Assembly: GCA_947501325.1 (NCBI GenBank) | Contig: CANMVC010000002.1 | Span: 992,001-1,056,000, forward strand | From: an uncultured Sphingomonadaceae bacterium | GTDB taxonomy: Bacteria > Pseudomonadota > Alphaproteobacteria > Sphingomonadales > Sphingomonadaceae | DNA: 64,000 nt | Reading direction: 5' to 3' | Shown: positions 1 to 64,000 of the stretch, one piece after another | How positions within the stretch are numbered: the stretch's first letter is position 1 | Layout of the letters: each line of letters begins with the position of its first letter | Program-made: the position numbers and the translations under genes | The notes under the pieces: model-generated | Database searches by the model: none | What the model was told of the DNA's origin: nothing | The model's input: the letters and a program-made list of their open reading frames with translations, nothing else

Positions 1-432
1 ATGGTGGTGAAGGGCTATTGGAACCGGCCAGACGCAACCGCCGAAACCTTCGTCGATGGCTGGGTCCGCACCGGCGATCTGGCGCGACTGGATGACGAGG
101 GTTTCTGCTATGTTGTTGACCGCGCGAAAGACATGATCATCCGCGGCGGGGAGAATATCTATTCGTCCGAGGTTGAGAATGTCCTCTATGATCATCCTGC
201 GGTGATGGATGCTGCTCTAGTGGGTATCGAGCACAAGACATTGGGCGAGGAACCGGCGGCAATTGTGCATCTGGTTCAGGGGCAAACGGCCACGGAAGCG
301 GAATTGCAGGAGTGGGTGCGGGCCCGTCTCGCAAATTTCAAAGTGCCGGTCAAAGTCCTGTTCAGCACCGACAGCCTGCCGCGTAATGCCAATGGCAAGA
401 TACTGAAACGCGATCTGAAATCGCTTTTCTAG
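1..432 (+). CDS. Acyl-CoA synthetase / AMP-dependent ligase, C-terminal part (5' end outside window)
   Basis: This is the C-terminal lid domain of an ANL-superfamily acyl-CoA ligase, which activates a carboxylic acid with ATP and CoA. Visible are the hinge region GWVRTGDLARLD (about residues 20-31 of the visible part), the motif DRAKDMIIRGGENIYSSEVE (40-59) and the C-terminal catalytic lysine in PRNANGKILKRDL (K133). The adenylation core lies upstream of base 1, so the first visible Met is probably internal. The substrate cannot be told from this fragment. It converges with a thioesterase whose stop lies 4 bases away, and a thiolase follows, so fatty or aromatic acid metabolism is likely. Confidence 0.93.
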   Translation: MVVKGYWNRPDATAETFVDGWVRTGDLARLDDEGFCYVVDRAKDMIIRGGENIYSSEVENVLYDHPAVMDAALVGIEHKTLGEEPAAIVHLVQGQTATEAELQEWVRARLANFKVPVKVLFSTDSLPRNANGKILKRDLKSLF

Positions 433-435
433 CGT

Positions 436-1365
436 TTAGCTTTTTTGGGGCGTCAGACGGATCAGGCCTTCCTGCACAGCTGACGCCACCAGTTTGCCAT
501 CCTGCGTATAGAGAGCGCCGCGGTTGAGGCCGCGCGTGTGGCCGGTCCAATCGCTGTCCATCACATAGCAGATCCATTGATCCATTCTAAAGTCATCATG
601 GAACCACATCGCATGATCAAGACTGGTCGAGAATAGGCCCGGCGTGGTCCAGTGCAGGCCATGAGGTATCATTGACGTGGAGAGCAATCCCATGTCGGAC
701 GCAAAGGCCAAAGTGGCGCGATGGATCAACGGATCATCCGGCAGCGGGGCTACGGTCTTGAACCATTGATACTGGCGCGCGTCCGGGCTTTTGCCTTCGG
801 GGCGAAAGCTGCGCACATCAAAGGGTCGCGGCATGCTCATCCGTTCGATATGCTTGTCCGATACCTGCGGGTTACGGGCAATTTGCTCCATCGCGCTCAT
901 GCACTGTTCGGGCGGCATGACATCCGGCATGGATATCTGATGTTGCAGCCCGTCAGCCGCCTTTTGGAAGGAGGCCGTCAGGTTGAATATAACCTTGTCA
1001 TTCTGCCGAACGACGACCCTGCGATTGGAAATGCTGCGGCCGTCAAAGTCACGATGCACCCGAAAATGCAGCGGCTTTGTTTCATCTCCGGCGCGCAGAA
1101 AATAGGAATGGAGCGAGTGAATATTCTTCTCGGCATCGACCGTACGATCCGCTGCGACAATGGCTTGCGCAATCACCTGACCACCAAAAATCCGCTCCCG
1201 CGCCGATGAATTGAGCGCAGGAAAGACAAATTCGTCTTCACCGTCTGCCGTAAGATTAAAGGTGCGGAGCAATCCGGCTATCAGCTTCTCCGCAGACACG
1301 GAGGCGCGATTGGCCAAAGCTTCCGAAAGCCGGCGTTCGACTTGTTCGTCCGTTAGTTGATCCAA
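436..1365 (-). CDS. tesB: Acyl-CoA thioesterase II (TesB family)
   Basis: A 309-residue double-hotdog thioesterase that hydrolyses acyl-CoA to free acid and CoA; the length is near the usual 285-300. The N-terminal hotdog has the ERIFGGQVIAQAIVAADRTV stretch. The C-terminal hotdog has SLDHAMWFH and RGLNRGALYTQDGKLVAS followed by VQEGLIR, typical of TesB and carrying the catalytic Asp and Gln region. The start is TTG at 1365 with a purine-rich AAGGA about 12 bases before it; no in-frame ATG is available nearby. The gene is downstream of, and in the same direction as, the thiolase at 1407-2579, with about 40 bases between them, so they probably form one operon. Confidence 0.93.
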   Translation of the reverse strand: MDQLTDEQVERRLSEALANRASVSAEKLIAGLLRTFNLTADGEDEFVFPALNSSARERIFGGQVIAQAIVAADRTVDAEKNIHSLHSYFLRAGDETKPLHFRVHRDFDGRSISNRRVVVRQNDKVIFNLTASFQKAADGLQHQISMPDVMPPEQCMSAMEQIARNPQVSDKHIERMSMPRPFDVRSFRPEGKSPDARQYQWFKTVAPLPDDPLIHRATLAFASDMGLLSTSMIPHGLHWTTPGLFSTSLDHAMWFHDDFRMDQWICYVMDSDWTGHTRGLNRGALYTQDGKLVASAVQEGLIRLTPQKS

Positions 1366-1406
1366 AACTGCTTCTATTCCTTAAATATGCGTGTTGTCTC
1401 GAAAGT

Positions 1407-2579
1407 TCAGGGGTAGATTTCGAACAGGCCTGCTCCGCCCTGCCCGCCACCGATACACATGGTGACGACGCCCCATTTGGCACCACGACGGCGGCCTTCC
1501 TGCAACAAATGCCCGGCACAGCGCGCTCCGGTCATGCCAAAGGGGTGGCCAATCGAAATGGAGCCGCCGTTGACGTTATATTTTTCCGGATCAATGCCCA
1601 GTCGATCGCGGCTGTACAGGCACTGGCTCGCAAAGGCTTCGTTGAGTTCCCAGATATCGATATCATCGACCGTCAGGCCTTGCCGTTCGAGCAGCTTTGG
1701 CACCGCGAAGACCGGACCAATGCCCATTTCATCCGGTTCACATCCGGCGACGGCCCAGGACACAAAACGGCCCAGCGGTTCCAGCCCGCGTCGTTCGGCC
1801 TCTTTGGCTTCCATCAATAGAACCGCAGCGGCACCATCGGACAACTGACTGGCATTGCCGGCAGTGATATATTTGCCTTCGCCCATAACCGGCTGCAATT
1901 TCGCAAGACCTTCCAGGGTCGTGGTCGGGCGATTGCACTCGTCGCGATCAACGGTGTAGTCGACAATGCTCTCTTCCTTGGTTTCCTTGTCGACGACTTT
2001 CATCTTCGTCTGCATCGGTACGATCTCATCGGCGAAAAGCCCGGCTTCCTGAGCCTTGGCCATACGCTGCTGCGACTGCAGGGAATATTCGTCCTGATAT
2101 TCGCGGCTGACATTATAACGCTCCGCCACAATATCCGCAGTATCGATCATGGGCATGAAGATATCGGGTGCAATTTTCAGGATTTCGTTATCGATGCTGC
2201 CTTCCGGCGCGCGCTGTCCTTGCATTGAAATGCTTTCCACGCCGCCTGCTACAACGCAATCCGCGCCATCGCCGCGAATATGGTTGGCCGCCATGGCGAT
2301 GGCCTGCATGCCCGACGAGCAGAAACGGTTGATCGTGGCACCAGCGGTGGACTTGGGCAGCCCGGCGAGAAGCGCGGCATTACGACCGATATTGGGCGCA
2401 GCGTGGGCGACATTGCCCATCAGGCTGTCATCGACAAAATCACTCTCGACACCCGATTTGGCAACGGCGTGCTTGATGGCGTGTGCTGCCATCGTCATCG
2501 GCGGTGTGATGTTAAACCCACCCCGTCCGGCTTTAGCGAGCCCGGTGCGGGCATAAGATACGACGACTGCTTCACGCAT
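1407..2579 (-). CDS. Acetyl-CoA acetyltransferase / 3-ketoacyl-CoA thiolase
   Basis: A 390-residue thiolase, full length for the family. It carries out thiolytic cleavage of 3-ketoacyl-CoA or the reverse condensation. The nucleophilic cysteine is C87 in NRFCSSGMQAIA; the second active-site block has H345 in SIGHPFGMTGAR and the acid/base cysteine C375 in MCIGGGQGGAG. The ATG at 2579 is the natural start. It heads a two-gene operon with the TesB thioesterase. Whether it is biosynthetic (acetoacetyl-CoA) or beta-oxidation type cannot be decided from sequence alone, but the neighbouring ligase and thioesterase favour acid degradation. Confidence 0.95.
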   Translation of the reverse strand: MREAVVVSYARTGLAKAGRGGFNITPPMTMAAHAIKHAVAKSGVESDFVDDSLMGNVAHAAPNIGRNAALLAGLPKSTAGATINRFCSSGMQAIAMAANHIRGDGADCVVAGGVESISMQGQRAPEGSIDNEILKIAPDIFMPMIDTADIVAERYNVSREYQDEYSLQSQQRMAKAQEAGLFADEIVPMQTKMKVVDKETKEESIVDYTVDRDECNRPTTTLEGLAKLQPVMGEGKYITAGNASQLSDGAAAVLLMEAKEAERRGLEPLGRFVSWAVAGCEPDEMGIGPVFAVPKLLERQGLTVDDIDIWELNEAFASQCLYSRDRLGIDPEKYNVNGGSISIGHPFGMTGARCAGHLLQEGRRRGAKWGVVTMCIGGGQGGAGLFEIYP

Positions 2580-2785
2580 GATAAATCTCCAGTTGGTGAA
2601 GCTGGCCTAAGTCTATTTAAAGCGGTGTCAAGATGTCAGTCCCCTGTCGCCGGATAATCATAGCGGGCCGTAATAATCGATAGCGGGGGATTTGGCTGGC
2701 TGACACCATTAGCATCTCTCTGGACGAGGATGTCGTCAGACGGAGGACGGTATCTGGAAATTAAAATGCGCGTAAACAAAAAATA

Positions 2786-2808
2786 CGGGGTGGACAAAGC
2801 CCACCCCG
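2786..2808 (-). terminator. Rho-independent terminator of the OmpA-family gene
   Basis: An 8-bp stem (CGGGGTGG paired with CCACCCCG) closes a short loop just after the stop of the OmpA-family gene. Read on the minus strand it is followed by a T-rich stretch (TATTTTTTG), as expected of an intrinsic terminator. Confidence 0.8.
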
Positions 2809-2815
2809 CTTAAAA

Positions 2816-3694
2816 TTATAGACCGTCAACGCTCTTGCTGACCATGATATTCACTGCCACGCGGCGGTTCTGAGCCTTGCCTTCTGGCGTGCTATTGTCC
2901 GCCAGCGGATCCGCTTCGGCCATCCCGGCGGGGGTCAGCATACGATAAGGTTTCCAGCCACATTCCTGTTGCATATAGTTGACAACGCGACTGGCTCGTT
3001 TTTCGCTGAGCCGCTGGTTAAATTCATAATCTCCGGTTGAATCCGTGTAACCGACAACCAGAAGCAGAGCATTGTCCATCACCTCGGCCTGGGCTGCGGT
3101 GTTGCAAAGCTCGGCCTTGTCCTGCGCGGAAAGTACCGCTTTGCCAGTATCGAAATTCACGTTTGTCGTGCCTTTGATATTATATTGGTCAATATCACCC
3201 ACGCGGCTGCGCAGCGCATCGGTCGCGGCTGTCTGCTCAGCAAAGCCCTGAGTCGTACCCGTACGGATCATCGTCGCCGTCTTGAGATCATTGTTACGCA
3301 ATTTGATCCTGCTCGCCACCAGGCCCTCGCCCCATTGTACGGTTTTGACCGTAACCGGCAGGCCGTTAAGCAGCGAGTCAGCGGCAAGCTTGTCGCGATC
3401 AAGACCTAAAAAACCGCCGCTGGATCTGATTTCAGTGGCGTCGGCAACCGTGATAGCGGTGTTGTTGCCATCGGCGCTTGTGACTTGCATTCTGTTGGCT
3501 TTCCGAGCGGAAATAAAACCTTCGATCTCCGGCCCTTCTTCCAAACCAGACAGGTCAGCCGGAGGCAAACCGTTCACTGTAATATCGGTCTCGGCCTCTG
3601 TCATGTCCTGCTGCGCAGACACGCTGGTCGGTGCCAATATGGCAAGTGTTGCAAGCATTAATGTGATTTTCGGACCTTTGGAAATGTCACTCAT
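2816..3694 (-). CDS. OmpA-family outer membrane protein with N-terminal DUF5666-like domain
   Basis: A 292-residue envelope protein. A signal peptide ends near VSAQQ (about residue 28). Residues about 55-140 form a beta-rich segment (GFISARKANRMQV, then ITVADATEI) resembling DUF5666/OB-like modules. Residues about 165-285 are an OmpA C-terminal peptidoglycan-binding domain: VNFDTGKAVLSAQDKAEL, VVGYTDSTGDYEFNQRLSEK and QNRRVAVNI. It probably tethers the outer membrane to peptidoglycan. It stands alone, with its own terminator. The DUF5666 assignment is a pattern judgement and less certain than the OmpA domain. Confidence 0.88.
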   Translation of the reverse strand: MSDISKGPKITLMLATLAILAPTSVSAQQDMTEAETDITVNGLPPADLSGLEEGPEIEGFISARKANRMQVTSADGNNTAITVADATEIRSSGGFLGLDRDKLAADSLLNGLPVTVKTVQWGEGLVASRIKLRNNDLKTATMIRTGTTQGFAEQTAATDALRSRVGDIDQYNIKGTTNVNFDTGKAVLSAQDKAELCNTAAQAEVMDNALLLVVGYTDSTGDYEFNQRLSEKRASRVVNYMQQECGWKPYRMLTPAGMAEADPLADNSTPEGKAQNRRVAVNIMVSKSVDGL

Positions 3695-3744
3695 TATTTT
3701 TCTCCTTCAAACATAGCGTTTGCCCCCGCGTTTTTTGTGGCGCT

Positions 3745-4033
3745 TCATGAGACCGGACCAGCAATGGCCGATAGGTCTGCTGGGTTCCCTTCAACCCACG
3801 CCACAATATGAGGCAGCACGAAGCCGCACATGAACATATCGATCACCTGAGTGGTCAGGTCTTCCTTTCTGGCGCATGAACACAACCTCCATCACTGCAC
3901 GTTCTGTCGACAATCCGAGCGGATCGTGGGGCAAGTTGAAGTAGGCCGCATCGAAAAGCCACGCTGAAACACGGCCGCTGATTGCACCTGATGGGATATT
4001 TATTTTATTCGGCGATACTGGCGTGATTCTCAC
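3745..4033 (-). pseudogene. Remnant of a TetR/AcrR-type regulator (C-terminal part, frameshifted)
   Basis: The minus strand reads SAWLFDAAYFNLPHDPLGLS, then ERAVMEVVFMRQK, in one frame. Removing one G in the run AAAGGAAGA near 3860-3870 continues it as EDLTTQVIDMFMCGFVLPH, then IVAWVEGNP, up to a TGA at 3745-3747. That pattern looks like the ligand-binding C-terminus of a TetR regulator. The helix-turn-helix half is missing, because upstream of 4033 no such coding is seen. The call is inference from the reading frames; the unshifted 80-residue frame ending near 3791 is not a sensible protein end. Confidence 0.5.
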
Positions 4034-4139
4034 GCAGCATTTGCACTTAAACTATTGATAGGCATAGGAAATAGCTGGACATTGGTTCGCAGCAGATATT
4101 GCTGAAATGGCAGTTTTCTGCCGAAAGCGGACTTGAGAA

Positions 4140-5267
4140 TTAGTCAGCCTTGCCTCGAAAATAGCGCTTGAACCAAATGATCAAACCCGTGACCGATAAA
4201 AGCAGTAAAGCAAAGCCGACAATCAATATCATCGGCTGCCGCAGCGGACCAAATATGTCACCCGAGTGAATAGTATTATTCACCGCGCCGACTTTCCCCA
4301 GCCCCGAGACTTGCTCTTTATGCAGGATATTGTCGCAGGATGCAGAGACCCATACCCGTCGATCACCATCGCGCTTATCCAGATCGCCTGGAGCCGCCAG
4401 ATATATCGTGTGATAGGGTTGCCACGGGGTGGCGAATTCTGCTTCAAGAACCCTCGTGCCGGGATAAGCGGCCAGCGCTATTTGAGAGGCCTGGTTGATG
4501 GAGACGGTTCCGTCACAGGACGCATGCTCCATCTTTTTTGCGACGGCATCGGGCAAGACGTCGGTACTTGGCTTGATTACCGATGGTCCCCAATCAGGCT
4601 TGGACCAGTAGGTGCCGGTCAGCCCCCAGATCACAATCAGCAATGCCCCCCAAAAGCCAAAGAAGCTATGCAGGCTGAATGATTTGCTCGTCCAGTTTCC
4701 TTTAAGAAGCAGCTGCTTTGCCTTCGTCCAGAAACCTCGGTGTATCGGCCACCAGAGATAGAGCCCAACCAAAGCCAACAGAGACAATATGATCCCGAGT
4801 ATTGCGACAACCGTTTCACCGGTTTCTTCCACCAGCAATTCATAGTGAAAGTCGATCAATAAATGCGTCCATGTCCGGTCGAGAAAAAAGGACGTGATTG
4901 CTTCCCCCGTAGCCGGGTTGATGCTGACAATCTGGACCTCGCCCCCTGCATCGGGTGGCGCGGACATGCCATAGATCATCGGAATATCGGTCGCGATCTC
5001 GGCACGGGGGCCGAGATATCCCACAGGAAGAAAGCTTTCCCCCGCTTCTGTTCGAGCGGCTGCAATCATTTCCTGCAGATCAGGGTCAGGCTCTAAGCTC
5101 GCACCCAGTTGTTCGGGAAACGCTCCCGTTTCCGCGTGCATAAGAGGCGCGGAAAAGGCAATCGCCATGCCAGACACCGTGACCGCCATGACGAAGATCG
5201 AGACAATCGCACCGATCCACGCATGCAAAGTTGCGTTGAGTTTCCTGAAGGACGAGCGATTGGCCAT
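4140..5267 (-). CDS. PepSY-associated TM domain protein (putative ferric-siderophore reductase type)
   Basis: A 375-residue inner-membrane protein of the PepSY_TM (PiuB/FsrB-like) family. Hydrophobic segments lie at about 15-38, 155-175, 197-220 and 345-366. The first loop holds the PepSY-like region (ITSFFLDRTWTHLLIDFHYE) and a conserved LHSFFGFWGALLIVIWGLTG segment carries a membrane histidine. Family members act at the inner membrane in siderophore iron release or reduction. It follows a TonB receptor by 22 bases in the same direction, so the two are co-transcribed, which supports a role in iron acquisition. A start at 5267 (ATG) fits the first membrane helix. Confidence 0.87.
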   Translation of the reverse strand: MANRSSFRKLNATLHAWIGAIVSIFVMAVTVSGMAIAFSAPLMHAETGAFPEQLGASLEPDPDLQEMIAAARTEAGESFLPVGYLGPRAEIATDIPMIYGMSAPPDAGGEVQIVSINPATGEAITSFFLDRTWTHLLIDFHYELLVEETGETVVAILGIILSLLALVGLYLWWPIHRGFWTKAKQLLLKGNWTSKSFSLHSFFGFWGALLIVIWGLTGTYWSKPDWGPSVIKPSTDVLPDAVAKKMEHASCDGTVSINQASQIALAAYPGTRVLEAEFATPWQPYHTIYLAAPGDLDKRDGDRRVWVSASCDNILHKEQVSGLGKVGAVNNTIHSGDIFGPLRQPMILIVGFALLLLSVTGLIIWFKRYFRGKAD

Positions 5268-5289
5268 AGCAGCTTACCGGCTGGAAAGA

Positions 5290-7335
5290 TCAGAACGCGA
5301 ATTCAAGACCAACACTGACTTTGCGTGGCTCTCCAACACTGGCGAGGCCACCATTGTCAAAGACCGAAACCTCATAAAAGGCATCGAAAGCGTTGGTCAG
5401 ATCGACGAACAGCCGCAATCCTTCTATCTCGTAACTCGCCTGAAAATCGGCAACGAAATAGCTGTCGACACTGTTAATCGCCAAATTCGCATCATCACTA
5501 AAATAGCCCTCGCTATACCGACCAAAACCACTCAGCGCGAAGCCGGTTACTGGTTGCCAGACAAACCCGCCAACGGCAGTCAGTCCCGGTGTACGCTGAA
5601 ATTCATTGCCGTCTATCAAAGCGCCGGCATTGGAATTGCTCTGAAATTTCGTATCAGTAATACCAATTCCGGTTTGCAAGCTGAGCTGGTCATTGACGGC
5701 AAAACGGGCTTCGAGTTCAGCGCCGATAGAACGCGCTTTTGGCGCATTGCTGAAAACATTGGCAAAGAAATCTGACCCCAGTTCAACCAGTGTTGCGATT
5801 TGCAGATTGTCAATATCGCTATAGAAAATATTACCATTGAGGGTCAGGCGATCATCAAGCAATCGGGTACGGAAAAAGGCTTCATAGTTCCACAATGTTT
5901 CCTGCTCGAATGTTTCCGCGGCAAATGTATCAAAGTTAAACGTGAAACCCCCCGCGTTAAAACCGCGCTCGGCGATCAGACCGATGCGCACATCGTCTGT
6001 AATATCATAGGCCAGTTCAAATTTGGGCAGGAACGCATCGAAACTCTCGTCAAAGTCGATGGGAATTACACCCGCAAACCCGCCCTGCCGGCTCTGGCTA
6101 TCCCGCTGCCAGCGGCCGCCGATATTGGCATGCAGGGCGGGCGTTAGCGCGATATTCGCTTCGGCAAATATCCCGATGCTGTCCCGCTCGTCGCTGAAAT
6201 CGCCTGTGCCAATGCCAAAGCCACTTAAATCAAGCGTCTCTTCGCTTTCGAAGCGCGAGATATAAACGCCTGCAAGGCCGCTGACCGAACTATTCTCGTT
6301 GCCGAAACGGGCGAGCAGTTCATTGGTCAGCTCATCGGATTGAATGTCTGCATTGCCGGTTCCCTGAGGCGCCAGGCGCTGCACGCTGACATCGGAATAG
6401 CTGGCGGTGTTGCTCAAGCTGAACATGTCGCTGAAGCGATAATTGAGCGCCGCAATCACAGCATCGGAGTTGGTCTGAAAGACTGAAAAGCCAGGGTTGA
6501 AGCGATCAAGCGCCTCAAACGGGGCATCAACGCTGTCTGTTTGCGGCCGCGATGTATCCGCATGGGTCACGGTGATCAGCGCATCAAAGTCGGGCGCGCC
6601 TTCGGGTTTGATACTCAATTTTCCGCGCAAGTTGAGAGTTTCAATGTCGCGAAGACCTGCCCCGATATCTTCTGTCACCCCTAGCGGCCGGACAAAGCTT
6701 TCCTGTTCCCGGTAGTCAGCAGACAAGCGAAAAGCCAACTGGCCGTCCGCAATCGGTCCGCTGATTACGGCAGAGGCTTGATAGGTATCGAAATTGCCGA
6801 CCATGGCCCGCACGCGGCCTTCAAATTCTTCATGATTGGGGTTTGCCGTTTCGATGAAGATGGCACCAGCAATGGCATTGCGCCCTTGTGTGGTTGTTTG
6901 CGGTCCGCGAAAAATTTCAACGCGTTCAATATCCCATGCAGACTCACCGGAATAGACAAACTCGTTAAACGTCAGCTGCCTGCCATCGACCTGAATGGTT
7001 GTGCGCGGCTGGGACCCACCGAAGAAACTCTCAAGGCTGGTGAGCACGCCGCTGGTATTTGAGCCCCTGATCGTCGGACCTTGGTTGCCATTACCGGAAG
7101 TCGTGACATTGGCCGTCTGATTGAAAATACGTTCCAGTGTGTCAGGTCCAGCAAAGGCGTCGAGATCATCCTGTGTCGTCACAGTAACGGAAGAAGCTGT
7201 TTCCTGAAGCGTACGTTCCGCCCGTTCGCCGGTTACAACGATGACATTAGCATCATCACCATCCAAATTTTCCTGTGCTGAAGCCACAGCAGGAATACAA
7301 AGCGCCATCGACGTAAAAAAAGCTCTACGAATCAC
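5290..7335 (-). CDS. TonB-dependent receptor (probable siderophore receptor)
   Basis: A 681-residue outer-membrane receptor. The signal peptide ends near VASAQ (residue 20), followed by a TonB box-like ANVIVVTGERAE, a plug domain (TLERIFNQTANVTTSGNG, VEIFRGPQTTTQGRNAIAGA) and a 22-strand-type barrel ending in the aromatic terminus VGLEFAF. The start is GTG at 7335 with GGAG six bases upstream. The linked PepSY gene and a Fur-box-like site at 7387-7409 point to iron-siderophore uptake; the actual ligand is unknown. Confidence 0.92.
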   Translation of the reverse strand: MIRRAFFTSMALCIPAVASAQENLDGDDANVIVVTGERAERTLQETASSVTVTTQDDLDAFAGPDTLERIFNQTANVTTSGNGNQGPTIRGSNTSGVLTSLESFFGGSQPRTTIQVDGRQLTFNEFVYSGESAWDIERVEIFRGPQTTTQGRNAIAGAIFIETANPNHEEFEGRVRAMVGNFDTYQASAVISGPIADGQLAFRLSADYREQESFVRPLGVTEDIGAGLRDIETLNLRGKLSIKPEGAPDFDALITVTHADTSRPQTDSVDAPFEALDRFNPGFSVFQTNSDAVIAALNYRFSDMFSLSNTASYSDVSVQRLAPQGTGNADIQSDELTNELLARFGNENSSVSGLAGVYISRFESEETLDLSGFGIGTGDFSDERDSIGIFAEANIALTPALHANIGGRWQRDSQSRQGGFAGVIPIDFDESFDAFLPKFELAYDITDDVRIGLIAERGFNAGGFTFNFDTFAAETFEQETLWNYEAFFRTRLLDDRLTLNGNIFYSDIDNLQIATLVELGSDFFANVFSNAPKARSIGAELEARFAVNDQLSLQTGIGITDTKFQSNSNAGALIDGNEFQRTPGLTAVGGFVWQPVTGFALSGFGRYSEGYFSDDANLAINSVDSYFVADFQASYEIEGLRLFVDLTNAFDAFYEVSVFDNGGLASVGEPRKVSVGLEFAF

Positions 7336-7386
7336 AAGTCACTCCATCAAAAGAATGGCACGGCGATAAGCAGAATGAGTGCTACT

Positions 7387-7409
7387 GTAAATGATAATTA
7401 ATCGCATTA
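7387..7409 (-). promoter_or_regulatory. Fur-box-like operator upstream of the TonB receptor
   Basis: The stretch around AATGATAATTAATCGCATT has a good match to one half (TGATAAT) of the 7-1-7 Fur box and an imperfect second half. It sits about 52-74 bases upstream of the GTG start of the receptor, where an iron-responsive operator would be expected. Binding by Fur is inferred, not shown. Confidence 0.45.
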
Positions 7410-7721
7410 GCATGAACGACATATGCGCAGGCGTCTAAAGGTGCGTCCTAGAATGGCGCCTACAAAATATTATCATCCACCAAATATCTGCGCGCCTCCG
7501 CGTTATATAATTACCCAAATACGCAATAAATAATCCAACATGACGTTTGGACACGCGCAACAGAACTATGTTCACTTTGTCAACTTCGCGGCAATTCTGC
7601 GTGTTCCAGCTTTGCTCTTGTTGTGCTTCGCGCCGATTCCAATGGCGCTGCACAAAGCGCTTTCCTACAGGGCGCTTAGCCTGCTACCAATGCGAACGGA
7701 CGGGGATCGCAGGAGAAGGCT
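7410..7721. other. Intergenic region without a recognisable gene
   Basis: Between the divergent TonB receptor and the MFS gene there are about 310 further bases with only short, overlapping open frames on both strands (for example 7435-7653 minus). None has a plausible start, composition or domain. Promoters for both divergent genes are expected here but no confident -35/-10 pair was identified. Confidence 0.5.
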
Positions 7722-9056
7722 TTGGCGAGTTTGGAAGCCAGTGAGAATAAAAGCGGGGTTTCGGGCCAAGTTGCGCGGCGGAAATTTTACGGTTGGCATA
7801 ATGCTGCCCTGTTATTTGCAATTCAGTTCGCGGCGTCCGGGTTCGTGTATTTTGCCTATGCCGCAATTTTCCCAGCGATGGTCGAGGCAATGGATTGGAA
7901 CCGTGGTTCTGCCTCTCTCGCCCATAGCCTCAGCTTTCTGACGCTGGGCCTCAGTTATCCGCTGACCGCCTGGATGATCGGAAAGTGGGGCGTGCGATTG
8001 ACCCTGACCACTGGACTGCTGATGATGATGGCCAGTCTGTTGCTGACCATTTTCTTCGTCACACAAATTTGGCACTGGACGCTCGCCTGGGGCGTCGTGA
8101 TGGGCATGGCCATGGCTCTGGCTGGACCGCTATGCGGGCAAACCGTTGTCATCCAATGGTTTAACCTTAAACGAGCCACAGTTTTAGGGATTATCATGAC
8201 AGGCAATGCGCTAGGCGGATTTGTCGCGCAACCCGTGCTGATCCGTGTCATGGAAGGGGCTGGCACCTGGCAATCGGGCTGGTATGTCAGCCTGATTGCG
8301 GTCATCATCGCGATCTTGCTGGCCCAGTTCATTATCAACCGGCCTGCGGATATCGGTCAGCATTCCGACAATATTGATCCGAGCGCTCTGTCAGCTGATG
8401 GCAAAAAGGCGGCAGCCAAACCGCGGACCTATCGCAGCGACCATAGCTGGACCATCCCGCAGGTGTTTCGCACCCGCGCGGTTTATTTGATCATCACGAT
8501 CAACATTTCCTATCTGGCGATCGGGACATTTTTGCTGACCCATGGTTCGCTCTATATATCCGACACCGGCATGTCTAAAATCCAGACGGCGTCAGTGGTC
8601 AGCATCTTTATCATGGGGAGCGGGCTGGGCCGGGTCCCCGCAGGGTGGCTCGGCGATCGGTTTGAGCTGCGCTGGCTGATGGCCGCGATGATGGGCGCGA
8701 TGCTGTTCGGCTTTGTCCTTTTGTGGGCAGTCGCCGATTTCATGGGCCTGGGCATTGCCGCCTTTATCTTGGGGCTATGCTATGGCGGTTTCTTTGCTTT
8801 GTCCCCTGCCCTGACCAGCAATTTTTTCGGGCCGGAAAGCTTCGCCAAGATCAACTCGGTTTTTGCGCCGGTATTGCTGCCCTTTGTTGCCATGGCGCCA
8901 GCCGGTGCGGGTTATATTTTCGAGATGAATGGCAGTTATGATATCGCGTTTCTGATCGGCTCTATCCTGCTCAGCCTGTCGCTGATATCGGCCATTTGTT
9001 TGAAGCCGCCAATCCATGAGACCAGGCCGGAACCGGCTGAACAAGGCGCCCAATAA
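7722..9056 (+). CDS. MFS transporter (OFA / monocarboxylate-like type)
   Basis: A 444-residue major facilitator with 12 predicted membrane helices. Two six-helix halves are separated by a hydrophilic loop at about residues 205-250 (ADIGQHSDNIDPSALSADG). The N-terminal FYGWHNAALLFAIQFAASG and the loop GLGRVPAGWLGDRFELRW (motif A-like, in the second half) are typical of OFA/MCT-like carriers of organic anions. The start is TTG at 7722, chosen because AGGAG ends six bases before it and no ATG lies near. It is transcribed alone. The substrate is unknown. Confidence 0.87.
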   Translation: MASLEASENKSGVSGQVARRKFYGWHNAALLFAIQFAASGFVYFAYAAIFPAMVEAMDWNRGSASLAHSLSFLTLGLSYPLTAWMIGKWGVRLTLTTGLLMMMASLLLTIFFVTQIWHWTLAWGVVMGMAMALAGPLCGQTVVIQWFNLKRATVLGIIMTGNALGGFVAQPVLIRVMEGAGTWQSGWYVSLIAVIIAILLAQFIINRPADIGQHSDNIDPSALSADGKKAAAKPRTYRSDHSWTIPQVFRTRAVYLIITINISYLAIGTFLLTHGSLYISDTGMSKIQTASVVSIFIMGSGLGRVPAGWLGDRFELRWLMAAMMGAMLFGFVLLWAVADFMGLGIAAFILGLCYGGFFALSPALTSNFFGPESFAKINSVFAPVLLPFVAMAPAGAGYIFEMNGSYDIAFLIGSILLSLSLISAICLKPPIHETRPEPAEQGAQ

Positions 9057-9074
9057 TAAGCGCGGTGTGGAGGT

Positions 9075-10193
9075 TCAGACTTTACCGTCGCTCGACAGCA
9101 ACGCGGCAATCGGCTTCGTGCCTTTGCGACCGGCCAATATGATCATCAATATGGTCGTAAACGGCACCGCCAATATAGCGCCCGGAATCCCCCACAAGGT
9201 GCTCCAGACCGACAGCGCGACCAGCACGACCATCGGACTGAGATTGACTGATTTGCTCAACATGCGCGGCTCTACCACGTTGCCGATAATCACCTGCGCC
9301 CCGGTCATCAGACCGGTGGCGATCAGAGGAACGGTGAGCGTTCCGAACTGCGCGACCGCAAACAACGCCGGAAAAGCGACGCCGACAATCGAGCCGATAT
9401 AGGGAATATAATTGAGCAGACCGATAATGATCGCCCAAAGCGCTGCATATTCGATACCAAGAACAATCATGATGACCCAGCAAATGACACCCAACATGAT
9501 GTTGATCAGTGTCTTGGTCGCCAGATAACTGCCGATATCATGGTTGATCCGGGCAATCATATTCAGCGTGTCTTTGGAGTCCGTTGCGCTGCCAAATGCC
9601 CGGCGGACCTTGTCCGGAAAGCCGGTAATCTCGCTCAGCATAAACGAGGCATAGAGGATGGTGATAAAGATGAAGCCACCAAAGCTGGTCAGCGACGACA
9701 GGACCGACTGGGCGATCGCCGCGATATCGATTTCGGTCAGCAACCGCGTAGCAAACTCACTGACGGCTTTGACCACTGCCTCGCTGCCGCGATCAATCAT
9801 CAGCCCGGGCGAAGCCATCATGTCGCCCATATCCGCTTTAACCGCTGCGGTTTCTGTGGGCGCGGGAAACCAGTCTGCAAACAGATTTTCCAAATTAGTC
9901 TGATATGTCGGCAAGGATGGCACCAAGGTTTGCAGGCTTGCGACGAGCATCCGGGTCATCGCGAACAACAGAAGGATCACTCCGAACAATGCCAGCGTCG
10001 CCCGTATCCACATTGGCGAGCGGCCCAGACCCGGTATGCGGGCAACCGCAGCACTGGCCGCATAGAGTATCTGGAGCAGAATGATGGCCGTCACGATGGG
10101 CAGGATGATGTCTTTACCAATATAGAACAACCAGCCGATCATGATCGTTATACCGACCGAGAAAAATATCGTGCTGACGCGGCCGTGTAACAT
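9075..10193 (-). CDS. AI-2E family transporter (UPF0118)
   Basis: A 372-residue membrane protein of the AI-2 exporter family (TqsA/PerM-like). Hydrophobic helices occur at about 8-27, 30-50, 68-90, 165-190 and four more between 230 and 360. The conserved LLNYIPYIGSIVGV and the later PRMLSKSVNLSPMVVLVALS with WGIPGAILAVPF are hallmark family segments. Members act as ion/proton-coupled exporters, and the autoinducer link is not general. It is convergent with the MFS gene before it (18 bases between the ends) and divergent from gmk. Confidence 0.93.
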   Translation of the reverse strand: MLHGRVSTIFFSVGITIMIGWLFYIGKDIILPIVTAIILLQILYAASAAVARIPGLGRSPMWIRATLALFGVILLLFAMTRMLVASLQTLVPSLPTYQTNLENLFADWFPAPTETAAVKADMGDMMASPGLMIDRGSEAVVKAVSEFATRLLTEIDIAAIAQSVLSSLTSFGGFIFITILYASFMLSEITGFPDKVRRAFGSATDSKDTLNMIARINHDIGSYLATKTLINIMLGVICWVIMIVLGIEYAALWAIIIGLLNYIPYIGSIVGVAFPALFAVAQFGTLTVPLIATGLMTGAQVIIGNVVEPRMLSKSVNLSPMVVLVALSVWSTLWGIPGAILAVPFTTILMIILAGRKGTKPIAALLSSDGKV

Positions 10194-10360
10194 TATCCTA
10201 AATCACCATTTTCCTGAGCGGCAAAAAGCCCGTGCAAGCGGTTGTTAAACATAAAATTCTGCGCTGTCATCACAACAGTTTTACATGCCCTCCTGTAACA
10301 TCTGCACAGGATCGCGACTAGCATCTTGACGGCGCGCCCCCTTCTCGGCCAATAGCCGCT

Positions 10361-11023
10361 ATGGCTGACGACATTTCTTCCCTTCCGCATGATGAACTGA
10401 GCCGCCGCGGCTTGCTATTTGTTCTCTCTTCTCCTTCTGGCGCCGGCAAATCGACGCTGGCACGAATGCTGCTGGAGGCGGATGACCAGATCGCGATGTC
10501 GGTGTCCGTCACCACACGGCCACAGCGGCCCGGTGAAGAACATGGCAAAGACTATTATTTCGTCTCGGGCGAAGAATTTGAAGAGATGGTCGCCGATAAC
10601 GCGTTCCTGGAATATGCGACCGTCTTCGGGAACCGCTATGCAACGCCCGCCGCCCCGGTTCAAAAAAACCTCGAGGACGGACAGGACGTTTTATTCGATA
10701 TTGACTGGCAAGGCACACAGCAGCTTTATCAACGCGCTGGCGAAGACGTTGTGCGGATATTCATTCTGCCGCCATCGCTCGCCGCGTTGCGCGAACGGCT
10801 TGAAAGCCGGGCAACCGATAGCAACGAAATAATCGACAGCCGCATGCAACGCGCGACCAGTGAGATCAGCCATTGGGATGGCTATGACTATGTTCTGATC
10901 AACGACGACCTCGACGCCTGCTTCACCAAAGTCAAACAGATCCTCGCAACCGAGCGCATGCGCCGGTCCCGCCAGACAGGCCTGATCGGCTTTGTCCGAG
11001 ACCTTGTGGCGCAAGAGCGCTAA
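10361..11023 (+). CDS. gmk: Guanylate kinase
   Basis: A 220-residue guanylate kinase that phosphorylates GMP to GDP with ATP. The P-loop is SSPSGAGKST (residues 23-32). The GMP-binding segment is present in SVSVTTRPQRPGEEHGKDYY with EFLEYA-like FLEYATVFGNRYAT following, and DIDWQGTQQL gives the core strand. The lid contains RLESRATDSNEIIDSRMQRA. Length is normal (about 207-220). It is a single gene, with its ATG about 165 bases from the divergent AI-2E gene. Confidence 0.97.
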   Translation: MADDISSLPHDELSRRGLLFVLSSPSGAGKSTLARMLLEADDQIAMSVSVTTRPQRPGEEHGKDYYFVSGEEFEEMVADNAFLEYATVFGNRYATPAAPVQKNLEDGQDVLFDIDWQGTQQLYQRAGEDVVRIFILPPSLAALRERLESRATDSNEIIDSRMQRATSEISHWDGYDYVLINDDLDACFTKVKQILATERMRRSRQTGLIGFVRDLVAQER

Positions 11024-11128
11024 ACCTGCTCCCGATATACCCGATTTGGGTTTAAATTACTGACGAATATTAGCTGATTTTAATATTCTCCGTATATGAT
11101 TCTGGATCGATACCGGACGAAGGCAGGG

Positions 11129-12634
11129 ATGTTAAACAAGTTCAAAGCTATCCATAGGGGCGGGCTGCGCGTTTTTGCGTTGTGTTTGGCTGCGCTGTTT
11201 TTGCCTTCCGCTGCCTTTGGCGCCCAGACGCTCAACACCACCAGCAGCACCTCTTGCTCAGCGCAGGGTGGATCACTCGTCGGTGGCAACATCCTAACCG
11301 ATTTCGACAATGGTACTTTTGGCAGCGAGGATGGATCTCCTGATCAGTCGCCCAGCACCAATCCCTATCCCGGTCAGATTTCCGGCGGGATATTTGCGAA
11401 TTTCTACAGTTTTTTCCACGGTGCCTATGGTTATGTTGCCAATCCCGTCAATCCGCGCAACAGTTTCCAGCATCCCGATATTACCGACCCCGTCTATGGC
11501 GCCACCGGACGATTTTTCGCGTCGGATCCCAATACCGACACCCCAACCATCAATTTCACCGCGCTAAACGTGAATCCCAATGAAAATTATCAGCTATCGT
11601 TCTGGGCAGCCAATAGTGAGCCCAATGGCGCGCCGAATAACATCAATCTTGAAATAGACGGAATTGTATCGCTCAATACCGGCCCCTTGCAGGCGTTCCC
11701 GTCCGCGCTGGAGTGGAAAAAATACCAGTTTGTCTTCAACTCCGGCAATCGCACGGAAATATTAATCGCTCTGCGATCCCTGGAAACCGGTGCGGGTGGA
11801 CGCGATTTCTATCTCGATAATGTCGAAATGGAATTTTGTTCCCTGACTGGCAGTGACATTACCGGCACCAATTTTTCCGATGTCGATCGCGATGATCTGT
11901 TTCAATCTGCCCGTGAGGCCGGACTGTTTGCGATTAATGTCGACCTTTTCGATACGCAGGGCGACTTTGACCCGGCCAATGATATTTATGTCAGCGGCAC
12001 CAGCAGCAGCACGGACGGCAGCTTCAGCTTTATAAACGTCCCCGCTAATCCCAATTATGAGCTTCGGGTGTTGGTCAACGATCCTGATCTTCCGGCCGGA
12101 GCAACCTCGGGAACCGCATCGACCCTGGCCGTCAACCTGCCGTCGAGTAGCAATTCCAACGATAATGACTTCGGTTTTGACCTGCCCCGGCCCAATCTGA
12201 CAATTAACAAAAGCTCGACCGTTTATGACGCCAGCCAGTTCGGCGGATTCTCGGTCCCGCTACAGGATATCGCCTATACCATATTGGTGGAAAATGACGG
12301 TGGCGAAGGCGCGGACAGAGACGGGCTTTTTGTTGTTGATCAGCTGCCCGGTACGCTCACCTTTTACAATGATGATTTTGACGGAGCCGGCGCCATCACC
12401 AACGATCCGATAATTTTTACCCAATCGTCCACCGGACTCGACTTCGACTATAACCGGGACGTCGCCTTTTCCGATGGTAACAGCCCGCCCACCAATTTTT
12501 CCGATTGCGATTATGACCCTGCCGTCGGCTATGATCCGAATATCAAATATGTCTGCCTAAATCCGAAAGGTGTGATGACGGGCGGCAGCACGCCACGCAG
12601 TTTCACCGTCCAGTTTCGCGCGCGGGTCAATTAG
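11129..12634 (+). CDS. Secreted DUF11 / SdrD-B-like repeat protein
   Basis: An extracellular or surface protein of 501 residues from the ATG at 11129, which has GAAGG five bases before it; an ATG at 11096 is possible but lengthens the tract before the signal peptide. The signal peptide ends near SAAFGAQ. An N-terminal beta-sandwich (about 60-240) resembles a carbohydrate-binding fold and has DFYLDNVEMEFC at its end. Next comes an SdrD B-like module (about 245-350: GTNFSDVDRDDLFQS, ANPNYELRVLV) and a C-terminal DUF11 domain (PNLTINKSSTVYDAS to SFTVQFRARVN). No sortase motif or membrane anchor is visible. The role is unknown; adhesion or surface-layer function is a guess. Confidence 0.82.
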   Translation: MLNKFKAIHRGGLRVFALCLAALFLPSAAFGAQTLNTTSSTSCSAQGGSLVGGNILTDFDNGTFGSEDGSPDQSPSTNPYPGQISGGIFANFYSFFHGAYGYVANPVNPRNSFQHPDITDPVYGATGRFFASDPNTDTPTINFTALNVNPNENYQLSFWAANSEPNGAPNNINLEIDGIVSLNTGPLQAFPSALEWKKYQFVFNSGNRTEILIALRSLETGAGGRDFYLDNVEMEFCSLTGSDITGTNFSDVDRDDLFQSAREAGLFAINVDLFDTQGDFDPANDIYVSGTSSSTDGSFSFINVPANPNYELRVLVNDPDLPAGATSGTASTLAVNLPSSSNSNDNDFGFDLPRPNLTINKSSTVYDASQFGGFSVPLQDIAYTILVENDGGEGADRDGLFVVDQLPGTLTFYNDDFDGAGAITNDPIIFTQSSTGLDFDYNRDVAFSDGNSPPTNFSDCDYDPAVGYDPNIKYVCLNPKGVMTGGSTPRSFTVQFRARVN

Positions 12635-12637
12635 CGC

Positions 12638-13378
12638 CTATTCCACCTGCTTGGTGTAAAGACCGTCAAACACGGTTGTCCAACTCTGCCCGTCATCGCT
12701 CGACGACTGCCAGTGCTGGCGGACGCTCATGACATTTTCGCCATCCTTGTTCGGCGTCCACGTGACGCGGTTGATCGGAGAGCCTTTGACATAGCCCGGT
12801 ATGTTGGCATTGCTTAGCACCATCGCGCCATTCTCATCCAAGCCGCCTTCGACGTATAAAGCGGTTCCATCCGCGCCCATCCAGGTCTGATGCCATCGCT
12901 GGCGCGTGGTGTCGTAAAAGCTCATGCTCATGCCGGTATAACTGCCGTTGGTCTGATATTCCTCGCGGATGACGCAACCACCATGTTGCGCGCTGATGCG
13001 ATTAATCGCTGTCGATTCCTCTTTGCCCGCCGGTGTGACATCCCACGTCCCGATCCAGAAATCGAAGGCACGATGATCCGCGCTGGCGCAGGGCAATGGT
13101 TTGACGGTTTGGGGTTGAACGGTCGGGGGTTGGGCACTTTGGGAAAAAACGGGGGATGGTACCAACAAAGCCGCAAACAAAGCGCAGATTAGGGGTTGGG
13201 CGCTTTGGGTACTGAAACCGGGGATGCCGGGCCGGGAAAAGGAGCTTGCCCATGCGGTAGGCAAAAATTCCCGCAATACCAAATTACGAACCACGTTTAT
13301 CATGCGGCACCATCCCCCTTTATTAAAGCCAAGTGGCGATCCTAATGCGTAACCAAACAGGACCACAATGTGGCTCAA
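12638..13378 (-). CDS. Secreted protein with FDFWIGTWDV motif (DUF1579-like)
   Basis: The conserved core starts at CASADHRAFDFWIGTWDVTP and ends LYTKQVE; in related sphingomonad proteins this FDFWIGxWxV fold is a small beta-barrel of unknown function. The hydrophobic LICALFAALLVPSPVFSQ is a signal peptide, but it lies about 64 residues in from the ATG at 13378. The true start is therefore probably internal, with MINVVRNLVL at 13303 the best ATG. Between signal peptide and core is a Pro/Thr/Gln-rich linker made of near repeats (QPPTVQPQTVKPLP). It converges with the DUF11 gene (3 bases between the ends). Function not established. Confidence 0.72.
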   Translation of the reverse strand: MSHIVVLFGYALGSPLGFNKGGWCRMINVVRNLVLREFLPTAWASSFSRPGIPGFSTQSAQPLICALFAALLVPSPVFSQSAQPPTVQPQTVKPLPCASADHRAFDFWIGTWDVTPAGKEESTAINRISAQHGGCVIREEYQTNGSYTGMSMSFYDTTRQRWHQTWMGADGTALYVEGGLDENGAMVLSNANIPGYVKGSPINRVTWTPNKDGENVMSVRQHWQSSSDDGQSWTTVFDGLYTKQVE

Positions 13379-13572
13379 GACAACATTATGCCAGGGCGCA
13401 TCGCCAAGGCAGCTGCTTTCGACGAAAAGGGGACCGGCTTCGACAATCGTTCATCCAGCATTGACCAAACCGGCCAAAACTCCGCCAAAGCGTGCTGAAG
13501 TCACTGTTTATTAAAAGCTTCATGGCAGTGTAAATATCCAATTTACCAGCTTTCTGATGTGAGAAGCAGCGC

Positions 13573-15180
13573 GTGACAGATAATCCCTCTGGCAGCTCCT
13601 TTGGCAGCCGCAATCAAAGATGGCCGCTGAGCCGGTTTTTGGCCGGCTTTCTGCTCTTCAGTGGCGCCTATGCGATCATCAACCAGCTACCACTCACACA
13701 ATCCATCCTCTATCGTGCTGCGGCTTTCGATTATACCAGCGCCGGACTGGCCGCTGTCTCCTTTGCGGTTCAGGCTTTGGCGCTGCTGGCAGCCCTGCTC
13801 TGGCTGTCGCACCGATGGCTTGTGGCAACGCTGGCACTGGTGGCGCTCTCGGCCGGTATTAACATGGTCTATGGCCAAATTGTTGGTGACACGCTCGATC
13901 TTCAAAAAACCGGCTGGCTGCTGACCGAAGCGCGGCAAGCGGGAGAAGCCGCCGGAGAATTTGCGGCCCCCCTTGCGCTCGCCATCGGCAAATTATTGGT
14001 TGCTGTCGCGCTGTTCATTAGCGCACGTCGCTTGCTGCACGGATATATCTGGCCCTCGATAAGCAGCGGTGTTTCGAGCAAAATATTGACAATCGCTTTA
14101 TTAGCGCTGCTAGCGGCACCTTCGGCTATCTGGCCTTTACTGAACCTCCATCCGCTAGGCGCGGAGCGCAACATATATAGCTATGCCGCAGCCATATTAT
14201 CCGCCGATCCGCCGCCAGAGCGGGCCTCCGTCACAGCCGTTCCTAAATCCGATCCACAGGTCCGCAAAATCATTTGGCTGATCGATGAAAGCGTTTCTTA
14301 CAAAGCCTATAATCAGATTATCGCGCCGCGATTGGCCAATCATGCCCCTGTCGACTTCGGCGAGGCGGCATCCATGGGCCATTGCAGCACACCATCTAAT
14401 GTCGCGCTGCGCTCCGGGGTGCCGGTGCGCTCGGTCAGTAGCACTACGGACCTTCGCCAAATGGCTTCGATCTGGCGCTATGCCGCCAAAGCGGGCTACA
14501 CCACCATGATGATTGACGGCCAGGTCACAGGGCCTCCACAAAATCTGCTACTGCCGCCTGAAAAAGCGTTGATCGATCACTATGAAAGCGCCGCCTCCGG
14601 CATGACAACTGATCGCAAAATTGCCCGCTCGCTCAACGCTCGACTGAAGACAGACACCCAGCAATTTATCTATGTGATCCTGCGCGGCGTGCACTTCCAA
14701 TATCGCGATCATTATCCCGCCGGGACACTACCTGAAAGCAGCAGCACGCACGCCCAATATGATGCAGCCATTTCCTATTCCAAAGCTGGTTTTTTCGATG
14801 CGCTGCTCGATGGTGTCGATCGGTCCCAAGTCGCGATTTTCTATACCTCGGACCATGGCCAGAACATAGAGAAAGGCGTAACCCCGCATTGCAGCGGCAC
14901 GCCGGTCAGAGCAGAATTTTCCGTGCCCCTCATCGCCTTTCTGCCCCCATCGACCCAGGAAAGCTTCACTGTCGCACCTCCGGGCGGGCGCAGCCAAAGC
15001 CAGCTATTCCCAACCACGCTATCGCTGATGGGATATGACACAGCCTATGCGAGCAAGCGCTACGACAACATCCTGACAGCGCCCACTGCTCGCTATGTCT
15101 GGTTCGGACGCGGGGTTGTGCCAGTAAAGGATGGCGGGACGATTGATGTGCAGAGCGGAACGCGGTTTCCGGGGCGTTAG
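13573..15180 (+). CDS. Membrane sulfatase-fold hydrolase (phosphoethanolamine-transferase-like)
   Basis: A 535-residue protein. The N-terminal part holds about five membrane helices (residues 15-190). The C-terminal part has an alkaline-phosphatase/sulfatase fold: IWLIDESVSYKAYNQ (first metal Asp/Glu region), the nucleophile region GHCSTPSNVALRSG, and the metal-binding IFYTSDHGQN with a later PHCSGTPVRAEFSVPLIAF. This order matches EptA/CptA-type lipid A phosphoethanolamine or phosphoglycerol transferases. The start is GTG at 13573 with GAGAAG upstream. No regulator or partner is adjacent. Modification of an envelope lipid or glycan is inferred. Confidence 0.82.
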   Translation: MTDNPSGSSFGSRNQRWPLSRFLAGFLLFSGAYAIINQLPLTQSILYRAAAFDYTSAGLAAVSFAVQALALLAALLWLSHRWLVATLALVALSAGINMVYGQIVGDTLDLQKTGWLLTEARQAGEAAGEFAAPLALAIGKLLVAVALFISARRLLHGYIWPSISSGVSSKILTIALLALLAAPSAIWPLLNLHPLGAERNIYSYAAAILSADPPPERASVTAVPKSDPQVRKIIWLIDESVSYKAYNQIIAPRLANHAPVDFGEAASMGHCSTPSNVALRSGVPVRSVSSTTDLRQMASIWRYAAKAGYTTMMIDGQVTGPPQNLLLPPEKALIDHYESAASGMTTDRKIARSLNARLKTDTQQFIYVILRGVHFQYRDHYPAGTLPESSSTHAQYDAAISYSKAGFFDALLDGVDRSQVAIFYTSDHGQNIEKGVTPHCSGTPVRAEFSVPLIAFLPPSTQESFTVAPPGGRSQSQLFPTTLSLMGYDTAYASKRYDNILTAPTARYVWFGRGVVPVKDGGTIDVQSGTRFPGR

Positions 15181-15200
15181 CAATTTCCATTTAACTGCGT

Positions 15201-15746
15201 TCAATACCCAATAATCAACTGATCATCTTTCATCGTGACAGACCCCAAACGCGATAGAGCGTTCAAACCCAGAAGGGATACGGCCGGTCCGTCTTCCATG
15301 ATGGCAATATCGATTTCGCCCAGCACCCTGCCGCCAATTGTCACATTATCGACTTGCTGCCAGGTCATCGGGCTATAGCCAGAAGCTGTTCTTATGCGGT
15401 GGTGGGAAGGCTGGTTTGCTTCCAATCCCACACGCGTTGCATCCGCTGCGTTCAGAACGACGACAGAGGCGCCGGTATCAATGGCAAATCGCACCCTAAC
15501 GCCGTTCACATGGCCGTTGATGTAAAACAGGCCATCACCATCCCGTTCAACAATATATCTGTCGGCTAAACTGACTGGTGTAATCTGTGCAATATTGGCT
15601 TGCGGCGGCGCGGCAAGATCGGGCGAATGCGGTTCCGCCGTGTATAAAATGACTTGCAGAATAGCCAAAGCTATACCAAACAACAGAAGTAGGCCCAGAA
15701 ACCTGAACATATTGGACTGCCGTCTATTTACCGTTATCGGGGGCAT
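15201..15746 (-). CDS. Retropepsin-like aspartic protease (TIGR02281 family)
   Basis: A 181-residue protein. An N-terminal membrane anchor (FLGLLLLFGIALAILQVILY, about 14-33) is followed by a single retropepsin domain with the catalytic motif FAIDTGASVVVL (about 93-104) and the flap/second-strand region TIGGRVLGEIDIAIMED. A hydrophobic glycine, VSLLGLNALSRLG, closes the active-site fold. Such single-domain enzymes dimerise like viral proteases; in alphaproteobacteria they are usually periplasmic-facing and of unknown substrate. It converges with the sulfatase-fold gene. An ATG at 15710 (MFRFLG) is an alternative start. Confidence 0.88.
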   Translation of the reverse strand: MPPITVNRRQSNMFRFLGLLLLFGIALAILQVILYTAEPHSPDLAAPPQANIAQITPVSLADRYIVERDGDGLFYINGHVNGVRVRFAIDTGASVVVLNAADATRVGLEANQPSHHRIRTASGYSPMTWQQVDNVTIGGRVLGEIDIAIMEDGPAVSLLGLNALSRLGSVTMKDDQLIIGY

Positions 15747-15810
15747 AACGTAACAACGTGTAACATTTATAAGGGTTGCAATACAGGTAATTATTTATTT
15801 ATTTTTAATT

Positions 15811-15834
15811 TACAGCAATGTAAATAATGCTGTA
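15811..15834. repeat. AT-rich inverted repeat upstream of uvrA
   Basis: TACAGCA and TGCTGTA form a perfect 7-bp inverted repeat with a 10-base spacer, in a strongly AT-rich tract between the divergent retropepsin and uvrA genes. It could be a regulator operator or a promoter-proximal hairpin; there is no direct evidence of a binder. Confidence 0.45.
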
Positions 15835-15931
15835 TTTACTTGTATATTAAACAGATATTACAATCACGCTATTCTCACAAGCTTTGAAGCTGGTCAATCA
15901 TACAGCGCCGTAAAAAAGCAACTTGTCAAAA

Positions 15932-15946
15932 GAACATATATAGAAC
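15932..15946. promoter_or_regulatory. LexA (SOS) box of the alphaproteobacterial type
   Basis: GAAC-N7-GAAC (spacer ATATATA) is an exact match to the direct-repeat LexA site GTTC-N7-GTTC known in alphaproteobacteria, read on the opposite strand. It sits 58 bases before the uvrA ATG, where LexA would repress uvrA until DNA damage. Confidence 0.85.
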
Positions 15947-16003
15947 ATAATACGGCCTTATGACCCGCTGGACTCTCCTCCACATCTTCGGCAAAGCACG
16001 CAC

Positions 16004-19000
16004 ATGAGCCTTACCCATATTAAAGTGAAAGGCGCCCGGGAGCATAATCTCAAGGGCGTCAATATCGACCTTCCCCGCGACAAATTGATCGTCATTACCG
16101 GACTTTCCGGCAGTGGTAAGTCGAGCCTGGCGTTCGACACCATCTATGCCGAGGGGCAGCGGCGCTATGTCGAATCGCTTTCCGCCTATGCGCGCCAGTT
16201 TCTTGAGATGATGCAGAAGCCGGATGTGGAGCATATTGAAGGCCTCTCCCCCGCCATCTCGATCGAGCAAAAGACGACCTCGCGCAATCCGCGTTCGACG
16301 GTTGCGACGGTCACCGAGATTTACGACTATATGCGTCTGTTGTGGGCGCGCGCGGGTGTGCCTTATTCCCCCGCGACCGGAGAACCGATTACCGCGCAGA
16401 CGGTGAGCCAGATGGTCGACCGGGTTATGGCGCTGCCAGAGAAAACCCGCTTTTATCTGCTCGCACCCGTCGTGCGCGGGCGTAAGGGCGAATATCGCAA
16501 GGAATTGCTGGAGTGGCAGAAAGCGGGCTTTACCCGTGTTCGCGTTGATGGCGAATTTTACGATATTGAAGAAACGCCCAAGCTCGACAAAAAGCTGAAG
16601 CACGACATTGAAGTGGTCGTCGACCGTTTGGTCGTTCGCGCCGAGACCGACAATAAAGAGGGCATGGAAACCAGGCTGGCCGACAGTTTTGAAACGGCGC
16701 TGCGCCTGGCCGATGGACTCGCCTTTGTCGATCTGGCGGAGGGAACGGTTGCCGAGGCCATGGCCAAAAAGTCTCCCTCCCCTTCAGGGGAGGGATTAAG
16801 GGAGGGGAAGTCCGGTAAGGACGAAACTTCCCCCCTCCCAACCCTCCCCCCTGAAGGGGAGAGGGCTCAGGGCAAGATGAAGGGCACAGGCCTGCCCGAC
16901 AATCGCATTGTTTTCTCCGAACGCTTTGCCTGTCCGGTGAGCGGTTTCACGATTGAGGAGATCGCACCGCGGCTCTTTTCGTTTAACGCACCGCAAGGCG
17001 CCTGCCCTGCCTGTGACGGGCTGGGTGAAAAGCTGCATTTTGATACACAATTGGTCGTGCCCAATCCGGCGCTGTCCATCAAGAAGGGCGCGGTCGTGCC
17101 ATGGGCCAAGTCTAATCCGCCTAGCCCCTATTATATGCAGGTACTTGGCAGTCTCGCGAAGCATTTTGAATTTTCGCTCGATACGCCGTGGCAGGATCTG
17201 TCCGAGCATCACCGCGATATCATCCTCAACGGCACGCAGGGCTTGCCGGTCACGCTGCGCTTTCAGGACGGGCGGAAAAGCTATGAGGTCAAGAAGCCGT
17301 TTGAAGGCGTGGTCGGTAACCTCACCCGCCGGATGCTGCAAACCGAGAGCGCATGGATGCGCGAAGAGCTAGCCAAATTTCAGGCCGCAGCGCCGTGCGA
17401 AGTCTGTCTCGGCGCCCGCCTGAAACCCGAAGCGCTAGCGGTCAAAATTGCTGGCGAAGATATCAGCATCCCGACCCGCCGCAGTGTCGGAGACGCGCTG
17501 GCCTTCTTCAACGGCCTCGCCGACCAGCTCGACAAAACGCAAAAGCAGATTGCCGAACCGATCCTGAAGGAAATTATCGAACGGCTCGGGTTTCTCAACA
17601 ATGTCGGCCTCGATTACCTCAATCTCGACCGGACCAGCGGCACATTATCCGGTGGAGAAAGCCAGCGCATCCGTCTTGCGAGCCAAATAGGTTCAGGATT
17701 AAGCGGCGTCCTCTACGTTCTGGATGAACCCAGCATCGGCTTGCATCAGCGCGATAATGACCGGTTGTTGACCACACTCAAGCGCCTGCGCGATCTCGGC
17801 AATACTGTTATTGTCGTCGAACATGACGAAGATGCTATACGGACAGCAGATTATGTCGTCGATATGGGCCCCGGCGCCGGCGTCCGCGGCGGCGAAGTTG
17901 TCGCCGAAGGAACGCTCAAACAAATCCTGAAATCCAAAAAATCCTTGACTGCAGCGTACCTGAATGGTTCTCGCGAGATTGAGGTCCCGGCCAAGCGCCG
18001 CAAAGGCAATGGCAAGAAGCTGACCGTCCATGGCGCGACGGCCAATAACCTACAAAATGTCACTGCGTCGATTCCGCTCGGTACATTCACCTGCGTCACT
18101 GGTCTTTCGGGTTCTGGCAAATCATCGCTGACGATTGATACGCTTTATGCGTCGGCAGCGCGCACGCTCAATGGCGCGCGAGTGATTGCGGGCAAGCATG
18201 ACAAGATAACCGGCCTGCAATATTGCGACAAGGTTATCGATATCGATCAATCACCTATTGGCCGTACCCCTCGGTCCAACCCGGCGACTTATACTGGCGC
18301 CTTCACCAATATCCGCGACTGGTTTGCCGGCCTGCCCGAAGCGGCGGCGCGCGGCTATAAACCGGGTCGGTTCAGCTTCAACGTCAAGGGCGGACGCTGC
18401 GAAGTGTGTCGCGGCGACGGGCTGATCAAGATCGAGATGCACTTCCTGCCCGATGTCTATGTGACCTGCGAGGAATGTGGCGGCAAACGCTATAATCGCG
18501 AAACGCTGGAAGTGAAATTCAAGGGCAAGTCCATCGCCGACATACTCGACATGACGGTCGAAGACGCGGTGAGCTTCTTCAAGGCCGTCCCGCCGATCCG
18601 TGACAAAATGGCGATGCTTTATGAAGTGGGGCTTGGCTATATCAAGGTCGGGCAGCAGGCGACGACGCTTTCCGGTGGCGAGGCCCAGCGGGTGAAGCTC
18701 GCCAAAGAACTTTCCAAACGCTCCACTGGACAAACGCTCTATATTCTCGACGAGCCGACAACCGGGCTCCATTTCGAGGATGTTCGGAAGCTGCTGCAAG
18801 TGCTCCACCAACTGGTCGAGCAGGGCAATAGCGTGGTCGTGATCGAACATAATCTCGACGTCATCAAGACCGCGGACCACATACTCGACCTCGGCCCGGA
18901 AGGCGGGGTGCGCGGCGGCGAGATTGTAGCCGAGGGCACACCGGAACAGGTCGCGAAGGTCAAAGGCAGCTTTACCGGTGGCTATTTGAAGGACATGCTG

Positions 19001-19009
19001 GCGAAGTAG
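16004..19009 (+). CDS. uvrA: Excinuclease ABC subunit A, with an in-frame palindromic insert
   Basis: The damage-recognition ATPase of nucleotide excision repair, 1001 residues against about 940-970 usual. First Walker [13 protein letters not shown] (about 33-44) and signature [13 protein letters not shown]; second Walker [13 protein letters not shown] and signature [15 protein letters not shown]. The C-terminal zinc module is intact (C799, C802, C822, C825). The first zinc module reads C310-P-V-S313 with C334/C337, so one expected cysteine is serine. Residues about 256-288 are encoded by a nested palindromic repeat and are low-complexity ([21 protein letters not shown]). Both signature motifs are complete, so the protein is probably functional. 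A LexA box precedes it. Confidence 0.98.
16771..16866. repeat. Nested palindromic element inserted in-frame in uvrA
   Basis: The left arm CTCCCTCCCCTTCAGGGG and right arm CCCCTGAAGGGGAGAGGG pair with each other. An inner pair (GGGAGGGGAAGT with ACTTCCCCCCTCCC) extends the fold, so almost the whole element can form one long hairpin. It is GC- and purine/pyrimidine-biased, unlike the flanking uvrA coding sequence, and keeps the reading frame. It resembles intergenic palindromic repeats of sphingomonads and, in behaviour, the coding-sequence-embedded elements of Rickettsia. Confidence 0.85.
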
Positions 19010-19070
19010 CAGGTGGTCGGATATTGGGGCTTGCTGGAACTTTGATCTTGCGTCCCATTCCGTCGTCATC

Positions 19071-19106
19071 CCGAGCCTGCCCCTCGATAGGCTCAGGGCG
19101 AACGGG
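19071..19106. repeat. Partial REP-like element (CTCAGGGCGAACGG family)
   Basis: Between uvrA and the M15 peptidase, CTCGATAGGCTCAGGGCGAACGG closely matches the right arm of the inverted repeat at 48141-48211, with a degraded left arm (CCGAGCCTG) before it. It is a short interspersed palindrome; it may also terminate uvrA transcription. Confidence 0.6.
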
Positions 19107-19170
19107 TTTTCAACCGTATCGTCACCATCTTACTTGACACTGCCCTGTCCCCGATCACACATTCGTGCCC

Positions 19171-19644
19171 ATGAAACTCAGCCCGCATTTCTATCTCAGC
19201 GAATTTACCCAATCGCAGACCGCTACCCGGTTGATGCTCGACAATACACCAGGGCGTGCGGAGATTGCGGCGCTCACATTGCTGTGCGAAAAAGTGCTGG
19301 AACCAGTGCGGGAAAATTACGGGCGCCCGGTCAATATCTCCTCCGGCTATCGCTCACCAGCAGTCAACCGCGCACTGCGGGGCTCCCGCAATAGCCAGCA
19401 CACCAAGGGCGAAGCGGCCGATTTTGAGATTGCGGGCATTTCCAACCTGCGCATCTGCCAGTGGATGGAACGCCGCCTAAACTATGATCAGCTGATTTTG
19501 GAATTTTACCAGCCTGGCATCCCGGCAAGCGGTTGGGTGCATGTTTCCTACCGCGAACCGTTTCGCAATGCAGAACTTACCGCCCGCCGCGTGGTCCGTA
19601 ACGGACGGCGGACAACAGAATATCTCGAAGGGATTGTGGGTTAG
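19171..19644 (+). CDS. Peptidase M15A / D-Ala-D-Ala carboxypeptidase-like (phage-type)
   Basis: A 158-residue zinc peptidase of the M15_3 family that cleaves peptidoglycan peptides. Visible are LSPHFYLSEFTQSQ at the N-terminus, the core SSGYRSPAVNRALRGSRNSQH followed by GEAADFEI (His and Asp zinc ligands), and the final ligand in GWVHVSYRE. There is no signal peptide, so it is cytoplasmic or released by lysis, like phage-derived endolysins. The ATG at 19171 is preferred to GTG 19165 because homologues begin MKLSPHF or similar. It converges with the DUF4345 gene. Confidence 0.85.
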   Translation: MKLSPHFYLSEFTQSQTATRLMLDNTPGRAEIAALTLLCEKVLEPVRENYGRPVNISSGYRSPAVNRALRGSRNSQHTKGEAADFEIAGISNLRICQWMERRLNYDQLILEFYQPGIPASGWVHVSYREPFRNAELTARRVVRNGRRTTEYLEGIVG

Positions 19645-19648
19645 CGTT

Positions 19649-20026
19649 TTAGCGTGCGCTTTGGATCACCTTTGCCTGCCACAAGATGAACACCGGTGCG
19701 ATCAGCTCCAGCGCCATGCCGCCCAGCTGCCAGCTCTCTGCCCCGCCAAGACTGAGATAGGACAGCAGTCGCCCCAATCCGCCGATAAACACGGCCAGTA
19801 TCGCCATCCGAAAGACCAGGGCCCGTCCGACCATATCGCCGGCGGAATAGAATAGCATCGCGGCAATCCCGATATATACACCGGACAAATAGCGGAACTG
19901 ATTGTCCATCGCGCTGGAAAAGGGCTGACCATCCATCAACTGCGCCGCGCCAAACCAAAGGCCGGTGACACCGAAATAGAAGGGAATAAAAGCGAAAATG
20001 ATCGTCCCGATACGAAATAATGTCAT
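19649..20026 (-). CDS. DUF4345 family membrane protein
   Basis: A 125-residue integral membrane protein with four predicted helices (about 5-25, 48-66, 73-92 and 100-120). FRYLSGVYIGIAAMLFYS, FRMAILAVFIGGLGRLLS and the C-terminal ALELIAPVFILWQ fit DUF4345. The function of this family is unknown. The ATG at 20026 is chosen because GGGGGA lies eight bases before it; a TTG at 20041 would add five residues. It is monocistronic. Confidence 0.8.
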   Translation of the reverse strand: MTLFRIGTIIFAFIPFYFGVTGLWFGAAQLMDGQPFSSAMDNQFRYLSGVYIGIAAMLFYSAGDMVGRALVFRMAILAVFIGGLGRLLSYLSLGGAESWQLGGMALELIAPVFILWQAKVIQSAR

Positions 20027-20112
20027 GATAATGTCCCCCAATTGGCTCCTCCTCTGTCGCGGAAGGTAGCTTTCACAACCGCCACCTTAACAACCCAAAA
20101 AAACAATGCTAG

Positions 20113-20508
20113 CCCCGCGCTATCGAAACGGTATTTCTCTGGATTGGCCTGGTCTTGGCAGGCACAGGATTGGCGCTCACGCTGCGCGCCGATTTGCCGT
20201 TTTTGCGCAATCCGATCCGCCGCACATCGGCAAAAATCGTCCGGCATGACCGCCGTTACGAAGATGGCGCGACCGTATACCAGCCCGTCTTCCTGTTCGC
20301 CGACGAAAGAGGCGTATTTATCGAGGTCCGTGATTCTGTCTATTTGCCCTTCCCCAAACCCGTGATCGGCGAGATGGTCGAAATCGTCTATCCGGAGGGC
20401 TATCCCGAAAAAGCGCGCATCCCATACCCCGTCTTTCGCGCTTTGCTCTACGCGATGCTGGGCTATGCCTTTGTGGTGCTGGGGATGGAGATTACCGGCT
20501 GGTGGTGA
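20113..20508 (+). CDS. DUF3592-like membrane protein (start codon unclear)
   Basis: The frame is open from the TAG at 20110. It encodes AIETVFLWIGLVLAGTGLAL (a membrane helix), a soluble part with VYQPVFLFADERG and VEIVYPEGYPEKARI, and a C-terminal helix (LYAMLGYAFVVLGMEITGW). This helix-domain-helix order is that of DUF3592 proteins. The only start codons are CTG 20149 or TTG 20155, both of which cut the first helix; no ATG or GTG lies before it in frame. Either a rare start (ATC at 20122) is used or the 5' end has decayed. Function unknown. Confidence 0.6.
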   Translation, partial: PRAIETVFLWIGLVLAGTGLALTLRADLPFLRNPIRRTSAKIVRHDRRYEDGATVYQPVFLFADERGVFIEVRDSVYLPFPKPVIGEMVEIVYPEGYPEKARIPYPVFRALLYAMLGYAFVVLGMEITGWW

Positions 20509-20679
20509 GCGGGACCTGGATTGCCCGAATAGCCATATAGATTTTCACACGCTTCCCGCTAATTTGACGAATGAAGCATGCGCCATTCCGTGCGCTGAGC
20601 CTTTCTCGCTGCAATATGCCTGATCGGCTCTGGTCCATCCGACCGTTGCCAACATTGTTATTCTTGAGGATATGTTAAA

Positions 20680-21195
20680 ATGAAAATTGCTGAACGCATT
20701 GAATATGCCACCAAACCGCAGCCGCTCACCTGTGATCCCGATGATTTGGTCGTCGACGCAGTGAAGCGGATGGCCGATAAAAATTATGGCTCCATCATAG
20801 CAACCGACAAAGCCGATCATATTCTGGGCATGATGACCGAGCGGGATATATTGAAACGGCTTATCGCCGAAGGCCGCGATCCCAAGAAAACCACGGTCGG
20901 CGACATTATGACGACGTCGGTGAGAACCGCCAAAGCCGATGATGATCTGAACGACTGGCTGCGGATAATGTCCAACGAGCGTTTTCGCCGGCTGCCTATT
21001 GTGGACAATGACAACAAGCTCCTGTCAATTATGACGCAGGGTGATTTCGTATCCTATACCTGGCCCGAGCTGGTGCAGCAGGCGACAACCATGGCCAAAG
21101 CTACCTTTGGCGAGTCTCTCAGCCTGCCCCGCATCCTGGGCGGCATATTGGTCTATACGCTTGTGCTCATTATAGCGGTCGGTTTGATCCGCTAA
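20680..21195 (+). CDS. Tandem CBS-domain protein with C-terminal membrane helix
   Basis: A 171-residue protein with two CBS motifs (about 10-65 and 74-130), which bind adenosyl nucleotides. The first contains DDLVVDAVKRMADKNYGSII and MMTERDILKRLI; the second IMTTSVRTAKADDDLNDWLR and RRLPIVDNDNKLLSIMTQGDFV. The C-terminus is a single membrane span (ILGGILVYTLVLIIAVGLI), tethering the domain to the inner membrane. It probably senses energy charge, but no partner transporter is fused or adjacent except the opposing MFS gene (overlapping by 4 bases at the ends). Confidence 0.9.
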   Translation: MKIAERIEYATKPQPLTCDPDDLVVDAVKRMADKNYGSIIATDKADHILGMMTERDILKRLIAEGRDPKKTTVGDIMTTSVRTAKADDDLNDWLRIMSNERFRRLPIVDNDNKLLSIMTQGDFVSYTWPELVQQATTMAKATFGESLSLPRILGGILVYTLVLIIAVGLIR

Positions 21196-22772
21196 CGCCC
21201 CATGTCCCGTTGGATGGTGCGGCTGGCCATATAGAAGTGGAAGACGGACCATATATAGAGACATTTGAATATGATCATCGACCATTGCAGCCCATCAGCA
21301 TTGGCCGAGTCACAAGCAGTTTGCGCAGCAAGGGCGAGATTGGATGCTTTGCAGGCCTCAAGCGAGAGGGCGGGATCAATTCCGGACAGGAATGTTGCAT
21401 TCAATATCGTCGATAGCCCGCCAATCAGCGGCGGTCCAAGGCCATAGCCGAGCAAGTTCACGATGAACAAAGTGACCGCGACAGCGGTTGCTCTCATCCG
21501 GCTGTCGACCACACCGCTGGGCACAGCATAAAGCGGGCAGAGATAGGTATAGAGCAGCATCTGGCCGACCATCATGAGCGGGACCGCCACCCATAAGGAT
21601 TCCGCCAGATAGCCGGTAACATGCATCGGAATGACGCCAAGCAACGCGAACATGGGAATAAGCGCCAGGGCCTTGGGGAAGCGTTTAGCATATTTGTCCG
21701 CCAGAAAGCCCGACATATAGGTGCCAATGGAGGCCATGACAGCGAGCGCCATGGCGATTTTCACCGATGCATCAAATATCGACATGTCATGGGTGCGGAT
21801 CAGGAAGGACACGAAAAACTGGCCCACCCCATAGTTGACGAACGAGGCAATGGTGACGCCCATGGTCACATGCCAATAGGATGGTTTCTTTGACAATATC
21901 TTGAGCACTTCGCGAAAGCCGACTTGCTCCTTATTCTGCATCTCCGGCGGATCTGTATAACCGCGCGGGGGCTCCTTGACCGTCATCTTCACGATCATCG
22001 CGACAATGATGCCGGGAATGCCGACCACGACAAAGGCGACGCGCCAGCCTTCGATATTCGGCCAGTCCAGCAGATTGACCGCCCAGGTCCAGTTCCAGCT
22101 GGCGAGCATCGCTCCGACGGTCGCGCCATCCAGATTACCGACAACAAAGCCGCCAAAAACATAGGCCACCATACCACCGAGCGGTATGCCGAGGGCATAG
22201 ACAGACACCGCGGTTGAGCGTTCTGTCGGAACAAAATAATCGGCGATGATCGAATTGGCCGGCGGCGAACAACCGGCCTCGCCGATGCTCACGCCGATAC
22301 GGAAGATGAACAGCGCGATAAAACTGGTCGCAAACCCGCACAAGGCGGTCATCAGGCTCCACAAGGCCACCGATCCGGCAATGATCCAGACCCGATGATG
22401 CTTTTCCGAGAAGCGGGCAATCGGTATGCCGACAAAGGTATAAAGGATCGCAAAGGCAGGCCCACCGAGCAGCCCCATTTGCCAATCCTCTACCCCGAAG
22501 CTTTCCTTGATAGGTTCGGTGAGGATGTTGATTATCGTGCGGTCGATGAAATTGAAGATGTAGACCGTCAGCAATATGCCCAATATATATTTGCGGTAGT
22601 TGCGGCTTCCATATCCCGTGTCAGGGGTTCCAACATGGTCGGCGTGCGAAACGGTACTTGCTGTAGCTTCAGCCAAATTCAGACTCCCCTGATATTTTCC
22701 CGTCAATATGCGCGCACGACGGTTTTTTGATACGATACCGAATTTTTCGCCATTGTATATTCCAATATCCAT
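21192..22772 (-). CDS. MFS transporter (spinster-like)
   Basis: A 12-helix facilitator. The first helix block is RKYILGILLTVYIFNFIDRTIINIL, split here as RKYILGILLTVYIF and NFIDRTIINIL. The conserved cytoplasmic segment GIPIARFSEKHHRV follows, then GEAGCSPPANSIIADYF (motif of spinster-like carriers). There are long inserts in loops 5-6. The start is uncertain: ATG 22772 (MDIGIYNGEK) is given, but TTG 22676 after AGGGGA would start nearer the first helix, and the frame is open to 22916, where it would overlap the divergent nitroreductase. Substrate unknown; lipid or aromatic substrates are seen in relatives. Confidence 0.86.
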   Translation of the reverse strand: MDIGIYNGEKFGIVSKNRRARILTGKYQGSLNLAEATASTVSHADHVGTPDTGYGSRNYRKYILGILLTVYIFNFIDRTIINILTEPIKESFGVEDWQMGLLGGPAFAILYTFVGIPIARFSEKHHRVWIIAGSVALWSLMTALCGFATSFIALFIFRIGVSIGEAGCSPPANSIIADYFVPTERSTAVSVYALGIPLGGMVAYVFGGFVVGNLDGATVGAMLASWNWTWAVNLLDWPNIEGWRVAFVVVGIPGIIVAMIVKMTVKEPPRGYTDPPEMQNKEQVGFREVLKILSKKPSYWHVTMGVTIASFVNYGVGQFFVSFLIRTHDMSIFDASVKIAMALAVMASIGTYMSGFLADKYAKRFPKALALIPMFALLGVIPMHVTGYLAESLWVAVPLMMVGQMLLYTYLCPLYAVPSGVVDSRMRATAVAVTLFIVNLLGYGLGPPLIGGLSTILNATFLSGIDPALSLEACKASNLALAAQTACDSANADGLQWSMIIFKCLYIWSVFHFYMASRTIQRDMGR

Positions 22773-22878
22773 TTCCGATCGCGCGATCCAACCGGCATCC
22801 GTCCCACCATAAGGACCGGGCTTTTCACAACCCTGTTTATCGGCTAGCCAGCGACGATCATTTTTATCGGAGTATTCC

Positions 22879-23556
22879 ATGCAGTTTGATGACGTTATTC
22901 TCGGCCGCCGCAGCATACGCGGCTATAAACCCGAACCTGTCGCACGGGAGCTGATCGAAGAAGTGATCGGATTGGCGATGCGCGCGCCGTCATCGATGAA
23001 TACCCAGCCGTGGAATTTCTATGTCATCACCGGCGAGCCGCTGGAAAAAATTCGCAGCGGCAACACCGAACGGATGCTGGCCGGCGTCCCGCAATCGCGC
23101 GAATTCCGAACTGGCGAGGCCTTTGCCGGCCAACATCGCGAACGACAGATCGGTGTTGCCAAGCAGTTATTTTCCGCGATGGAGATACAGCGCGAGGACA
23201 AGGAAGCACGGCAGGATTGGGTGATGCGAGGCTTTCGCCAATTTGATGCGCCGGTCTGCGTAATCATCACCTATGACCGCGTTCTCGACGGCAGCGACGA
23301 TACACCGTTTGACTGTGGCGCCGTGGCAACGGCATTGGTCAACGCCGCCTGGTCGCGCGGGCTGGGCACCGTCATCAACAGCCAGGGCATCATGCAATCC
23401 CCGGTTGTCCGCGAACATGCCGGAATTGCCGATGATCAGGTGATCATGAAAAGCATCGCGCTGGGCTGGCCCGACGAAAGCTTCCCCGCGAACGAAGTTG
23501 TCTCAACCCGTAAGCCGATCGACGAAGCCGCTACCTTTGTCGGCTTCGACGGCTAG
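22879..23556 (+). CDS. Nitroreductase family FMN oxidoreductase
   Basis: A 225-residue NAD(P)H:FMN oxidoreductase. FMN-binding motif RRSIRGYKPEPV near the N-terminus (residues 9-20), APSSMNTQPWNFYVITG (36-52) and the C-terminal GWPDESFPANEVVSTRKPI with the loop WSRGLGTVINSQGIM are typical. It reduces nitro, quinone or related compounds in two-electron steps. It lies divergently from the MFS gene, with about 100 bases between the likely starts, and may share control, but no operator is visible. Confidence 0.92.
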   Translation: MQFDDVILGRRSIRGYKPEPVARELIEEVIGLAMRAPSSMNTQPWNFYVITGEPLEKIRSGNTERMLAGVPQSREFRTGEAFAGQHRERQIGVAKQLFSAMEIQREDKEARQDWVMRGFRQFDAPVCVIITYDRVLDGSDDTPFDCGAVATALVNAAWSRGLGTVINSQGIMQSPVVREHAGIADDQVIMKSIALGWPDESFPANEVVSTRKPIDEAATFVGFDG

Positions 23557-23707
23557 GGTTGTCGGGAATAGCGTGACTTGGTCGCTATAGTCAGAACGCC
23601 ACAGAGATCTCGTCCGACGTGGCAAAAAAAAGAAGCCATAGACGTGTGCCAAATCAGGACACACCATCCGACCATCTGGAAAAACCTTGGCTAACCGCCA
23701 TATTTTG

Positions 23708-23722
23708 TGTTAACTCTTTGTT
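23708..23722. promoter_or_regulatory. CtrA-like half-matching site
   Basis: TTAACTCTTTGTTAG resembles the CtrA site TTAA-N7-TTAA with one mismatch, upstream of the PEP-CTERM protein gene. A single near match is weak evidence. Confidence 0.25.
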
Positions 23723-23770
23723 AGGGTTCGCAAAAAACTGAGGCTATGGCCTCCCAAACCGGGGTATAAC

Positions 23771-24376
23771 ATGAAAAAATTTCTTGCTGTTTCATCCATC
23801 GCTGCGCTGATGATAACAGCGACCAATGCACAAGCGGCTTCATTTGTCTTTCCATCTGATTCTACCGCTTTCTCGTCAGCCACCAACGGTACTGGTACTA
23901 TTCCAAGCGGGGGCCAGAGCGCATATATGTGGACGTCTGGTGACTTTATCAGCCAGACGATTTCCGGAACCGGTCTCGCTTCGGTTGGCTCTTTTCAAAA
24001 CAGTTTCATGATTGAAAATTTTACGGGCGGAACTGATCTGTCCATTGCGGCACTTATTAATGGCACAACCGTTGGCATGTTCGACATAGTCGCATGTAAC
24101 TTTTGCTTCGACATTCAAATGATTGATGTAAGCTTCTCCTTTGGTGCCATTGCAGGAGCGGGTAGCTATGATATCAGCTACGTCCTCCAAAATACTCTTG
24201 CCAGTGGGGGTGGCTCTATCGCATTTCTCGATGGCGGACGCGGGACATTGACCAGCGCAGTTCCTGAACCAGCAACATGGGCTTTCATGATCTTCGGCTT
24301 TGGAGCCATCGGTGGTGCGATGCGTCGCCAGAAGAATATGGCGCGTAAAGCGAATGTAAAAGTCAGCTACGCCTGA
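23771..24376 (+). CDS. PEPxxWA-CTERM sorting domain protein
   Basis: A 201-residue exported protein. Signal peptide to about residue 23 (ATNAQAAS), a beta-rich middle segment with no recognised catalytic motif, and a C-terminal sorting signal VPEPATWAFMIFGFGAIGGA followed by MRRQK. That tripartite tail (PEPxxWA, membrane helix, basic residues) is the sphingomonad variant of PEP-CTERM and is cleaved by an exosortase during export with exopolysaccharide. No exosortase lies in the window. It has its own intrinsic terminator. Confidence 0.92.
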   Translation: MKKFLAVSSIAALMITATNAQAASFVFPSDSTAFSSATNGTGTIPSGGQSAYMWTSGDFISQTISGTGLASVGSFQNSFMIENFTGGTDLSIAALINGTTVGMFDIVACNFCFDIQMIDVSFSFGAIAGAGSYDISYVLQNTLASGGGSIAFLDGGRGTLTSAVPEPATWAFMIFGFGAIGGAMRRQKNMARKANVKVSYA

Positions 24377-24400
24377 GCTTTCCGGCAAAATTACCCCAAA

Positions 24401-24435
24401 GCCCTGCCAGAGCAATCTGGCGGGGCTTTTTATTT
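24401..24435 (+). terminator. Rho-independent terminator
   Basis: GCCCTGCCAGA pairs with TCTGGCGGGGC (one G-U) around a GCAA loop, followed by TTTTTATTT. It ends the PEP-CTERM gene. Confidence 0.92.
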
Positions 24436-24592
24436 GTGCGTTGATGGTCGGCTTTCGGGATATCCCGCGGCTGAACTAAAACAGATGCTTGTTAAAGGCT
24501 CTTTCCTACATATATCCAAATAGGTTATATTGTTCATTTCAACCAACCATATCTGCCTCCCCCGGCAGCTATGATACCAGAAAGGAATGACC

Positions 24593-25531
24593 ATGGGATT
24601 TCAGGATGATTTTGCGCGTAATGTGCAGGACCGGCAGAACGGCGAGGATGTGGAGGTGCTGCACGGGCACGGATCCCGGGAGTTACCAAGCCATGAGGAG
24701 ATCCTCAACCCGGTTCCGGATGACGAACCCTGCCCCTCCCCTGCGCCGCGCCATGATGGCTGGACGCCCGATGTGCGGGTCAAGTTTCTCGAGGCGCTGT
24801 CGAATTGCGGCAATGTCAGTTCGGCGGCGGCCTTTGTCCAAATGTCGCGGACCGCGGCCTATAATTTGAAGCAGCGCGATGTGGATTTTTCGCGCTGCTG
24901 GGATGCCGCCATATTGCTGTCGCGCGGGGACGCAACAGACGTGTTGCAGGACCGGGCGATTAACGGGATTGAAGAGGAGGTCTATCATCAGGGCGAAGTG
25001 GTCGGCACGCGAAAGCGTTATGACAGCCGCCTGCTGCTCGCCCATACCGGGCGGCTCGACAAGCTGGCCGAGCGGATATCGGTCAGCCGCGGCGCCGCGC
25101 GCTTTGGCGAGATGCTGGACGCGATTGCTGCGGGTAAGGACACGACCGTGCTCATAACCGAGCCCACCACGACCGAAATTGCGGAGATTGTTGCAGAAGC
25201 CGAAGCCGATGCCACCGTGCAGCAGGTGGAAGCCGCCTGCCTGCGCCGGAATAATGAGGCCGCCGCCGCTGAACTCACCACCGAAAAAGAGCCGAGCATG
25301 GACACATGGGAAGAAGCCGAGGCGCTCCATGGTCCGATGCATGAAGTTGACTGGGGCGACGACAAGCCGCTTGAATATTTGCGGATGACCGAGGATTTTG
25401 CGGCCGAACTCTGTGCCGACTATCCGCAGGTCAAAACGCGTGTCGTGACGCAGGATGACCCCGCCTTTGTCGCGACGATCGTGGCGTCCAGCGCGATTAT
25501 GAAAGCCGGGCTGAGCAGCGCAAAGGGATGA
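24593..25531 (+). CDS. Phage-like HTH protein (terminase-small-subunit-like)
   Basis: A 312-residue soluble, acidic protein from the ATG at 24593, which has AAAGGA six bases before it. Residues about 58-150 carry a helix-turn-helix region (ALSNCGNVSSAAAFVQMSRT, then AAYNLKQRDVDF) followed by AAILLSRGDATDVLQDRAING, an arrangement seen in TerS-like and small phage DNA-binding proteins. The rest is acidic with no known motif. No large terminase or capsid gene is near, so this is probably a domesticated or residual phage gene. A transcription regulator is the alternative. Confidence 0.55.
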   Translation: MGFQDDFARNVQDRQNGEDVEVLHGHGSRELPSHEEILNPVPDDEPCPSPAPRHDGWTPDVRVKFLEALSNCGNVSSAAAFVQMSRTAAYNLKQRDVDFSRCWDAAILLSRGDATDVLQDRAINGIEEEVYHQGEVVGTRKRYDSRLLLAHTGRLDKLAERISVSRGAARFGEMLDAIAAGKDTTVLITEPTTTEIAEIVAEAEADATVQQVEAACLRRNNEAAAAELTTEKEPSMDTWEEAEALHGPMHEVDWGDDKPLEYLRMTEDFAAELCADYPQVKTRVVTQDDPAFVATIVASSAIMKAGLSSAKG

Positions 25532-26083
25532 GTCAACATTGTCAACTTCGTAAGGCTTTTCGGAGCGGCTAGACACGTCGACTGGGGCTGGAGCGCAAAA
25601 ATCATCGTCTACACTTGCTTCGCGTCGCCTGCGGAGTGTGGGATGCTATTGTCTGGATGAAAATAGGAGAGCCCGACAGCTGGGTCGCAATGCCGCCGGA
25701 CTCCCCCTTTTACGGAGTTATCGCGTGAAGCTTAAACCACCGTAAAGCATATTATGCCGGAAAATTCTAAATTTACTGTGACCAAGCTCACGGGTGGGAG
25801 AATTATATGGGAAAGCCGCTATGCGGTGATGGGGATACTAGCCCCCTTCCAAGAAGCCCGATGGCCGGGTCGCAATACCATCGGACTTCCGGAGGATTAC
25901 CCCCTTGCGGGGTTCCCAAAGGGAAGTGCGATGTCGCCGCCCCCCGCAAAACTCTGCGAATAAAGCGACATCGCCTGATTGTGGTAGCAATGGTTTTTGC
26001 ACAGGGTTGTGATGGCCATCACTCAGGCGAAAATATGTTATAATCATGGGGAAGCAGCAGCAACGGGGCCAGAAAGGAAGGAC
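25532..26083. other. Intergenic stretch with a diverged direct repeat
   Basis: No convincing gene. A 69-codon open frame at 25754-25963 has no domain and overlaps the repeat. The two similar segments at about 25670-25707 and 25854-25891 share the pattern AGCCCGA..GGGTCGCAAT followed by CCG/CATCGGACT. This looks like a decayed duplicated unit rather than coding DNA. Confidence 0.5.
25670..25891. repeat. Pair of diverged direct repeats (about 37 bp, roughly 184 bases apart)
   Basis: The copies at 25670-25707 and 25854-25891 share AGCCCGA, GGGTCGCAAT and CGGACT in order with about 75-80% identity by eye. The order and orientation are the same, so it is a direct repeat. It lies between two phage-like genes. 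Confidence 0.5.
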
Positions 26084-26674
26084 ATGGCACATTATACCGG
26101 ACGGCCGCGATTTGAATGGGACGAGGATGGACGGATCATGACACTGCTCAATCGCTTTGCCTTTGTCGATGATGCAAAAAGGGTTTGGAGCGTCCCCGCT
26201 AATGCGCGGGTAGATGGCGCTTCGATCCCAAAATTCGCCTGGTCCATACTGGGTAGTCCGTTTGTCGGCCGCTATCGCAAGGCATCGGTCGTGCATGACT
26301 GGTATTGCGATGTCCGCACCCGAAAATGGAAAGCAACCCATCGGATGTTTTACGAGGCGATGCGCACATCAAAGGTCAGCGGCGCCAAGGCGCGGATCAT
26401 GTATGCCGCGGTTTACTATGCCGGGCCGCGCTGGGCCGTTGCAGCGGATTATGATAGCCGGCTGGCCGAGACTGTCTCGGCGGAGGCCTTTAGCCTGGAG
26501 CAGAGCGCGCTGGCAGCAGCCGAGGCGATTGAGCGGCCCGATGTCACGATCTGGCATCGCCGCGAAACCGATCCCCAGGCGTTTCTGGCCATGTGTGATG
26601 ATTTTGCCAAAAGCTGCAAATCCATCGACGATGTCGAAGCGATGATCGAAGAGAAAATGGGTGCGACGGAATGA
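26084..26674 (+). CDS. DUF1353 protein (phage-like)
   Basis: A 196-residue protein. The conserved N-terminal part reads MTLLNRFAFVDDAKRVWSVP, ARVDGASIPKFAWSILGSPF and ASVVHDWYCDV, which is the DUF1353 signature found in phage tail regions and prophage remnants. The remainder is a helical extension (LEQSALAAAEAIERPD; DDVEAMIEEKMG). The start at 26084 follows AGAAAGGAAGG. Reading further upstream in frame is possible from TTG 25997 but has no ribosome site. With the HTH gene before it, it suggests a small phage-derived block. Confidence 0.8.
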   Translation: MAHYTGRPRFEWDEDGRIMTLLNRFAFVDDAKRVWSVPANARVDGASIPKFAWSILGSPFVGRYRKASVVHDWYCDVRTRKWKATHRMFYEAMRTSKVSGAKARIMYAAVYYAGPRWAVAADYDSRLAETVSAEAFSLEQSALAAAEAIERPDVTIWHRRETDPQAFLAMCDDFAKSCKSIDDVEAMIEEKMGATE

Positions 26675-26698
26675 GGCGCGGCGTGAATAAGCAAACCC

Positions 26699-26842
26699 CC
26701 GTGCTCCTGCGCAGGCAGGAGCCTGTCTCCCTCCGGTTGGGTAAAGGCACGGCGGATAAAACAGGCGCATCGATTGCCAGCCCTGACCGCCGCGACAGAA
26801 CATGGCATCGCACATGGACCCCTGCCTGCGCAGTGGCACGGA
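26699..26842. repeat. Inverted pair of GC-rich palindromic repeats
   Basis: CCGTGCTCCTGCGCAGGCAG at 26699-26718 and its near-inverted counterpart CTGCCTGCGCAGTGGCACGG at 26823-26842 face each other about 100 bases apart. Each arm contains CTGCGCAGG, itself nearly palindromic. It is a REP/BIME-type element. Confidence 0.75.
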
Positions 26843-26917
26843 CGTTTGCGCTAGATTTGGATGCTGCAAAAGATCTTGATCATCTGCGTCTGCCAGTCCC
26901 ACAAGGATATCGATGGC

Positions 26918-26965
26918 AAAAAAAATGGGAGCCGATCCCCAAACGAATTTGGGTTTCGGCTCCCA
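26918..26965 (-). terminator. Strong Rho-independent terminator
   Basis: A 10-bp perfect outer stem plus a 6-bp inner stem around CGAA, followed on the minus strand by eight T residues. There is no annotated gene immediately upstream on that strand, hence the small-RNA proposal. Confidence 0.85.
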
Positions 26966-27030
26966 CTGCACCTGATCGGGGATACTGTCCTCTTGCGACT
27001 TCAGTATCCGCTGTTCCGGTGTCCGGTTTC
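26918..27030 (-). ncRNA. Candidate structured small RNA, minus strand
   Basis: On the minus strand a CCGG-AAA-CCGG hairpin is followed by a stem GGATACTG/CAGTATCC (26980-27009). A strong final hairpin comes next (TGGGAGCCGA and CCCAAA paired with TTTGGG and TCGGCTCCCA, 26926-26965), then eight T residues (26918-26925). Successive stems closed by a perfect intrinsic terminator with no gene attached are the hallmark of an independent small RNA. The 5' end is not defined. It could instead be the leader or tail of an unrecognised short gene. Confidence 0.42.
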
Positions 27031-27362
27031 CGGGCCAATATCGTTAGTGGTTTTCGGTTTTCCACATTAACGCTTGCGCGATATTGCTTCGGTTTAAACC
27101 CGATATTCGTCCAGTCACCCGATGATTGTTGTCCGTCTGCTCCGCTCCGGCTTGCGCCTTTGCTTCGCGGGTTTTTTCCAATCATCAATCGAAAGATCAT
27201 TCTATTTTTCTTGCGAAAAACAATATGCTCGTTCCGATTATCTTCAGGCTTTAGATCGTCCCAACGGGTCATTGCTGACTGGTCGTCGGTTCCATTCAAA
27301 CTCCGTCCGATAAATTCTATATGACACGAGTTTTCGAGTCGCTCCAAATGGCGAAGCGCCAG

Positions 27363-27417
27363 TTATCCACAGATGCGGATCTTTCTTGTGGAAAAACGGT
27401 TATCGGATTGTGGACAA
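27363..27417. other. Cluster of three DnaA boxes (possible replication-origin-like region)
   Basis: TTATCCACA at 27363-27371 (consensus), TTTTCCACA on the minus strand at 27387-27395 and TTGTCCACA on the minus strand at 27409-27417 lie 22-24 bases apart. A fourth, TTTTCCACA, is at 27058-27066. They lie in a non-coding, lower-GC region with a CtrA-like TTAA-N7-TTGA at about 27701-27715. The usual alphaproteobacterial origin neighbours (hemE, maf, coaE) are absent, so oriC is only one reading; a DnaA-binding regulatory locus is another. Confidence 0.42.
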
Positions 27418-27768
27418 GGTCACTGGGGGCGATTGGTCCGGCCTTTCTAATCGGGGGATATTTTGAAAGGGCCGGACCGTCACCACAGTCCCGGTGCCTA
27501 TCGGGAGGAGGAGCGGCACACGAGACTGAAAGGGTTTTACGTATTAAACCTGAACGGTAGAGAACAAAATTATGCCGCTAACGGTCAGGGAGGCTACTAT
27601 ATTGAAAAGCGTTTTCATGGATTTTCTCCTGTTATCAAAAACGCCGATCAAACATCACTTTTCCTGTCTACTGATAGTCAGGAAATGGTCGTCAAACCGT
27701 TAAGTTTCAATTGAAAACGGAGATGAAGTAGTTGCGCGTTTTGCAACTGGAGGGACCTGGAAAATACG

Positions 27769-28455
27769 CTAGAAAATGCCTTCCAGCAGCTTTTTGCCCT
27801 TCTTTAGCGGGCTTTTCCGGAATTTGGTCTCTTCCGCGCCGATATAGGAGAAGATGCCACTCAGGGCCTGTTCGGTGACGCTATCCGTCAATCCATCGCG
27901 CGACAGATCCAGCCCGCCGATCGATGACAAGGCCGAAAGTGAGCCGAGGCTTTCCACCTGCTTATAGGCGCCGACTTCGCCCAGCGCTTTCTCAACCAGA
28001 GGACGAATTTTGATCGCCAGCTCTTCGCCGGACGTCTTGCGCAAATAGTCGGTTCCGCCCGTCCCGCCACCGGTGACAATGCCTACGCCATCGGTCAGCG
28101 TCAGATTATCAATGGCCGACCGGAAAATCGGCTTGGCTTCCAGCGCCGCCTTTCCTGCCGCATCATTGAGGTTTTTGGTGATATCTTTGGTCAGGCCAGC
28201 CTTGCTGGTGAAGCGCAATATCTTAGTCGCGTTTTTCAAGGGACCCGGTAACAAAACCCGAACGGCTTTATCGGAGTAGAATGCACCCGGCTGCGACAAT
28301 TTGTCGAGCGCGCCATCCGAAGCATTGCCGAGCAAGCTCTTGACCCCAGTGCTTTGCGCATACGCGCTGGCGGACAGGAGTGGCGAAACGGATAGCGGAA
28401 CCGCCAACAAGGCTGTTGTTGCACTTAGTTTTAGGGTCTTTACAAAATTCCGCAT
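27769..28455 (-). CDS. DUF4197 domain protein, exported
   Basis: A 228-residue protein with a signal peptide (cleavage near ASAYAQS, about residue 34) and a DUF4197 domain over the rest. LGNASDGALDKLSQPGAFYSD, VRVLLPGPLKNATKILRF and TDYLRKTSGEELAIKIRPLV with ALSGIFSYIGAEETKFRKSP are typical of this helical periplasmic family. No function is known for the family. It is monocistronic; the downstream region is non-coding. Confidence 0.9.
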   Translation of the reverse strand: MRNFVKTLKLSATTALLAVPLSVSPLLSASAYAQSTGVKSLLGNASDGALDKLSQPGAFYSDKAVRVLLPGPLKNATKILRFTSKAGLTKDITKNLNDAAGKAALEAKPIFRSAIDNLTLTDGVGIVTGGGTGGTDYLRKTSGEELAIKIRPLVEKALGEVGAYKQVESLGSLSALSSIGGLDLSRDGLTDSVTEQALSGIFSYIGAEETKFRKSPLKKGKKLLEGIF

Positions 28456-28570
28456 ATCCCGCTCCTGTTTTGTTATGTCGGTTGTTCATAACATAGCATT
28501 CTGGCGGCAAGCTGAATAGCTTCACGAAATTGTGTAAATATTTGTACCTTCGCTTGAAAACGGTCTCTCT

Positions 28571-29104
28571 CTATTTGCTTTCGGAGAATTGCAACTTTCC
28601 GCTCGTTTGATCGGCTGTCTTCTTGGTCAACTGCAACAGAAATGGGTCGCCCTCGTCGGTTTTACCGGACAGCGCGTTACCATCTCTTTCGACGACGAAA
28701 TTTTCGTCCGTCATCTTCTTTTCAAACCAGGATGTGAGATCGTCGATACCAGTCGGAGCATCAAAGCTCAAAATGACCTTGCCGCCCTGCCCATCCTTGT
28801 CTTCGATATTAAAGCCAGTGACTTTGGTGCCCGGATACAGGGCAACATTGTTCATGTCGAAATCATCACTGTCCAAGGAAATCTGAGGCAAATCGATGTC
28901 CATCGAGAAACCGTCAGTCTTGATCGAAAATTTGCTATCTTCGCCCTCGCCGCCGATTTTGATTTTATCAGGCGTGCTGCCGCCTTCGCCATCAACGTCG
29001 ATGGACATTTCAAAGCCATCGCCCTCTCCACTCTCGCCAGCGGAACAAGCGGACAGAGCGAAAGGGATTGCCGCCAGGGCAATAAGATATGTTTTGGTCA
29101 TCAA
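28571..29104 (-). CDS. Putative lipoprotein
   Basis: A 177-residue protein starting MMTKTYLIALAAIPFALSAC, with the lipobox LSAC giving lipidated Cys20. The residues after Cys are acidic and Gly/Ser-rich (EGDGFEMSIDVDGEGG), followed by a beta-rich domain (VALYPGTKVTGFNIEDKDGQ, ILSFDAPTGIDDLTSWFEKK, MTDENFVVERDG) that resembles small lipid- or ligand-binding modules. No family name is certain. It probably sits in the outer membrane or periplasm. Confidence 0.75.
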   Translation of the reverse strand: MMTKTYLIALAAIPFALSACSAGESGEGDGFEMSIDVDGEGGSTPDKIKIGGEGEDSKFSIKTDGFSMDIDLPQISLDSDDFDMNNVALYPGTKVTGFNIEDKDGQGGKVILSFDAPTGIDDLTSWFEKKMTDENFVVERDGNALSGKTDEGDPFLLQLTKKTADQTSGKLQFSESK

Positions 29105-29167
29105 GAATCTCCATACTGTATTGCCTTGATAATACAGTATGGAGAAGCCAGGTCAAGCTTGGCGCTT

Positions 29168-29962
29168 TTATGGCTCGATCGTCGCTCCGGGATTAGCCGC
29201 GTTCACAACGCCGCCATCGACGATCAAAGTCGTGCCGACGACATAATCACCGGCGCTGCTGGACAAATAGATCGCTGCTGCAGCCATATCTTCAGGACGG
29301 CCAATCCGTTTTGCCGGAATCCCCTTTTCGACAGCATCCTCATGATCACGCGCCGCCTTGTTCATATTGGAAGCAAAGGCGCCCGGTGCGATGCCCGACA
29401 TAATGATGTCATCGGAAATCAGTTTGGAAGCCATTTTGCGAGTCAAATGCACGACCGCCGCCTTGGATGCCTGATAGCTGTAAGTCTCCCACGGGTTGAC
29501 TTTGAAGCCATCAATAGAAGCGATGTTCACTACTTTTGCGGGGCGTTCGAAACTGGCTGCCGCTTTCAATTGCGGATGAAGCGCCTGGGTCAGAAAGAAC
29601 AGACCTTTGACATTAGTGTCCATCACTTTGTCCCAGCCCGCTTCCGGGAAGCTGAGATATTCCTCACCCCATGCGACGCCTGCGTTGTTGATCAGGATGT
29701 CGAGCTTGTCTTCATGGCTTGCAATCTCTGCAGCCAGCGCTTTGCAGCCCTCGACGGTGCTGACATCACCGGGCACCGAAACACAGTTATCGCCCATTTC
29801 AGCCGCTGCGGCTTCACAGGCATCGGCCTTGCGTCCGGAAATGTAGACTTTCGCGCCCTGCGCGAGAAAACCTTCCGAGATCATTCGTCCGATACCGCGG
29901 TGACCGCCGGTGACCAGAGCAACACGGCCTTCGAGCGAAAATAGCTTGTTAAAATCCATCAT
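29168..29962 (-). CDS. SDR family oxidoreductase
   Basis: A 264-residue classical short-chain dehydrogenase. Cofactor motif VTGGHRGIGR (residues 17-26), NNAGVAW, and catalytic tetrad with Ser in NIASIDGF and YSYQASK (Tyr and Lys). It probably uses NAD(P) to oxidise a hydroxyl or 3-hydroxyacyl-CoA. It is the last gene of the minus-strand operon after two acyl-CoA dehydrogenases (9 bases between), so it plausibly acts on the hydroxy intermediate of the same acyl chain. Confidence 0.94.
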   Translation of the reverse strand: MMDFNKLFSLEGRVALVTGGHRGIGRMISEGFLAQGAKVYISGRKADACEAAAAEMGDNCVSVPGDVSTVEGCKALAAEIASHEDKLDILINNAGVAWGEEYLSFPEAGWDKVMDTNVKGLFFLTQALHPQLKAAASFERPAKVVNIASIDGFKVNPWETYSYQASKAAVVHLTRKMASKLISDDIIMSGIAPGAFASNMNKAARDHEDAVEKGIPAKRIGRPEDMAAAAIYLSSSAGDYVVGTTLIVDGGVVNAANPGATIEP

Positions 29963-29971
29963 GTTGTCCTT

Positions 29972-31108
29972 TTAGTAGCCGTGCATTTCGGCAACGAGAT
30001 TGGTGTGATAGTTGGCATCGCCCATAAATTCAGCCAGCGCGCGATCACGCTTCATGTACAGTCCGATATCATATTCATCGGTCATCCCAACGCCGCCGTG
30101 CATTTGCACGCCTTCCCGGACTGATAGTGCGGTTGCTTTGCCCGCTTTGGCTTTGGCCACAGAAACCATCATCTCAGCTTTTGATGAACCGTCATCGAGC
30201 ATTTGCTGTGCCTTCAATACCGTAGCCCGCGCAATTTCCATCTCGCTATAGAGATGAGCCGTGCGATGTTGTAGCGCCTGAAAAGATCCAATAATCGTAT
30301 CGAACTGCTTACGGCCCTTGATGTACTCAACAGTTATATCCATGGCCCCGGCACCCACGCCAAGCGTCTCAGCTGCTGAGCCGGCTCGCCCGGCGTTCAG
30401 CATGCGTTGAAGAACGGTGGAGCCTTCATCGACTTCGCCAATCACAGCATCGGCGTCGACCAACACACCATCAAATTTGACATGGGCCGCCATAGCGCTG
30501 TCCACCAGACGGACGCTGTCTTTGGCAAGCCCGCTCGCATTCGCATCGACAGCGAATACCGTCAGGCCCTTGTCTTCGCCTGCACTGCCGCTGGTGCGTG
30601 CCACTACAATAAGCGTATCTGCCGAGCCGCCCTGCACCACGAATTGCTTTTTGCCATCCAGCTTGAAACCATTGCCTTCTCGACTGGCAGCCATGTTGAT
30701 CTGGTCGGGACGATGCTTCGTCCCTTCATCAATCGCGAGCGCGAGCACGCTGTCACCAGATAATATTCCCGGAAGATGCTTATCGCGCAGTGCCTTGCCA
30801 CCGGCGTTCAACGCTTCCACACCAGCGACTGCTGTGGTCAAAAAAGGTGACGGCGTCAGATTGCGGCCTATTTCTTCGAGAACAACACCGGCTTCAACAT
30901 GGCCCAGGCCCAGCCCGCCTTCATCTTCGGAGACCAATATGCCCGTGAAGCCCATTTCAGCAAACTGCTTCCACAGTGCGTGCGAAAAGCCGTCCTTGCA
31001 GTTTTTATCACGGAACTCGCGAAAATGGGCGACGTTACCTTCGCCTTTCATAAAGTCCGCCGCACTGTCTTGCAGCATTTTCTGGTCGTCATTCAAGTAC
31101 AGCGGCAT
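29972..31108 (-). CDS. Acyl-CoA dehydrogenase
   Basis: A 378-residue flavoprotein that introduces a double bond into an acyl-CoA chain. The N-terminal helical domain (MLQDSAADFMKGEG) is followed by the FAD-binding C-terminal HGGVGMTDEYDIGLYMKRDR. The middle beta-domain is shorter and more diverged than in classic FadE (AIDEGTKHRPDQINMAASRE). In this sub-group (FadE-type pairs in steroid or terpenoid catabolism) the protein often works as a heteromer with a neighbouring dehydrogenase. Its operon partner at 31151-32344 fits that pattern. Confidence 0.92.
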   Translation of the reverse strand: MPLYLNDDQKMLQDSAADFMKGEGNVAHFREFRDKNCKDGFSHALWKQFAEMGFTGILVSEDEGGLGLGHVEAGVVLEEIGRNLTPSPFLTTAVAGVEALNAGGKALRDKHLPGILSGDSVLALAIDEGTKHRPDQINMAASREGNGFKLDGKKQFVVQGGSADTLIVVARTSGSAGEDKGLTVFAVDANASGLAKDSVRLVDSAMAAHVKFDGVLVDADAVIGEVDEGSTVLQRMLNAGRAGSAAETLGVGAGAMDITVEYIKGRKQFDTIIGSFQALQHRTAHLYSEMEIARATVLKAQQMLDDGSSKAEMMVSVAKAKAGKATALSVREGVQMHGGVGMTDEYDIGLYMKRDRALAEFMGDANYHTNLVAEMHGY

Positions 31109-31150
31109 CGCTTTTATCCTTCTAATATGGTTGTTTAATTGCTGTCGCTA

Positions 31151-32344
31151 TTAAGCGTTGGGCAATTGCAATATCTGTTTAGAAACGACATTCAGCATGA
31201 CTTCGCTGGTACCGCCTTCAATACTATTGGCTTTCGTTCTGAGCCATCCGCGAGCAGTCAGACCTCCATTGGAAGCATCACTTTCCCATTCCAGAACTTC
31301 ACTGCCGCCCGCTGACATGATCAACTCATGGCGACGTTTGTTGATTTCGGTTCCCGCATATTTCATCATATTGGGTTGCGCTGGATGACAAAGATTGGCC
31401 TTGAACGTATCGCCGAAACGCTCAGCCATCGCCCGGAAGGCCAAAACATCAATATCCATTTCCGCCATCTGCGCACGAAGCATCGGATCATCCAACCGGC
31501 CCATTTCGTCGCGGCCATATTGATCCGCAAATTTGGAACCGAGTGATGTTGCTCCGGAAGACCCATCACCGGAGATCATGCTGCGCTCATGGCCCAGCAG
31601 ATATTTGGCAACATCCCAGCCTCGATTCACTTCGCCAACCACAGAAGACACGCCTTCACCATATGACTTGGGCACTTCGACATCGGTAAAAAACGTCTCG
31701 CAAAAAGCCGACTGTCCGGAAATCAGAACGATTGGTTTCGTTTCCACACCCTTGCTCGTCATATCGAACAACATGAAGCTGATGCCCTTATGCTTGCTCG
31801 TTTTATCCGTCCGCGTCAGACAGAAAATCCAATCTGCCTTGTCAGCGTAGCTGGTCCATATCTTCTGGCCGTTGATCAGATAATGGTCGCCTTTGTCTTC
31901 CGCCGAGGTCTGCAGCGAAGCGAGATCCGATCCGGAGCCGGGCTCTGAATAGCCCTGACACCAACGCACTTCACCGCGCGCAATGGGGGGCAAGAAATGT
32001 AACTTCTGCTCCTCGGTTCCAAAATGAAGTAGCGCAGGGCCAAGCATCCAGATTCCGAAGCTAGACAGAGGTGAACGGATTTTTAGACGACCCATTTCCT
32101 GCAGCAATATTTTGGTTTCCGCTCGCGATAGTCCCGCGCCGCCATATTCTTTAGGCCAATCTGGAACGGTCCAGCCTTTGGCAGCCATTTTATCCATCCA
32201 CTCTTTCTGGCCGGGTTTAAAGGTGGGATTTTTGCCACCCCAGCAAATATCACTTTCATCTACCATCGGCTGACGCATTTCAGACGGACAATTGGCTTCC
32301 AGCCAGGCGACAGTATCTTTGCGAAAACTTTCAAGATCAGACAT
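31151..32344 (-). CDS. Acyl-CoA dehydrogenase
   Basis: A 397-residue acyl-CoA dehydrogenase. The substrate/FAD motif WCQGYSEPGSGSDLASLQ (residues about 133-150) is clear, with DHYLINGQKIWTSYADKADW and the C-terminal GTSEVMLNVVSKQILQLP. It is the first gene of the minus operon, followed by the second dehydrogenase (42 bases) and an SDR. A two-subunit dehydrogenase, each supplying half the active site, is a reasonable inference from the paired arrangement; it is not proved here. Confidence 0.94.
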   Translation of the reverse strand: MSDLESFRKDTVAWLEANCPSEMRQPMVDESDICWGGKNPTFKPGQKEWMDKMAAKGWTVPDWPKEYGGAGLSRAETKILLQEMGRLKIRSPLSSFGIWMLGPALLHFGTEEQKLHFLPPIARGEVRWCQGYSEPGSGSDLASLQTSAEDKGDHYLINGQKIWTSYADKADWIFCLTRTDKTSKHKGISFMLFDMTSKGVETKPIVLISGQSAFCETFFTDVEVPKSYGEGVSSVVGEVNRGWDVAKYLLGHERSMISGDGSSGATSLGSKFADQYGRDEMGRLDDPMLRAQMAEMDIDVLAFRAMAERFGDTFKANLCHPAQPNMMKYAGTEINKRRHELIMSAGGSEVLEWESDASNGGLTARGWLRTKANSIEGGTSEVMLNVVSKQILQLPNA

Positions 32345-32498
32345 GATGGCGATTCCTTTAATTGCTTGATTAATATCTAGCTATCATAGGAGCACCGCAC
32401 GGTTCAATGATCGCCTTGTTGGAAATGAAAAAAAAATCTGAACTGCAAATGCGTACCGCGGATTCCGTAACGGCATACAAGCCAATTATCAGAATCAA

Positions 32499-32528
32499 TT
32501 GACGGCCAATTCGCGATGGGCCTATGTC
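32499..32528 (+). promoter_or_regulatory. Candidate promoter for the plus-strand catabolic operon
   Basis: TTGACG, an 18-base spacer and TATGTC lie 38 bases before the SDR start at 32566, in the 221-base divergent intergenic region. A reasonable sigma-70-like match on the -35, weak on the -10. Confidence 0.3.
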
Positions 32529-32565
32529 CTAGCCATAAAAAAATACAAAAACGGGAGCACGGCGG

Positions 32566-33402
32566 ATGCGATTTGAAGGTAAAACCATCGTCATAACGGG
32601 TGGCTCATCGGGAATCGGTCGCGGCGCAGTTGATCTGTTTTTGCGCGAAGGTGCCTCAGTTGTGATGGGCGATATCGACGCCGATGAGGGCTTGGCCATG
32701 ATGTCTTCATTGGGTCACAACTTTAATTTTCAGAAATGTGATGTAACGCAGGAAGACCAAGTCAAATCGCTAATGGATAGCGCAGCTGAAACAACCGGTG
32801 GAATCGATATTGTTTTCAACAATGCCGGAGCTGGGGGACCACGGGACGCCATAGACGAAATAAGCGGTGACGACTGGGACTTTGCGATGGCATTATTGCT
32901 GAAGTCCGTGGCTATGGGCATCCGCCACGCCGCGCCGCATTTAAAGGTACGCGGCGGTGGTGCCATAATTAATACGGCGTCCGTCTGCTCTTTTCAGGCC
33001 GGCTTCGGTCCCATAGCCTATTCGACAGCCAAGGCCGGTGTGCTGCATTTGACAAAGCTGGCCGCCGCTGAACTAGCGCAATATAAAATCCGGGTGAATG
33101 CAATCTGCCCGGGCTTTATTCAGACCAATATTTTTGCAACAACCCTCGGTGCCGATGAAAACGAAAAAAATCAGATTAATAGCGCTCTTGGACAAGTTGC
33201 CGCTGGCGCTCAACCGGTAGCGCGACCTGGCATTCCAAACGACATCGCCGAAGCCGTTGCTTACTTTGCATCAGACGCAGCTGGCTTTGTAAATGGTACA
33301 CATTTACTGGTCGACGGTGGATTGCTGGTTGGCACTCAAGCAAGTTGGGATCCGGAAATACCTGGCATGCTCGATGCCCTTCTGCCCGAGTCCATGAAAT
33401 GA
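32566..33402 (+). CDS. SDR family oxidoreductase
   Basis: A 278-residue classical short-chain dehydrogenase/reductase. Cofactor motif ITGGSSGIGRGA, NNAGAGGPRDA, Ser in TASVCSF and the catalytic YSTAKAG; C-terminal NGTHLLVDGGLLVG is the substrate-side end of the fold. It begins the plus-strand operon, and its stop overlaps the transporter start by 4 bases (ATGA at 33399), implying translational coupling. It probably oxidises a secondary alcohol in the compound this locus degrades. Confidence 0.94.
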   Translation: MRFEGKTIVITGGSSGIGRGAVDLFLREGASVVMGDIDADEGLAMMSSLGHNFNFQKCDVTQEDQVKSLMDSAAETTGGIDIVFNNAGAGGPRDAIDEISGDDWDFAMALLLKSVAMGIRHAAPHLKVRGGGAIINTASVCSFQAGFGPIAYSTAKAGVLHLTKLAAAELAQYKIRVNAICPGFIQTNIFATTLGADENEKNQINSALGQVAAGAQPVARPGIPNDIAEAVAYFASDAAGFVNGTHLLVDGGLLVGTQASWDPEIPGMLDALLPESMK

Positions 33403-34826
33403 GCATCGCTCAGGCGCTACCGGCAAGAACCAAGCTGCTCTATGGTTCTGGCTCCATAGCTTATGGGATCAAGGACAACGGTTTCGCAACTTTTCTGCTT
33501 TTTTACTATGAGCAAGTCGTGGGCCTCAGCGCGGATCTGGTCGGATTAGCCATTGCGCTGGCTCTGATTGCCGATGCCTTTATCGATCCCGCCGTTGGAC
33601 AAATGAGTGATCGAACGAGAACTCGGATCGGTCGACGGCATCCCTGGCTTTATGGAGCAACATTCCCGATTGTAATCGCCTGGATATTCCTATGGCATCC
33701 GCCAGAAACAAATCCAACGATGACGTTTCTTTACCTGTTTGGTGTCGCAATGGCGGTTCGCATGGCATTTTCCGCGTTTGAAGTTCCTGCCCTAGCTTTG
33801 TTGCCTGAGCTCAGTCGAGATTATCACGACCGCACCAGTATAATGCGCTTCCGCTTTCTATTCGGCTGGGCGGGCGGGCTTACTATCATGTTTATAGCAT
33901 ATGCTATTTTCTTAGTACCAACTGAGAATTATCCCATCGGCCTACTTAATAAAGACGGCTATCAGAATTACGCTATTCTGGGAGCTATCATAATGCTGGC
34001 AGCCGTTCTGATTTCATCGATTGGGACACATAAACGGGTTGTTGGTCAGTATCGCAACACGAAGAGTCATCCGCCGACAGCGGAGACCTTTGGCCAAATC
34101 ATGGAGACGTTTCGTTACCGGCCATTCCTTCTTCTTATGTTGGCCGGTGTCTTTGCGTTCACGAATCAATGGCTTGTTTTTGCCTTGTCACCTTATCTTT
34201 TCACCCATGTATGGGAGTTTCGTCAGCCTGATTTCACTGCCTATTCGCTAACTCTGTTTGTAGCGGCAGTAACGGCGTTTTTAATAGTAACGCCAATCTC
34301 CAAAAGGCTGGGAAAAGCAAAGGCGGCTTCCTTACTGACCCTTGGCGCGCTGTTTATCGGCACTGCTCCTTATTGGTTGCGGATAGTAGATTTGTTTCCT
34401 GCGCCAGGAGATTCGCGGATGCTTCCGGTACTATTCACTCTTTTGGTGATCGCCACCGCTTCGAGTATTTCAGCAATGATCCTGACAATGTCCATGATTG
34501 CTGATGTTACCGATCAACATGAGTTTGAGACCGGCAACAAAAGCGAAGGGCTGTTTTCGTCGGGTATGTTCTTCATGCAAAAAGTGGTCAACGGCATCGG
34601 CATTTTACTGGCCAGCCAAATCATTTCATTTATCAATATGCCGAAAAACGCTACTCCCGGATCGGTTGATCCAGCCATAGTCGACAATCTGGCTTTGATT
34701 TATGTTTTGCTAGCGACCGTTATCGCTTTGATCGGAGCTTGGGCTTACACCAAATTTCCGCTTGGTGAGAAGGATCACGAAAACAGATTATCGAAAATGG
34801 CGTTAGACAACCAAGCTGCAGAATAA
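33399..34826 (+). CDS. MFS transporter, GPH (MelB-like) family
   Basis: A 475-residue cation-coupled symporter-type carrier with 12 helices. The N-terminal YGIKDNGFATFLLFYYEQVVG and GQMSDRTRTRIGRRHPWLYG (the MelB RxRxGRRxP loop) identify the family, and FEVPALALLPELS and the later ILTMSMIADVTDQHEFETGN follow. Substrates of GPH members include sugars, glucuronides and, in catabolic clusters, other organic acids. It starts at ATG 33399, overlapping the SDR stop; an upstream ATG at 33345 lies inside that gene. It probably imports the locus's substrate. Confidence 0.91.
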   Translation: MSIAQALPARTKLLYGSGSIAYGIKDNGFATFLLFYYEQVVGLSADLVGLAIALALIADAFIDPAVGQMSDRTRTRIGRRHPWLYGATFPIVIAWIFLWHPPETNPTMTFLYLFGVAMAVRMAFSAFEVPALALLPELSRDYHDRTSIMRFRFLFGWAGGLTIMFIAYAIFLVPTENYPIGLLNKDGYQNYAILGAIIMLAAVLISSIGTHKRVVGQYRNTKSHPPTAETFGQIMETFRYRPFLLLMLAGVFAFTNQWLVFALSPYLFTHVWEFRQPDFTAYSLTLFVAAVTAFLIVTPISKRLGKAKAASLLTLGALFIGTAPYWLRIVDLFPAPGDSRMLPVLFTLLVIATASSISAMILTMSMIADVTDQHEFETGNKSEGLFSSGMFFMQKVVNGIGILLASQIISFINMPKNATPGSVDPAIVDNLALIYVLLATVIALIGAWAYTKFPLGEKDHENRLSKMALDNQAAE

Positions 34827-34927
34827 TTCTGGTTCGCATGATCAGTTTCCCTGTGGCAAAGCAGAGATTGCTCTGATAAGTTAACTGCGTAGTTAAATCG
34901 AATAGCATTCAAAATAAGGATAGCCGA

Positions 34928-36229
34928 ATGGATTTTGATCTCACCGAAAAGCAGGAATATTGGCGCAATCAAGTACGTGAGCATATCGAGAATCACGTCC
35001 GTCCGCGCGTGGCAGATTACAAAGCTGAGGACGAAACCGGAGATCGCTGGAAAGTCATCCAGGTTGTTGAAGAAGAAAAAGCCAAGGCAAAAGAAAAAGG
35101 AATCTGGAACCTTTTTATGCCACCGGCGAACCCCAACCTCACACATATTGACGATGTGTTTCAATTTGAGGGTCCCGGACTCACCAACCTGGAATATGCC
35201 CTATGCGCCGAAGAAATGGGTCGCGTTGGATTTTCATCAGAAGTATTCAACTGCTCAGCACCCGACACCGGCAATATGGAAGTCTTTCATCGCTACGGCA
35301 CGCTCGAGCAGAAAGAACAGTATCTCCGCCCGTTGATGAACGGCGAAATCCGTTCTGCATTCCTCATGACAGAGCCTGCTGTGGCGTCTTCCGATGCTAC
35401 CAATATTGAAACTGCAATTGTTCGTGATGGCGACGAATATGTTATCAACGGCCGCAAATGGTGGTCATCTGGCCTTGGCGATCCGCGCTGCAAGATCGCT
35501 ATTGTTATGGGTAAAACCAGCTTTGAAGGCAGTCGCTATACACAACAATCCCAGATTTTGATGCCGACCGATGCGCCTGGTGTGAACATCATCCGGCATC
35601 TACCAGTCTTTGGTTATGACGATGCACCGCATGGGCACATGGAAGTGGAAATGAAGGATGTTCGCGTACCAGCATCAAATATTATTTTGGGCGAAGGCCG
35701 TGGTTTTGAGATCGCTCAAGGTCGCCTCGGGCCAGGGCGTATTCATCATTGCATGCGCACTATCGGTGTCGCGGAAGAGGCGCTTGAGAAAATGGTGAAA
35801 CGACTGCAATCGCGTGTAGCCTTCGGCAAACGCATTTCGGAACATAGTGTTTGGGACGAACGGGTCGCCCGCGCGCGGATCGACATCGACATGAGCCGCC
35901 TGCTGTGCCTGAAAGCGGCAGATATGATGGACAAGGTCGGCAACAAATATGCAAAAGCTGAAATCGCCATGATTAAAGTCCAAGCCCCCACGATGGCATT
36001 GAAAATCATAGATGATGCCATTCAAGCCCATGGCGGCGGCGGTGTCACCACTGACTTTGGGTTGGCTCAGGCTTATGCCCATCAACGGACTTTGCGGCTT
36101 GCCGATGGTCCAGACGAAGTCCACAATCGAACCATCGCAAAAATGGAATATGGTAAATATGCCGAAACTGCCGACGGCAGCAAAATGAAAGAAGAATTTT
36201 CTTCAGGCGATCTAGCAGTCACACGATAA
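34928..36229 (+). CDS. Acyl-CoA dehydrogenase of the ACAD10/11 type
   Basis: A 433-residue dehydrogenase whose middle and C-terminal part closely follow human ACAD10/11. [13 protein letters not shown] (about 185-197), [20 protein letters not shown], and [20 protein letters not shown] (about 257-276) are signature stretches of that family, not of ordinary FadE proteins. In bacteria such proteins (LvaC) act on phosphorylated 4-hydroxyacyl-CoA. The kinase needed to make that substrate is two genes downstream (37349-38410). The catalytic base is not assigned here. Confidence 0.9.
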
Positions 36230-36245
36230 GAGAGGGCCTAATTTC

Positions 36246-37331
36246 ATGAAAGCAGCAGTCCTGGTAGAGGCGGGTAAACCGCTCGAAATAGAAGAGGTTG
36301 TTATCTCCAAGCCGGGACCGCATGAGGTGCTGATCCGAACAGCAGCTTGCGGACTATGCCATTCGGATCTCCATTTTATTGATGGTAGCTATCCCCATCC
36401 ATTACCCGCAATACCGGGGCACGAGGCAGCCGGTATTGTCGAGGCCGTTGGCAGTGAAGTAAGAACTGTTGCCGTTGGTGATGCTGTCATCTCTTGTCTG
36501 TCAGCCTTTTGCGGGCATTGCGAATTTTGCGTCTCTGGCCGCATGTCGTTATGCTTGGGAGCAGACACGCGACGCGGTGCTGACGACGCGCCGCGCATTG
36601 CGCGTCCCAATGGAACACCCGTTTTCCAAATGCTAAACTTGTCAGCTTTTGCCGAGCAAATGTTGATCCATGAGCATGCTTGTGTACGCATTGACCCTGA
36701 CATGCCGCTTGATCGTGCGGCTGTCATTGGCTGTGCTGTTACCACCGGAGCTGGTACAATCTTCAATGCGTGCAATGTCACTCCCGGCGAGACCGTCGCC
36801 GTTGTCGGCTGTGGTGGCGTTGGACTTGCGACCATAAACGCTGCAAAAATCGCTGGAGCCAGTCGCATTATTGCCGCAGATCCGATTCCCGAAAAACGGG
36901 AACTGGCATTGAAACTTGGCGCTACCGATGTCGTCGATGCAATGGATGATGATGCCGCCGCTCAGATTGCAGAACTGACAAAGGGCGGAGTTGATCATGC
37001 CATTGAGGCTGTTGGCCGTCCGGGGGCCGGTGAATTAGCGGTTGGGTCATTGAAGCGGGGCGGGACAGCAACAATACTTGGCATGATGCCGTTAGATCAT
37101 AAGGTTGGCCTCGGTGCCATGGACTTGCTTGCCGGCAAAAAGCTGCAAGGCGTGTTGATGGGAGCGACCCGTTTTCCAGTCGATATTCCCCGCTTGGTAG
37201 ATTTTTATCTGCGCGGGCTTCTTGATTTGGATAGCATCGTTGCTGAAACGATCCCGCTGGAAAAGATTAATGACGGCTTTGAGAAAATGAAAAAAGGTGA
37301 TGCGGCGCGTTCCGTCATTACATTTGGATAA
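36246..37331 (+). CDS. Zn-dependent alcohol dehydrogenase
   Basis: A 361-residue medium-chain dehydrogenase. Catalytic zinc ligands in CGLCHSDLHF and PGHEAAGIVEAVG; structural zinc cysteines in CGHCEFCVSGRMSLC; cofactor motif VVGCGGVGLATINAAK. It oxidises an alcohol to an aldehyde or ketone. The order ACAD-ADH-kinase-SDR, with 16-23 base gaps, indicates one operon. The ADH probably handles the primary alcohol or hydroxyacyl intermediate of the same pathway, or the alcohol side product of phosphate elimination. Confidence 0.93.
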   Translation: MKAAVLVEAGKPLEIEEVVISKPGPHEVLIRTAACGLCHSDLHFIDGSYPHPLPAIPGHEAAGIVEAVGSEVRTVAVGDAVISCLSAFCGHCEFCVSGRMSLCLGADTRRGADDAPRIARPNGTPVFQMLNLSAFAEQMLIHEHACVRIDPDMPLDRAAVIGCAVTTGAGTIFNACNVTPGETVAVVGCGGVGLATINAAKIAGASRIIAADPIPEKRELALKLGATDVVDAMDDDAAAQIAELTKGGVDHAIEAVGRPGAGELAVGSLKRGGTATILGMMPLDHKVGLGAMDLLAGKKLQGVLMGATRFPVDIPRLVDFYLRGLLDLDSIVAETIPLEKINDGFEKMKKGDAARSVITFG

Positions 37332-37348
37332 TTAGTTAGAGGACCACA

Positions 37349-38410
37349 ATGAACCCACAAGAAGACATGACTGGTACCATGGCGGTACCGGATAAAGACA
37401 AATTGGACGAGGCCAGCCTACAGAAATGGATGGAAGCGAATGTCGAAGGTTTTGCCGGTCCCATGGATATTACAAAGTTCAAAGGTGGCCAATCTAACCC
37501 GACATATAAAATTGAAACTGCCGGTACGGACTATGTGCTGCGAAAGAAGCCATTCGGTAAGTTACTACCTTCAGCTCATGCCGTAGACAGGGAATTCAGA
37601 ATTATTGCTGGGCTATACCCGACGGGATTTCCTGTCGCGAAGCCATATGGCCTTTGTGATGACGATGATGTCATAGGCACTATGTTTTATATCATGGGTA
37701 TGGCTGATGGACGAACGTTTTGGGACGGCACTTTACCGGACATGGAGCCTAGTGAACGAAGAGCAATCTATTTTGAAATGATCGATACACTCGCCCAACT
37801 CCACAGCTACAACCCTGCTGAATTGGGCTTGGAAAAACATGGCAAGCCTGGCAATTATTGCGAACGCCAGATTTCTCGTTGGACACAGCAATATAAATTG
37901 TCAGAACTCGAAACCATTCCCGAAATGGATCAACTTATCGAATGGTTGACAAAAACTATTCCAGAGCAAAAGAGCTTTGGTATCGTTCACGGCGACTACC
38001 GCCTCGACAATATGATTTTTGCCCATGACGCGCCAAAAGTAATTGCAGTGCTGGATTGGGAGCTATCCACATTAGGTGACCCTATCGCAGATTTTGCCTA
38101 TTGGCTGATGGCTTATGAGATGGAACCAGAGGGCCGCAGCGGCCTGAAGGGTATTGATCTGGAAGCACTCGGCATTCCTTCACGCGAAGAGGCCATCGCG
38201 CGTTATTGCGAAAAGTCAGGTATTGATGACCTGCCGCCTATGGACTGGTATCTTGCATATAATCTTTTCCGGATTGCCGCTATTTTGCAGGGCATCCAGA
38301 AGCGTGTAGTAGATGGTACGGCAAACAGCGCAGCGGCCGCCGAAATGTCCGACCGCGTTACACCATTGGCGCAAGCCGGATGGGAAGCAGCAAAACGTGC
38401 CGGCGCCTAA
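37349..38410 (+). CDS. APH-family kinase (ACAD10/11 N-terminal-domain-like; LvaA-type)
   Basis: A 353-residue aminoglycoside-phosphotransferase fold kinase. The catalytic loop is [16 protein letters not shown] (HGD..DN, about 212-227) and the metal loop [17 protein letters not shown] (about 236-252); [13 protein letters not shown] is the N-terminal nucleotide-binding loop. Eukaryotic ACAD10/11 fuse this domain to an ACAD. In Pseudomonas LvaA phosphorylates 4-hydroxyacyl-CoA. Because the matching ACAD lies in the same operon, phosphorylation of a 4-hydroxyacyl-CoA is the best inference. AGAGGA lies before the ATG. Confidence 0.9.
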
Positions 38411-38433
38411 AACAGACTGACAGGAGCAGAAAC

Positions 38434-39228
38434 ATGGCGGACCTCAAAGATAAAGTAGCCATTGTCACCGGCGCGGGAAGCGGCATAGGTCGCGCATCGG
38501 CGCTACTTTTTGCCGAACATGGCGCGAAGGTCATCGCCAGTGATGTTACCGATGCGGTAGAAGAAACGGCCCAAGGTTCCGAAGGCAATATTATCGCCAT
38601 AAAGGCTGATGCCGGTTCTGAAGGTGATATCGAGATGCTGGTCGAAGCCGCTGAACAAAGGTTCGGCGATCTCCATGTTTTTTTCGCCAATGCCGGGATC
38701 GGTGGTGGATTTGAGGGTATTTTCGACAGCAGTGTTGCTGAATGGCAGGAAGTCCTGCGTGTTAACCTTATTGGGCCATTTCTTGCTGTGAAATATGCAG
38801 GAAAAGTCATTGCGGACAGCGGCCACGGCGGTTCGATAATCTGCACCGCCAGTGTCGCAGGCATCCGTTCCGGTGCAGGTGGGCCCGCTTATTCGGCGTC
38901 AAAGGCCGGGGTTATCAATCTTGTCAAAGTGGCCGCGCAACAATTTGCTACTGCCAACGTCCGCTGCAATGCCATTTGCCCGGGTATCACGGAAACCGGT
39001 ATGACCCAGTTTATCTACGACAAAGCGCGGGAGAAAGGCAAAGAGGACCGGCTTGGTTACCTTAATCCCTTGCGCCGCGGCGCCAACCCGATCGAGATGG
39101 CGGAAGTTGCCTTATTCTTGGCATCCGACCGGTCATCCTATGTCAACGGGCAGGCGATTGCGGTAGACGGGGGACTAAGTTCTTCGCACCCCGTCACCCG
39201 TCAGGAATTTGGCCGCACGGCCGTTTAG
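38434..39228 (+). CDS. SDR family oxidoreductase
   Basis: A 264-residue classical SDR, the last gene of the operon. Cofactor motif [22 protein letters not shown], Ser in CTASVAGI and YSASKAG, and C-terminal [14 protein letters not shown]. The ATG at 38434 follows AGGAG, 24 bases after the kinase stop. It probably acts as a 3-hydroxyacyl-CoA or alcohol dehydrogenase in the same pathway; three SDRs in two divergent operons suggest successive hydroxyl oxidations. Confidence 0.94.
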
Positions 39229-39231
39229 AGT

Positions 39232-39882
39232 TTAGTTCGCGAAAGCGAGCTCACCACTTCCCAACTGGACAAAATCGACGCGGCCATTGGTTGTACCGCA
39301 CAGGAATGTAGTTTGCGCTGTTCCCGACAAACCGCCTTCCACGCGCCAGCCTTCGCCATCACGGGCAACCGATTGTATCTCGGAAACCCTGGCATCGTCG
39401 CCAGCCTGCCGTTCAGCAGCACTGGAACAGACATTGATGGCAGTATCCATCGAACCCGTGCCACGATCATTGCTACGGCTATCCGACCGGCGATTATCAT
39501 AGCGCCGGTCATCGTCTCTGCGGTCATAGCGATAGTCGCGATTATCAGAATCACGGTCCCGCTTGTTCTTCGAAGCGGCACTTGCAATGGCAGCTATTCC
39601 GCCGATGATTAGAACACCTGCCAGAACATCGCCAGCATCAACCCGATTCCGGTGCCGCCGATAGCCGCGGCCATAACCATAGCCGCGATAGCCCCGGTAA
39701 CCGCGATATCCGCGCCAGCCTTCGGCCTTGTCGCTGTCTGCCGTCCAGCCCAGGCTCTCCAGATCGATAACCGTCGTGGGTGCTGGTGCGGCATTGATCG
39801 GTGCTGCCATGGCAGGCGCAAATCCGGTAAATACCAAGGCCGTCGATGCAACGGCAGCGGACAATGTCTTTTGAATATTCAT
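39232..39882 (-). CDS. Secreted Arg/Tyr-rich protein with C-terminal Cys domain (paralogue A)
   Basis: A 216-residue exported protein from ATG 39882, with a signal peptide ending in PAMAAP. A Gly/Arg/Tyr-rich tract (WRGYRGYRGYRGYGYGRGYR) and a short hydrophobic segment (AGDVLAGVLIIGGIAAIAS) follow, then an Arg/Asp-rich linker and a Cys-containing domain (INVCSSAAERQA to FLCGTTNGRVDFVQ). The same order occurs in the neighbour at 39994-40506. Such proteins are widespread and uncharacterised in sphingomonads. It ends convergently next to the catabolic operon. Confidence 0.78.
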   Translation of the reverse strand: MNIQKTLSAAVASTALVFTGFAPAMAAPINAAPAPTTVIDLESLGWTADSDKAEGWRGYRGYRGYRGYGYGRGYRRHRNRVDAGDVLAGVLIIGGIAAIASAASKNKRDRDSDNRDYRYDRRDDDRRYDNRRSDSRSNDRGTGSMDTAINVCSSAAERQAGDDARVSEIQSVARDGEGWRVEGGLSGTAQTTFLCGTTNGRVDFVQLGSGELAFAN

Positions 39883-39946
39883 AACTTTCACCCCCAGGTT
39901 CACTAGATTCTGTACCTCAGAATCCAATCATATACCACAAATAGTC

Positions 39947-39972
39947 GGTTCAGCCTGTCACCAGGCTGAACC
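39947..39972. terminator. Hairpin between the two paralogous genes
   Basis: GGTTCAGCCTG pairs with CAGGCTGAACC around a four-base loop, just after the stop of the 39994-40506 gene. There is no clear U-tract, so it may be a weak terminator or an mRNA-stability hairpin. Confidence 0.55.
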
Positions 39973-39993
39973 ATATTCTTATATCCTGTAACT

Positions 39994-40506
39994 TTACCGG
40001 CGATAGTTCAGGTCTTTCAAACGGACGCCCGCTACCCGGCGACCTTCGACATAACAGGTAAACTTACCGCGATCATAGCTGCGGCGATATCCGCGATAGC
40101 CATCTTTAACCATAATCCGCCCCTTGACCTTATAGCCATAGCGGGTCCGCTTGACGTCGCGGATCTGGGTTACATCGGCCCGGCCATAATAGCTCGCTTT
40201 CCGCTCCGCAGCCCGAACACATTTGTTTACAGCCCGGCGCGGACGGATACGTTGGCGATCACCATAGCCATAGCGCTTGTCGCGATAACGACGATCACGA
40301 TAGTCATCGTCATAGCCGACGCTATATCTGTCTTTCTTGTTCGATGACAAAATCGCAGCCAGTCCGCCCAGTACGACGGCTCCGGCAATTACCTCTCCGG
40401 CGCTGATTCCATCTCGATCATAATCCTTGGCCATGGCCGGCGTTGCAGAAACGGCCATCGCAGTTGCGGCAGCGGTTCCGATCATTGCTGTTTTAAGAGT
40501 GTTCAT
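39994..40506 (-). CDS. Secreted Arg/Tyr-rich protein with C-terminal Cys domain (paralogue B)
   Basis: A 170-residue exported protein from ATG 40506; signal peptide ends near PAMAKD. The segment AGEVIAGAVVLGGLAAILSS is followed by an Arg/Tyr/Asp-rich linker, then VNKCVRAAERKASYYGRAD to KFTCYVEGRRVAGV, which lines up with paralogue A (VC.SAAER; FLCGTTNGRVDFV). The two cysteines are probably disulfide-bonded in the periplasm. Function unknown. The pair may be co-transcribed but a hairpin separates them. Confidence 0.78.
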   Translation of the reverse strand: MNTLKTAMIGTAAATAMAVSATPAMAKDYDRDGISAGEVIAGAVVLGGLAAILSSNKKDRYSVGYDDDYRDRRYRDKRYGYGDRQRIRPRRAVNKCVRAAERKASYYGRADVTQIRDVKRTRYGYKVKGRIMVKDGYRGYRRSYDRGKFTCYVEGRRVAGVRLKDLNYRR

Positions 40507-40512
40507 CTCCAC

Positions 40513-40857
40513 TTTCCTTCTACTCCTACCCGAGAACTATTTTCGAGCTTGTGACACTCTTCTAGGGGAAGGTGGTTGAGTACAGACTGAACCCTCTTGT
40601 CAGCAGTTGTTCATGTTAGGGGCTACTTTTATGAACGTTATGATCCTCGGTTTTCTGCGGAAAAGGATGAAGTGTACAAAGTTGACACAGTCCTTATGGG
40701 CATTCGCGAGAAAACGGATTCAGGTAAAATTACAGAATTTTCTACGCAGATTCATCAAACAGGGGAAAACGAATCCCGATCCCGTAACAAGGCTGAAGAC
40801 TATCACAAACCGAGACATGTAGGACAGCCATAGATCTGCCTATCGATAGCGGAATCA
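40513..40857. other. Intergenic region without a recognised gene
   Basis: About 345 bases upstream of paralogue B. A 78-codon open frame (40597-40833, plus) has no domain and lacks a clear ribosome site, so it is not called. The composition is lower in GC than the neighbours. The promoter of the paralogues is expected near 40510-40560. Confidence 0.4.
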
Positions 40858-40889
40858 AAAAGGCCGGAGATGTTTCCATCCCCGGCCTT
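40858..40889 (-). terminator. Rho-independent terminator of the large TonB receptor
   Basis: AAAGGCCGG pairs with CCGGCCTTT around a short loop, with a T-run on the minus strand (CCTTTTTGATT). It lies directly after the receptor stop at 40909. Confidence 0.88.
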
Positions 40890-40908
40890 TCATTCTCTAT
40901 GCAGTGCT

Positions 40909-43320
40909 TCAGAAGCCCTTGCGAACGGTCAGGCCGAATGTTCTGGGCTGACCGACGCGGAAGGCCGTGCGTGCCCGTCCGCCGCGTTCCCGGTCGAAGG
41001 ACAGCAGCGCATTTTCATCAAACACGTTTTTCACGTAAATCGTCACATCCAGTTGGTTGTCGAGCTTCACACCCGCGCTGAGATTGACCAGTTCATAAGC
41101 TGGCAATTTCAAGTCAATAACCGTCGCCTCATTTCCGGTGGCTCCGCCAAAGGGCAGGCCCGAGACAAAGGAGCGCGGATTGTCGACCTGATCGCTTGGC
41201 TGTGTGAACCGGCTGCCAACATGCTGGGCCGAGGCACTTACAAAAGCTTCGCCGCTACCAATGGGCCAGCTATATGTCGCATCGCCGGAAATCTGGAACT
41301 TGGGTACCGAGGGAAGCCGATTGCCGTCTTCGACACCGCCCAATATATTGCCGGCACCATCGACAACGGTGGAATCAAATTCCGCCTCGAGTATGGACCC
41401 AGACAATCCGATATCCAGGCCGGTCAGCACTTCTGCCGAAAGCTCCCATTCCAGACCAAGTGTATGGGCTTCCGGAACGTTGAAGGTAATCCGTGAAGAA
41501 CAGGAACCTGCATCCAGGGTTACCTGCAAATCGCTGATATCGGTGTAGAAGGCGGCCGCATTAAAGGTGATACCACCTTTTTGCGCTTTCACGCCGACTT
41601 CGTAGTTCCACAGCGATTCATCGTCATAATCCTGGAATGAACCGAAGATCGCGGCGTCTTGCGGCGAACATAGCGGGATGTTCAGCGGATCGTTGACCCC
41701 GCCAAGGCGGAAGCCTTGCGATGCCTGCGCGTTGACCGAAATATCATCGGTTATGTCGTAATTGACCAACAGCCGCGGCGTGAAACCATCCGACGAGGTC
41801 ACATCGACCACGCCGCTATCGCCATTGGCGAACAGACCGCCCGTGGTGATCATCCGTGTTTCTTCGAAGTCATAATATCGGCCGCCTGCGGTGATTGTCA
41901 GACGGTCGGTAAGATCGAAACTGGCTTCCGCAAAGGCGGCAAATTGTTCAATATCATAGTCCAGATCGGAGTTGAACGGAGAGTCAACGCCAAACCCATT
42001 CGCCGTAACAGATGGTAAAGGCAGGCTGGTATCTGGATCGCCATCCCCATCGAGAAAGATCGATCGCGCTGTTTGTGCCGCATCATAACCGGGCGTTGGC
42101 AGGCGCTGGCGATATTCGCGCGTGACAGACGAATAGAAACCGCCGACAACCCACTGGAACCGGCTGTCATTATTGGAGGCAAACCGGACCTCTTGGGAAA
42201 TTTGCGACAGATCAGTCGTGTCACGCAAATTGGATGGCAACAATACCGCAGCATCCGGAAAACCGAGATCCACCGATACTGAACCGGTTAGCGCGCTCGC
42301 ATCACGGCTGACCAGAATTTCACGGTCAGTATAGCTGGTGACGGCAGTAAAGTTTACTGGGCCCAGATCCGCGTTAAACGTCAGATCGGCGATCATTGTC
42401 TGGTCTTCAAAGGCCTCGTCCAGCAACAAATATTGCTGCCGCTCGCCAAGCTGAATGTCCGGCCGGGTGGTGGTGAACGGATTGGCGAAGAGGTTGAACA
42501 CCTCCTGACGATTGAAGCCGTCAGACTTGATCTCCTGATAAACAATCCGCGGCGTAATCGTCATGCCTTCAACCGGCTGCAGCGTCAGCGCCAGACGGCC
42601 ACCATAGCGTTCACCACTGTTGATGTCTTCCTCCGACGCCCCGCCTTCACCCAAAGCCTCGATAAAGCCGCCAAACTGGGTGTAATAGCCGACGGCGCGA
42701 AGGGCCAGTTTGTCTTCGATCAGCGGTAGGTTGACCGCACCTTTCAAACTGTAACCGATATCATCGCCGTCGACGAGATTGATATCGCCTTCGGCAACGG
42801 CTTCGAGCTCATTCAGATTGGGTTGATTGGTGATGTAGCGAATGGTGCCACCAATGGAACCGGAACCAAACAGCGTACCTTGCGGACCGCGCAAGGTTTC
42901 GACACGGTTGAGATCAAACAGATCCAGGTCTGGCGTAAACAGCGATAATGAGATCACCGACTCATCAAGATAAACACCGACCTGTTCCTTCACCCCCGGC
43001 TGGTCGCGGACAATTTGTCCGGCCGATACGCCGCGAATGGCAACCTGGCTCTGGCCAGGGCCCAAATTCTGGATGGTAAGCCCGGCCACATTACGGGAAA
43101 TATCCTCCAGAGTGGTTGCTCCACTTTTTTGAATATCTGCCGCAGTCTGCGCGTTGATCGAGAAAGGAATATCCTGAAGATTGGCATCACGCTTGGTCGC
43201 CGTGACGATGATGATATTATCGTCCGATGCGCCTGCTTCATCCGCTTCTTGCGCCAGCGCGGGTTGCGCGGCAATTGCAAAAGACAATGCGGTTAGGCTT
43301 GCGAATTTTACTCGTTTCAT
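40909..43320 (-). CDS. TonB-dependent receptor (large)
   Basis: An 803-residue outer-membrane receptor from ATG 43320, which has GGAGAGGG about eight bases upstream; an ATG at 43338 lies before that ribosome site. Signal peptide to about AQPALAQ, TonB box-like IIIVTATKRDANLQD, plug (LEDISRNVAGLTIQNLGPGQ, VETLRGPQGTLFGSGSIGGT) and a barrel ending GLTVRKGF. The IRDQPGVKEQVGVYLDES-type and RITFNVPE regions fit sphingomonad receptors for plant- or polysaccharide-derived ligands, but the ligand is not assigned. No regulator or exporter neighbours it. Confidence 0.93.
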   Translation of the reverse strand: MKRVKFASLTALSFAIAAQPALAQEADEAGASDDNIIIVTATKRDANLQDIPFSINAQTAADIQKSGATTLEDISRNVAGLTIQNLGPGQSQVAIRGVSAGQIVRDQPGVKEQVGVYLDESVISLSLFTPDLDLFDLNRVETLRGPQGTLFGSGSIGGTIRYITNQPNLNELEAVAEGDINLVDGDDIGYSLKGAVNLPLIEDKLALRAVGYYTQFGGFIEALGEGGASEEDINSGERYGGRLALTLQPVEGMTITPRIVYQEIKSDGFNRQEVFNLFANPFTTTRPDIQLGERQQYLLLDEAFEDQTMIADLTFNADLGPVNFTAVTSYTDREILVSRDASALTGSVSVDLGFPDAAVLLPSNLRDTTDLSQISQEVRFASNNDSRFQWVVGGFYSSVTREYRQRLPTPGYDAAQTARSIFLDGDGDPDTSLPLPSVTANGFGVDSPFNSDLDYDIEQFAAFAEASFDLTDRLTITAGGRYYDFEETRMITTGGLFANGDSGVVDVTSSDGFTPRLLVNYDITDDISVNAQASQGFRLGGVNDPLNIPLCSPQDAAIFGSFQDYDDESLWNYEVGVKAQKGGITFNAAAFYTDISDLQVTLDAGSCSSRITFNVPEAHTLGLEWELSAEVLTGLDIGLSGSILEAEFDSTVVDGAGNILGGVEDGNRLPSVPKFQISGDATYSWPIGSGEAFVSASAQHVGSRFTQPSDQVDNPRSFVSGLPFGGATGNEATVIDLKLPAYELVNLSAGVKLDNQLDVTIYVKNVFDENALLSFDRERGGRARTAFRVGQPRTFGLTVRKGF

Positions 43321-43523
43321 AGCTGGGACCCTCTCCATATTTATTGCTGGCGATGACCTTTTTGGTCAAATGCACAACCGGAGCTTATTTGCTCACAACC
43401 GCAATAAATATGATTTTACAACTTAGTGAAGGCCAAAACTGTCTTTTTCCTATTAATTTTGACAGGAGCTGTTTTTCTGTGTCGAATTAGTCACAATTCG
43501 GACCCTTTTATCCCATCCACACA

Positions 43524-43556
43524 AAAAAAGGCCGGGGTGTTTCCACCACCGGCCAT
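43524..43556 (-). terminator. Rho-independent terminator of amt
   Basis: GGCCGGGGTG and CACCACCGGCC form a stem, followed on the minus strand by seven T residues. It lies about 80 bases after the amt stop. Confidence 0.9.
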
Positions 43557-43635
43557 AAAGTTGTTGTTCTCAGGAGGAACAAGGTGAGGTGCCGACCTCA
43601 AGTTTCTGGGAGGAGAGCGGCCGGCACCAAACGGG

Positions 43636-44970
43636 TTAGCCTTTGGCAAATTCCGGGTAAGCTTCGACACCGACTTCCGCGATATCCATACCCAGCTGTT
43701 CGTCTTCTTCGGAAGGCCGAACGCCAATGGTGAATTTCAAAATTGTCCAGACGATTGCGCTGAGGACAAAGGTAAAGGCTCCGATGGCCACGACACCAAG
43801 AGCCTGAACGCCCAGCTGTGCGCCAACGCTTAGGGTTACGCCGTCAACCTCTGATTGCGTATTCCAGGCCACGATCAACGTGCCCCATATCCCAGCCAGA
43901 AGGTGGACGGGAATGGCACCCACAACATCGTCAATTTTCAGCTTGTCGAGCAGCGGCACCGCGAACACCACGATCAAACCGCCAACGCTACCTATAAGGA
44001 TGGAAGCGGGAACAGATGGTGCCAATGGTTCTGCCGTGATCGAGACAAGGCCGGCCAGCGCGCCGTTGAGCGCCATGGTAACATCAATCTTCTTATATAG
44101 AAGCTGCGTCAGGATAATCGCCGTCACCACGCCGCCAGCGGCAGCCATGTTGGTGTTGACGAAAATCTTCGACACATCGCTGACATCGGCAATCGTACCC
44201 ATGGCTAGCTGTGATGCACCGTTAAATCCGAACCAACCGAGCCACAGAATAAACGTACCCAATGTTGCAAGCGGAATGCTCGAACCCGGCATGACCGTGA
44301 TCTTGCCGTTCACATAACGGCCCATCCGTGGCCCGATGATTAGCGCGCCAGCCAATGCAGCCCAGCCGCCAACAGAGTGAACAAGGGTTGATCCAGCGAA
44401 ATCGCTGAAACCGCGTTGATCGAGCCAGCCCGTGCCCCACTCCCAGCTACCCGTGATCGGATAGATGAAGCCGGTCAGAACCGCGACAAAGATCATGAAG
44501 GGCCAGAATTTTACCCGCTCGGCAATCGTACCGGACACAATCGATGCTGTGGTGGCGCAGAATACCATCTGGAAGAACCAGTCGGATGCCACGGAATAGC
44601 CGGTTTCAACATCGGCTTCGCCAACGGCTTGCATACCATAAGGACCGAATGTACCGATCCAGCTGGCCACATCTGTATACATCAGGTTGTAACCCGTGAC
44701 CCAGAACATGATCCCGGCGAGTGAATAAAGACTGATATTCTTCAGGCACTGCATGGAGACATTTTTCGAGCGAACCAGCCCGGCCTCCAGCATCGCGAAG
44801 CCAGCTGCCATCCACATGACCAGAAAACCGCCGATCAAGAAGAGCAAAGTGTTAAATATATAGGCGACATTGGCACTTGGATCGGCGACTTCGACAACAT
44901 CCTGTGCGAATGCGGGCGAAGCCATCCCCATGGCTAACAATCCCGCAGATAGTGTTAGAGCTTTTTTCAT
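43636..44970 (-). CDS. amtB: Ammonium transporter
   Basis: A 444-residue Amt/Rh channel with an N-terminal signal peptide (ends SPAFAQ) and about 11 helices. LSLYSLAGIMFWVTGYNLMY-like and GGWAALAGALIIGPRMGRYV show the family; the pore includes FAGSTLVHSVGGWAAL. It conducts ammonium or ammonia under nitrogen limitation and is shut by GlnK binding when nitrogen is plentiful. It follows glnK by 15 bases in the classical glnK-amtB operon, under the sigma-54 promoter before glnK. Confidence 0.96.
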   Translation of the reverse strand: MKKALTLSAGLLAMGMASPAFAQDVVEVADPSANVAYIFNTLLFLIGGFLVMWMAAGFAMLEAGLVRSKNVSMQCLKNISLYSLAGIMFWVTGYNLMYTDVASWIGTFGPYGMQAVGEADVETGYSVASDWFFQMVFCATTASIVSGTIAERVKFWPFMIFVAVLTGFIYPITGSWEWGTGWLDQRGFSDFAGSTLVHSVGGWAALAGALIIGPRMGRYVNGKITVMPGSSIPLATLGTFILWLGWFGFNGASQLAMGTIADVSDVSKIFVNTNMAAAGGVVTAIILTQLLYKKIDVTMALNGALAGLVSITAEPLAPSVPASILIGSVGGLIVVFAVPLLDKLKIDDVVGAIPVHLLAGIWGTLIVAWNTQSEVDGVTLSVGAQLGVQALGVVAIGAFTFVLSAIVWTILKFTIGVRPSEEDEQLGMDIAEVGVEAYPEFAKG

Positions 44971-44985
44971 TATACGCTTCCCTGT

Positions 44986-45324
44986 TTAAATCGCTGTATC
45001 GCCGGTTTCACCGGTGCGAATACGAACGGCATCATCCAAGCCCATGACAAAAATCTTGCCATCGCCAATGGATTCAGTGCCAGCCGCGGATTGAATGGCT
45101 TCAACCGCCTGTGCTACCAGTTCGCTGCTGCACGCGATTTCCAATTTTACTTTTGGAACCATGTTGGTGGTATATTCAGCGCCGCGATAAACCTCGGTCT
45201 GCCCCTTTTGACGTCCGAAGCCCTTGACTTCCGATACGGTCATTCCCGCAACGCCAACTTCGGTCAGCGCGTCGCGAACATCATCCAATTTAAATGGTTT
45301 TATTATGGCAATGATAAATTTCAT
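44986..45324 (-). CDS. glnK: PII signal protein GlnK
   Basis: A 112-residue nitrogen-regulatory PII protein. The T-loop with the uridylylation site Tyr51 ([16 protein letters not shown]) is complete, as are the B-loop GDGKIFV and the core [20 protein letters not shown]. It binds ATP/ADP and 2-oxoglutarate and controls AmtB and, through other PII paralogues, glutamine synthetase regulators. It begins the glnK-amtB operon and is preceded by a near-consensus sigma-54 promoter and a palindrome. Confidence 0.97.
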
Positions 45325-45355
45325 TATGCCCCCTTCTTGTTACCGGTCAGTACTT

Positions 45356-45371
45356 CGCAAGGGGTGTGCCA
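45356..45371 (-). promoter_or_regulatory. Sigma-54 (RpoN) promoter of glnK-amtB
   Basis: TGGCAC-N5-TTGCG on the minus strand has GG and GC ten bases apart, a near-perfect -24/-12 element. Start of transcription is expected near 45345, about 20 bases before the ATG. NtrC is the probable activator. Confidence 0.88.
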
Positions 45372-45411
45372 GAATCACAAGCTACTGGATTCGCACGAGA
45401 ATGTGATTCTC
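45371..45411. promoter_or_regulatory. Inverted repeat upstream of the glnK promoter
   Basis: AGAATCACA and TGTGATTCT are perfect inverted arms with a 23-base spacer, directly upstream of the -24 element. It is placed for an activator such as NtrC, although the sequence is not the enterobacterial GCAC/TGGTGC consensus. Confidence 0.55.
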
Positions 45412-45463
45412 AAATTCTAAAGAAAGGGTAAAAATTGTGCAGTGCGATACGATTGCCTAAAAT

Positions 45464-46282
45464 TTAGGCAGCATCATTTTCAATTCTCTTGAGAATCTCC
45501 GGGATGATCGCGGCGGTCTCGCGACGCCCGATTTCGATCAGTTCGTCGGCTCTGGTAAAATTCTGCATATCAATATGGCCGACGGGCGGAGAAAGCGCAA
45601 AATCTGGGGGGTCAAGCGCCAGAGAATAACGCCCCAAATTGCGCAACGACAGGCCAATCGAGGCCTTCACAATGGCGATGCTATTGGGATATTTGCCATC
45701 AACCCGGCTTATGCCCGCCATTTCAGCACGATTGATAAAATCGTCCTGTAAGTTCACCGAAAGGCACAATGCATCCGGCGCCATTTGACGCGCCGGCGAA
45801 ACCGGGACGGGCAACGCGGCGCCGCCGTCGACCAGCAGCCGGCCTTCATATTCCACCGGCTTGAAAATACCGGGCAAAGACATCGAGGCGCGAATGGCCG
45901 GGACGAGTTTGCCGCTGTTCATGATGATCGTGTCGCCGGTTTTCAGATCAGCCGCGACGGCGGCCACCGGTATCGACAGATCGGCAAAGGTCAGGCTGCC
46001 GAGTTGCTCCTCCAGCTCCTTCTCAATCGTCCGCGCACCCATGACGGCACCGCGCTTGAAATGCGGGTCCATGAAGCGCAACAATGTGCGAAAATTGGCG
46101 GTCCGCGCGGTTTCCTCAAGATAGTCCAGTTTTCCGGCGGCGAAGCTCGCGCCGGTAATCGCGCCAATGGATGTACCGGATATCGCCGCAATTTCGAGCG
46201 GCGAATCCTCAATCGCGCGCAACACGCCGATATGGGTCCAGCCCAAACCGGCGCCGCCGCCGAGAGCCAGCGAAAGTTTCAT
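45464..46282 (-). CDS. Patatin-like phospholipase (RssA-type)
   Basis: A 272-residue lipid acyl hydrolase of the patatin family. Oxyanion loop LGGGAGLGW (7-15), nucleophile motif GTSIG with Ser38, and the catalytic Asp in VDGGAALPVPV (about 162-172). There is no signal peptide, so it acts in the cytoplasm. It is the last gene of a five-gene minus operon and overlaps the DUF2007 gene by 4 bases. Confidence 0.92.
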   Translation of the reverse strand: MKLSLALGGGAGLGWTHIGVLRAIEDSPLEIAAISGTSIGAITGASFAAGKLDYLEETARTANFRTLLRFMDPHFKRGAVMGARTIEKELEEQLGSLTFADLSIPVAAVAADLKTGDTIIMNSGKLVPAIRASMSLPGIFKPVEYEGRLLVDGGAALPVPVSPARQMAPDALCLSVNLQDDFINRAEMAGISRVDGKYPNSIAIVKASIGLSLRNLGRYSLALDPPDFALSPPVGHIDMQNFTRADELIEIGRRETAAIIPEILKRIENDAA

Positions 46283-46491
46283 AATGAAACATCCTCCGCC
46301 AGTATCGCTTTCGCCTCAGCCAAGTCCTCGTCGAGCACCATGACACGAGCAGGCAAGGCAATCCCTGCCCCCTCGACAATATTCACGCCGCTGTCGAAAC
46401 AGACCGCACCAATGCCGGCGGCTTCCAGCCGGCCGCGGATGATTTCCGCTTCGTAACCATGCATGTGGCGGGACAGTTCAACCAGGCTCAT
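46279..46491 (-). CDS. DUF2007 small protein
   Basis: A 70-residue protein. HGYEAEIIRGRLEAAGIGAVC followed by LPARVMVLDEDLAEAKAIL is the DUF2007 ferredoxin-like fold, often found as a small domain with metal or ligand binding in other proteins. Function unknown. It is translationally coupled to the patatin gene (ATGA overlap) and starts 2 bases after the stop of the PNPOx-like gene. Confidence 0.82.
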   Translation of the reverse strand: MSLVELSRHMHGYEAEIIRGRLEAAGIGAVCFDSGVNIVEGAGIALPARVMVLDEDLAEAKAILAEDVSL

Positions 46492-46493
46492 CG

Positions 46494-47054
46494 TTAGCCA
46501 TTCCCGCCCAAATACCGGTCGGTCGCGCGCGTTGGCAGGCCGTCAATGCTCTGCACTCGGCCGGCGGTCTTCTCCATCCATTTTTCCGGATCGGACTGGC
46601 GGTGATATTTGACCAGCGTTTCGCGCTCCGATTTCAGTTCCATCTGCGGGACGCCCCAGCCGCAGCTGGTTTGGACGTTGTCCACCGCTATATCGAATAT
46701 TTGCCGTGTGCCTGGCAAAATCTCGAAATGGGCCGCCAGTTCATCCCAGCCTGCATCCTGCGGCAGGACCGGCTTTCCGGTCCCGTAAAGCCGCATGATC
46801 AGCGCCGGATTTGCAAAATTGTTGAACATGATCGTCACCCGGCCATCGGCGATCAGATGTGCGTGGGTTTCATTGCCGGAACCGCCAAGATCAAGATAAG
46901 CAACCCGCTTTGGCCCGAGCACCCGAAAAGCATCATAACCCTTGGGCGAGAGATTTATCCGCGCATCAGCCGCCGCCGTCGCCACAAAGAATATCGGCTG
47001 CTTTGCAATAAAAGCCGTGTGATCATCATTCAGCGCATCGAAAAATTCAGCCAT
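46494..47054 (-). CDS. Pyridoxamine 5'-phosphate oxidase family protein
   Basis: A 186-residue flavin-binding split-barrel protein. FVATAAADARINLSPKGYDA, AYLDLGGSGNETHAHLIADG and VTIMFNNFANPALIMRLYG fit the PNPOx-like family, which includes FMN/F420/heme-binding proteins. The conserved second half of PdxH is not present, so true PNP oxidase activity is unlikely. It is in the same operon as CPBP and DUF2007 genes. Confidence 0.85.
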   Translation of the reverse strand: MAEFFDALNDDHTAFIAKQPIFFVATAAADARINLSPKGYDAFRVLGPKRVAYLDLGGSGNETHAHLIADGRVTIMFNNFANPALIMRLYGTGKPVLPQDAGWDELAAHFEILPGTRQIFDIAVDNVQTSCGWGVPQMELKSERETLVKYHRQSDPEKWMEKTAGRVQSIDGLPTRATDRYLGGNG

Positions 47055-47069
47055 GGTCGCAATTCCTGT

Positions 47070-47576
47070 TCAATAGAAGGGTCCTCCTAACAGAGATTTC
47101 CAGATCAGAACAGCAAACCAGTGTATCAAAATCACCGGCCAAAGCGATTGTGACCTGATCCGTATATGGGACAATATGATGCCCAATATCAACGTGGCGA
47201 TCCAGAATGACGGGCGCAGAAACATGTCTGCCCAAGGCGGACCGACAGTCAAGGCCTGCAACGGATGCCACGCGACAAATAACAGGGTCGAAAGCCATGC
47301 ACCCCAACGCGGCGTAAGCTGTGTCAGCCATGATAGCAGGACGCCGCGAAAGACCAGTTCTTCGAGCAGCGCAGGAACAAAGAACAGGATGCCGGCCGTG
47401 AACAACAACGCCGTCATGTCGGTGACTGGGCTCCAGACGAACCATTCGGCCAAAAATCCCAGCGCCGCGACAATCGCTAGCGCAGGGACGGCCAAGCGCA
47501 AGGCAGCTATCCACTGTGTTGCATCAGGCCAGCTTTTCAAAGCCATGAGTGTTTGCTGGAAAGCTATCTTCACCAA
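47070..47576 (-). CDS. CPBP family intramembrane metalloprotease
   Basis: A 168-residue polytopic membrane protein with the CPBP/Rce1-type active site: EELVFR (E72, E73, R77), a membrane histidine in FVAWHPLQA (H105), and histidines in SHIRIRS and ILIHWFA. It probably processes or degrades membrane peptides. It has no special partner here but lies in the small operon (16 bases before the PNPOx-like gene). Confidence 0.88.
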   Translation of the reverse strand: MVKIAFQQTLMALKSWPDATQWIAALRLAVPALAIVAALGFLAEWFVWSPVTDMTALLFTAGILFFVPALLEELVFRGVLLSWLTQLTPRWGAWLSTLLFVAWHPLQALTVGPPWADMFLRPSFWIATLILGIILSHIRIRSQSLWPVILIHWFAVLIWKSLLGGPFY

Positions 47577-47582
47577 GTGGCG

Positions 47583-48122
47583 CTACCAGTCCGAACCTTG
47601 CTCGATCGCGGCCTGTTCTTCGGGTCGGGTCTCGCGGCCCAACACAGCATTACGATGCGGAAAGCGGCCATATTTGACGATGATATCACGGTGCGCCTTG
47701 GCAAATTTGATATTATTTTCAATGCCTAAGGCGGTGAATAGTCCGAGCGAGCGGGTCTGGTCGTCCAGATCCTCGCTATGCATGAACGGCATGTAGACAA
47801 ACATGCGTTGCTCGTCCGTCAGCTTGTGATCCATTTCGCGGTCGATCGCTTCTCTGGCAATTTGCAGCGCCAGATGATCGGTAGCAAATGCTTCTGCGGT
47901 ATCCCGGAACATATTGCGCGGGAATTGGTCGAACAGGATGATCGCTGCGAGCGCGGTTTCAGGAGTCGCCAGGAAATCGGACGCGACTTTTGCTTTTTGC
48001 TCTTCCCAAAGCTCCTGAAAGCGTTCGGTAATCTGCTCGTCTATGTCCGCACTCGAACCGAACCAATTGTCAGAACCGAGCTCGTCAAACCAGAAATGAA
48101 GGATATCGGCTTGCCAGTTCAT
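47583..48122 (-). CDS. DUF924 family protein
   Basis: A 179-residue soluble, helical protein. Features such as ILHFWFDELGSDNWFGSSAD at the N-terminus, FDQFPRNMFRDTAEAFATD and YMPFMHSEDLDDQTRSLGLF are the DUF924 (TPR-like) signature. Its biochemical role is not known. It is the first gene of the five-gene operon that runs to 45464; a REP-like element lies just upstream of it. Confidence 0.92.
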   Translation of the reverse strand: MNWQADILHFWFDELGSDNWFGSSADIDEQITERFQELWEEQKAKVASDFLATPETALAAIILFDQFPRNMFRDTAEAFATDHLALQIAREAIDREMDHKLTDEQRMFVYMPFMHSEDLDDQTRSLGLFTALGIENNIKFAKAHRDIIVKYGRFPHRNAVLGRETRPEEQAAIEQGSDW

Positions 48123-48140
48123 CTTGAACTCAACCCAATT

Positions 48141-48211
48141 CCGTTCGTCTTGGACCTGTCAAAGGACAGTTCAAAACCATAGAGGCACTTCGACAGGCTC
48201 AGTGCGAACGG
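48141..48211. repeat. REP-like inverted repeat
   Basis: Left arm CCGTTCGTCTTGGACCTGTC and right arm GACAGGCTCAGTGCGAACGG are near inverted copies (CCTGTC/GACAGG, CCGTTCG/CGAACGG). It lies between tldD and DUF924. The right arm matches the partial copy at 19083-19105. Confidence 0.85.
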
Positions 48212-48226
48212 ATAAACCATCAAACC

Positions 48227-49654
48227 TTACGCCGTTCCGCCAACCGTCAAACCATCCACCAGCAGAGTCGGCTGCCCAACACCGGCCGGCACCGATTGCC
48301 CGCCTTTGCCGCACACGCCGATGCCTTCGTCCAGCGCCATATCATTGCCGATACCGGTCACCTTGGTCAGCGCGGTCGGACCATCACCGATCAGGGTGGC
48401 GCCTTTAATCGGTGCCCCCAATTTGCCGTTCTCGATCTTGTAAGCCTCGGTGCAGGAGAAGACGAACTTGCCGGAAACAATATCGACCTGCCCGCCGCCA
48501 AAGCTTTTGGCGTAGATACCGTTTTTGACACGGCCCATCAGCTCATCGGGATCATCCTTGCCACCCCGCATGAACGTGTTGGTCATCCGCGGCATGGGCG
48601 CATGGGCATAGCTTTCGCGGCGGCCATTGCCGGTTGCCGGAACGCCCATCAGACGCGCGTTGAGACGGTCCTGCATATAGCATTTCAATATGCCGTCCTC
48701 GATCAGGACATTTTCCTGCGTCGGCGTTCCTTCATCATCGATACTCAGCGATCCGCGCCGTTCGTTGATCGAACCATCGTCGACAACTGTTACGCCGGGT
48801 GCTGCTACACGCTCGCCAATGCGGCCGGAAAAGGCACTCGTGCCCTTGCGGTTGAAATCGCCTTCGAGACCGTGACCAATGGCTTCGTGCAAGATGATGC
48901 CGGGCCAGCCGGGACCAAGCAAAACGGTCTGTTCGCCAGCCGGCGCATCCACGCTTTCCAGATTGACCAGCGCCTGATTGAGCGCTTCGTCAATCGCCCG
49001 GTTCCAGCGCGCTTCTTCAAATAATTGATCGTATAAATAGCGCCCACCCATGCCAAAGCTGCCAGTTTCGCGGCGGCCATTTTGTTCAGCAACAATCGAA
49101 ACGTTCAGCCGCACCAATGGCCGCACATCGGTGGCGACAAAGCCATCGGGGCGAACGATTTCGACCACGCTCCAGCTGCCGGAAAGGCCAACCGAAACCT
49201 GCGCAACCCGAGGATCACGGGCGCGGGCCGCGGCGTCAATTTCTTGGCACAAGGCGACTTTCTTCGCGAATGGGATGGTTTCCAGCGGGTTGGTTTCACC
49301 GTAAAGATGCTGGTTGGACCCGCGCGGCGGAGGCGCAAGTTCCCCCTTGGCCGGATCCAGCAGTTGCAGCGTCTGCGCCGCACGTTTGATCGCCGCCTCG
49401 CTAATCTCGTTACTGTGCGAGAATCCTGTCATCTCGCCCGATACACCGCGCAGGCCAAAGCCGCTATCCGTACTATAGTCTGCCGTTTTCAAACGACCGT
49501 CATCAAAGCCGAAACTTTCTACCGCGCTATATTGCAGGTAAAGTTCCCCATCGTCACAGGCCGAAAGGCTGTTCGATACTAGAGATTTGGCGCGCTCCGG
49601 GTCCAGGCCATCGGGGCGATACAGAAACGAGCGGGGGTCTAAATTTTTCATCAT
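48227..49654 (-). CDS. tldD: TldD-type metalloprotease
   Basis: A 475-residue member of the TldD/PmbA family, which works as a TldD-TldE heterodimer to degrade or mature peptides. The zinc motif ILHEAIGHGLEGDF has HEAIGH at 256-261; C-terminal RESYAHAPMPRMTNTFMRGG and CSDT-like FVFSCTEAYKIENG complete the active domain. A partner pmbA/tldE gene is not in the window. The start at 49654 (ATG) follows a purine-rich stretch. Confidence 0.95.
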   Translation of the reverse strand: MMKNLDPRSFLYRPDGLDPERAKSLVSNSLSACDDGELYLQYSAVESFGFDDGRLKTADYSTDSGFGLRGVSGEMTGFSHSNEISEAAIKRAAQTLQLLDPAKGELAPPPRGSNQHLYGETNPLETIPFAKKVALCQEIDAAARARDPRVAQVSVGLSGSWSVVEIVRPDGFVATDVRPLVRLNVSIVAEQNGRRETGSFGMGGRYLYDQLFEEARWNRAIDEALNQALVNLESVDAPAGEQTVLLGPGWPGIILHEAIGHGLEGDFNRKGTSAFSGRIGERVAAPGVTVVDDGSINERRGSLSIDDEGTPTQENVLIEDGILKCYMQDRLNARLMGVPATGNGRRESYAHAPMPRMTNTFMRGGKDDPDELMGRVKNGIYAKSFGGGQVDIVSGKFVFSCTEAYKIENGKLGAPIKGATLIGDGPTALTKVTGIGNDMALDEGIGVCGKGGQSVPAGVGQPTLLVDGLTVGGTA

Positions 49655-49703
49655 TCCGTTTATATAGAAACGAAATCGGGGCAGCGCACCCCCTTAAGTC
49701 AGA

Positions 49704-49916
49704 TTATTCGCTGGAAGAGGCATCGGCGGCGACATCAGCCGGTCCACCGATCAGGATGAAGCGCCGGTCGCAATAACCGCAATCAACATAACCTTTTTCA
49801 TCAATTTCCAGCCAGACGCGGGGATGGCCCAACGCAACTCCACCTGGAATATCGGACGCGCCATCACATGCATTGCGCTTTTTTGACGTTCTTACGGTTT
49901 CGGGTGTGTCAATCAT
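49704..49916 (-). CDS. Zinc-finger domain protein (CHCC, NDUFS6-like)
   Basis: A 70-residue protein with C17-H31-C46-C49, the ligand pattern of the zf-CHCC family, seen in HPRVWLEIDEKGYVDCGYCD. In the mitochondrial relative it is a subunit of complex I; the free-standing bacterial form is widespread in alphaproteobacteria and may take part in complex I assembly. It is upstream of, and in the same direction as, tldD, with about 50 bases between them. Confidence 0.9.
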   Translation of the reverse strand: MIDTPETVRTSKKRNACDGASDIPGGVALGHPRVWLEIDEKGYVDCGYCDRRFILIGGPADVAADASSSE

Positions 49917-49982
49917 AACGCCGAATTAGCAACAGTGTTCACCCAGCGCAATATATTACCGCAGGCGAACCGGCTGATAATG

Positions 49983-50588
49983 TCAGAGATAATCAACCGT
50001 CATGATGAAACTGCCGGTATAGGTGCCGTCTTGCTGATCAGCACCTACATTCAAACGACCGCCGACTGTGAGCTGGTAAACCCCCAGCCTGCCCAAAAAC
50101 CCACGCACAAACGTGCTGAAATTCCGGTTGCCATTGCCGATCGCCATCTGATCGATAATCATATTGTCCGAGCCATTGCTGTGCGTAATGGTTGTCGATC
50201 CGGGAATGGAAACTTCCACAATCTGATTAGGTCCACCGTAGATAATGAAATTTGCCCGGTTATTGACACCCGAAGCAAGCGTCACGCCGCCCGTGCTAGT
50301 GCGATTGCCATTGCGGGTGTCTATAAACACTGTGCCAGCAGTTGCCGCCGGAATAATATTGCCGAATTCCAGGTCTGCTATATTGACGACAGAGAGCGGG
50401 CCGATGGTCACGGCTCTTGCTTCGGCGTCTGCAGTCTGCGCAAAGGCCGCCGGTGCGCTGGTCATGCCAATTAGCACGATCAACAGACAGCCTATTAGCC
50501 GCGAAATAATCTGGTTTCTGGTCTTCATAATATACTCACTACCCACATTCATTAAGGCACTAGCCGCAAAATTTAACCAAACTGACAT
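49983..50588 (-). CDS. DUF4402 exported protein
   Basis: A 201-residue protein. Signal peptide ends near APAAFAQT. The rest is a beta-rich DUF4402 domain (VVNIADLEFGNIIPAATAGT, GGRLNVGADQQDGTYTGSF, IMTVDYL). DUF4402 proteins resemble pilus-like or surface subunits and are common in sphingomonads. Two copies here (see 50631-51221) suggest a small secreted family. No chaperone or usher gene is adjacent. An ATG at 50528 (MKTRNQ) is a plausible shorter start. Confidence 0.85.
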   Translation of the reverse strand: MSVWLNFAASALMNVGSEYIMKTRNQIISRLIGCLLIVLIGMTSAPAAFAQTADAEARAVTIGPLSVVNIADLEFGNIIPAATAGTVFIDTRNGNRTSTGGVTLASGVNNRANFIIYGGPNQIVEVSIPGSTTITHSNGSDNMIIDQMAIGNGNRNFSTFVRGFLGRLGVYQLTVGGRLNVGADQQDGTYTGSFIMTVDYL

Positions 50589-50630
50589 TTTTTATGGTTA
50601 ATTTCCGTTAACCGTCATTTTTGCGCCGGT

Positions 50631-51221
50631 TTACTGGTAATCAATGGTCACAGCGAAAGATCCAATATAGGCTCCGCCCGCCTGATTAGGATTTATTGTG
50701 AGACGTCCGCCCACCTTATAATTTACTGTGCCGGCCGCACTCAAAGTCCGATTGCGCGTCCCGTTACCGCCGTCCAGCCGAAACTGGTCAACCCGCATTG
50801 TATCGGATCCACCAACCCGCACCAGATTGATGTTGCTACTGTCGACAGTAATTCTAATCGCGGAAAGCGGTGAGCCAAATGCCGAAAACGACGCGGCTGT
50901 TGGCGTTCCGCCAATCGAAACTGCATTCCCGCTCAGTTGGTTCAAAGTGTCGGTGTCCGGGGTCAGACGAAAACGGCTGAGTGTTGTACCAGCAGCAAAA
51001 TTGCCAAAATGCAGATCGGCATTTTTGGTAATATTGACCCCTTCGTTCAAGGTTACTCTGGCTTCGCCATTACTATTGGCGGCCTGCGCCGGATGGGCAA
51101 AGCAGCAGCCAGCGGCAAATATATAATATACCGCGCGCGCAAATCCCGGCCTGGTCGCCGGTTGATTGTCCCCCAGTTGTTCCACCTTGCCGCCTATAGA
51201 GATCAGAGCCAAAAGATGCAT
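50631..51221 (-). CDS. DUF4402 exported protein
   Basis: A 196-residue paralogue of the preceding protein. FARAVYYIFAAGCCFAHPAQA is the signal peptide, placed about 30 residues from the ATG at 51221, so an internal start is possible. The domain reads VNITKNADLHFGNFAAGTTL, VNYKVGGRLTINPNQAGGAY and FAVTIDYQ. The similar order NADLHFGN/IADLEFGN and GGRLTINPN/GGRLNVGAD confirms the duplication. Function unknown. Confidence 0.83.
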   Translation of the reverse strand: MHLLALISIGGKVEQLGDNQPATRPGFARAVYYIFAAGCCFAHPAQAANSNGEARVTLNEGVNITKNADLHFGNFAAGTTLSRFRLTPDTDTLNQLSGNAVSIGGTPTAASFSAFGSPLSAIRITVDSSNINLVRVGGSDTMRVDQFRLDGGNGTRNRTLSAAGTVNYKVGGRLTINPNQAGGAYIGSFAVTIDYQ

Positions 51222-51337
51222 TGAAGATCATGGTTAAATTTCCACTAACCTGTGTCATATCCTGTATCATCAGCCTCTCCTGTGCACCGTTGCGCAAAGC
51301 CTTTGATTGTCGGGCACAAGATGTTTATGCGGTTAGC

Positions 51338-52273
51338 ATGACCGAAGCTGCTATATCCATCGACCATCTCTCCAAAACCTATGAAGGCGGAAAAAAAGCG
51401 CTGGATGACGTAACGTTCGATGTGAAACGCGGCGAGATTTTCGGGCTTTTGGGACCCAATGGCGCGGGCAAATCAACGTTGATCAACATCTTATCGGGCA
51501 TGGTCAGCAAGAGCGGTGGCACGGCGACTATCTGGGGCTTTGACATTGACGTGGATCACCGCAATGCCAAGGCATCCATCGGTATTGTGCCGCAAGAGAT
51601 CATGTTTGATCCTTTTTTCACGCCGGCGGAATCGCTGGAAGTCGTGGCCGGATTATACGGCATAAAGAAATCCAAGCGCCGGACGATGGAATTGCTTCGC
51701 GCCGTCCATCTCGAAGATAAAGCCAATGCCTATTCCCGCACTTTGTCAGGTGGTATGAAACGGCGATTATTGGTGGCCAAGGCCATGGTGCATTCTCCGC
51801 CGATATTGGTCCTTGATGAACCAACCGCTGGTGTTGATATCGAATTGCGGCAGCAACTCTGGGAATATGTCGAGCAGCTAAACAAATCCGGTGTGACGAT
51901 TGTTCTGACCACCCATTATCTTGAGGAAGCGGAAAATCTTTGTGACCGGATTGCGATTATCAATCACGGCAAACTGATTGCGCTGAAAACAACACCGGAA
52001 CTGGTGGATATGGCGCGCGAGAAGCTGGTTGAATTGACGTTGGACCGGGATATTTCGCAAGAATCCGATGCGGTCACCTTTGCTGATGACCTTTTCCTGA
52101 AAGCCGATATTATCGGCCCGCGCACCGTCGCAGTAACCTATAACAAGGATCACACCAATGCCGGCGGCGTTATGCGAGCTGTGCAAAAACGCGGTTATGA
52201 GATTGTTGATGTTACGACACGGGAAGCGGATCTGGAAGATGTGTTCCTCAACCTGACGCGCAAAGCCGCATGA
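51338..52273 (+). CDS. ABC transporter ATP-binding protein
   Basis: A 311-residue ABC ATPase of the DrrA/CcmA-like exporter group. Walker A GPNGAGKSTL (about 39-48), signature LSGGMKRRLLVAKAM, Walker B ILVLDEPTAGVDIE and switch His in TTHYLEEAENL. The C-terminal extension (LDRDISQESDAVTFADDLFL, DVTTREADLEDVFLNL) is typical of this type. ATG 51338 is chosen as the natural start; an earlier frame-open ATG at 51221 overlaps the DUF4402 start. It overlaps nadB by 4 bases and no permease gene is present here. Confidence 0.92.
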   Translation: MTEAAISIDHLSKTYEGGKKALDDVTFDVKRGEIFGLLGPNGAGKSTLINILSGMVSKSGGTATIWGFDIDVDHRNAKASIGIVPQEIMFDPFFTPAESLEVVAGLYGIKKSKRRTMELLRAVHLEDKANAYSRTLSGGMKRRLLVAKAMVHSPPILVLDEPTAGVDIELRQQLWEYVEQLNKSGVTIVLTTHYLEEAENLCDRIAIINHGKLIALKTTPELVDMAREKLVELTLDRDISQESDAVTFADDLFLKADIIGPRTVAVTYNKDHTNAGGVMRAVQKRGYEIVDVTTREADLEDVFLNLTRKAA

Positions 52274-53865
52274 GCCATTTCGACGTCATCATCGTCGGCT
52301 CCGGCGCGGCCGGATTAAGCGCGGCCATAACACTGGCGCGAACGCACAAGGTGCTGGTGCTGGCCAAAGGCGATCTTGCCGGCGGCTCAACAGCTTGGGC
52401 ACAAGGCGGTATTGCCGCTGTGCTGGATGCTGGCGATACCTTTGAAAATCATATCGATGACACAATGGTGGCAGGCGCTGGATTAAACCGGCGCGAAACT
52501 GTCGAATTTGTTGTCGAAAATGCCCCTGCAGCGATTGAGCGGCTGGAAGAAATGGGCGTGCCTTTCAACAAGGAAGCGGAAGTCCTTCATCTCACCCGCG
52601 AAGGTGGCCATAGTCACCGGCGGATCGTCCATGTCGACGATGCCACTGGCTGGGCGGTGCAGGAAGCGTTGCAGAAGACTGCTGCGGCTCACCCCAATAT
52701 CACCCTTCAGCCGCATATGGTTGCGATTGACCTGATTGCGGACCGGCATGCTAAGGCGCCTACGGGCGCTAAAAATGTCTGGGGTGTCTACGCGCTCAAC
52801 AACGCCACCGGGCGTGTGGAAACGCTGACCTCACGCGCCACCATCATGGCGAGTGGCGGCGCTGGTAGAACCTACCTCTTCTCCACCGCACCGCGCGGGG
52901 CGACAGGGGACGGCATTGCCATGGCCTGGCGGGCTGGAGCGCGGGTTTCGAATATGGAAATGATGCAGTTTCACCCGACCTGTCTCTATAATCTCGAAGT
53001 CAAAAATTTCCTCATAACCGAAGCGGTGCGCGGCGAAGGCGGGCATTTGAAATTACCCACCGACGCTGGCGATGAAGCAGGCGAGCGATTCATGGATCGC
53101 TTCGACCCCGAACGCATGGAACTGGCCCCGCGCGATATTGTCGCTCGCGCCAATGACCATGAGATCAAGCGACTGGGCCTCGATTATGTCCATCTCGATA
53201 TTTCGCACCGCGATCCGGAATTTGTGAAAGACCATTTCCCGAATATCTATGAGAAACTCATCGGCCTTGGCATTGATATGACCAAGGAGCCGATCCCGGT
53301 GGTACCCGCTCAGCACTATACCTGTGGCGGGATTTTGATCGATCTGCATGGCCGCACCGACCTGCCCGGCCTTTATGCGGCCGGAGAGGCCAGCGAAAGC
53401 GGCTTGCACGGTGCCAACCGGCTTGCCTCGAACAGCTTGCTGGAATGTTTCGTCTTTGGTGATGCTGCGGCCCGCGACATCGCGTCCCATTGGGATGAAA
53501 TGCCGGAACCGCCGGCGATCCGGCCATGGGATGAGAGCCGCGTCACAGACAGCGACGAAGAAGTCGTGATCAAGCAAACCTGGACCGAAATCCGCCGCTT
53601 CATGTGGAATTATGTCGGCATCGTCCGCACCACCAAACGCCTCGAACGCGCCCAGCACCGGATCGACCTGCTGCGCGGCGAGGTTGAGGAATATTACGGC
53701 CATTTCCGGGTGACACAGGATTTGATCGAATTGCGGAATTTGATCGAAGTAGCGGACCTGATCGTGAAATCCGCGCTAGCCCGCAAAGAAAGCCGGGGTC
53801 TGCACTATATTACCGATTATCCGGAGCTTTTACCCGACGCCGTCGACACCGTCCTGCAACCTTAG
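52270..53865 (+). CDS. nadB: L-aspartate oxidase
   Basis: A 531-residue FAD enzyme that oxidises L-aspartate to iminoaspartate in de novo NAD synthesis. FAD-binding GSGAAGLSAAITLA, substrate motif GGSTAWAQGGIAA and GGHSHRRIVHVDDATG, and HYTCGGILIDLHGRTDLPG are diagnostic. The C-terminal helical domain (GEVEEYYGHFRVTQDLIELR) is complete. nadA and nadC are not in this window. Its ATG overlaps the ABC ATPase stop, giving translational coupling, which is unusual for nadB. Confidence 0.95.
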   Translation: MSHFDVIIVGSGAAGLSAAITLARTHKVLVLAKGDLAGGSTAWAQGGIAAVLDAGDTFENHIDDTMVAGAGLNRRETVEFVVENAPAAIERLEEMGVPFNKEAEVLHLTREGGHSHRRIVHVDDATGWAVQEALQKTAAAHPNITLQPHMVAIDLIADRHAKAPTGAKNVWGVYALNNATGRVETLTSRATIMASGGAGRTYLFSTAPRGATGDGIAMAWRAGARVSNMEMMQFHPTCLYNLEVKNFLITEAVRGEGGHLKLPTDAGDEAGERFMDRFDPERMELAPRDIVARANDHEIKRLGLDYVHLDISHRDPEFVKDHFPNIYEKLIGLGIDMTKEPIPVVPAQHYTCGGILIDLHGRTDLPGLYAAGEASESGLHGANRLASNSLLECFVFGDAAARDIASHWDEMPEPPAIRPWDESRVTDSDEEVVIKQTWTEIRRFMWNYVGIVRTTKRLERAQHRIDLLRGEVEEYYGHFRVTQDLIELRNLIEVADLIVKSALARKESRGLHYITDYPELLPDAVDTVLQP

Positions 53866-54003
53866 CAAATTGCGTATATTTACGCGGGATATGTGTCCCA
53901 TTTCGATACCTGGTTTGGGCAGCCCTTCACCACGGTTTGATCCATGGCAAATTTAAGTGCGAAATGGCCTTAAGGTTTCAACCGCACGACCGTAATACAT
54001 TAA

Positions 54004-54633
54004 ATGCTTCAAAACTTTGATCATAGTAATGGAGAGATCAGCCGGGACCGGCGTGAAAAGGACCGTCAGATTACAATATTCCGCTTGGCAAAAGTGGAAT
54101 CGGGCTCGGCAGAAGGCTGGGGGTTCATCAAGAATATCTCCAGCAGCGGTGTCATGATCGAGATACACCCTAGCTTTCAGTTAGGAGAAACCACAAAGGT
54201 CGCTTTGACCGATGATCTGGAGCTAATAGGGAACGTGCGTTGGCGCAAAGGTGCGTTGGCTGGTATGCAATTCAGCGACGATATCGACGTCACCGAATTG
54301 CTCGCAAATCTGTCCGTCCGCAATAAACAGCAACCCCCAAGACTGCCGCGCGTTCGAACGAACCGGGCCATCATATTACGGATCGGTTCCACCGTAATGA
54401 AAGCGGAAATCTGCGATATTTCCCCTGGTGGGATCCGCATCAATAGCCATTACAGGTTTGAAGTCGGCAATCGGCTCACTCTCTTGGTTCCGGAATTGGG
54501 CGATATCGTGGGTACGGTCCGTTGGCAAAAAGGCCCGGAAATCGGGATTAAATTTCAGGACCGGATTTCTGTCCCTCAAATCACCGACTGGCTGGCAAGC
54601 TATCATGTCAAAAGCCAAGATGCCCCACAATGA
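54004..54633 (+). CDS. Double PilZ domain protein
   Basis: A 209-residue protein. Two PilZ modules (about 15-95 and 110-205) each show an N-terminal basic segment and the second-strand motif: RDRREKDRQITIF with NISSSGVMIE, and PRVRTNRAIILRI with DISPGGIRIN. PilZ binds cyclic di-GMP through such RxxxR and D/NxSxxG motifs. The first copy has an N for D, which is still permissive. It is probably a cytoplasmic c-di-GMP effector controlling motility or polysaccharide. Confidence 0.9.
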   Translation: MLQNFDHSNGEISRDRREKDRQITIFRLAKVESGSAEGWGFIKNISSSGVMIEIHPSFQLGETTKVALTDDLELIGNVRWRKGALAGMQFSDDIDVTELLANLSVRNKQQPPRLPRVRTNRAIILRIGSTVMKAEICDISPGGIRINSHYRFEVGNRLTLLVPELGDIVGTVRWQKGPEIGIKFQDRISVPQITDWLASYHVKSQDAPQ

Positions 54634-54701
54634 CGGACTATCTGTCTGCTTTTCACGTATAATTGGCGGTCGCTCTCGCGCCCAGAACAGAAACGCCGCT
54701 C

Positions 54702-56897
54702 TTAATTTTTCGCGCTGCTGGCCGACTTTACCACCTTTTCGCTTGCCTTGTTCTTCTCCAGCTCGGCCGGGTCAAACCAGACGGGTTTGAGCTTCTTGTC
54801 CACGAACAGCTGCATCTGGTCTGTATAATGTGGGCTGTCCGGCCGTGTCGTTGCGGCCCCGAACGGTTGTATGGAGCGTGAATTCACGTTGCCAGCCTTG
54901 TCCCATTCGACAAACATGATGAAACTGTCGCCATGGCGGACCGACAGGCGTCCATCCTCTTCAATATCCCAAAGTGTAGAGGCGCGGATTGTATCATTGC
55001 CACCATCAATGGGAAGGTCAACATCGCCCTGGCGCAGGCGCAAGACCTCCAGCATCGGCGGATCGATGCGATCGAAATATTGGGTCAGATGATCGACCGT
55101 CTCCTGCAATATTTCTCGCGGATCAGGCACTTCGCCGCGCTGGTAATGCGCTTTGTTTGCCGGACGCAGGACTTTGAGAGCGAGCGCGTCGGCAGGCCCT
55201 TTGCCATCAAGATCCCAGTCCCATTTGGCCAGCAGGGCCTGCGCCTTTGCCAGCTGCGGATCGTCTGTCAGATCCAATGCGGCGATCTTGTCGAGCCAGT
55301 CCTTGGCATAGCCGGCCTGAACATAGGCCGTGTCATATTTGATCCGGCGGATTTCTTCCTCACCGATCTTGCCATTGGCTTCCAGCAGTTCAATCGACCG
55401 GCGCGACCGGTTGGTCTGGTCATTCTCGATCCCCATCAGCGGAGAGAAAGTTTCCGGGTTCAATTCATCGCCGGGTCCCGCCGCAACATAAGGCGTGTTA
55501 TTGGCGTTCATGACATAACCAGAAGCTGGATTGATCAGCGCAGGCACGCGCGTAAACGGTAATGTATTCTGCCACACCGCATTCGGATTATCGCCGGGCA
55601 GCACCGTCCGCCAGTCAAAACCCGGCGCACGGTCAGGGAACATGGCATTATAGAACATCCCGATATTACCCTTGGCATCGGCATAGATGAAATTGGTCGC
55701 AGGTACGCCCTGCCCCGCCATAGCGGCTTGCCATTGGTCGAAATCCTGCGCCTTGTTGATCCGGTAATATTGGGTCAGCATGTCGAGCTGATCCATACCC
55801 GCATAGCGCAGCGCATAGGCACCATTGCCGTTCAAGATCACTGGGCCGTGGACGGAACGGTAAATCATCTGCGGATAGGGAATGACAAACGGGCCATATT
55901 TGATTTTCAGCCAGACGCGTTTCTTCTCCAGCGGCAACCACTCGCTATCAAATTTATAGGCATTGCCCTTCTCGTTCAGCGTGAGCTTGTAAATATCAAT
56001 CAGATCAGGCCGGTTAACCGTATTGGTCCAGCCCAGATTCTTGTTGTGTCCAAGAAACGGGAAAGGCGATCCGGGGAAATTGGCACCGGCAAAGTCCCAG
56101 CCTTCTTCGCTATGCACAACCAGTTCATACCACGCGACATTTCCGCGCAAAGGCTGATGCGAATTGGAAATCAGCCGGGTCTTGTCATCGGTCGAACGTT
56201 CCGGCGCAATTGCATAGGCGTTGGACCCATTTTCATCAGGATCCGGCCCCACTGGCGTGATGATCTTGTCTTCACTCAGAGGATGCACGGTGCGGTTTTC
56301 CATCGGAACGGCCAGACTGGGTCCGCCTTCGCGGCGCAGCGGTTTGCCCTCGGTCAGCGCCTGTATCGGGCCATTGAGTCCAAAGAAAAATGGCGAGCGC
56401 AACGCGAAACCGGCGGCAATATCGCGGCCGTTGACCGGAAACAAATTCGACAGGCTAACCTGATCCGGATGCTCTTCAGCATAAGCATTCAGGCCGGAAG
56501 CATAGCCTTCCAGCACAGCACGCACATCTTCGGGCAGATCGTCATATTTGCGTTTGACTGTGCCATCGACATCGAGCAGCGCAGCGACAAAATCAATCGG
56601 CGCGCCATCCGCACCGTTGAGTGTTGCGAGCCGTCCCCGGGTCATCGCAGTCACCTCTTGCAGCGTTACGAAATCATCTTCGGCATGGGCATAGGCAACA
56701 CCGTAAGCGACATCGGCATCGGTTTTTCCGAAAATATGCGGTACGCCAAAATTGTCGCGGACGATACGCGCTTCATAGTCCTTTTTGGGCGGTGGCGATG
56801 CAGGCGAAACGCTCAACGGCTCCCAGACAGCCAGTGAAATGGCAACGAGCAAAATCAGGATTAACAATCCCATTCCAATTCGCTTGATCACCTTCAT
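54702..56897 (-). CDS. Penicillin acylase family Ntn hydrolase
   Basis: A 731-residue N-terminal-nucleophile hydrolase (penicillin G acylase/AHL acylase-like). An N-terminal membrane anchor or signal (GMGLLILILLVAISLAVW) precedes the alpha subunit. The autocatalytic cut is at G224-S225 in DENGSNAYAI, giving a beta subunit of about 507 residues that has Ser at its N-terminus. It probably acts outside the cytoplasm. Substrates of relatives include acyl-homoserine lactones and antibiotics; none is certain here. ATG 56897 has AAAGGG about 10 bases upstream. Confidence 0.88.
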   Translation of the reverse strand: MKVIKRIGMGLLILILLVAISLAVWEPLSVSPASPPPKKDYEARIVRDNFGVPHIFGKTDADVAYGVAYAHAEDDFVTLQEVTAMTRGRLATLNGADGAPIDFVAALLDVDGTVKRKYDDLPEDVRAVLEGYASGLNAYAEEHPDQVSLSNLFPVNGRDIAAGFALRSPFFFGLNGPIQALTEGKPLRREGGPSLAVPMENRTVHPLSEDKIITPVGPDPDENGSNAYAIAPERSTDDKTRLISNSHQPLRGNVAWYELVVHSEEGWDFAGANFPGSPFPFLGHNKNLGWTNTVNRPDLIDIYKLTLNEKGNAYKFDSEWLPLEKKRVWLKIKYGPFVIPYPQMIYRSVHGPVILNGNGAYALRYAGMDQLDMLTQYYRINKAQDFDQWQAAMAGQGVPATNFIYADAKGNIGMFYNAMFPDRAPGFDWRTVLPGDNPNAVWQNTLPFTRVPALINPASGYVMNANNTPYVAAGPGDELNPETFSPLMGIENDQTNRSRRSIELLEANGKIGEEEIRRIKYDTAYVQAGYAKDWLDKIAALDLTDDPQLAKAQALLAKWDWDLDGKGPADALALKVLRPANKAHYQRGEVPDPREILQETVDHLTQYFDRIDPPMLEVLRLRQGDVDLPIDGGNDTIRASTLWDIEEDGRLSVRHGDSFIMFVEWDKAGNVNSRSIQPFGAATTRPDSPHYTDQMQLFVDKKLKPVWFDPAELEKNKASEKVVKSASSAKN

Positions 56898-57011
56898 CCC
56901 ATTTCCCTTTTCTATGGCAATCAACCTTGCCCTTTTGATTGCTCTTGCGCAAAGTTGCGACATTGGTCAACCGGGTAGCCTCCCGATCATCAAAGCCACA
57001 AAGGATCGTTC

Positions 57012-58610
57012 ATGCCAAAACCGAAAATTTCTCGCCTTTCTCTATTATCCGCCTTGTCCGCTCTAGCCCTTGCCGCCCCGATAAACGCACAATCTGTGCT
57101 TGGATCGGGTGTGCCTGCAAGTACAGTTCCGAACAGCACCGAACGTCCGATCGCCTTTGCCGAGCAAGCGCCTGCCGATGCAGGCCTGATAATTCTAATG
57201 CAGAGTGCTGAACTGCCGGATATTTCCGCTCTTTCGCCTGCCGAACGCAATGCCGTGGAAGCGGCTATCGCGTCTGCGGGCTTCAAGGGCAAGACGGGAA
57301 GCACTCTCGAACTGCGCGGAATTGGCAGCCGTCCCCTCATAATGCTTTCCGGTGCGGCCCAATCCGACAAAGCGGGACCGGGTGACCAGGAACCGGACTG
57401 GAAATCAGCCGCTGGCAAGGCCATGCAAAAGCTGATGACGGAAGAAACAGCACTAGCGTTGGTTGGTCCTCCCGATGCCACCGGCATGGCCGATGCCGCC
57501 CTTGGCCTTGATCTGGGCCAGTACCGGTTTGATCGCTATCAGACGGATGTCGAAACAGCGCCTGCCAGCCAACAGGTCACAATATCCGGCCCGCAGGCAT
57601 CTGCGGCACAAGCCCTCTGGAGCAATCGCCACAAGCATCTTGCTGACAGCGTCAGGATGGTCCGCGATCTCCAAAGCGAACCAGCCAATACCCTCTACCC
57701 ACAGAGTTTTGTGGATCGGGTGAGCGCAGCGTTCAAAGGCGTTCCCAATATCCGCATCGAAGTCCTCGACGAAGCCGCGATGCGTAAAATGAATATGGGC
57801 GCGATTGTCGGTGTCGGTCAGGGTAGTCCACGCGGATCAAGAATGATGCTGGTTAGCTATACAGGCGGAAGCGGGGCGCCGCTGGCATTCGCTGGCAAGG
57901 GCATTACTTTTGACACGGGCGGTATCTCGATCAAGCCCAATAAGGGCATGTGGGCGATGAAGGCCGACATGTCGGGCGCCGCTGCTGTAATGGGGGCCAC
58001 CTTGTCGCTGGCCAAGAGCCGTGCGCCGGTTAATGTTGTAGCAGTTGCCGCGCTGGCTGAAAATATGCCCGGTGCCAATGCCCAGCGACCTGGTGATGTC
58101 GTGCGCACCTATGGCGGTAAGACCATCGAAATCCTCAGCACAGATGCAGAGGGCCGTTTGGTGCTCGCCGACGCGGTGCAATATGTGGCGGATCGCTACA
58201 AACCCTTTGCGCTGGTTGATATCGCGACCTTGACCGGATCAGTCGGACGTGCGGTGGGCGATCAATATGCCGGACTATTCGCGCGCGAGGATGCTGTCGC
58301 CGATCGCCTTCTGAAAGCTGCCGATGACACCGGCGAGTATTTATGGCAGCTGCCCCTGCATCCGGCCTATGCCAAAGCGATACGTTCGGACATTGCCGAT
58401 GTTAAAAATTCGGGCGTAACCGACGCACCCGGCGCGAGCGCAGGCGCTCATTTTATCGGCTATTTCATCGATGAATCTATGCCTTGGGCCCATCTGGATA
58501 TTGCCGGTGTTGACTGGAACAATTCCGCAAAACCGCTGACGCCTAAAGGGGCTTCCGGCTTCGGTGTTCGCTTGCTTGATCAACTGGCACGCGACTGGAC
58601 CGCCGAATAG
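57012..58610 (+). CDS. Leucyl aminopeptidase family (M17) metallopeptidase
   Basis: A 532-residue exported M17-like peptidase. Signal peptide ends near PINAQS. The metal and catalytic motifs are GKGITFDTGGISIKPNKGMW, MKADMSGAAAVMG and STDAEGRLVLADA (family consensus NTDAEGRL, here with Ser for Asn), plus LTGSVGRAVGDQYAGLFA. The N-terminal domain is shorter and more diverged than in PepA. Export is uncommon for M17 but seen in sphingomonads. It is divergent from the penicillin-acylase gene; about 110 bases separate the starts. Confidence 0.9.
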   Translation: MPKPKISRLSLLSALSALALAAPINAQSVLGSGVPASTVPNSTERPIAFAEQAPADAGLIILMQSAELPDISALSPAERNAVEAAIASAGFKGKTGSTLELRGIGSRPLIMLSGAAQSDKAGPGDQEPDWKSAAGKAMQKLMTEETALALVGPPDATGMADAALGLDLGQYRFDRYQTDVETAPASQQVTISGPQASAAQALWSNRHKHLADSVRMVRDLQSEPANTLYPQSFVDRVSAAFKGVPNIRIEVLDEAAMRKMNMGAIVGVGQGSPRGSRMMLVSYTGGSGAPLAFAGKGITFDTGGISIKPNKGMWAMKADMSGAAAVMGATLSLAKSRAPVNVVAVAALAENMPGANAQRPGDVVRTYGGKTIEILSTDAEGRLVLADAVQYVADRYKPFALVDIATLTGSVGRAVGDQYAGLFAREDAVADRLLKAADDTGEYLWQLPLHPAYAKAIRSDIADVKNSGVTDAPGASAGAHFIGYFIDESMPWAHLDIAGVDWNNSAKPLTPKGASGFGVRLLDQLARDWTAE

Positions 58611-58637
58611 CTATTTGTAACAAATATTTGTCCCGCT

Positions 58638-58667
58638 CCCTTGTGTGATAAAAACATCACTCCATAT
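58638..58667 (+). promoter_or_regulatory. Heat-shock (RpoH-type) promoter of clpB
   Basis: CCCTTG, a 17-base spacer and CTCCATAT match the alphaproteobacterial RpoH consensus. It lies 33 bases before the clpB ATG. Confidence 0.72.
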
Positions 58668-58699
58668 CTGGTTAGAACCAGGAATGAGGGAACGGGACA

Positions 58700-61297
58700 A
58701 TGAATCTCGAGAAATTTACTGATCGCGCCAAAGGCTTTTTGCAATCTGCCCAAACGGTAGCGATCCGCATGAACCATCAGCAGATTACCGCTGGGCATTT
58801 GCTCAAGGCGTTGCTGGAAGACGATCAGGGCATGGCTGCTGGCCTGATTGCCAAAGCTGGCGGCGACGCCAAACAGGCGCATCTGGAAATTGATACAGCA
58901 CTGGAAAAAATACCGGCGGTATCAGGCAGTGGAGCGCAACAAACACCTGGACTAAATAACGATGCTGTGCGCGTACTGGATCAAGCGGAACAGATCGCTG
59001 AGAAAGCGGGCGACAGCTATGTGACGGTGGAGCGCCTTTTGCTCGCGCTTACCCTGTCTAAGGACACGGCGGCAGGCAAGGCGCTGACCAATGCGGGTGT
59101 GACGCCTGATGCTTTAAACAGCGCAATCAACGATTTGCGCGGCGGACGCTCTGCTGACACCGCTTCGGCCGAAGACCGCTATGACGCAATGAAGAAATTT
59201 GCCCGCGACCTCACGGAGGCCGCACGCGAAGGGAAGATGGACCCGGTCATCGGGCGTGATGAGGAAATCCGCCGGACAATCCAAATATTGGCCCGCCGGA
59301 CCAAGAATAACCCCGTTCTTATCGGTGAACCTGGTGTGGGTAAGACCGCTATCGCCGAAGGGCTGGCGCTCCGCATTGCCAATGGCGATGTGCCAGATAG
59401 CCTGAAAGATCGCCGCCTGATGGCGCTCGACATGGGTTCGCTGATCGCTGGCGCAAAATATCGCGGCGAGTTTGAGGAACGGCTCAAAGGCGTGCTCGAC
59501 GAAGTGCGCGGTGCCGAGGGCGAGATTATTTTGTTTATTGACGAAATGCACACGCTGATCGGTGCCGGCGCTTCCGAAGGCGCAATGGACGCATCCAATC
59601 TGCTCAAGCCCGCCCTCGCGCGCGGCGAGCTTCATTGTATTGGCGCGACTACGCTCGATGAATATCAGAAATATGTCGAAAAAGACCCCGCCCTGCAGCG
59701 CCGTTTTCAGCCGGTTGTTATTGGCGAACCGACGGTGGAAGATACCATCTCCATCCTGCGCGGCCTGAAGGAAAAATATGAATTGCACCACGGCGTGCGG
59801 ATTACCGATGGCGCATTGGTAAGCGCCGCGACTCTGTCGCACCGCTATATCTCCGACCGCTTCCTGCCGGACAAAGCCATCGACCTGATGGACGAAGCTG
59901 CCTCGCGCATACGCATGGAAGTCGAGTCCAAGCCAGAGGAAATCGAAACACTCGACCGGCGAATCATCCAGCTCAAGATCGAGCGCGAAGCCTTGTCCAA
60001 GGAAAGCGATGATGCATCGAAAAGCCGTCTGGAAACGCTGGAAAAAGAACTGGCGGAGCTGGAACAGCAATCCACGGAACTGACGACCCGCTGGCAAGGC
60101 GAAAAAGACAAGATCCATGCCGAAGCGCATCTTAAAGAACAGTTGGATGCTGCGAAGCTGGAGCTGGAACAGGCCGAACGGGCCGGCGATCTCGCGAAGG
60201 CGGGAGAGCTGAGCTACGGCAAGATCCCTGATCTCACGCGCCAGCTCGAAGAAGCCAGCGGCGCGACCGAAGGCGCCATGTTGCGCGAGGAAGTGGTCAG
60301 CGAAGACATTGCCTCCGTCGTATCGCGTTGGACCGGCATCCCGGTTGACAAAATGCTCGAAGGCGAGCGCGAAAAATTGCTCGCCATGGAAGAGCTCATC
60401 GGCAAACGGGTTATCGGTCAAAAAGACGCGATTGATGCCGTGTCATCGGCCGTCCGCCGTTCTCGTGCCGGGCTGCAAGATCCCAATCGTCCGCTCGGCA
60501 GCTTTCTCTTCCTCGGCCCCACCGGTGTCGGCAAGACAGAGCTTACCAAGGCACTCGCAGGATTTTTGTTCGATGATGATCAGGCAATGGTCCGCATTGA
60601 CATGTCCGAATTTATGGAAAAGCACAGCGTTGCTCGTTTGATCGGCGCGCCTCCGGGCTATGTCGGCTATGAAGAAGGTGGTGTGCTGACCGAAGCGGTG
60701 AGGCGCCGGCCCTATCAGGTCATTTTGTTTGACGAGGTCGAGAAAGCCCATGGCGACGTGTTCAACGTCCTACTCCAAGTGCTTGATGACGGCCGATTGA
60801 CCGATGGTCAGGGCCGGGTAGTGGACTTCTCCAACACATTGATCATCCTGACATCCAATTTGGGCAGCCAGTATATGGCGAACCTGAAAGACGATCAGAA
60901 GGTCAAGGATGTCGAACCACAGGTGATGGAAGTCGTCAGAGCCCATTTCCGCCCGGAATTTCTCAATCGTCTCGACGAGATCATCCTGTTCCACCGACTG
61001 GCAGAAGAGCATATGGCGCCGATTGTCGAGATACAGGTCGCCCGGGTTCAGAAGCTGCTAAAGGATCGCAAGATTGTTCTCGAATTGACCGATGCCGCGA
61101 AACGCTGGCTGGGCCGGGTTGGTTATGATCCCGTTTACGGTGCAAGACCTCTAAAACGCGCGATTCAGAAATATCTGCAGGACCCGCTTGCTGACATGAT
61201 CCTGCGCGGCAATGTCCAGGATAATAGCACAGTACAGATTGACGAGGGTGACGGCGCTCTGGAAATGGTGCCGGTGGTCGAGGCTGTCGAAGGTTGA
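58700..61297 (+). CDS. clpB: ATP-dependent chaperone ClpB
   Basis: An 865-residue disaggregase of the normal length. N-terminal domain ([18 protein letters not shown]), first AAA+ with Walker [16 protein letters not shown] and [12 protein letters not shown], the coiled-coil middle domain ([20 protein letters not shown]), and second AAA+ with [14 protein letters not shown] and [13 protein letters not shown]. It works with DnaK to recover aggregated proteins after heat stress. The upstream promoter has RpoH character. The next gene starts 31 bases after its stop. Confidence 0.98.
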
Positions 61298-61328
61298 TCT
61301 TGCGCGCACTGCCGATCTTGGGCAGACA

Positions 61329-62378
61329 ATGACGATGATCAACACTGTGCAACCGGACGAAATATTGGGCGATGCCAGCTATTTGGCGCATCGTTATGAT
61401 GAAGTCGGCGATGCGTTCCGGTTCCTCTCGGTCCCGCGTGATGTCCACCGCCAATGTACATTCATTACGGATGAGCATCTGCCCAATGTCGACCAATATA
61501 AGGCGATTGCCCGCTCCACGCTTCCAGATGCCTTCTCTGACAGCGTACCGGTGCATTTCATATTTCATTCGGCCTATTGCTGTTCCACCATGCTCGCCCG
61601 CGCCTTTGATATTGAAGGCGTTTCGATGGGGCTAAAAGAGCCTGTGGTTCTGAATGACATGATTGGTTGGCGCCGGCGTGGTGCTAAGCCGGGTAAACAG
61701 CAACACGTCATAGAGCAAAGCCTCACCTTGCTCTCGCGGCCATTTGGTGAAGATCGGGCGGTCATCATCAAACCATCGAACATCTGCAATCCGCTGGCAA
61801 TCGAGATGCTCCGCTTGCGGCCCGAAGCCAAGGCACTGCTTCTTTATGCGCCGATTGAAGGGTTTCTCAAATCCATCGCCAAAAAAGAGATGTGGGGCCG
61901 CATATGGGTACGCGATGTGCTGATCGGCACCCTGAAAGACGGCTACGCTATCGGGGGCTTTTCGCAGGACGAGCTTTTGCAGCTAACCGATTTGCAAGTC
62001 GCCGCGATCGGGTGGCTGTCACAACACGCCTTATTTGCGAAAATAATCGAAGAAATCGGCCCAGACCGGGTTAAAACGCTGGATAACGATACATTTCTGG
62101 CACGATCGCCGGAAACTATTACGGCACTGTCAGAGCTCTATCAACTGGATTTAAGTGACGCGCAAATTGAAGCCGTGGTTCAAGGCCCGGCATTTACGAG
62201 CCATTCAAAACTCGATCAGGCCAAGCGTGGCGAGACTTTTGATGCCAAGGCGCGCGAAGAGGAACAGCAACGGGTCGCGGAAATACATGGTGCCGAAATT
62301 GACATGGTGGCAACTTGGACCAAGGCGGTGGCTGATAGCCAAGGCATCAGGCTGAATATTGGTTCAAAGTTGCTTTGA
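61329..62378 (+). CDS. P-loop sulfotransferase-like protein
   Basis: A 349-residue protein. The only clear motif is the 5'-phosphosulfate-binding-type loop in FIFHSAYCCSTMLARAFD, followed by GLKEPVVLNDMIGW. That arrangement is seen in a group of sulfotransferase-like proteins often found near TonB receptors in sphingomonads. The rest is mostly alpha-helical with a C-terminal acidic region. The reaction is not known. It has a start at 61329 (a second ATG is at 61335), 31 bases after clpB. A frame open from 61212 overlaps clpB and is not preferred. Confidence 0.65.
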   Translation: MTMINTVQPDEILGDASYLAHRYDEVGDAFRFLSVPRDVHRQCTFITDEHLPNVDQYKAIARSTLPDAFSDSVPVHFIFHSAYCCSTMLARAFDIEGVSMGLKEPVVLNDMIGWRRRGAKPGKQQHVIEQSLTLLSRPFGEDRAVIIKPSNICNPLAIEMLRLRPEAKALLLYAPIEGFLKSIAKKEMWGRIWVRDVLIGTLKDGYAIGGFSQDELLQLTDLQVAAIGWLSQHALFAKIIEEIGPDRVKTLDNDTFLARSPETITALSELYQLDLSDAQIEAVVQGPAFTSHSKLDQAKRGETFDAKAREEEQQRVAEIHGAEIDMVATWTKAVADSQGIRLNIGSKLL

Positions 62379-62430
62379 TACCTTATTCTCGATGAACACT
62401 ATCATTGAAAGAAACAGGGCTCGCGAGATT

Positions 62431-62622
62431 CTATGAATTCGCTCGATTTTTTGGAGCCGCGGCACCCACATCTATTCTACCGGCGTCTGCCGATAGAATT
62501 CCACTCGTTTTCTTGAATAATCCAAGAATAGGTGCGGATCGGTATCCTAAATAATCGGGATACCTTCTAGCTGAAAACGTTTCTAACCGATTCCCCTTAG
62601 AAACATTTTGAGACGTCGCCAA
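62431..62622 (-). pseudogene. Decayed paralogue of the small secreted protein at 62699-62998
   Basis: The minus-strand frame reads RRYPDYLGYRSAPILGLFKK, which lines up with RKHPDYMRCRSEPVIGSRVK of the downstream-oriented neighbour: YPDY/HPDY, YRSAPILG/CRSEPVIG. The reading then shifts; frame +1 resumes RVEFYRQTPVE before a stop. There is no signal peptide. It is most likely a duplicate that lost its start and frame. Confidence 0.5.
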
Positions 62623-62698
62623 TATCGACGGTTCTCAAAACAAAAATACGCTGAAAATAAGAACTACCGGCAAAGTATGGCGGATGTTACAATTACGC

Positions 62699-62998
62699 CT
62701 AATTGCTTGTTGACCCAGACTGATGGTCTTTTACGAACTCATTGGCTCGTCTATTGCCTTCTGCATTGAACGCTTTCCATTCCCGGTTGGTCATGCAGAT
62801 ACGGTTTTTCTTAACGCGAGAGCCTATAACTGGTTCGGAGCGACAGCGCATATAGTCAGGATGCTTTCTGTCAGTTATCTTTTTAGGTTTCTGAGCTGCT
62901 TCAGATACATCATCAATAGTCACATCCGCGAATGCCGTATTGGGTGTCGCTAGGATGGAAGCACTGGCCAGAGCTATGGCATATTTATGTAATTTCAT
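62699..62998 (-). CDS. Small exported protein of unknown function
   Basis: A 99-residue protein with a signal peptide (ends NTAFADV) from ATG 62998. The mature part has HPDYMRCRSEPVIGSRVKKN followed by RICMTNREWKAF, a short module with two cysteines seen in many small sphingomonad exported proteins. The function is unknown. A decayed relative lies next to it. The ribosome site GGAGATT lies before the ATG. Confidence 0.72.
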   Translation of the reverse strand: MKLHKYAIALASASILATPNTAFADVTIDDVSEAAQKPKKITDRKHPDYMRCRSEPVIGSRVKKNRICMTNREWKAFNAEGNRRANEFVKDHQSGSTSN

Positions 62999-63053
62999 AA
63001 TAATCTCCATCGATCATTGAATTTATACGGCACTGTAAAAGTCTTTCAACAAA

Positions 63054-63092
63054 AAAAGGGCGAGCCTTACAGCCCGCCCTCTTTTTTTCACT
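63054..63092. terminator. Bidirectional Rho-independent terminator
   Basis: GGGCG and CGCCC stems lie between long A- and T-runs (seven or more on each side), so it works on both strands. It ends the TonB receptor on the minus strand. Confidence 0.9.
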
Positions 63093-63106
63093 TTAAATCC
63101 GAAGGA

Positions 63107-64000
63107 TTAGAAGCTGAATTTCACCGCAGCAGCGAAACGGCGACCCAGAGCATCGTAAGATGACGGGTAAACGTTACCACTGTTAAACGCTGTCGAACCA
63201 ACATCAGAACCAACTTCCGATGGCTTGTTATCAAACAAGTTACGGATGGTCAGCGTCAACTGCACGTTATCGCTGATTTCCCATTGACCGGTGAGATCAA
63301 AATAATGCTCTGCACCAATGTTAAGAAATTCTGGCTCAACCAAACAACCACCGGTATCTGCTCCCAATGGATCAGGGCAGCCGGCCGGATCGGCCTGAGC
63401 AGCAGCGAGTTCCGCAGCGAACTGCTCTGGCTCATATTCAACGCCATCCAAGTAACGCCACAGAAGTGACAACCGGAATTCATCGTTAAATGTAACCGAA
63501 GTACGCTGGCTAAAGCCAAACTCAGGCTGGATGGAAGGACAGTTCACACTGTAGAACCCAACACATTCACGGTTCAAGCTGCCTGGCGAAGCCTGGAACA
63601 AGTTTTTGTTCGTCCAGGTTCCGTTGAAGGACAGGTTCAGACCGATATTGTCGGTGATGTCCGTTTTGTAGTTGATCGCAAGATCAATACCGTCGGTTTC
63701 GATTGTACCCAAGTTTGTCAGGTTCAAAGGAAGGCCTGGAGTATCAGCCGCAGAACCAGACAAACTACCGTCAAGTGGGTTACGACGGATCGCAAGACAC
63801 TCAGCGCTGGTTGGCGATGCGTTGAATACGAAACAAGCGTCGCTGGCATCACCCGGTGATGGGGTGGTGATAGCGTCAGTCACTTCGATGTTCCAATAGT
63901 CAACGGTAACAGCAAGACCAGGAACAGCAGCTGGTTCAGCAAGGAAACCAACAGTCCATGTTTTTGCAGTTTCCGTACCAAGGTTCAAGTTACCACCGGT
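63107..64000 (-). CDS. TonB-dependent receptor, C-terminal part (5' end outside window)
   Basis: The last 297 codons of a large receptor. The frame is open to base 64000 (TGGNLNLGTETAKTWTVGFL). Barrel strands include WNIEVTDAITTPSP, FNGTWTNKNLFQ, SVTFNDEFRLSLLWRYLDGV and TIRNLFDNKPSEVG, ending AVKFSF. Two Cys pairs are visible (ACFVFNASPTSAEC and ECVGFYSVNC), typical of sphingomonad receptors with long extracellular loops. The plug is outside the window. The substrate is unknown. Confidence 0.93.
   Translation of the reverse strand, partial: TGGNLNLGTETAKTWTVGFLAEPAAVPGLAVTVDYWNIEVTDAITTPSPGDASDACFVFNASPTSAECLAIRRNPLDGSLSGSAADTPGLPLNLTNLGTIETDGIDLAINYKTDITDNIGLNLSFNGTWTNKNLFQASPGSLNRECVGFYSVNCPSIQPEFGFSQRTSVTFNDEFRLSLLWRYLDGVEYEPEQFAAELAAAQADPAGCPDPLGADTGGCLVEPEFLNIGAEHYFDLTGQWEISDNVQLTLTIRNLFDNKPSEVGSDVGSTAFNSGNVYPSSYDALGRRFAAAVKFSF

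Follow-up and report, generated by a model that had tools for sequence, protein, structure and literature searches.

A chromosomal Sphingomonadaceae catabolic locus predicted to centre on a two-gene ACAD10/11-type reaction

In animals, ACAD10 and ACAD11 fuse a kinase with a dehydrogenase-like enzyme in a single protein. In bacteria the two parts can be encoded apart: the excerpts available of two studies describe LvaA and LvaC as products of separate genes and report tests of a separate Burkholderia pair (PMC11342911, PMC12440821), whose proteins could replace the parts of ACAD10 in vitro (PMC11342911, in excerpt). The original prediction had presented the 'split' arrangement as a surprise, which in view of these systems was overstated.

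Here we analysed a 64,000-nucleotide window from an uncultured Sphingomonadaceae bacterium (contig CANMVC010000002.1) and propose that it contains what is probably a chromosomal catabolic locus, centred on the ACAD10/11 reaction as carried out by two separate proteins. As in mammalian ACAD10 and ACAD11, kinase and acyl-CoA dehydrogenase (ACAD) parts are both present, with the HCMR motif, its upstream arginine and the catalytic aspartate on one side and the kinase HGD and asparagine on the other. Unlike the animal fusion, the parts are encoded by two genes (34928-36229 and 37349-38410) that flank a Zn-dependent alcohol dehydrogenase (Zn-ADH) gene, the pair sits among further catabolic genes, and the HAD domain of ACAD10 is missing. 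By gene content the locus also resembles the Pseudomonas putida lva operon, in which separate kinase and ACAD genes lie in one series with a short-chain dehydrogenase (SDR) gene; as had been predicted, however, its gene set differs, with no ligase or sigma-54 regulator gene and with the addition of a GPH-type transporter, Zn-ADH and a further ACAD pair (ACADL/ACADS). A third likeness is to the 25-hydroxy steroid kinase (9fsg, 9ft5), which shares the APH-type fold and activates a hydroxyl as a phosphate, although its target is a 25-hydroxy sterol. The predicted chemistry of the pair is of a known kind, and the difference lies in the surrounding gene cluster. Among openly licensed articles in PubMed Central, neither a sphingomonad cluster of this type nor further bacterial ACAD10/11 pairs were described in titles or the starts of abstracts, which is a weak indication, and the word 'phosphotransferase' was absent from the main texts of papers on Sphingobium that degrades tomatine and on Caenibius and bile salts.

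The kinase and acyl-CoA dehydrogenase pair

The ACAD gene (P0001, 34928-36229, + strand) encodes a protein of 433 amino acids that scored 434-436 bits against the ACAD11 chains 8v3u, 8v3v and 2wbi and 407 bits against 4hr3, a 'putative acyl-CoA dehydrogenase', while the next match, among the best 60 of 94 PDB matches, reached 134 bits. Its motif stretches comprise 24 residues from position 257 on and 10 residues from position 390 on, and a hand count on the alignment with the ACAD11 chains placed R266, R271, H274-C-M-R277 and D393 opposite mouse ACAD11 R626, R631, H634-R637 and D753. By sequence reading, P0001 has all five ACAD11 residues listed by Rashan et al., to which the available part of that paper assigns phosphate contact, substrate placing or catalysis (PMC12440821). 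The HCMR motif with its upstream arginine (mouse R626) and the catalytic aspartate (mouse D753) were each kept in 40 of 40 family loci.

Phylogenetic analysis of 29 ACADs, a set that left out LvaC and ACAD10, placed P0001 with mouse ACAD11 in a 16-row set (support 100/99), nested within a 19-row set that held every motif-bearing row (99/96); ACADL, ACADS and eight more ACADs of the same genome fell outside the motif-bearing set. The grouping with ordinary FadE proteins that would have spoken against the original prediction was therefore not what the tree returned. Score, tree and active-site residues all place P0001 in the ACAD10/11/LvaC type, and its predicted activity, phosphate elimination, has good support at the level of the family. 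The same HCMR motif is also kept by a distant ACAD branch, with one copy in the genome under study and two that adjoin kinases on plasmids.

The kinase gene (P0002, 37349-38410, + strand) encodes an APH-fold protein (Pfam APH, 178 bits) whose nearest solved kinase was 3dxp (Reut_A1007; 390 bits) and which scored 276-280 bits against the ACAD11 kinase domain. Homology to ACAD11-type kinases extended over the whole length, with the catalytic HGD, the asparagine and the APH fold all present. The protein contains HGDYRLDN and a second motif stretch of 12 residues, and H214-G215-D216, N221 and D236 were all kept, with H214, D216, N221 and D236 invariant across an alignment of 29 sequences. A fold search with the structure model returned 3dxp, Rv3168, the 25-hydroxy steroid kinase and ACAD11, the steroid kinase matching at 18% identity in the fold match and 44 bits in sequence. 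P0002 was the sole close kinase of this kind in the genome, the other two matches being partial (30 and 35% identity). Phosphorylation of 4-hydroxyacyl-CoA, the activity predicted for this kinase of the ACAD10/11/LvaA type, is likewise well supported at the level of the family. A role as a resistance gene was rejected (27 bits against the APH(3') model, cut-off 205); certain public records nonetheless label such kinases aminoglycoside phosphotransferases, which could mislead resistance surveys.

Cluster layout and conservation in relatives

The nine genes are arranged as two divergent series, ACADL-ACADS-SDR9 and SDR5-GPH-ACAD11-ZnADH-APH-SDR4, separated by 221 intergenic bases (32345-32565) that presumably carry the promoters and operator. 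SDR5 (P0005, 32566-33402), an SDR oxidoreductase by profile match like the other two SDRs, opens the + strand series and overlaps by four bases the MFS_2/GPH-type transporter gene (P0006, 33399-34826), whose product scored 158 bits against the GPH model, under the cut-off of 231. After a gap of 101 bases comes the ACAD gene, followed by the Zn-dependent medium-chain alcohol dehydrogenase (P0003, 36246-37331, + strand, profile match), the kinase and SDR4 (P0004, 38434-39228, + strand), for which we judged from the sequence that the start is at 38434 and not at the ORF start of 38380. Since the last four genes are spaced by only 16, 17 and 23 bases, they are likely to form one operon, in agreement with the original prediction, whose open reading frames stood as given.

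On the - strand lie ACADL (P0007, 31151-32344), ACADS (P0008, 29972-31108), a candidate partner subunit of ACADL, and SDR9 (P0009, 29168-29962); the two extra ACADs and two SDRs foreseen in the divergent operon and first genes, and the GPH transporter also foreseen, are all present. Directly past SDR9, a terminator-like stem of 15 pairs (29108-29145, - strand) possibly ends the divergent operon, in a region where terminator-like sites were not in excess of shuffled sequence (9 against a mean of 11.8) and promoter-like sites did not exceed shuffled expectation. The best NCBIfam models were PimC for ACADL (266.4 bits, cut-off 623.85) and PimD for ACADS (246.7 bits, cut-off 652.7), scores so far under the cut-offs that neither protein is a member of these families. 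Among PDB chains, ACADL matched best the ChsE-type chains 6wy9, 6wy8_B and 4x28_A (150-152 bits), whereas the best two for ACADS were isovaleryl-CoA dehydrogenases, with 6wy8_A third at 126 bits; we take the 6wy9, 6wy8 and 4x28 chains to be steroid ACAD heterotetramers. Pfam analysis of the nine genes detected no acyl-CoA ligase, hydratase, thiolase or lactonase, and no lvaB-like or regulator-like gene.

Conservation was surveyed with tblastn in 40 family genomes: 99 genomes were searched and ordered by kinase score, and ranks 2-42 were used, with one omitted. ACAD11, kinase, SDR9 and Zn-ADH genes were present in 39-40 of the 40, and ACADL/ACADS in 36 (missing from L120, L121, L136 and L150). 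Zn-ADH lay between kinase and ACAD11 in 37 of 40 loci, with L130 lacking Zn-ADH and L149 rearranged, and the kinase HGD and DWE were kept in all 39 loci read (the L126 kinase lies at G051:C3:530374-531417). This recurring gene order indicates that the cluster is not a product of chance. Of 46 genomes whose best kinase scored 467 bits or more, 43 had an ACAD11-type gene within 8 kb that shared its contig and strand; at 402-456 bits for the best listed kinase, 14 of 18 genomes were without a nearby ACAD11-type gene among the matches listed. Similar gene sets were also present on plasmids.

A minority of relatives encode further enzymes at the locus: 4 of the 40 family loci, and 5 additional loci, had an SMP-30-family hydrolase beside SDR9, a beta-lactamase-fold hydrolase occurred in 8 of 40, and a FadJ-like gene in 10 of 40. 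The hydrolases would fit a lactone or ester substrate and prove nothing, and both folds act on many substrates. Genes that recur 3' of the kinase elsewhere in the family were set aside, the nine translations read having the look of unrelated housekeeping genes or wrong-frame ORFs. The idea that many kinases per genome signify many 4-hydroxy pathways was also dropped, the tallies mixing in distant APH proteins and allowing no conclusion.

Proposed pathway and alternative readings

The scores, the tree and the active-site residues all make the pair ACAD10/11-like, so that the best reading of its sequences is the one originally predicted, in which a 4-hydroxyl is converted to a 4-phospho intermediate and then lost. 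An acyl chain would become a 4-hydroxyacyl-CoA, whose 4-hydroxyl P0002, judging from its family and residues, would phosphorylate with ATP. By analogy with ACAD10/11, P0001 would then eliminate the phosphate from 4-phosphoacyl-CoA to give 2-enoyl-CoA, with FAD used transiently and no external electron acceptor required, R266, H274 and R277 holding the phosphate and D393 acting as base. Hydration, SDR oxidation and more rounds with the ACADL/ACADS pair may degrade the remainder. The ACAD10/11 reaction itself gives no role for the Zn-ADH that sits between both key genes; more speculatively, Zn-ADH and the SDRs could interconvert alcohol and ketone, for example turning the wrong stereoisomer into the one used by the kinase, or could oxidize other hydroxyls, and P0006 might import the substrate. 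The 4-hydroxy acid, gamma-lactone, branched chain and terpenoid named in the original prediction are candidate substrates. An oxygenated acid or a lactone of greater bulk than levulinate is perhaps what the cluster degrades. The bulkiness is only a guess, since the ACADL and ACADS chain scores are low (152 and 126 bits), both fall below the PimC/PimD cut-offs and ACADS is best matched by isovaleryl-CoA dehydrogenases.

Among more specific readings, a minority possibility is that the cluster degrades the side chain or a ring fragment of a steroid or terpenoid, the pair removing a ring hydroxyl on the fourth carbon counted from the CoA carbonyl. It draws on the ChsE-type matches of ACADL and the third-placed one of ACADS, on plasmid-borne gene sets, and on the fold resemblance of P0002 to the 25-hydroxy steroid kinase, which serves ATP-dependent dehydration of a sterol alcohol according to the available part of PMC8449060; yet the chain scores are low, isovaleryl-CoA dehydrogenases precede 6wy8_A, P0002 shares only 44 bits with the steroid kinase, and a locus so widespread in the family is a poorer fit to a special substrate. 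That same wide conservation, together with the single close kinase in the genome, favours a general clean-up role, the one proposed for ACAD10/11, in which 4-hydroxy fatty acids derived from hydroxylated or peroxidised lipids are removed; to this reading we assign a similarly modest chance, the transporter and three SDRs suggesting instead an imported food. Oleate hydratase was considered as a source of 4-hydroxy acids and rejected, PF06100 having no match in the genome in a search that matched 4 of 14 control genomes, one of them above cut-off.

Degradation of a short 4-oxo or 4-hydroxy acid by LvaA/LvaC chemistry in an lva-type operon is unlikely. Both key enzyme kinds are shared, an SDR could act as LvaD, and LvaABCD homologues are reported from alpha-, beta- and gammaproteobacteria (PMC6692424, in excerpt), but the nine genes include no ligase, sigma-54-type regulator or lvaB by Pfam, the gaps separating the key genes are too small to hold lvaB, and the cluster instead has GPH, Zn-ADH and the ACAD pair. 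A missing lvaB would be compatible with this reading, since the levulinate cluster of P. citronellolis is also without it (PMC6692424, in excerpt). A chance pairing of an ordinary FadE-type dehydrogenase (P0001) with an unrelated kinase of the APH resistance type (P0002) is highly improbable: both have generic Pfam names and meet no NCBIfam cut-off, but the tree, the residues, the linkage and the low APH(3') score oppose it.

Under the preferred reading, a catabolic locus centred on the two-gene ACAD10/11-type reaction, the cluster would link as many as seven partner genes to a single substrate. More tentatively, kinase-assisted ACAD dehydroxylation may be a broad bacterial strategy represented in two or more deep ACAD branches. 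Many Sphingomonadaceae might then possess a dedicated split-pair pathway for lactone-forming, ring-bearing or branched acids, such as terpenoid or steroid lactones from plants or algae, in which Zn-ADH and an SDR would set the stereochemistry required by the kinase.

Divergent cluster and its kinase-dehydrogenase pair

The window (G000:C2:992001-1056000, contig C2 of genome G000) belongs to a 3.58 Mb genome that is 99.98% complete, and within it two divergent gene series flank a 221-base gap. The minus strand carries two acyl-CoA dehydrogenases (ACADs), ACADL (31151-32344) and ACADS (29972-31108), and the oxidoreductase SDR9 (29168-29962), with a 15-pair terminator-like stem 3' of SDR9, whilst the plus-strand series reads SDR5, a GPH-type transporter, the ACAD10/11-type P0001 (34928-36229), a zinc alcohol dehydrogenase (Zn-ADH, 36246-37331), the APH-fold kinase P0002 (37349-38410) and SDR4. 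Re-reading of the ORFs and families bore out the coordinates and motifs given in the original prediction. A TonB-dependent receptor gene lies near the cluster (40909-43338, minus strand).

By sequence, P0001 is ACAD10/11-like. Among the best 60 of 94 PDB matches, it scored 434-436 bits against ACAD11 chains and 407 bits against 4hr3, with other ACADs at 134 bits or below. Rashan et al. (PMC12440821) tie R626, H634 and R637 of mouse ACAD11 to phosphate and D753 to catalysis, and assign R631 to substrate positioning, a role it shares with other ACADs. The alignment counterparts of R626, R631, H634, R637 and D753 in P0001 are R266, R271, H274, R277 and D393, counted by hand with ACAD11 chain numbering one below the published numbers. 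A phylogeny had been proposed as a check, and in a 29-row tree built without LvaC or ACAD10, all 19 motif-bearing ACADs formed one set (99/96), within which P0001 grouped with mouse ACAD11 in a 16-row set (100/99), apart from ten other ACADs of the genome (ACADL, ACADS and eight more); several ordinary ACADs are long branches of unsure placement.

Residues H214, D216, N221 and D236 of P0002 were kept in all 29 aligned sequences. Its predicted structure (pLDDT 90.4) retrieved 3dxp as best fold match (E 1.4e-34), ahead of Rv3168, 25-hydroxy steroid kinase and ACAD11. Thirteen sphingomonad locus kinases formed one set (99/100) in a 34-row tree, where mouse ACAD11 and 9o56 paired on long branches (91/91) and neither can be placed. 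The closest named relatives of P0002 are from Sphingorhabdus sp. EL138 and Parasphingorhabdus marina.

By analogy with the mammalian and Pseudomonas enzymes, P0002 would form a 4-phosphoacyl-CoA, from which P0001 would eliminate phosphate to give a 2-enoyl-CoA, its flavin being reduced and re-oxidised inside the cycle, as proposed in PMC11342911 and PMC12440821. This enzymology is well supported at family level by the ACAD11 scores, residues and tree, and the observation of a kinase-ACAD pair in one gene cluster stands; separate kinase and ACAD genes are a state already known in bacteria. In PMC11342911, with the ACAD10 kinase part, product formation was some fourfold higher for the R substrate than for the S substrate. 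Zn-ADH and an SDR could, speculatively, invert the non-preferred isomer via a ketone, the only account we offer for the near-constant presence of Zn-ADH.

Conservation across Sphingomonadaceae

Kinase matches occurred in 84 of 99 family genomes (E <= 0.001, distant matches included) and ACAD matches in 80 of 99 (cut-off 1e-40). For 40 genomes from 37 genera (ranks 2-42 of the kinase listing, minus the window's own genome and G018, whose kinase lies near a contig end), we compared the roughly 20 kb surrounding the kinase, scoring presence at >=38% identity; sampling by kinase rank favours orthologues. The ACAD11-type gene was present in 40/40 loci, SDR9 and Zn-ADH each in 39 (L130 lacks Zn-ADH), the kinase in 39 by script (40 once the genome-wide listing is included), ACADL and ACADS in 36 (absent from L120, L121, L136 and L150), GPH in 31, SDR5 in 17, SDR4 and a FadJ-like gene each in 10 and a third ACAD in seven. 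Zn-ADH lay between the ACAD11-type gene and the kinase in 37/40 (L126 counted via the genome-wide listing), and gene order was rearranged in L149. The ACAD motif and catalytic Asp were kept at all 40 loci, and HGD and DWE in 39/39 kinases read.

Where the best kinase reached at least 467 bits, place lists put an ACAD11-type gene no more than 8 kb away, on the kinase's own contig and strand, in 43 of 46 genomes, the exceptions being G018 (short contigs), G059 (ACAD on the opposite strand, L149) and G074. Where the best listed kinase scored 402-456 bits, such a gene lay within 8 kb in 4 of 18 genomes and, among ACADs of at least 610 bits, in none of the other 14. The tight cluster is therefore a feature of this orthologue group, and kinases with lower scores are often unlinked. 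In other proteobacteria, the available sequence around the kinase contained an ACAD11-type gene at 12 of 42 loci and none at 30 (L041-L083 minus the sphingomonad L056, many on short contigs).

Substrate pointers and a second ACAD branch

An SMP-30/gluconolactonase-family gene adjoins SDR9 on the same strand at L032, L033, L034, L038 and L039 (three of these loci from named Novosphingobium and two from Sphingomonadaceae MAGs; Pfam assignment on one of these genes), and lies next to SDR9 in 4/40 family loci (L124, L140, L147, L149). A beta-lactamase-fold hydrolase (Pfam on one member) lies 3' of the kinase in 8/40 (L114, L115, L116, L118, L126, L130, L145, L151), several with a FadJ-like gene. 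Neither hydrolase occurs among the nine cluster genes of the window. The closest solved chains to ACADL were 6wy9, 6wy8_B and 4x28_A, whilst 6wy8_A ranked third for ACADS after two isovaleryl-CoA dehydrogenases; we take the 6wy9, 6wy8 and 4x28 chains to have a steroid role. Each of these three pointers is weak and open to other readings; in combination, they point tentatively to a bulky acid in lactone or ester form. Plasmid clusters of Croceicoccus marinus and Novosphingobium capsulatum carry a related kinase and ACAD alongside FadJ-like, thiolase and MaoC genes, the latter also a ligase and a P450.

The HCMR-type motif occurred in 3 of 13 ACADs examined, out of 21 ACAD matches in G000, P0001 being the first. 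The second (G000:C4:150606-151775; L158, L169:9399-10703), 52% identical to P0001, has DNA methylase and Z1 genes 5' of it and lies on a different contig from P0002, the genome's only close kinase. The third (G000:C1:1055432-1056547; L159, L171:9809-10978; 35% identity, AQVRLAPARLTHCMRW and RVYDGPTEVH) belongs to a distant branch, about 32-35% identical to P0001, in which R..R..HCMR and the catalytic Asp are conserved. It formed one set (100/100, 29-row tree) with two plasmid members (L155:8808-9986 and L156:8766-9929), each directly 5' of a P0002-like kinase, from Sphingobium sp. TomTYG65 and Pseudosulfitobacter pseudonitzschiae. Among PDB chains, P0011, a protein of this branch, best matched 4hr3 and ACAD11 (185-194 bits; next 150); we know of no activity for the branch. 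Elsewhere on C2 (about 77.8-80.5 kb; L170:8701-11443), APH then DUF6285 domains in one protein adjoin an ACAD lacking HCMR. On the strength of the distant branch, kinase-coupled ACADs appear to extend past the close ACAD11 clade.
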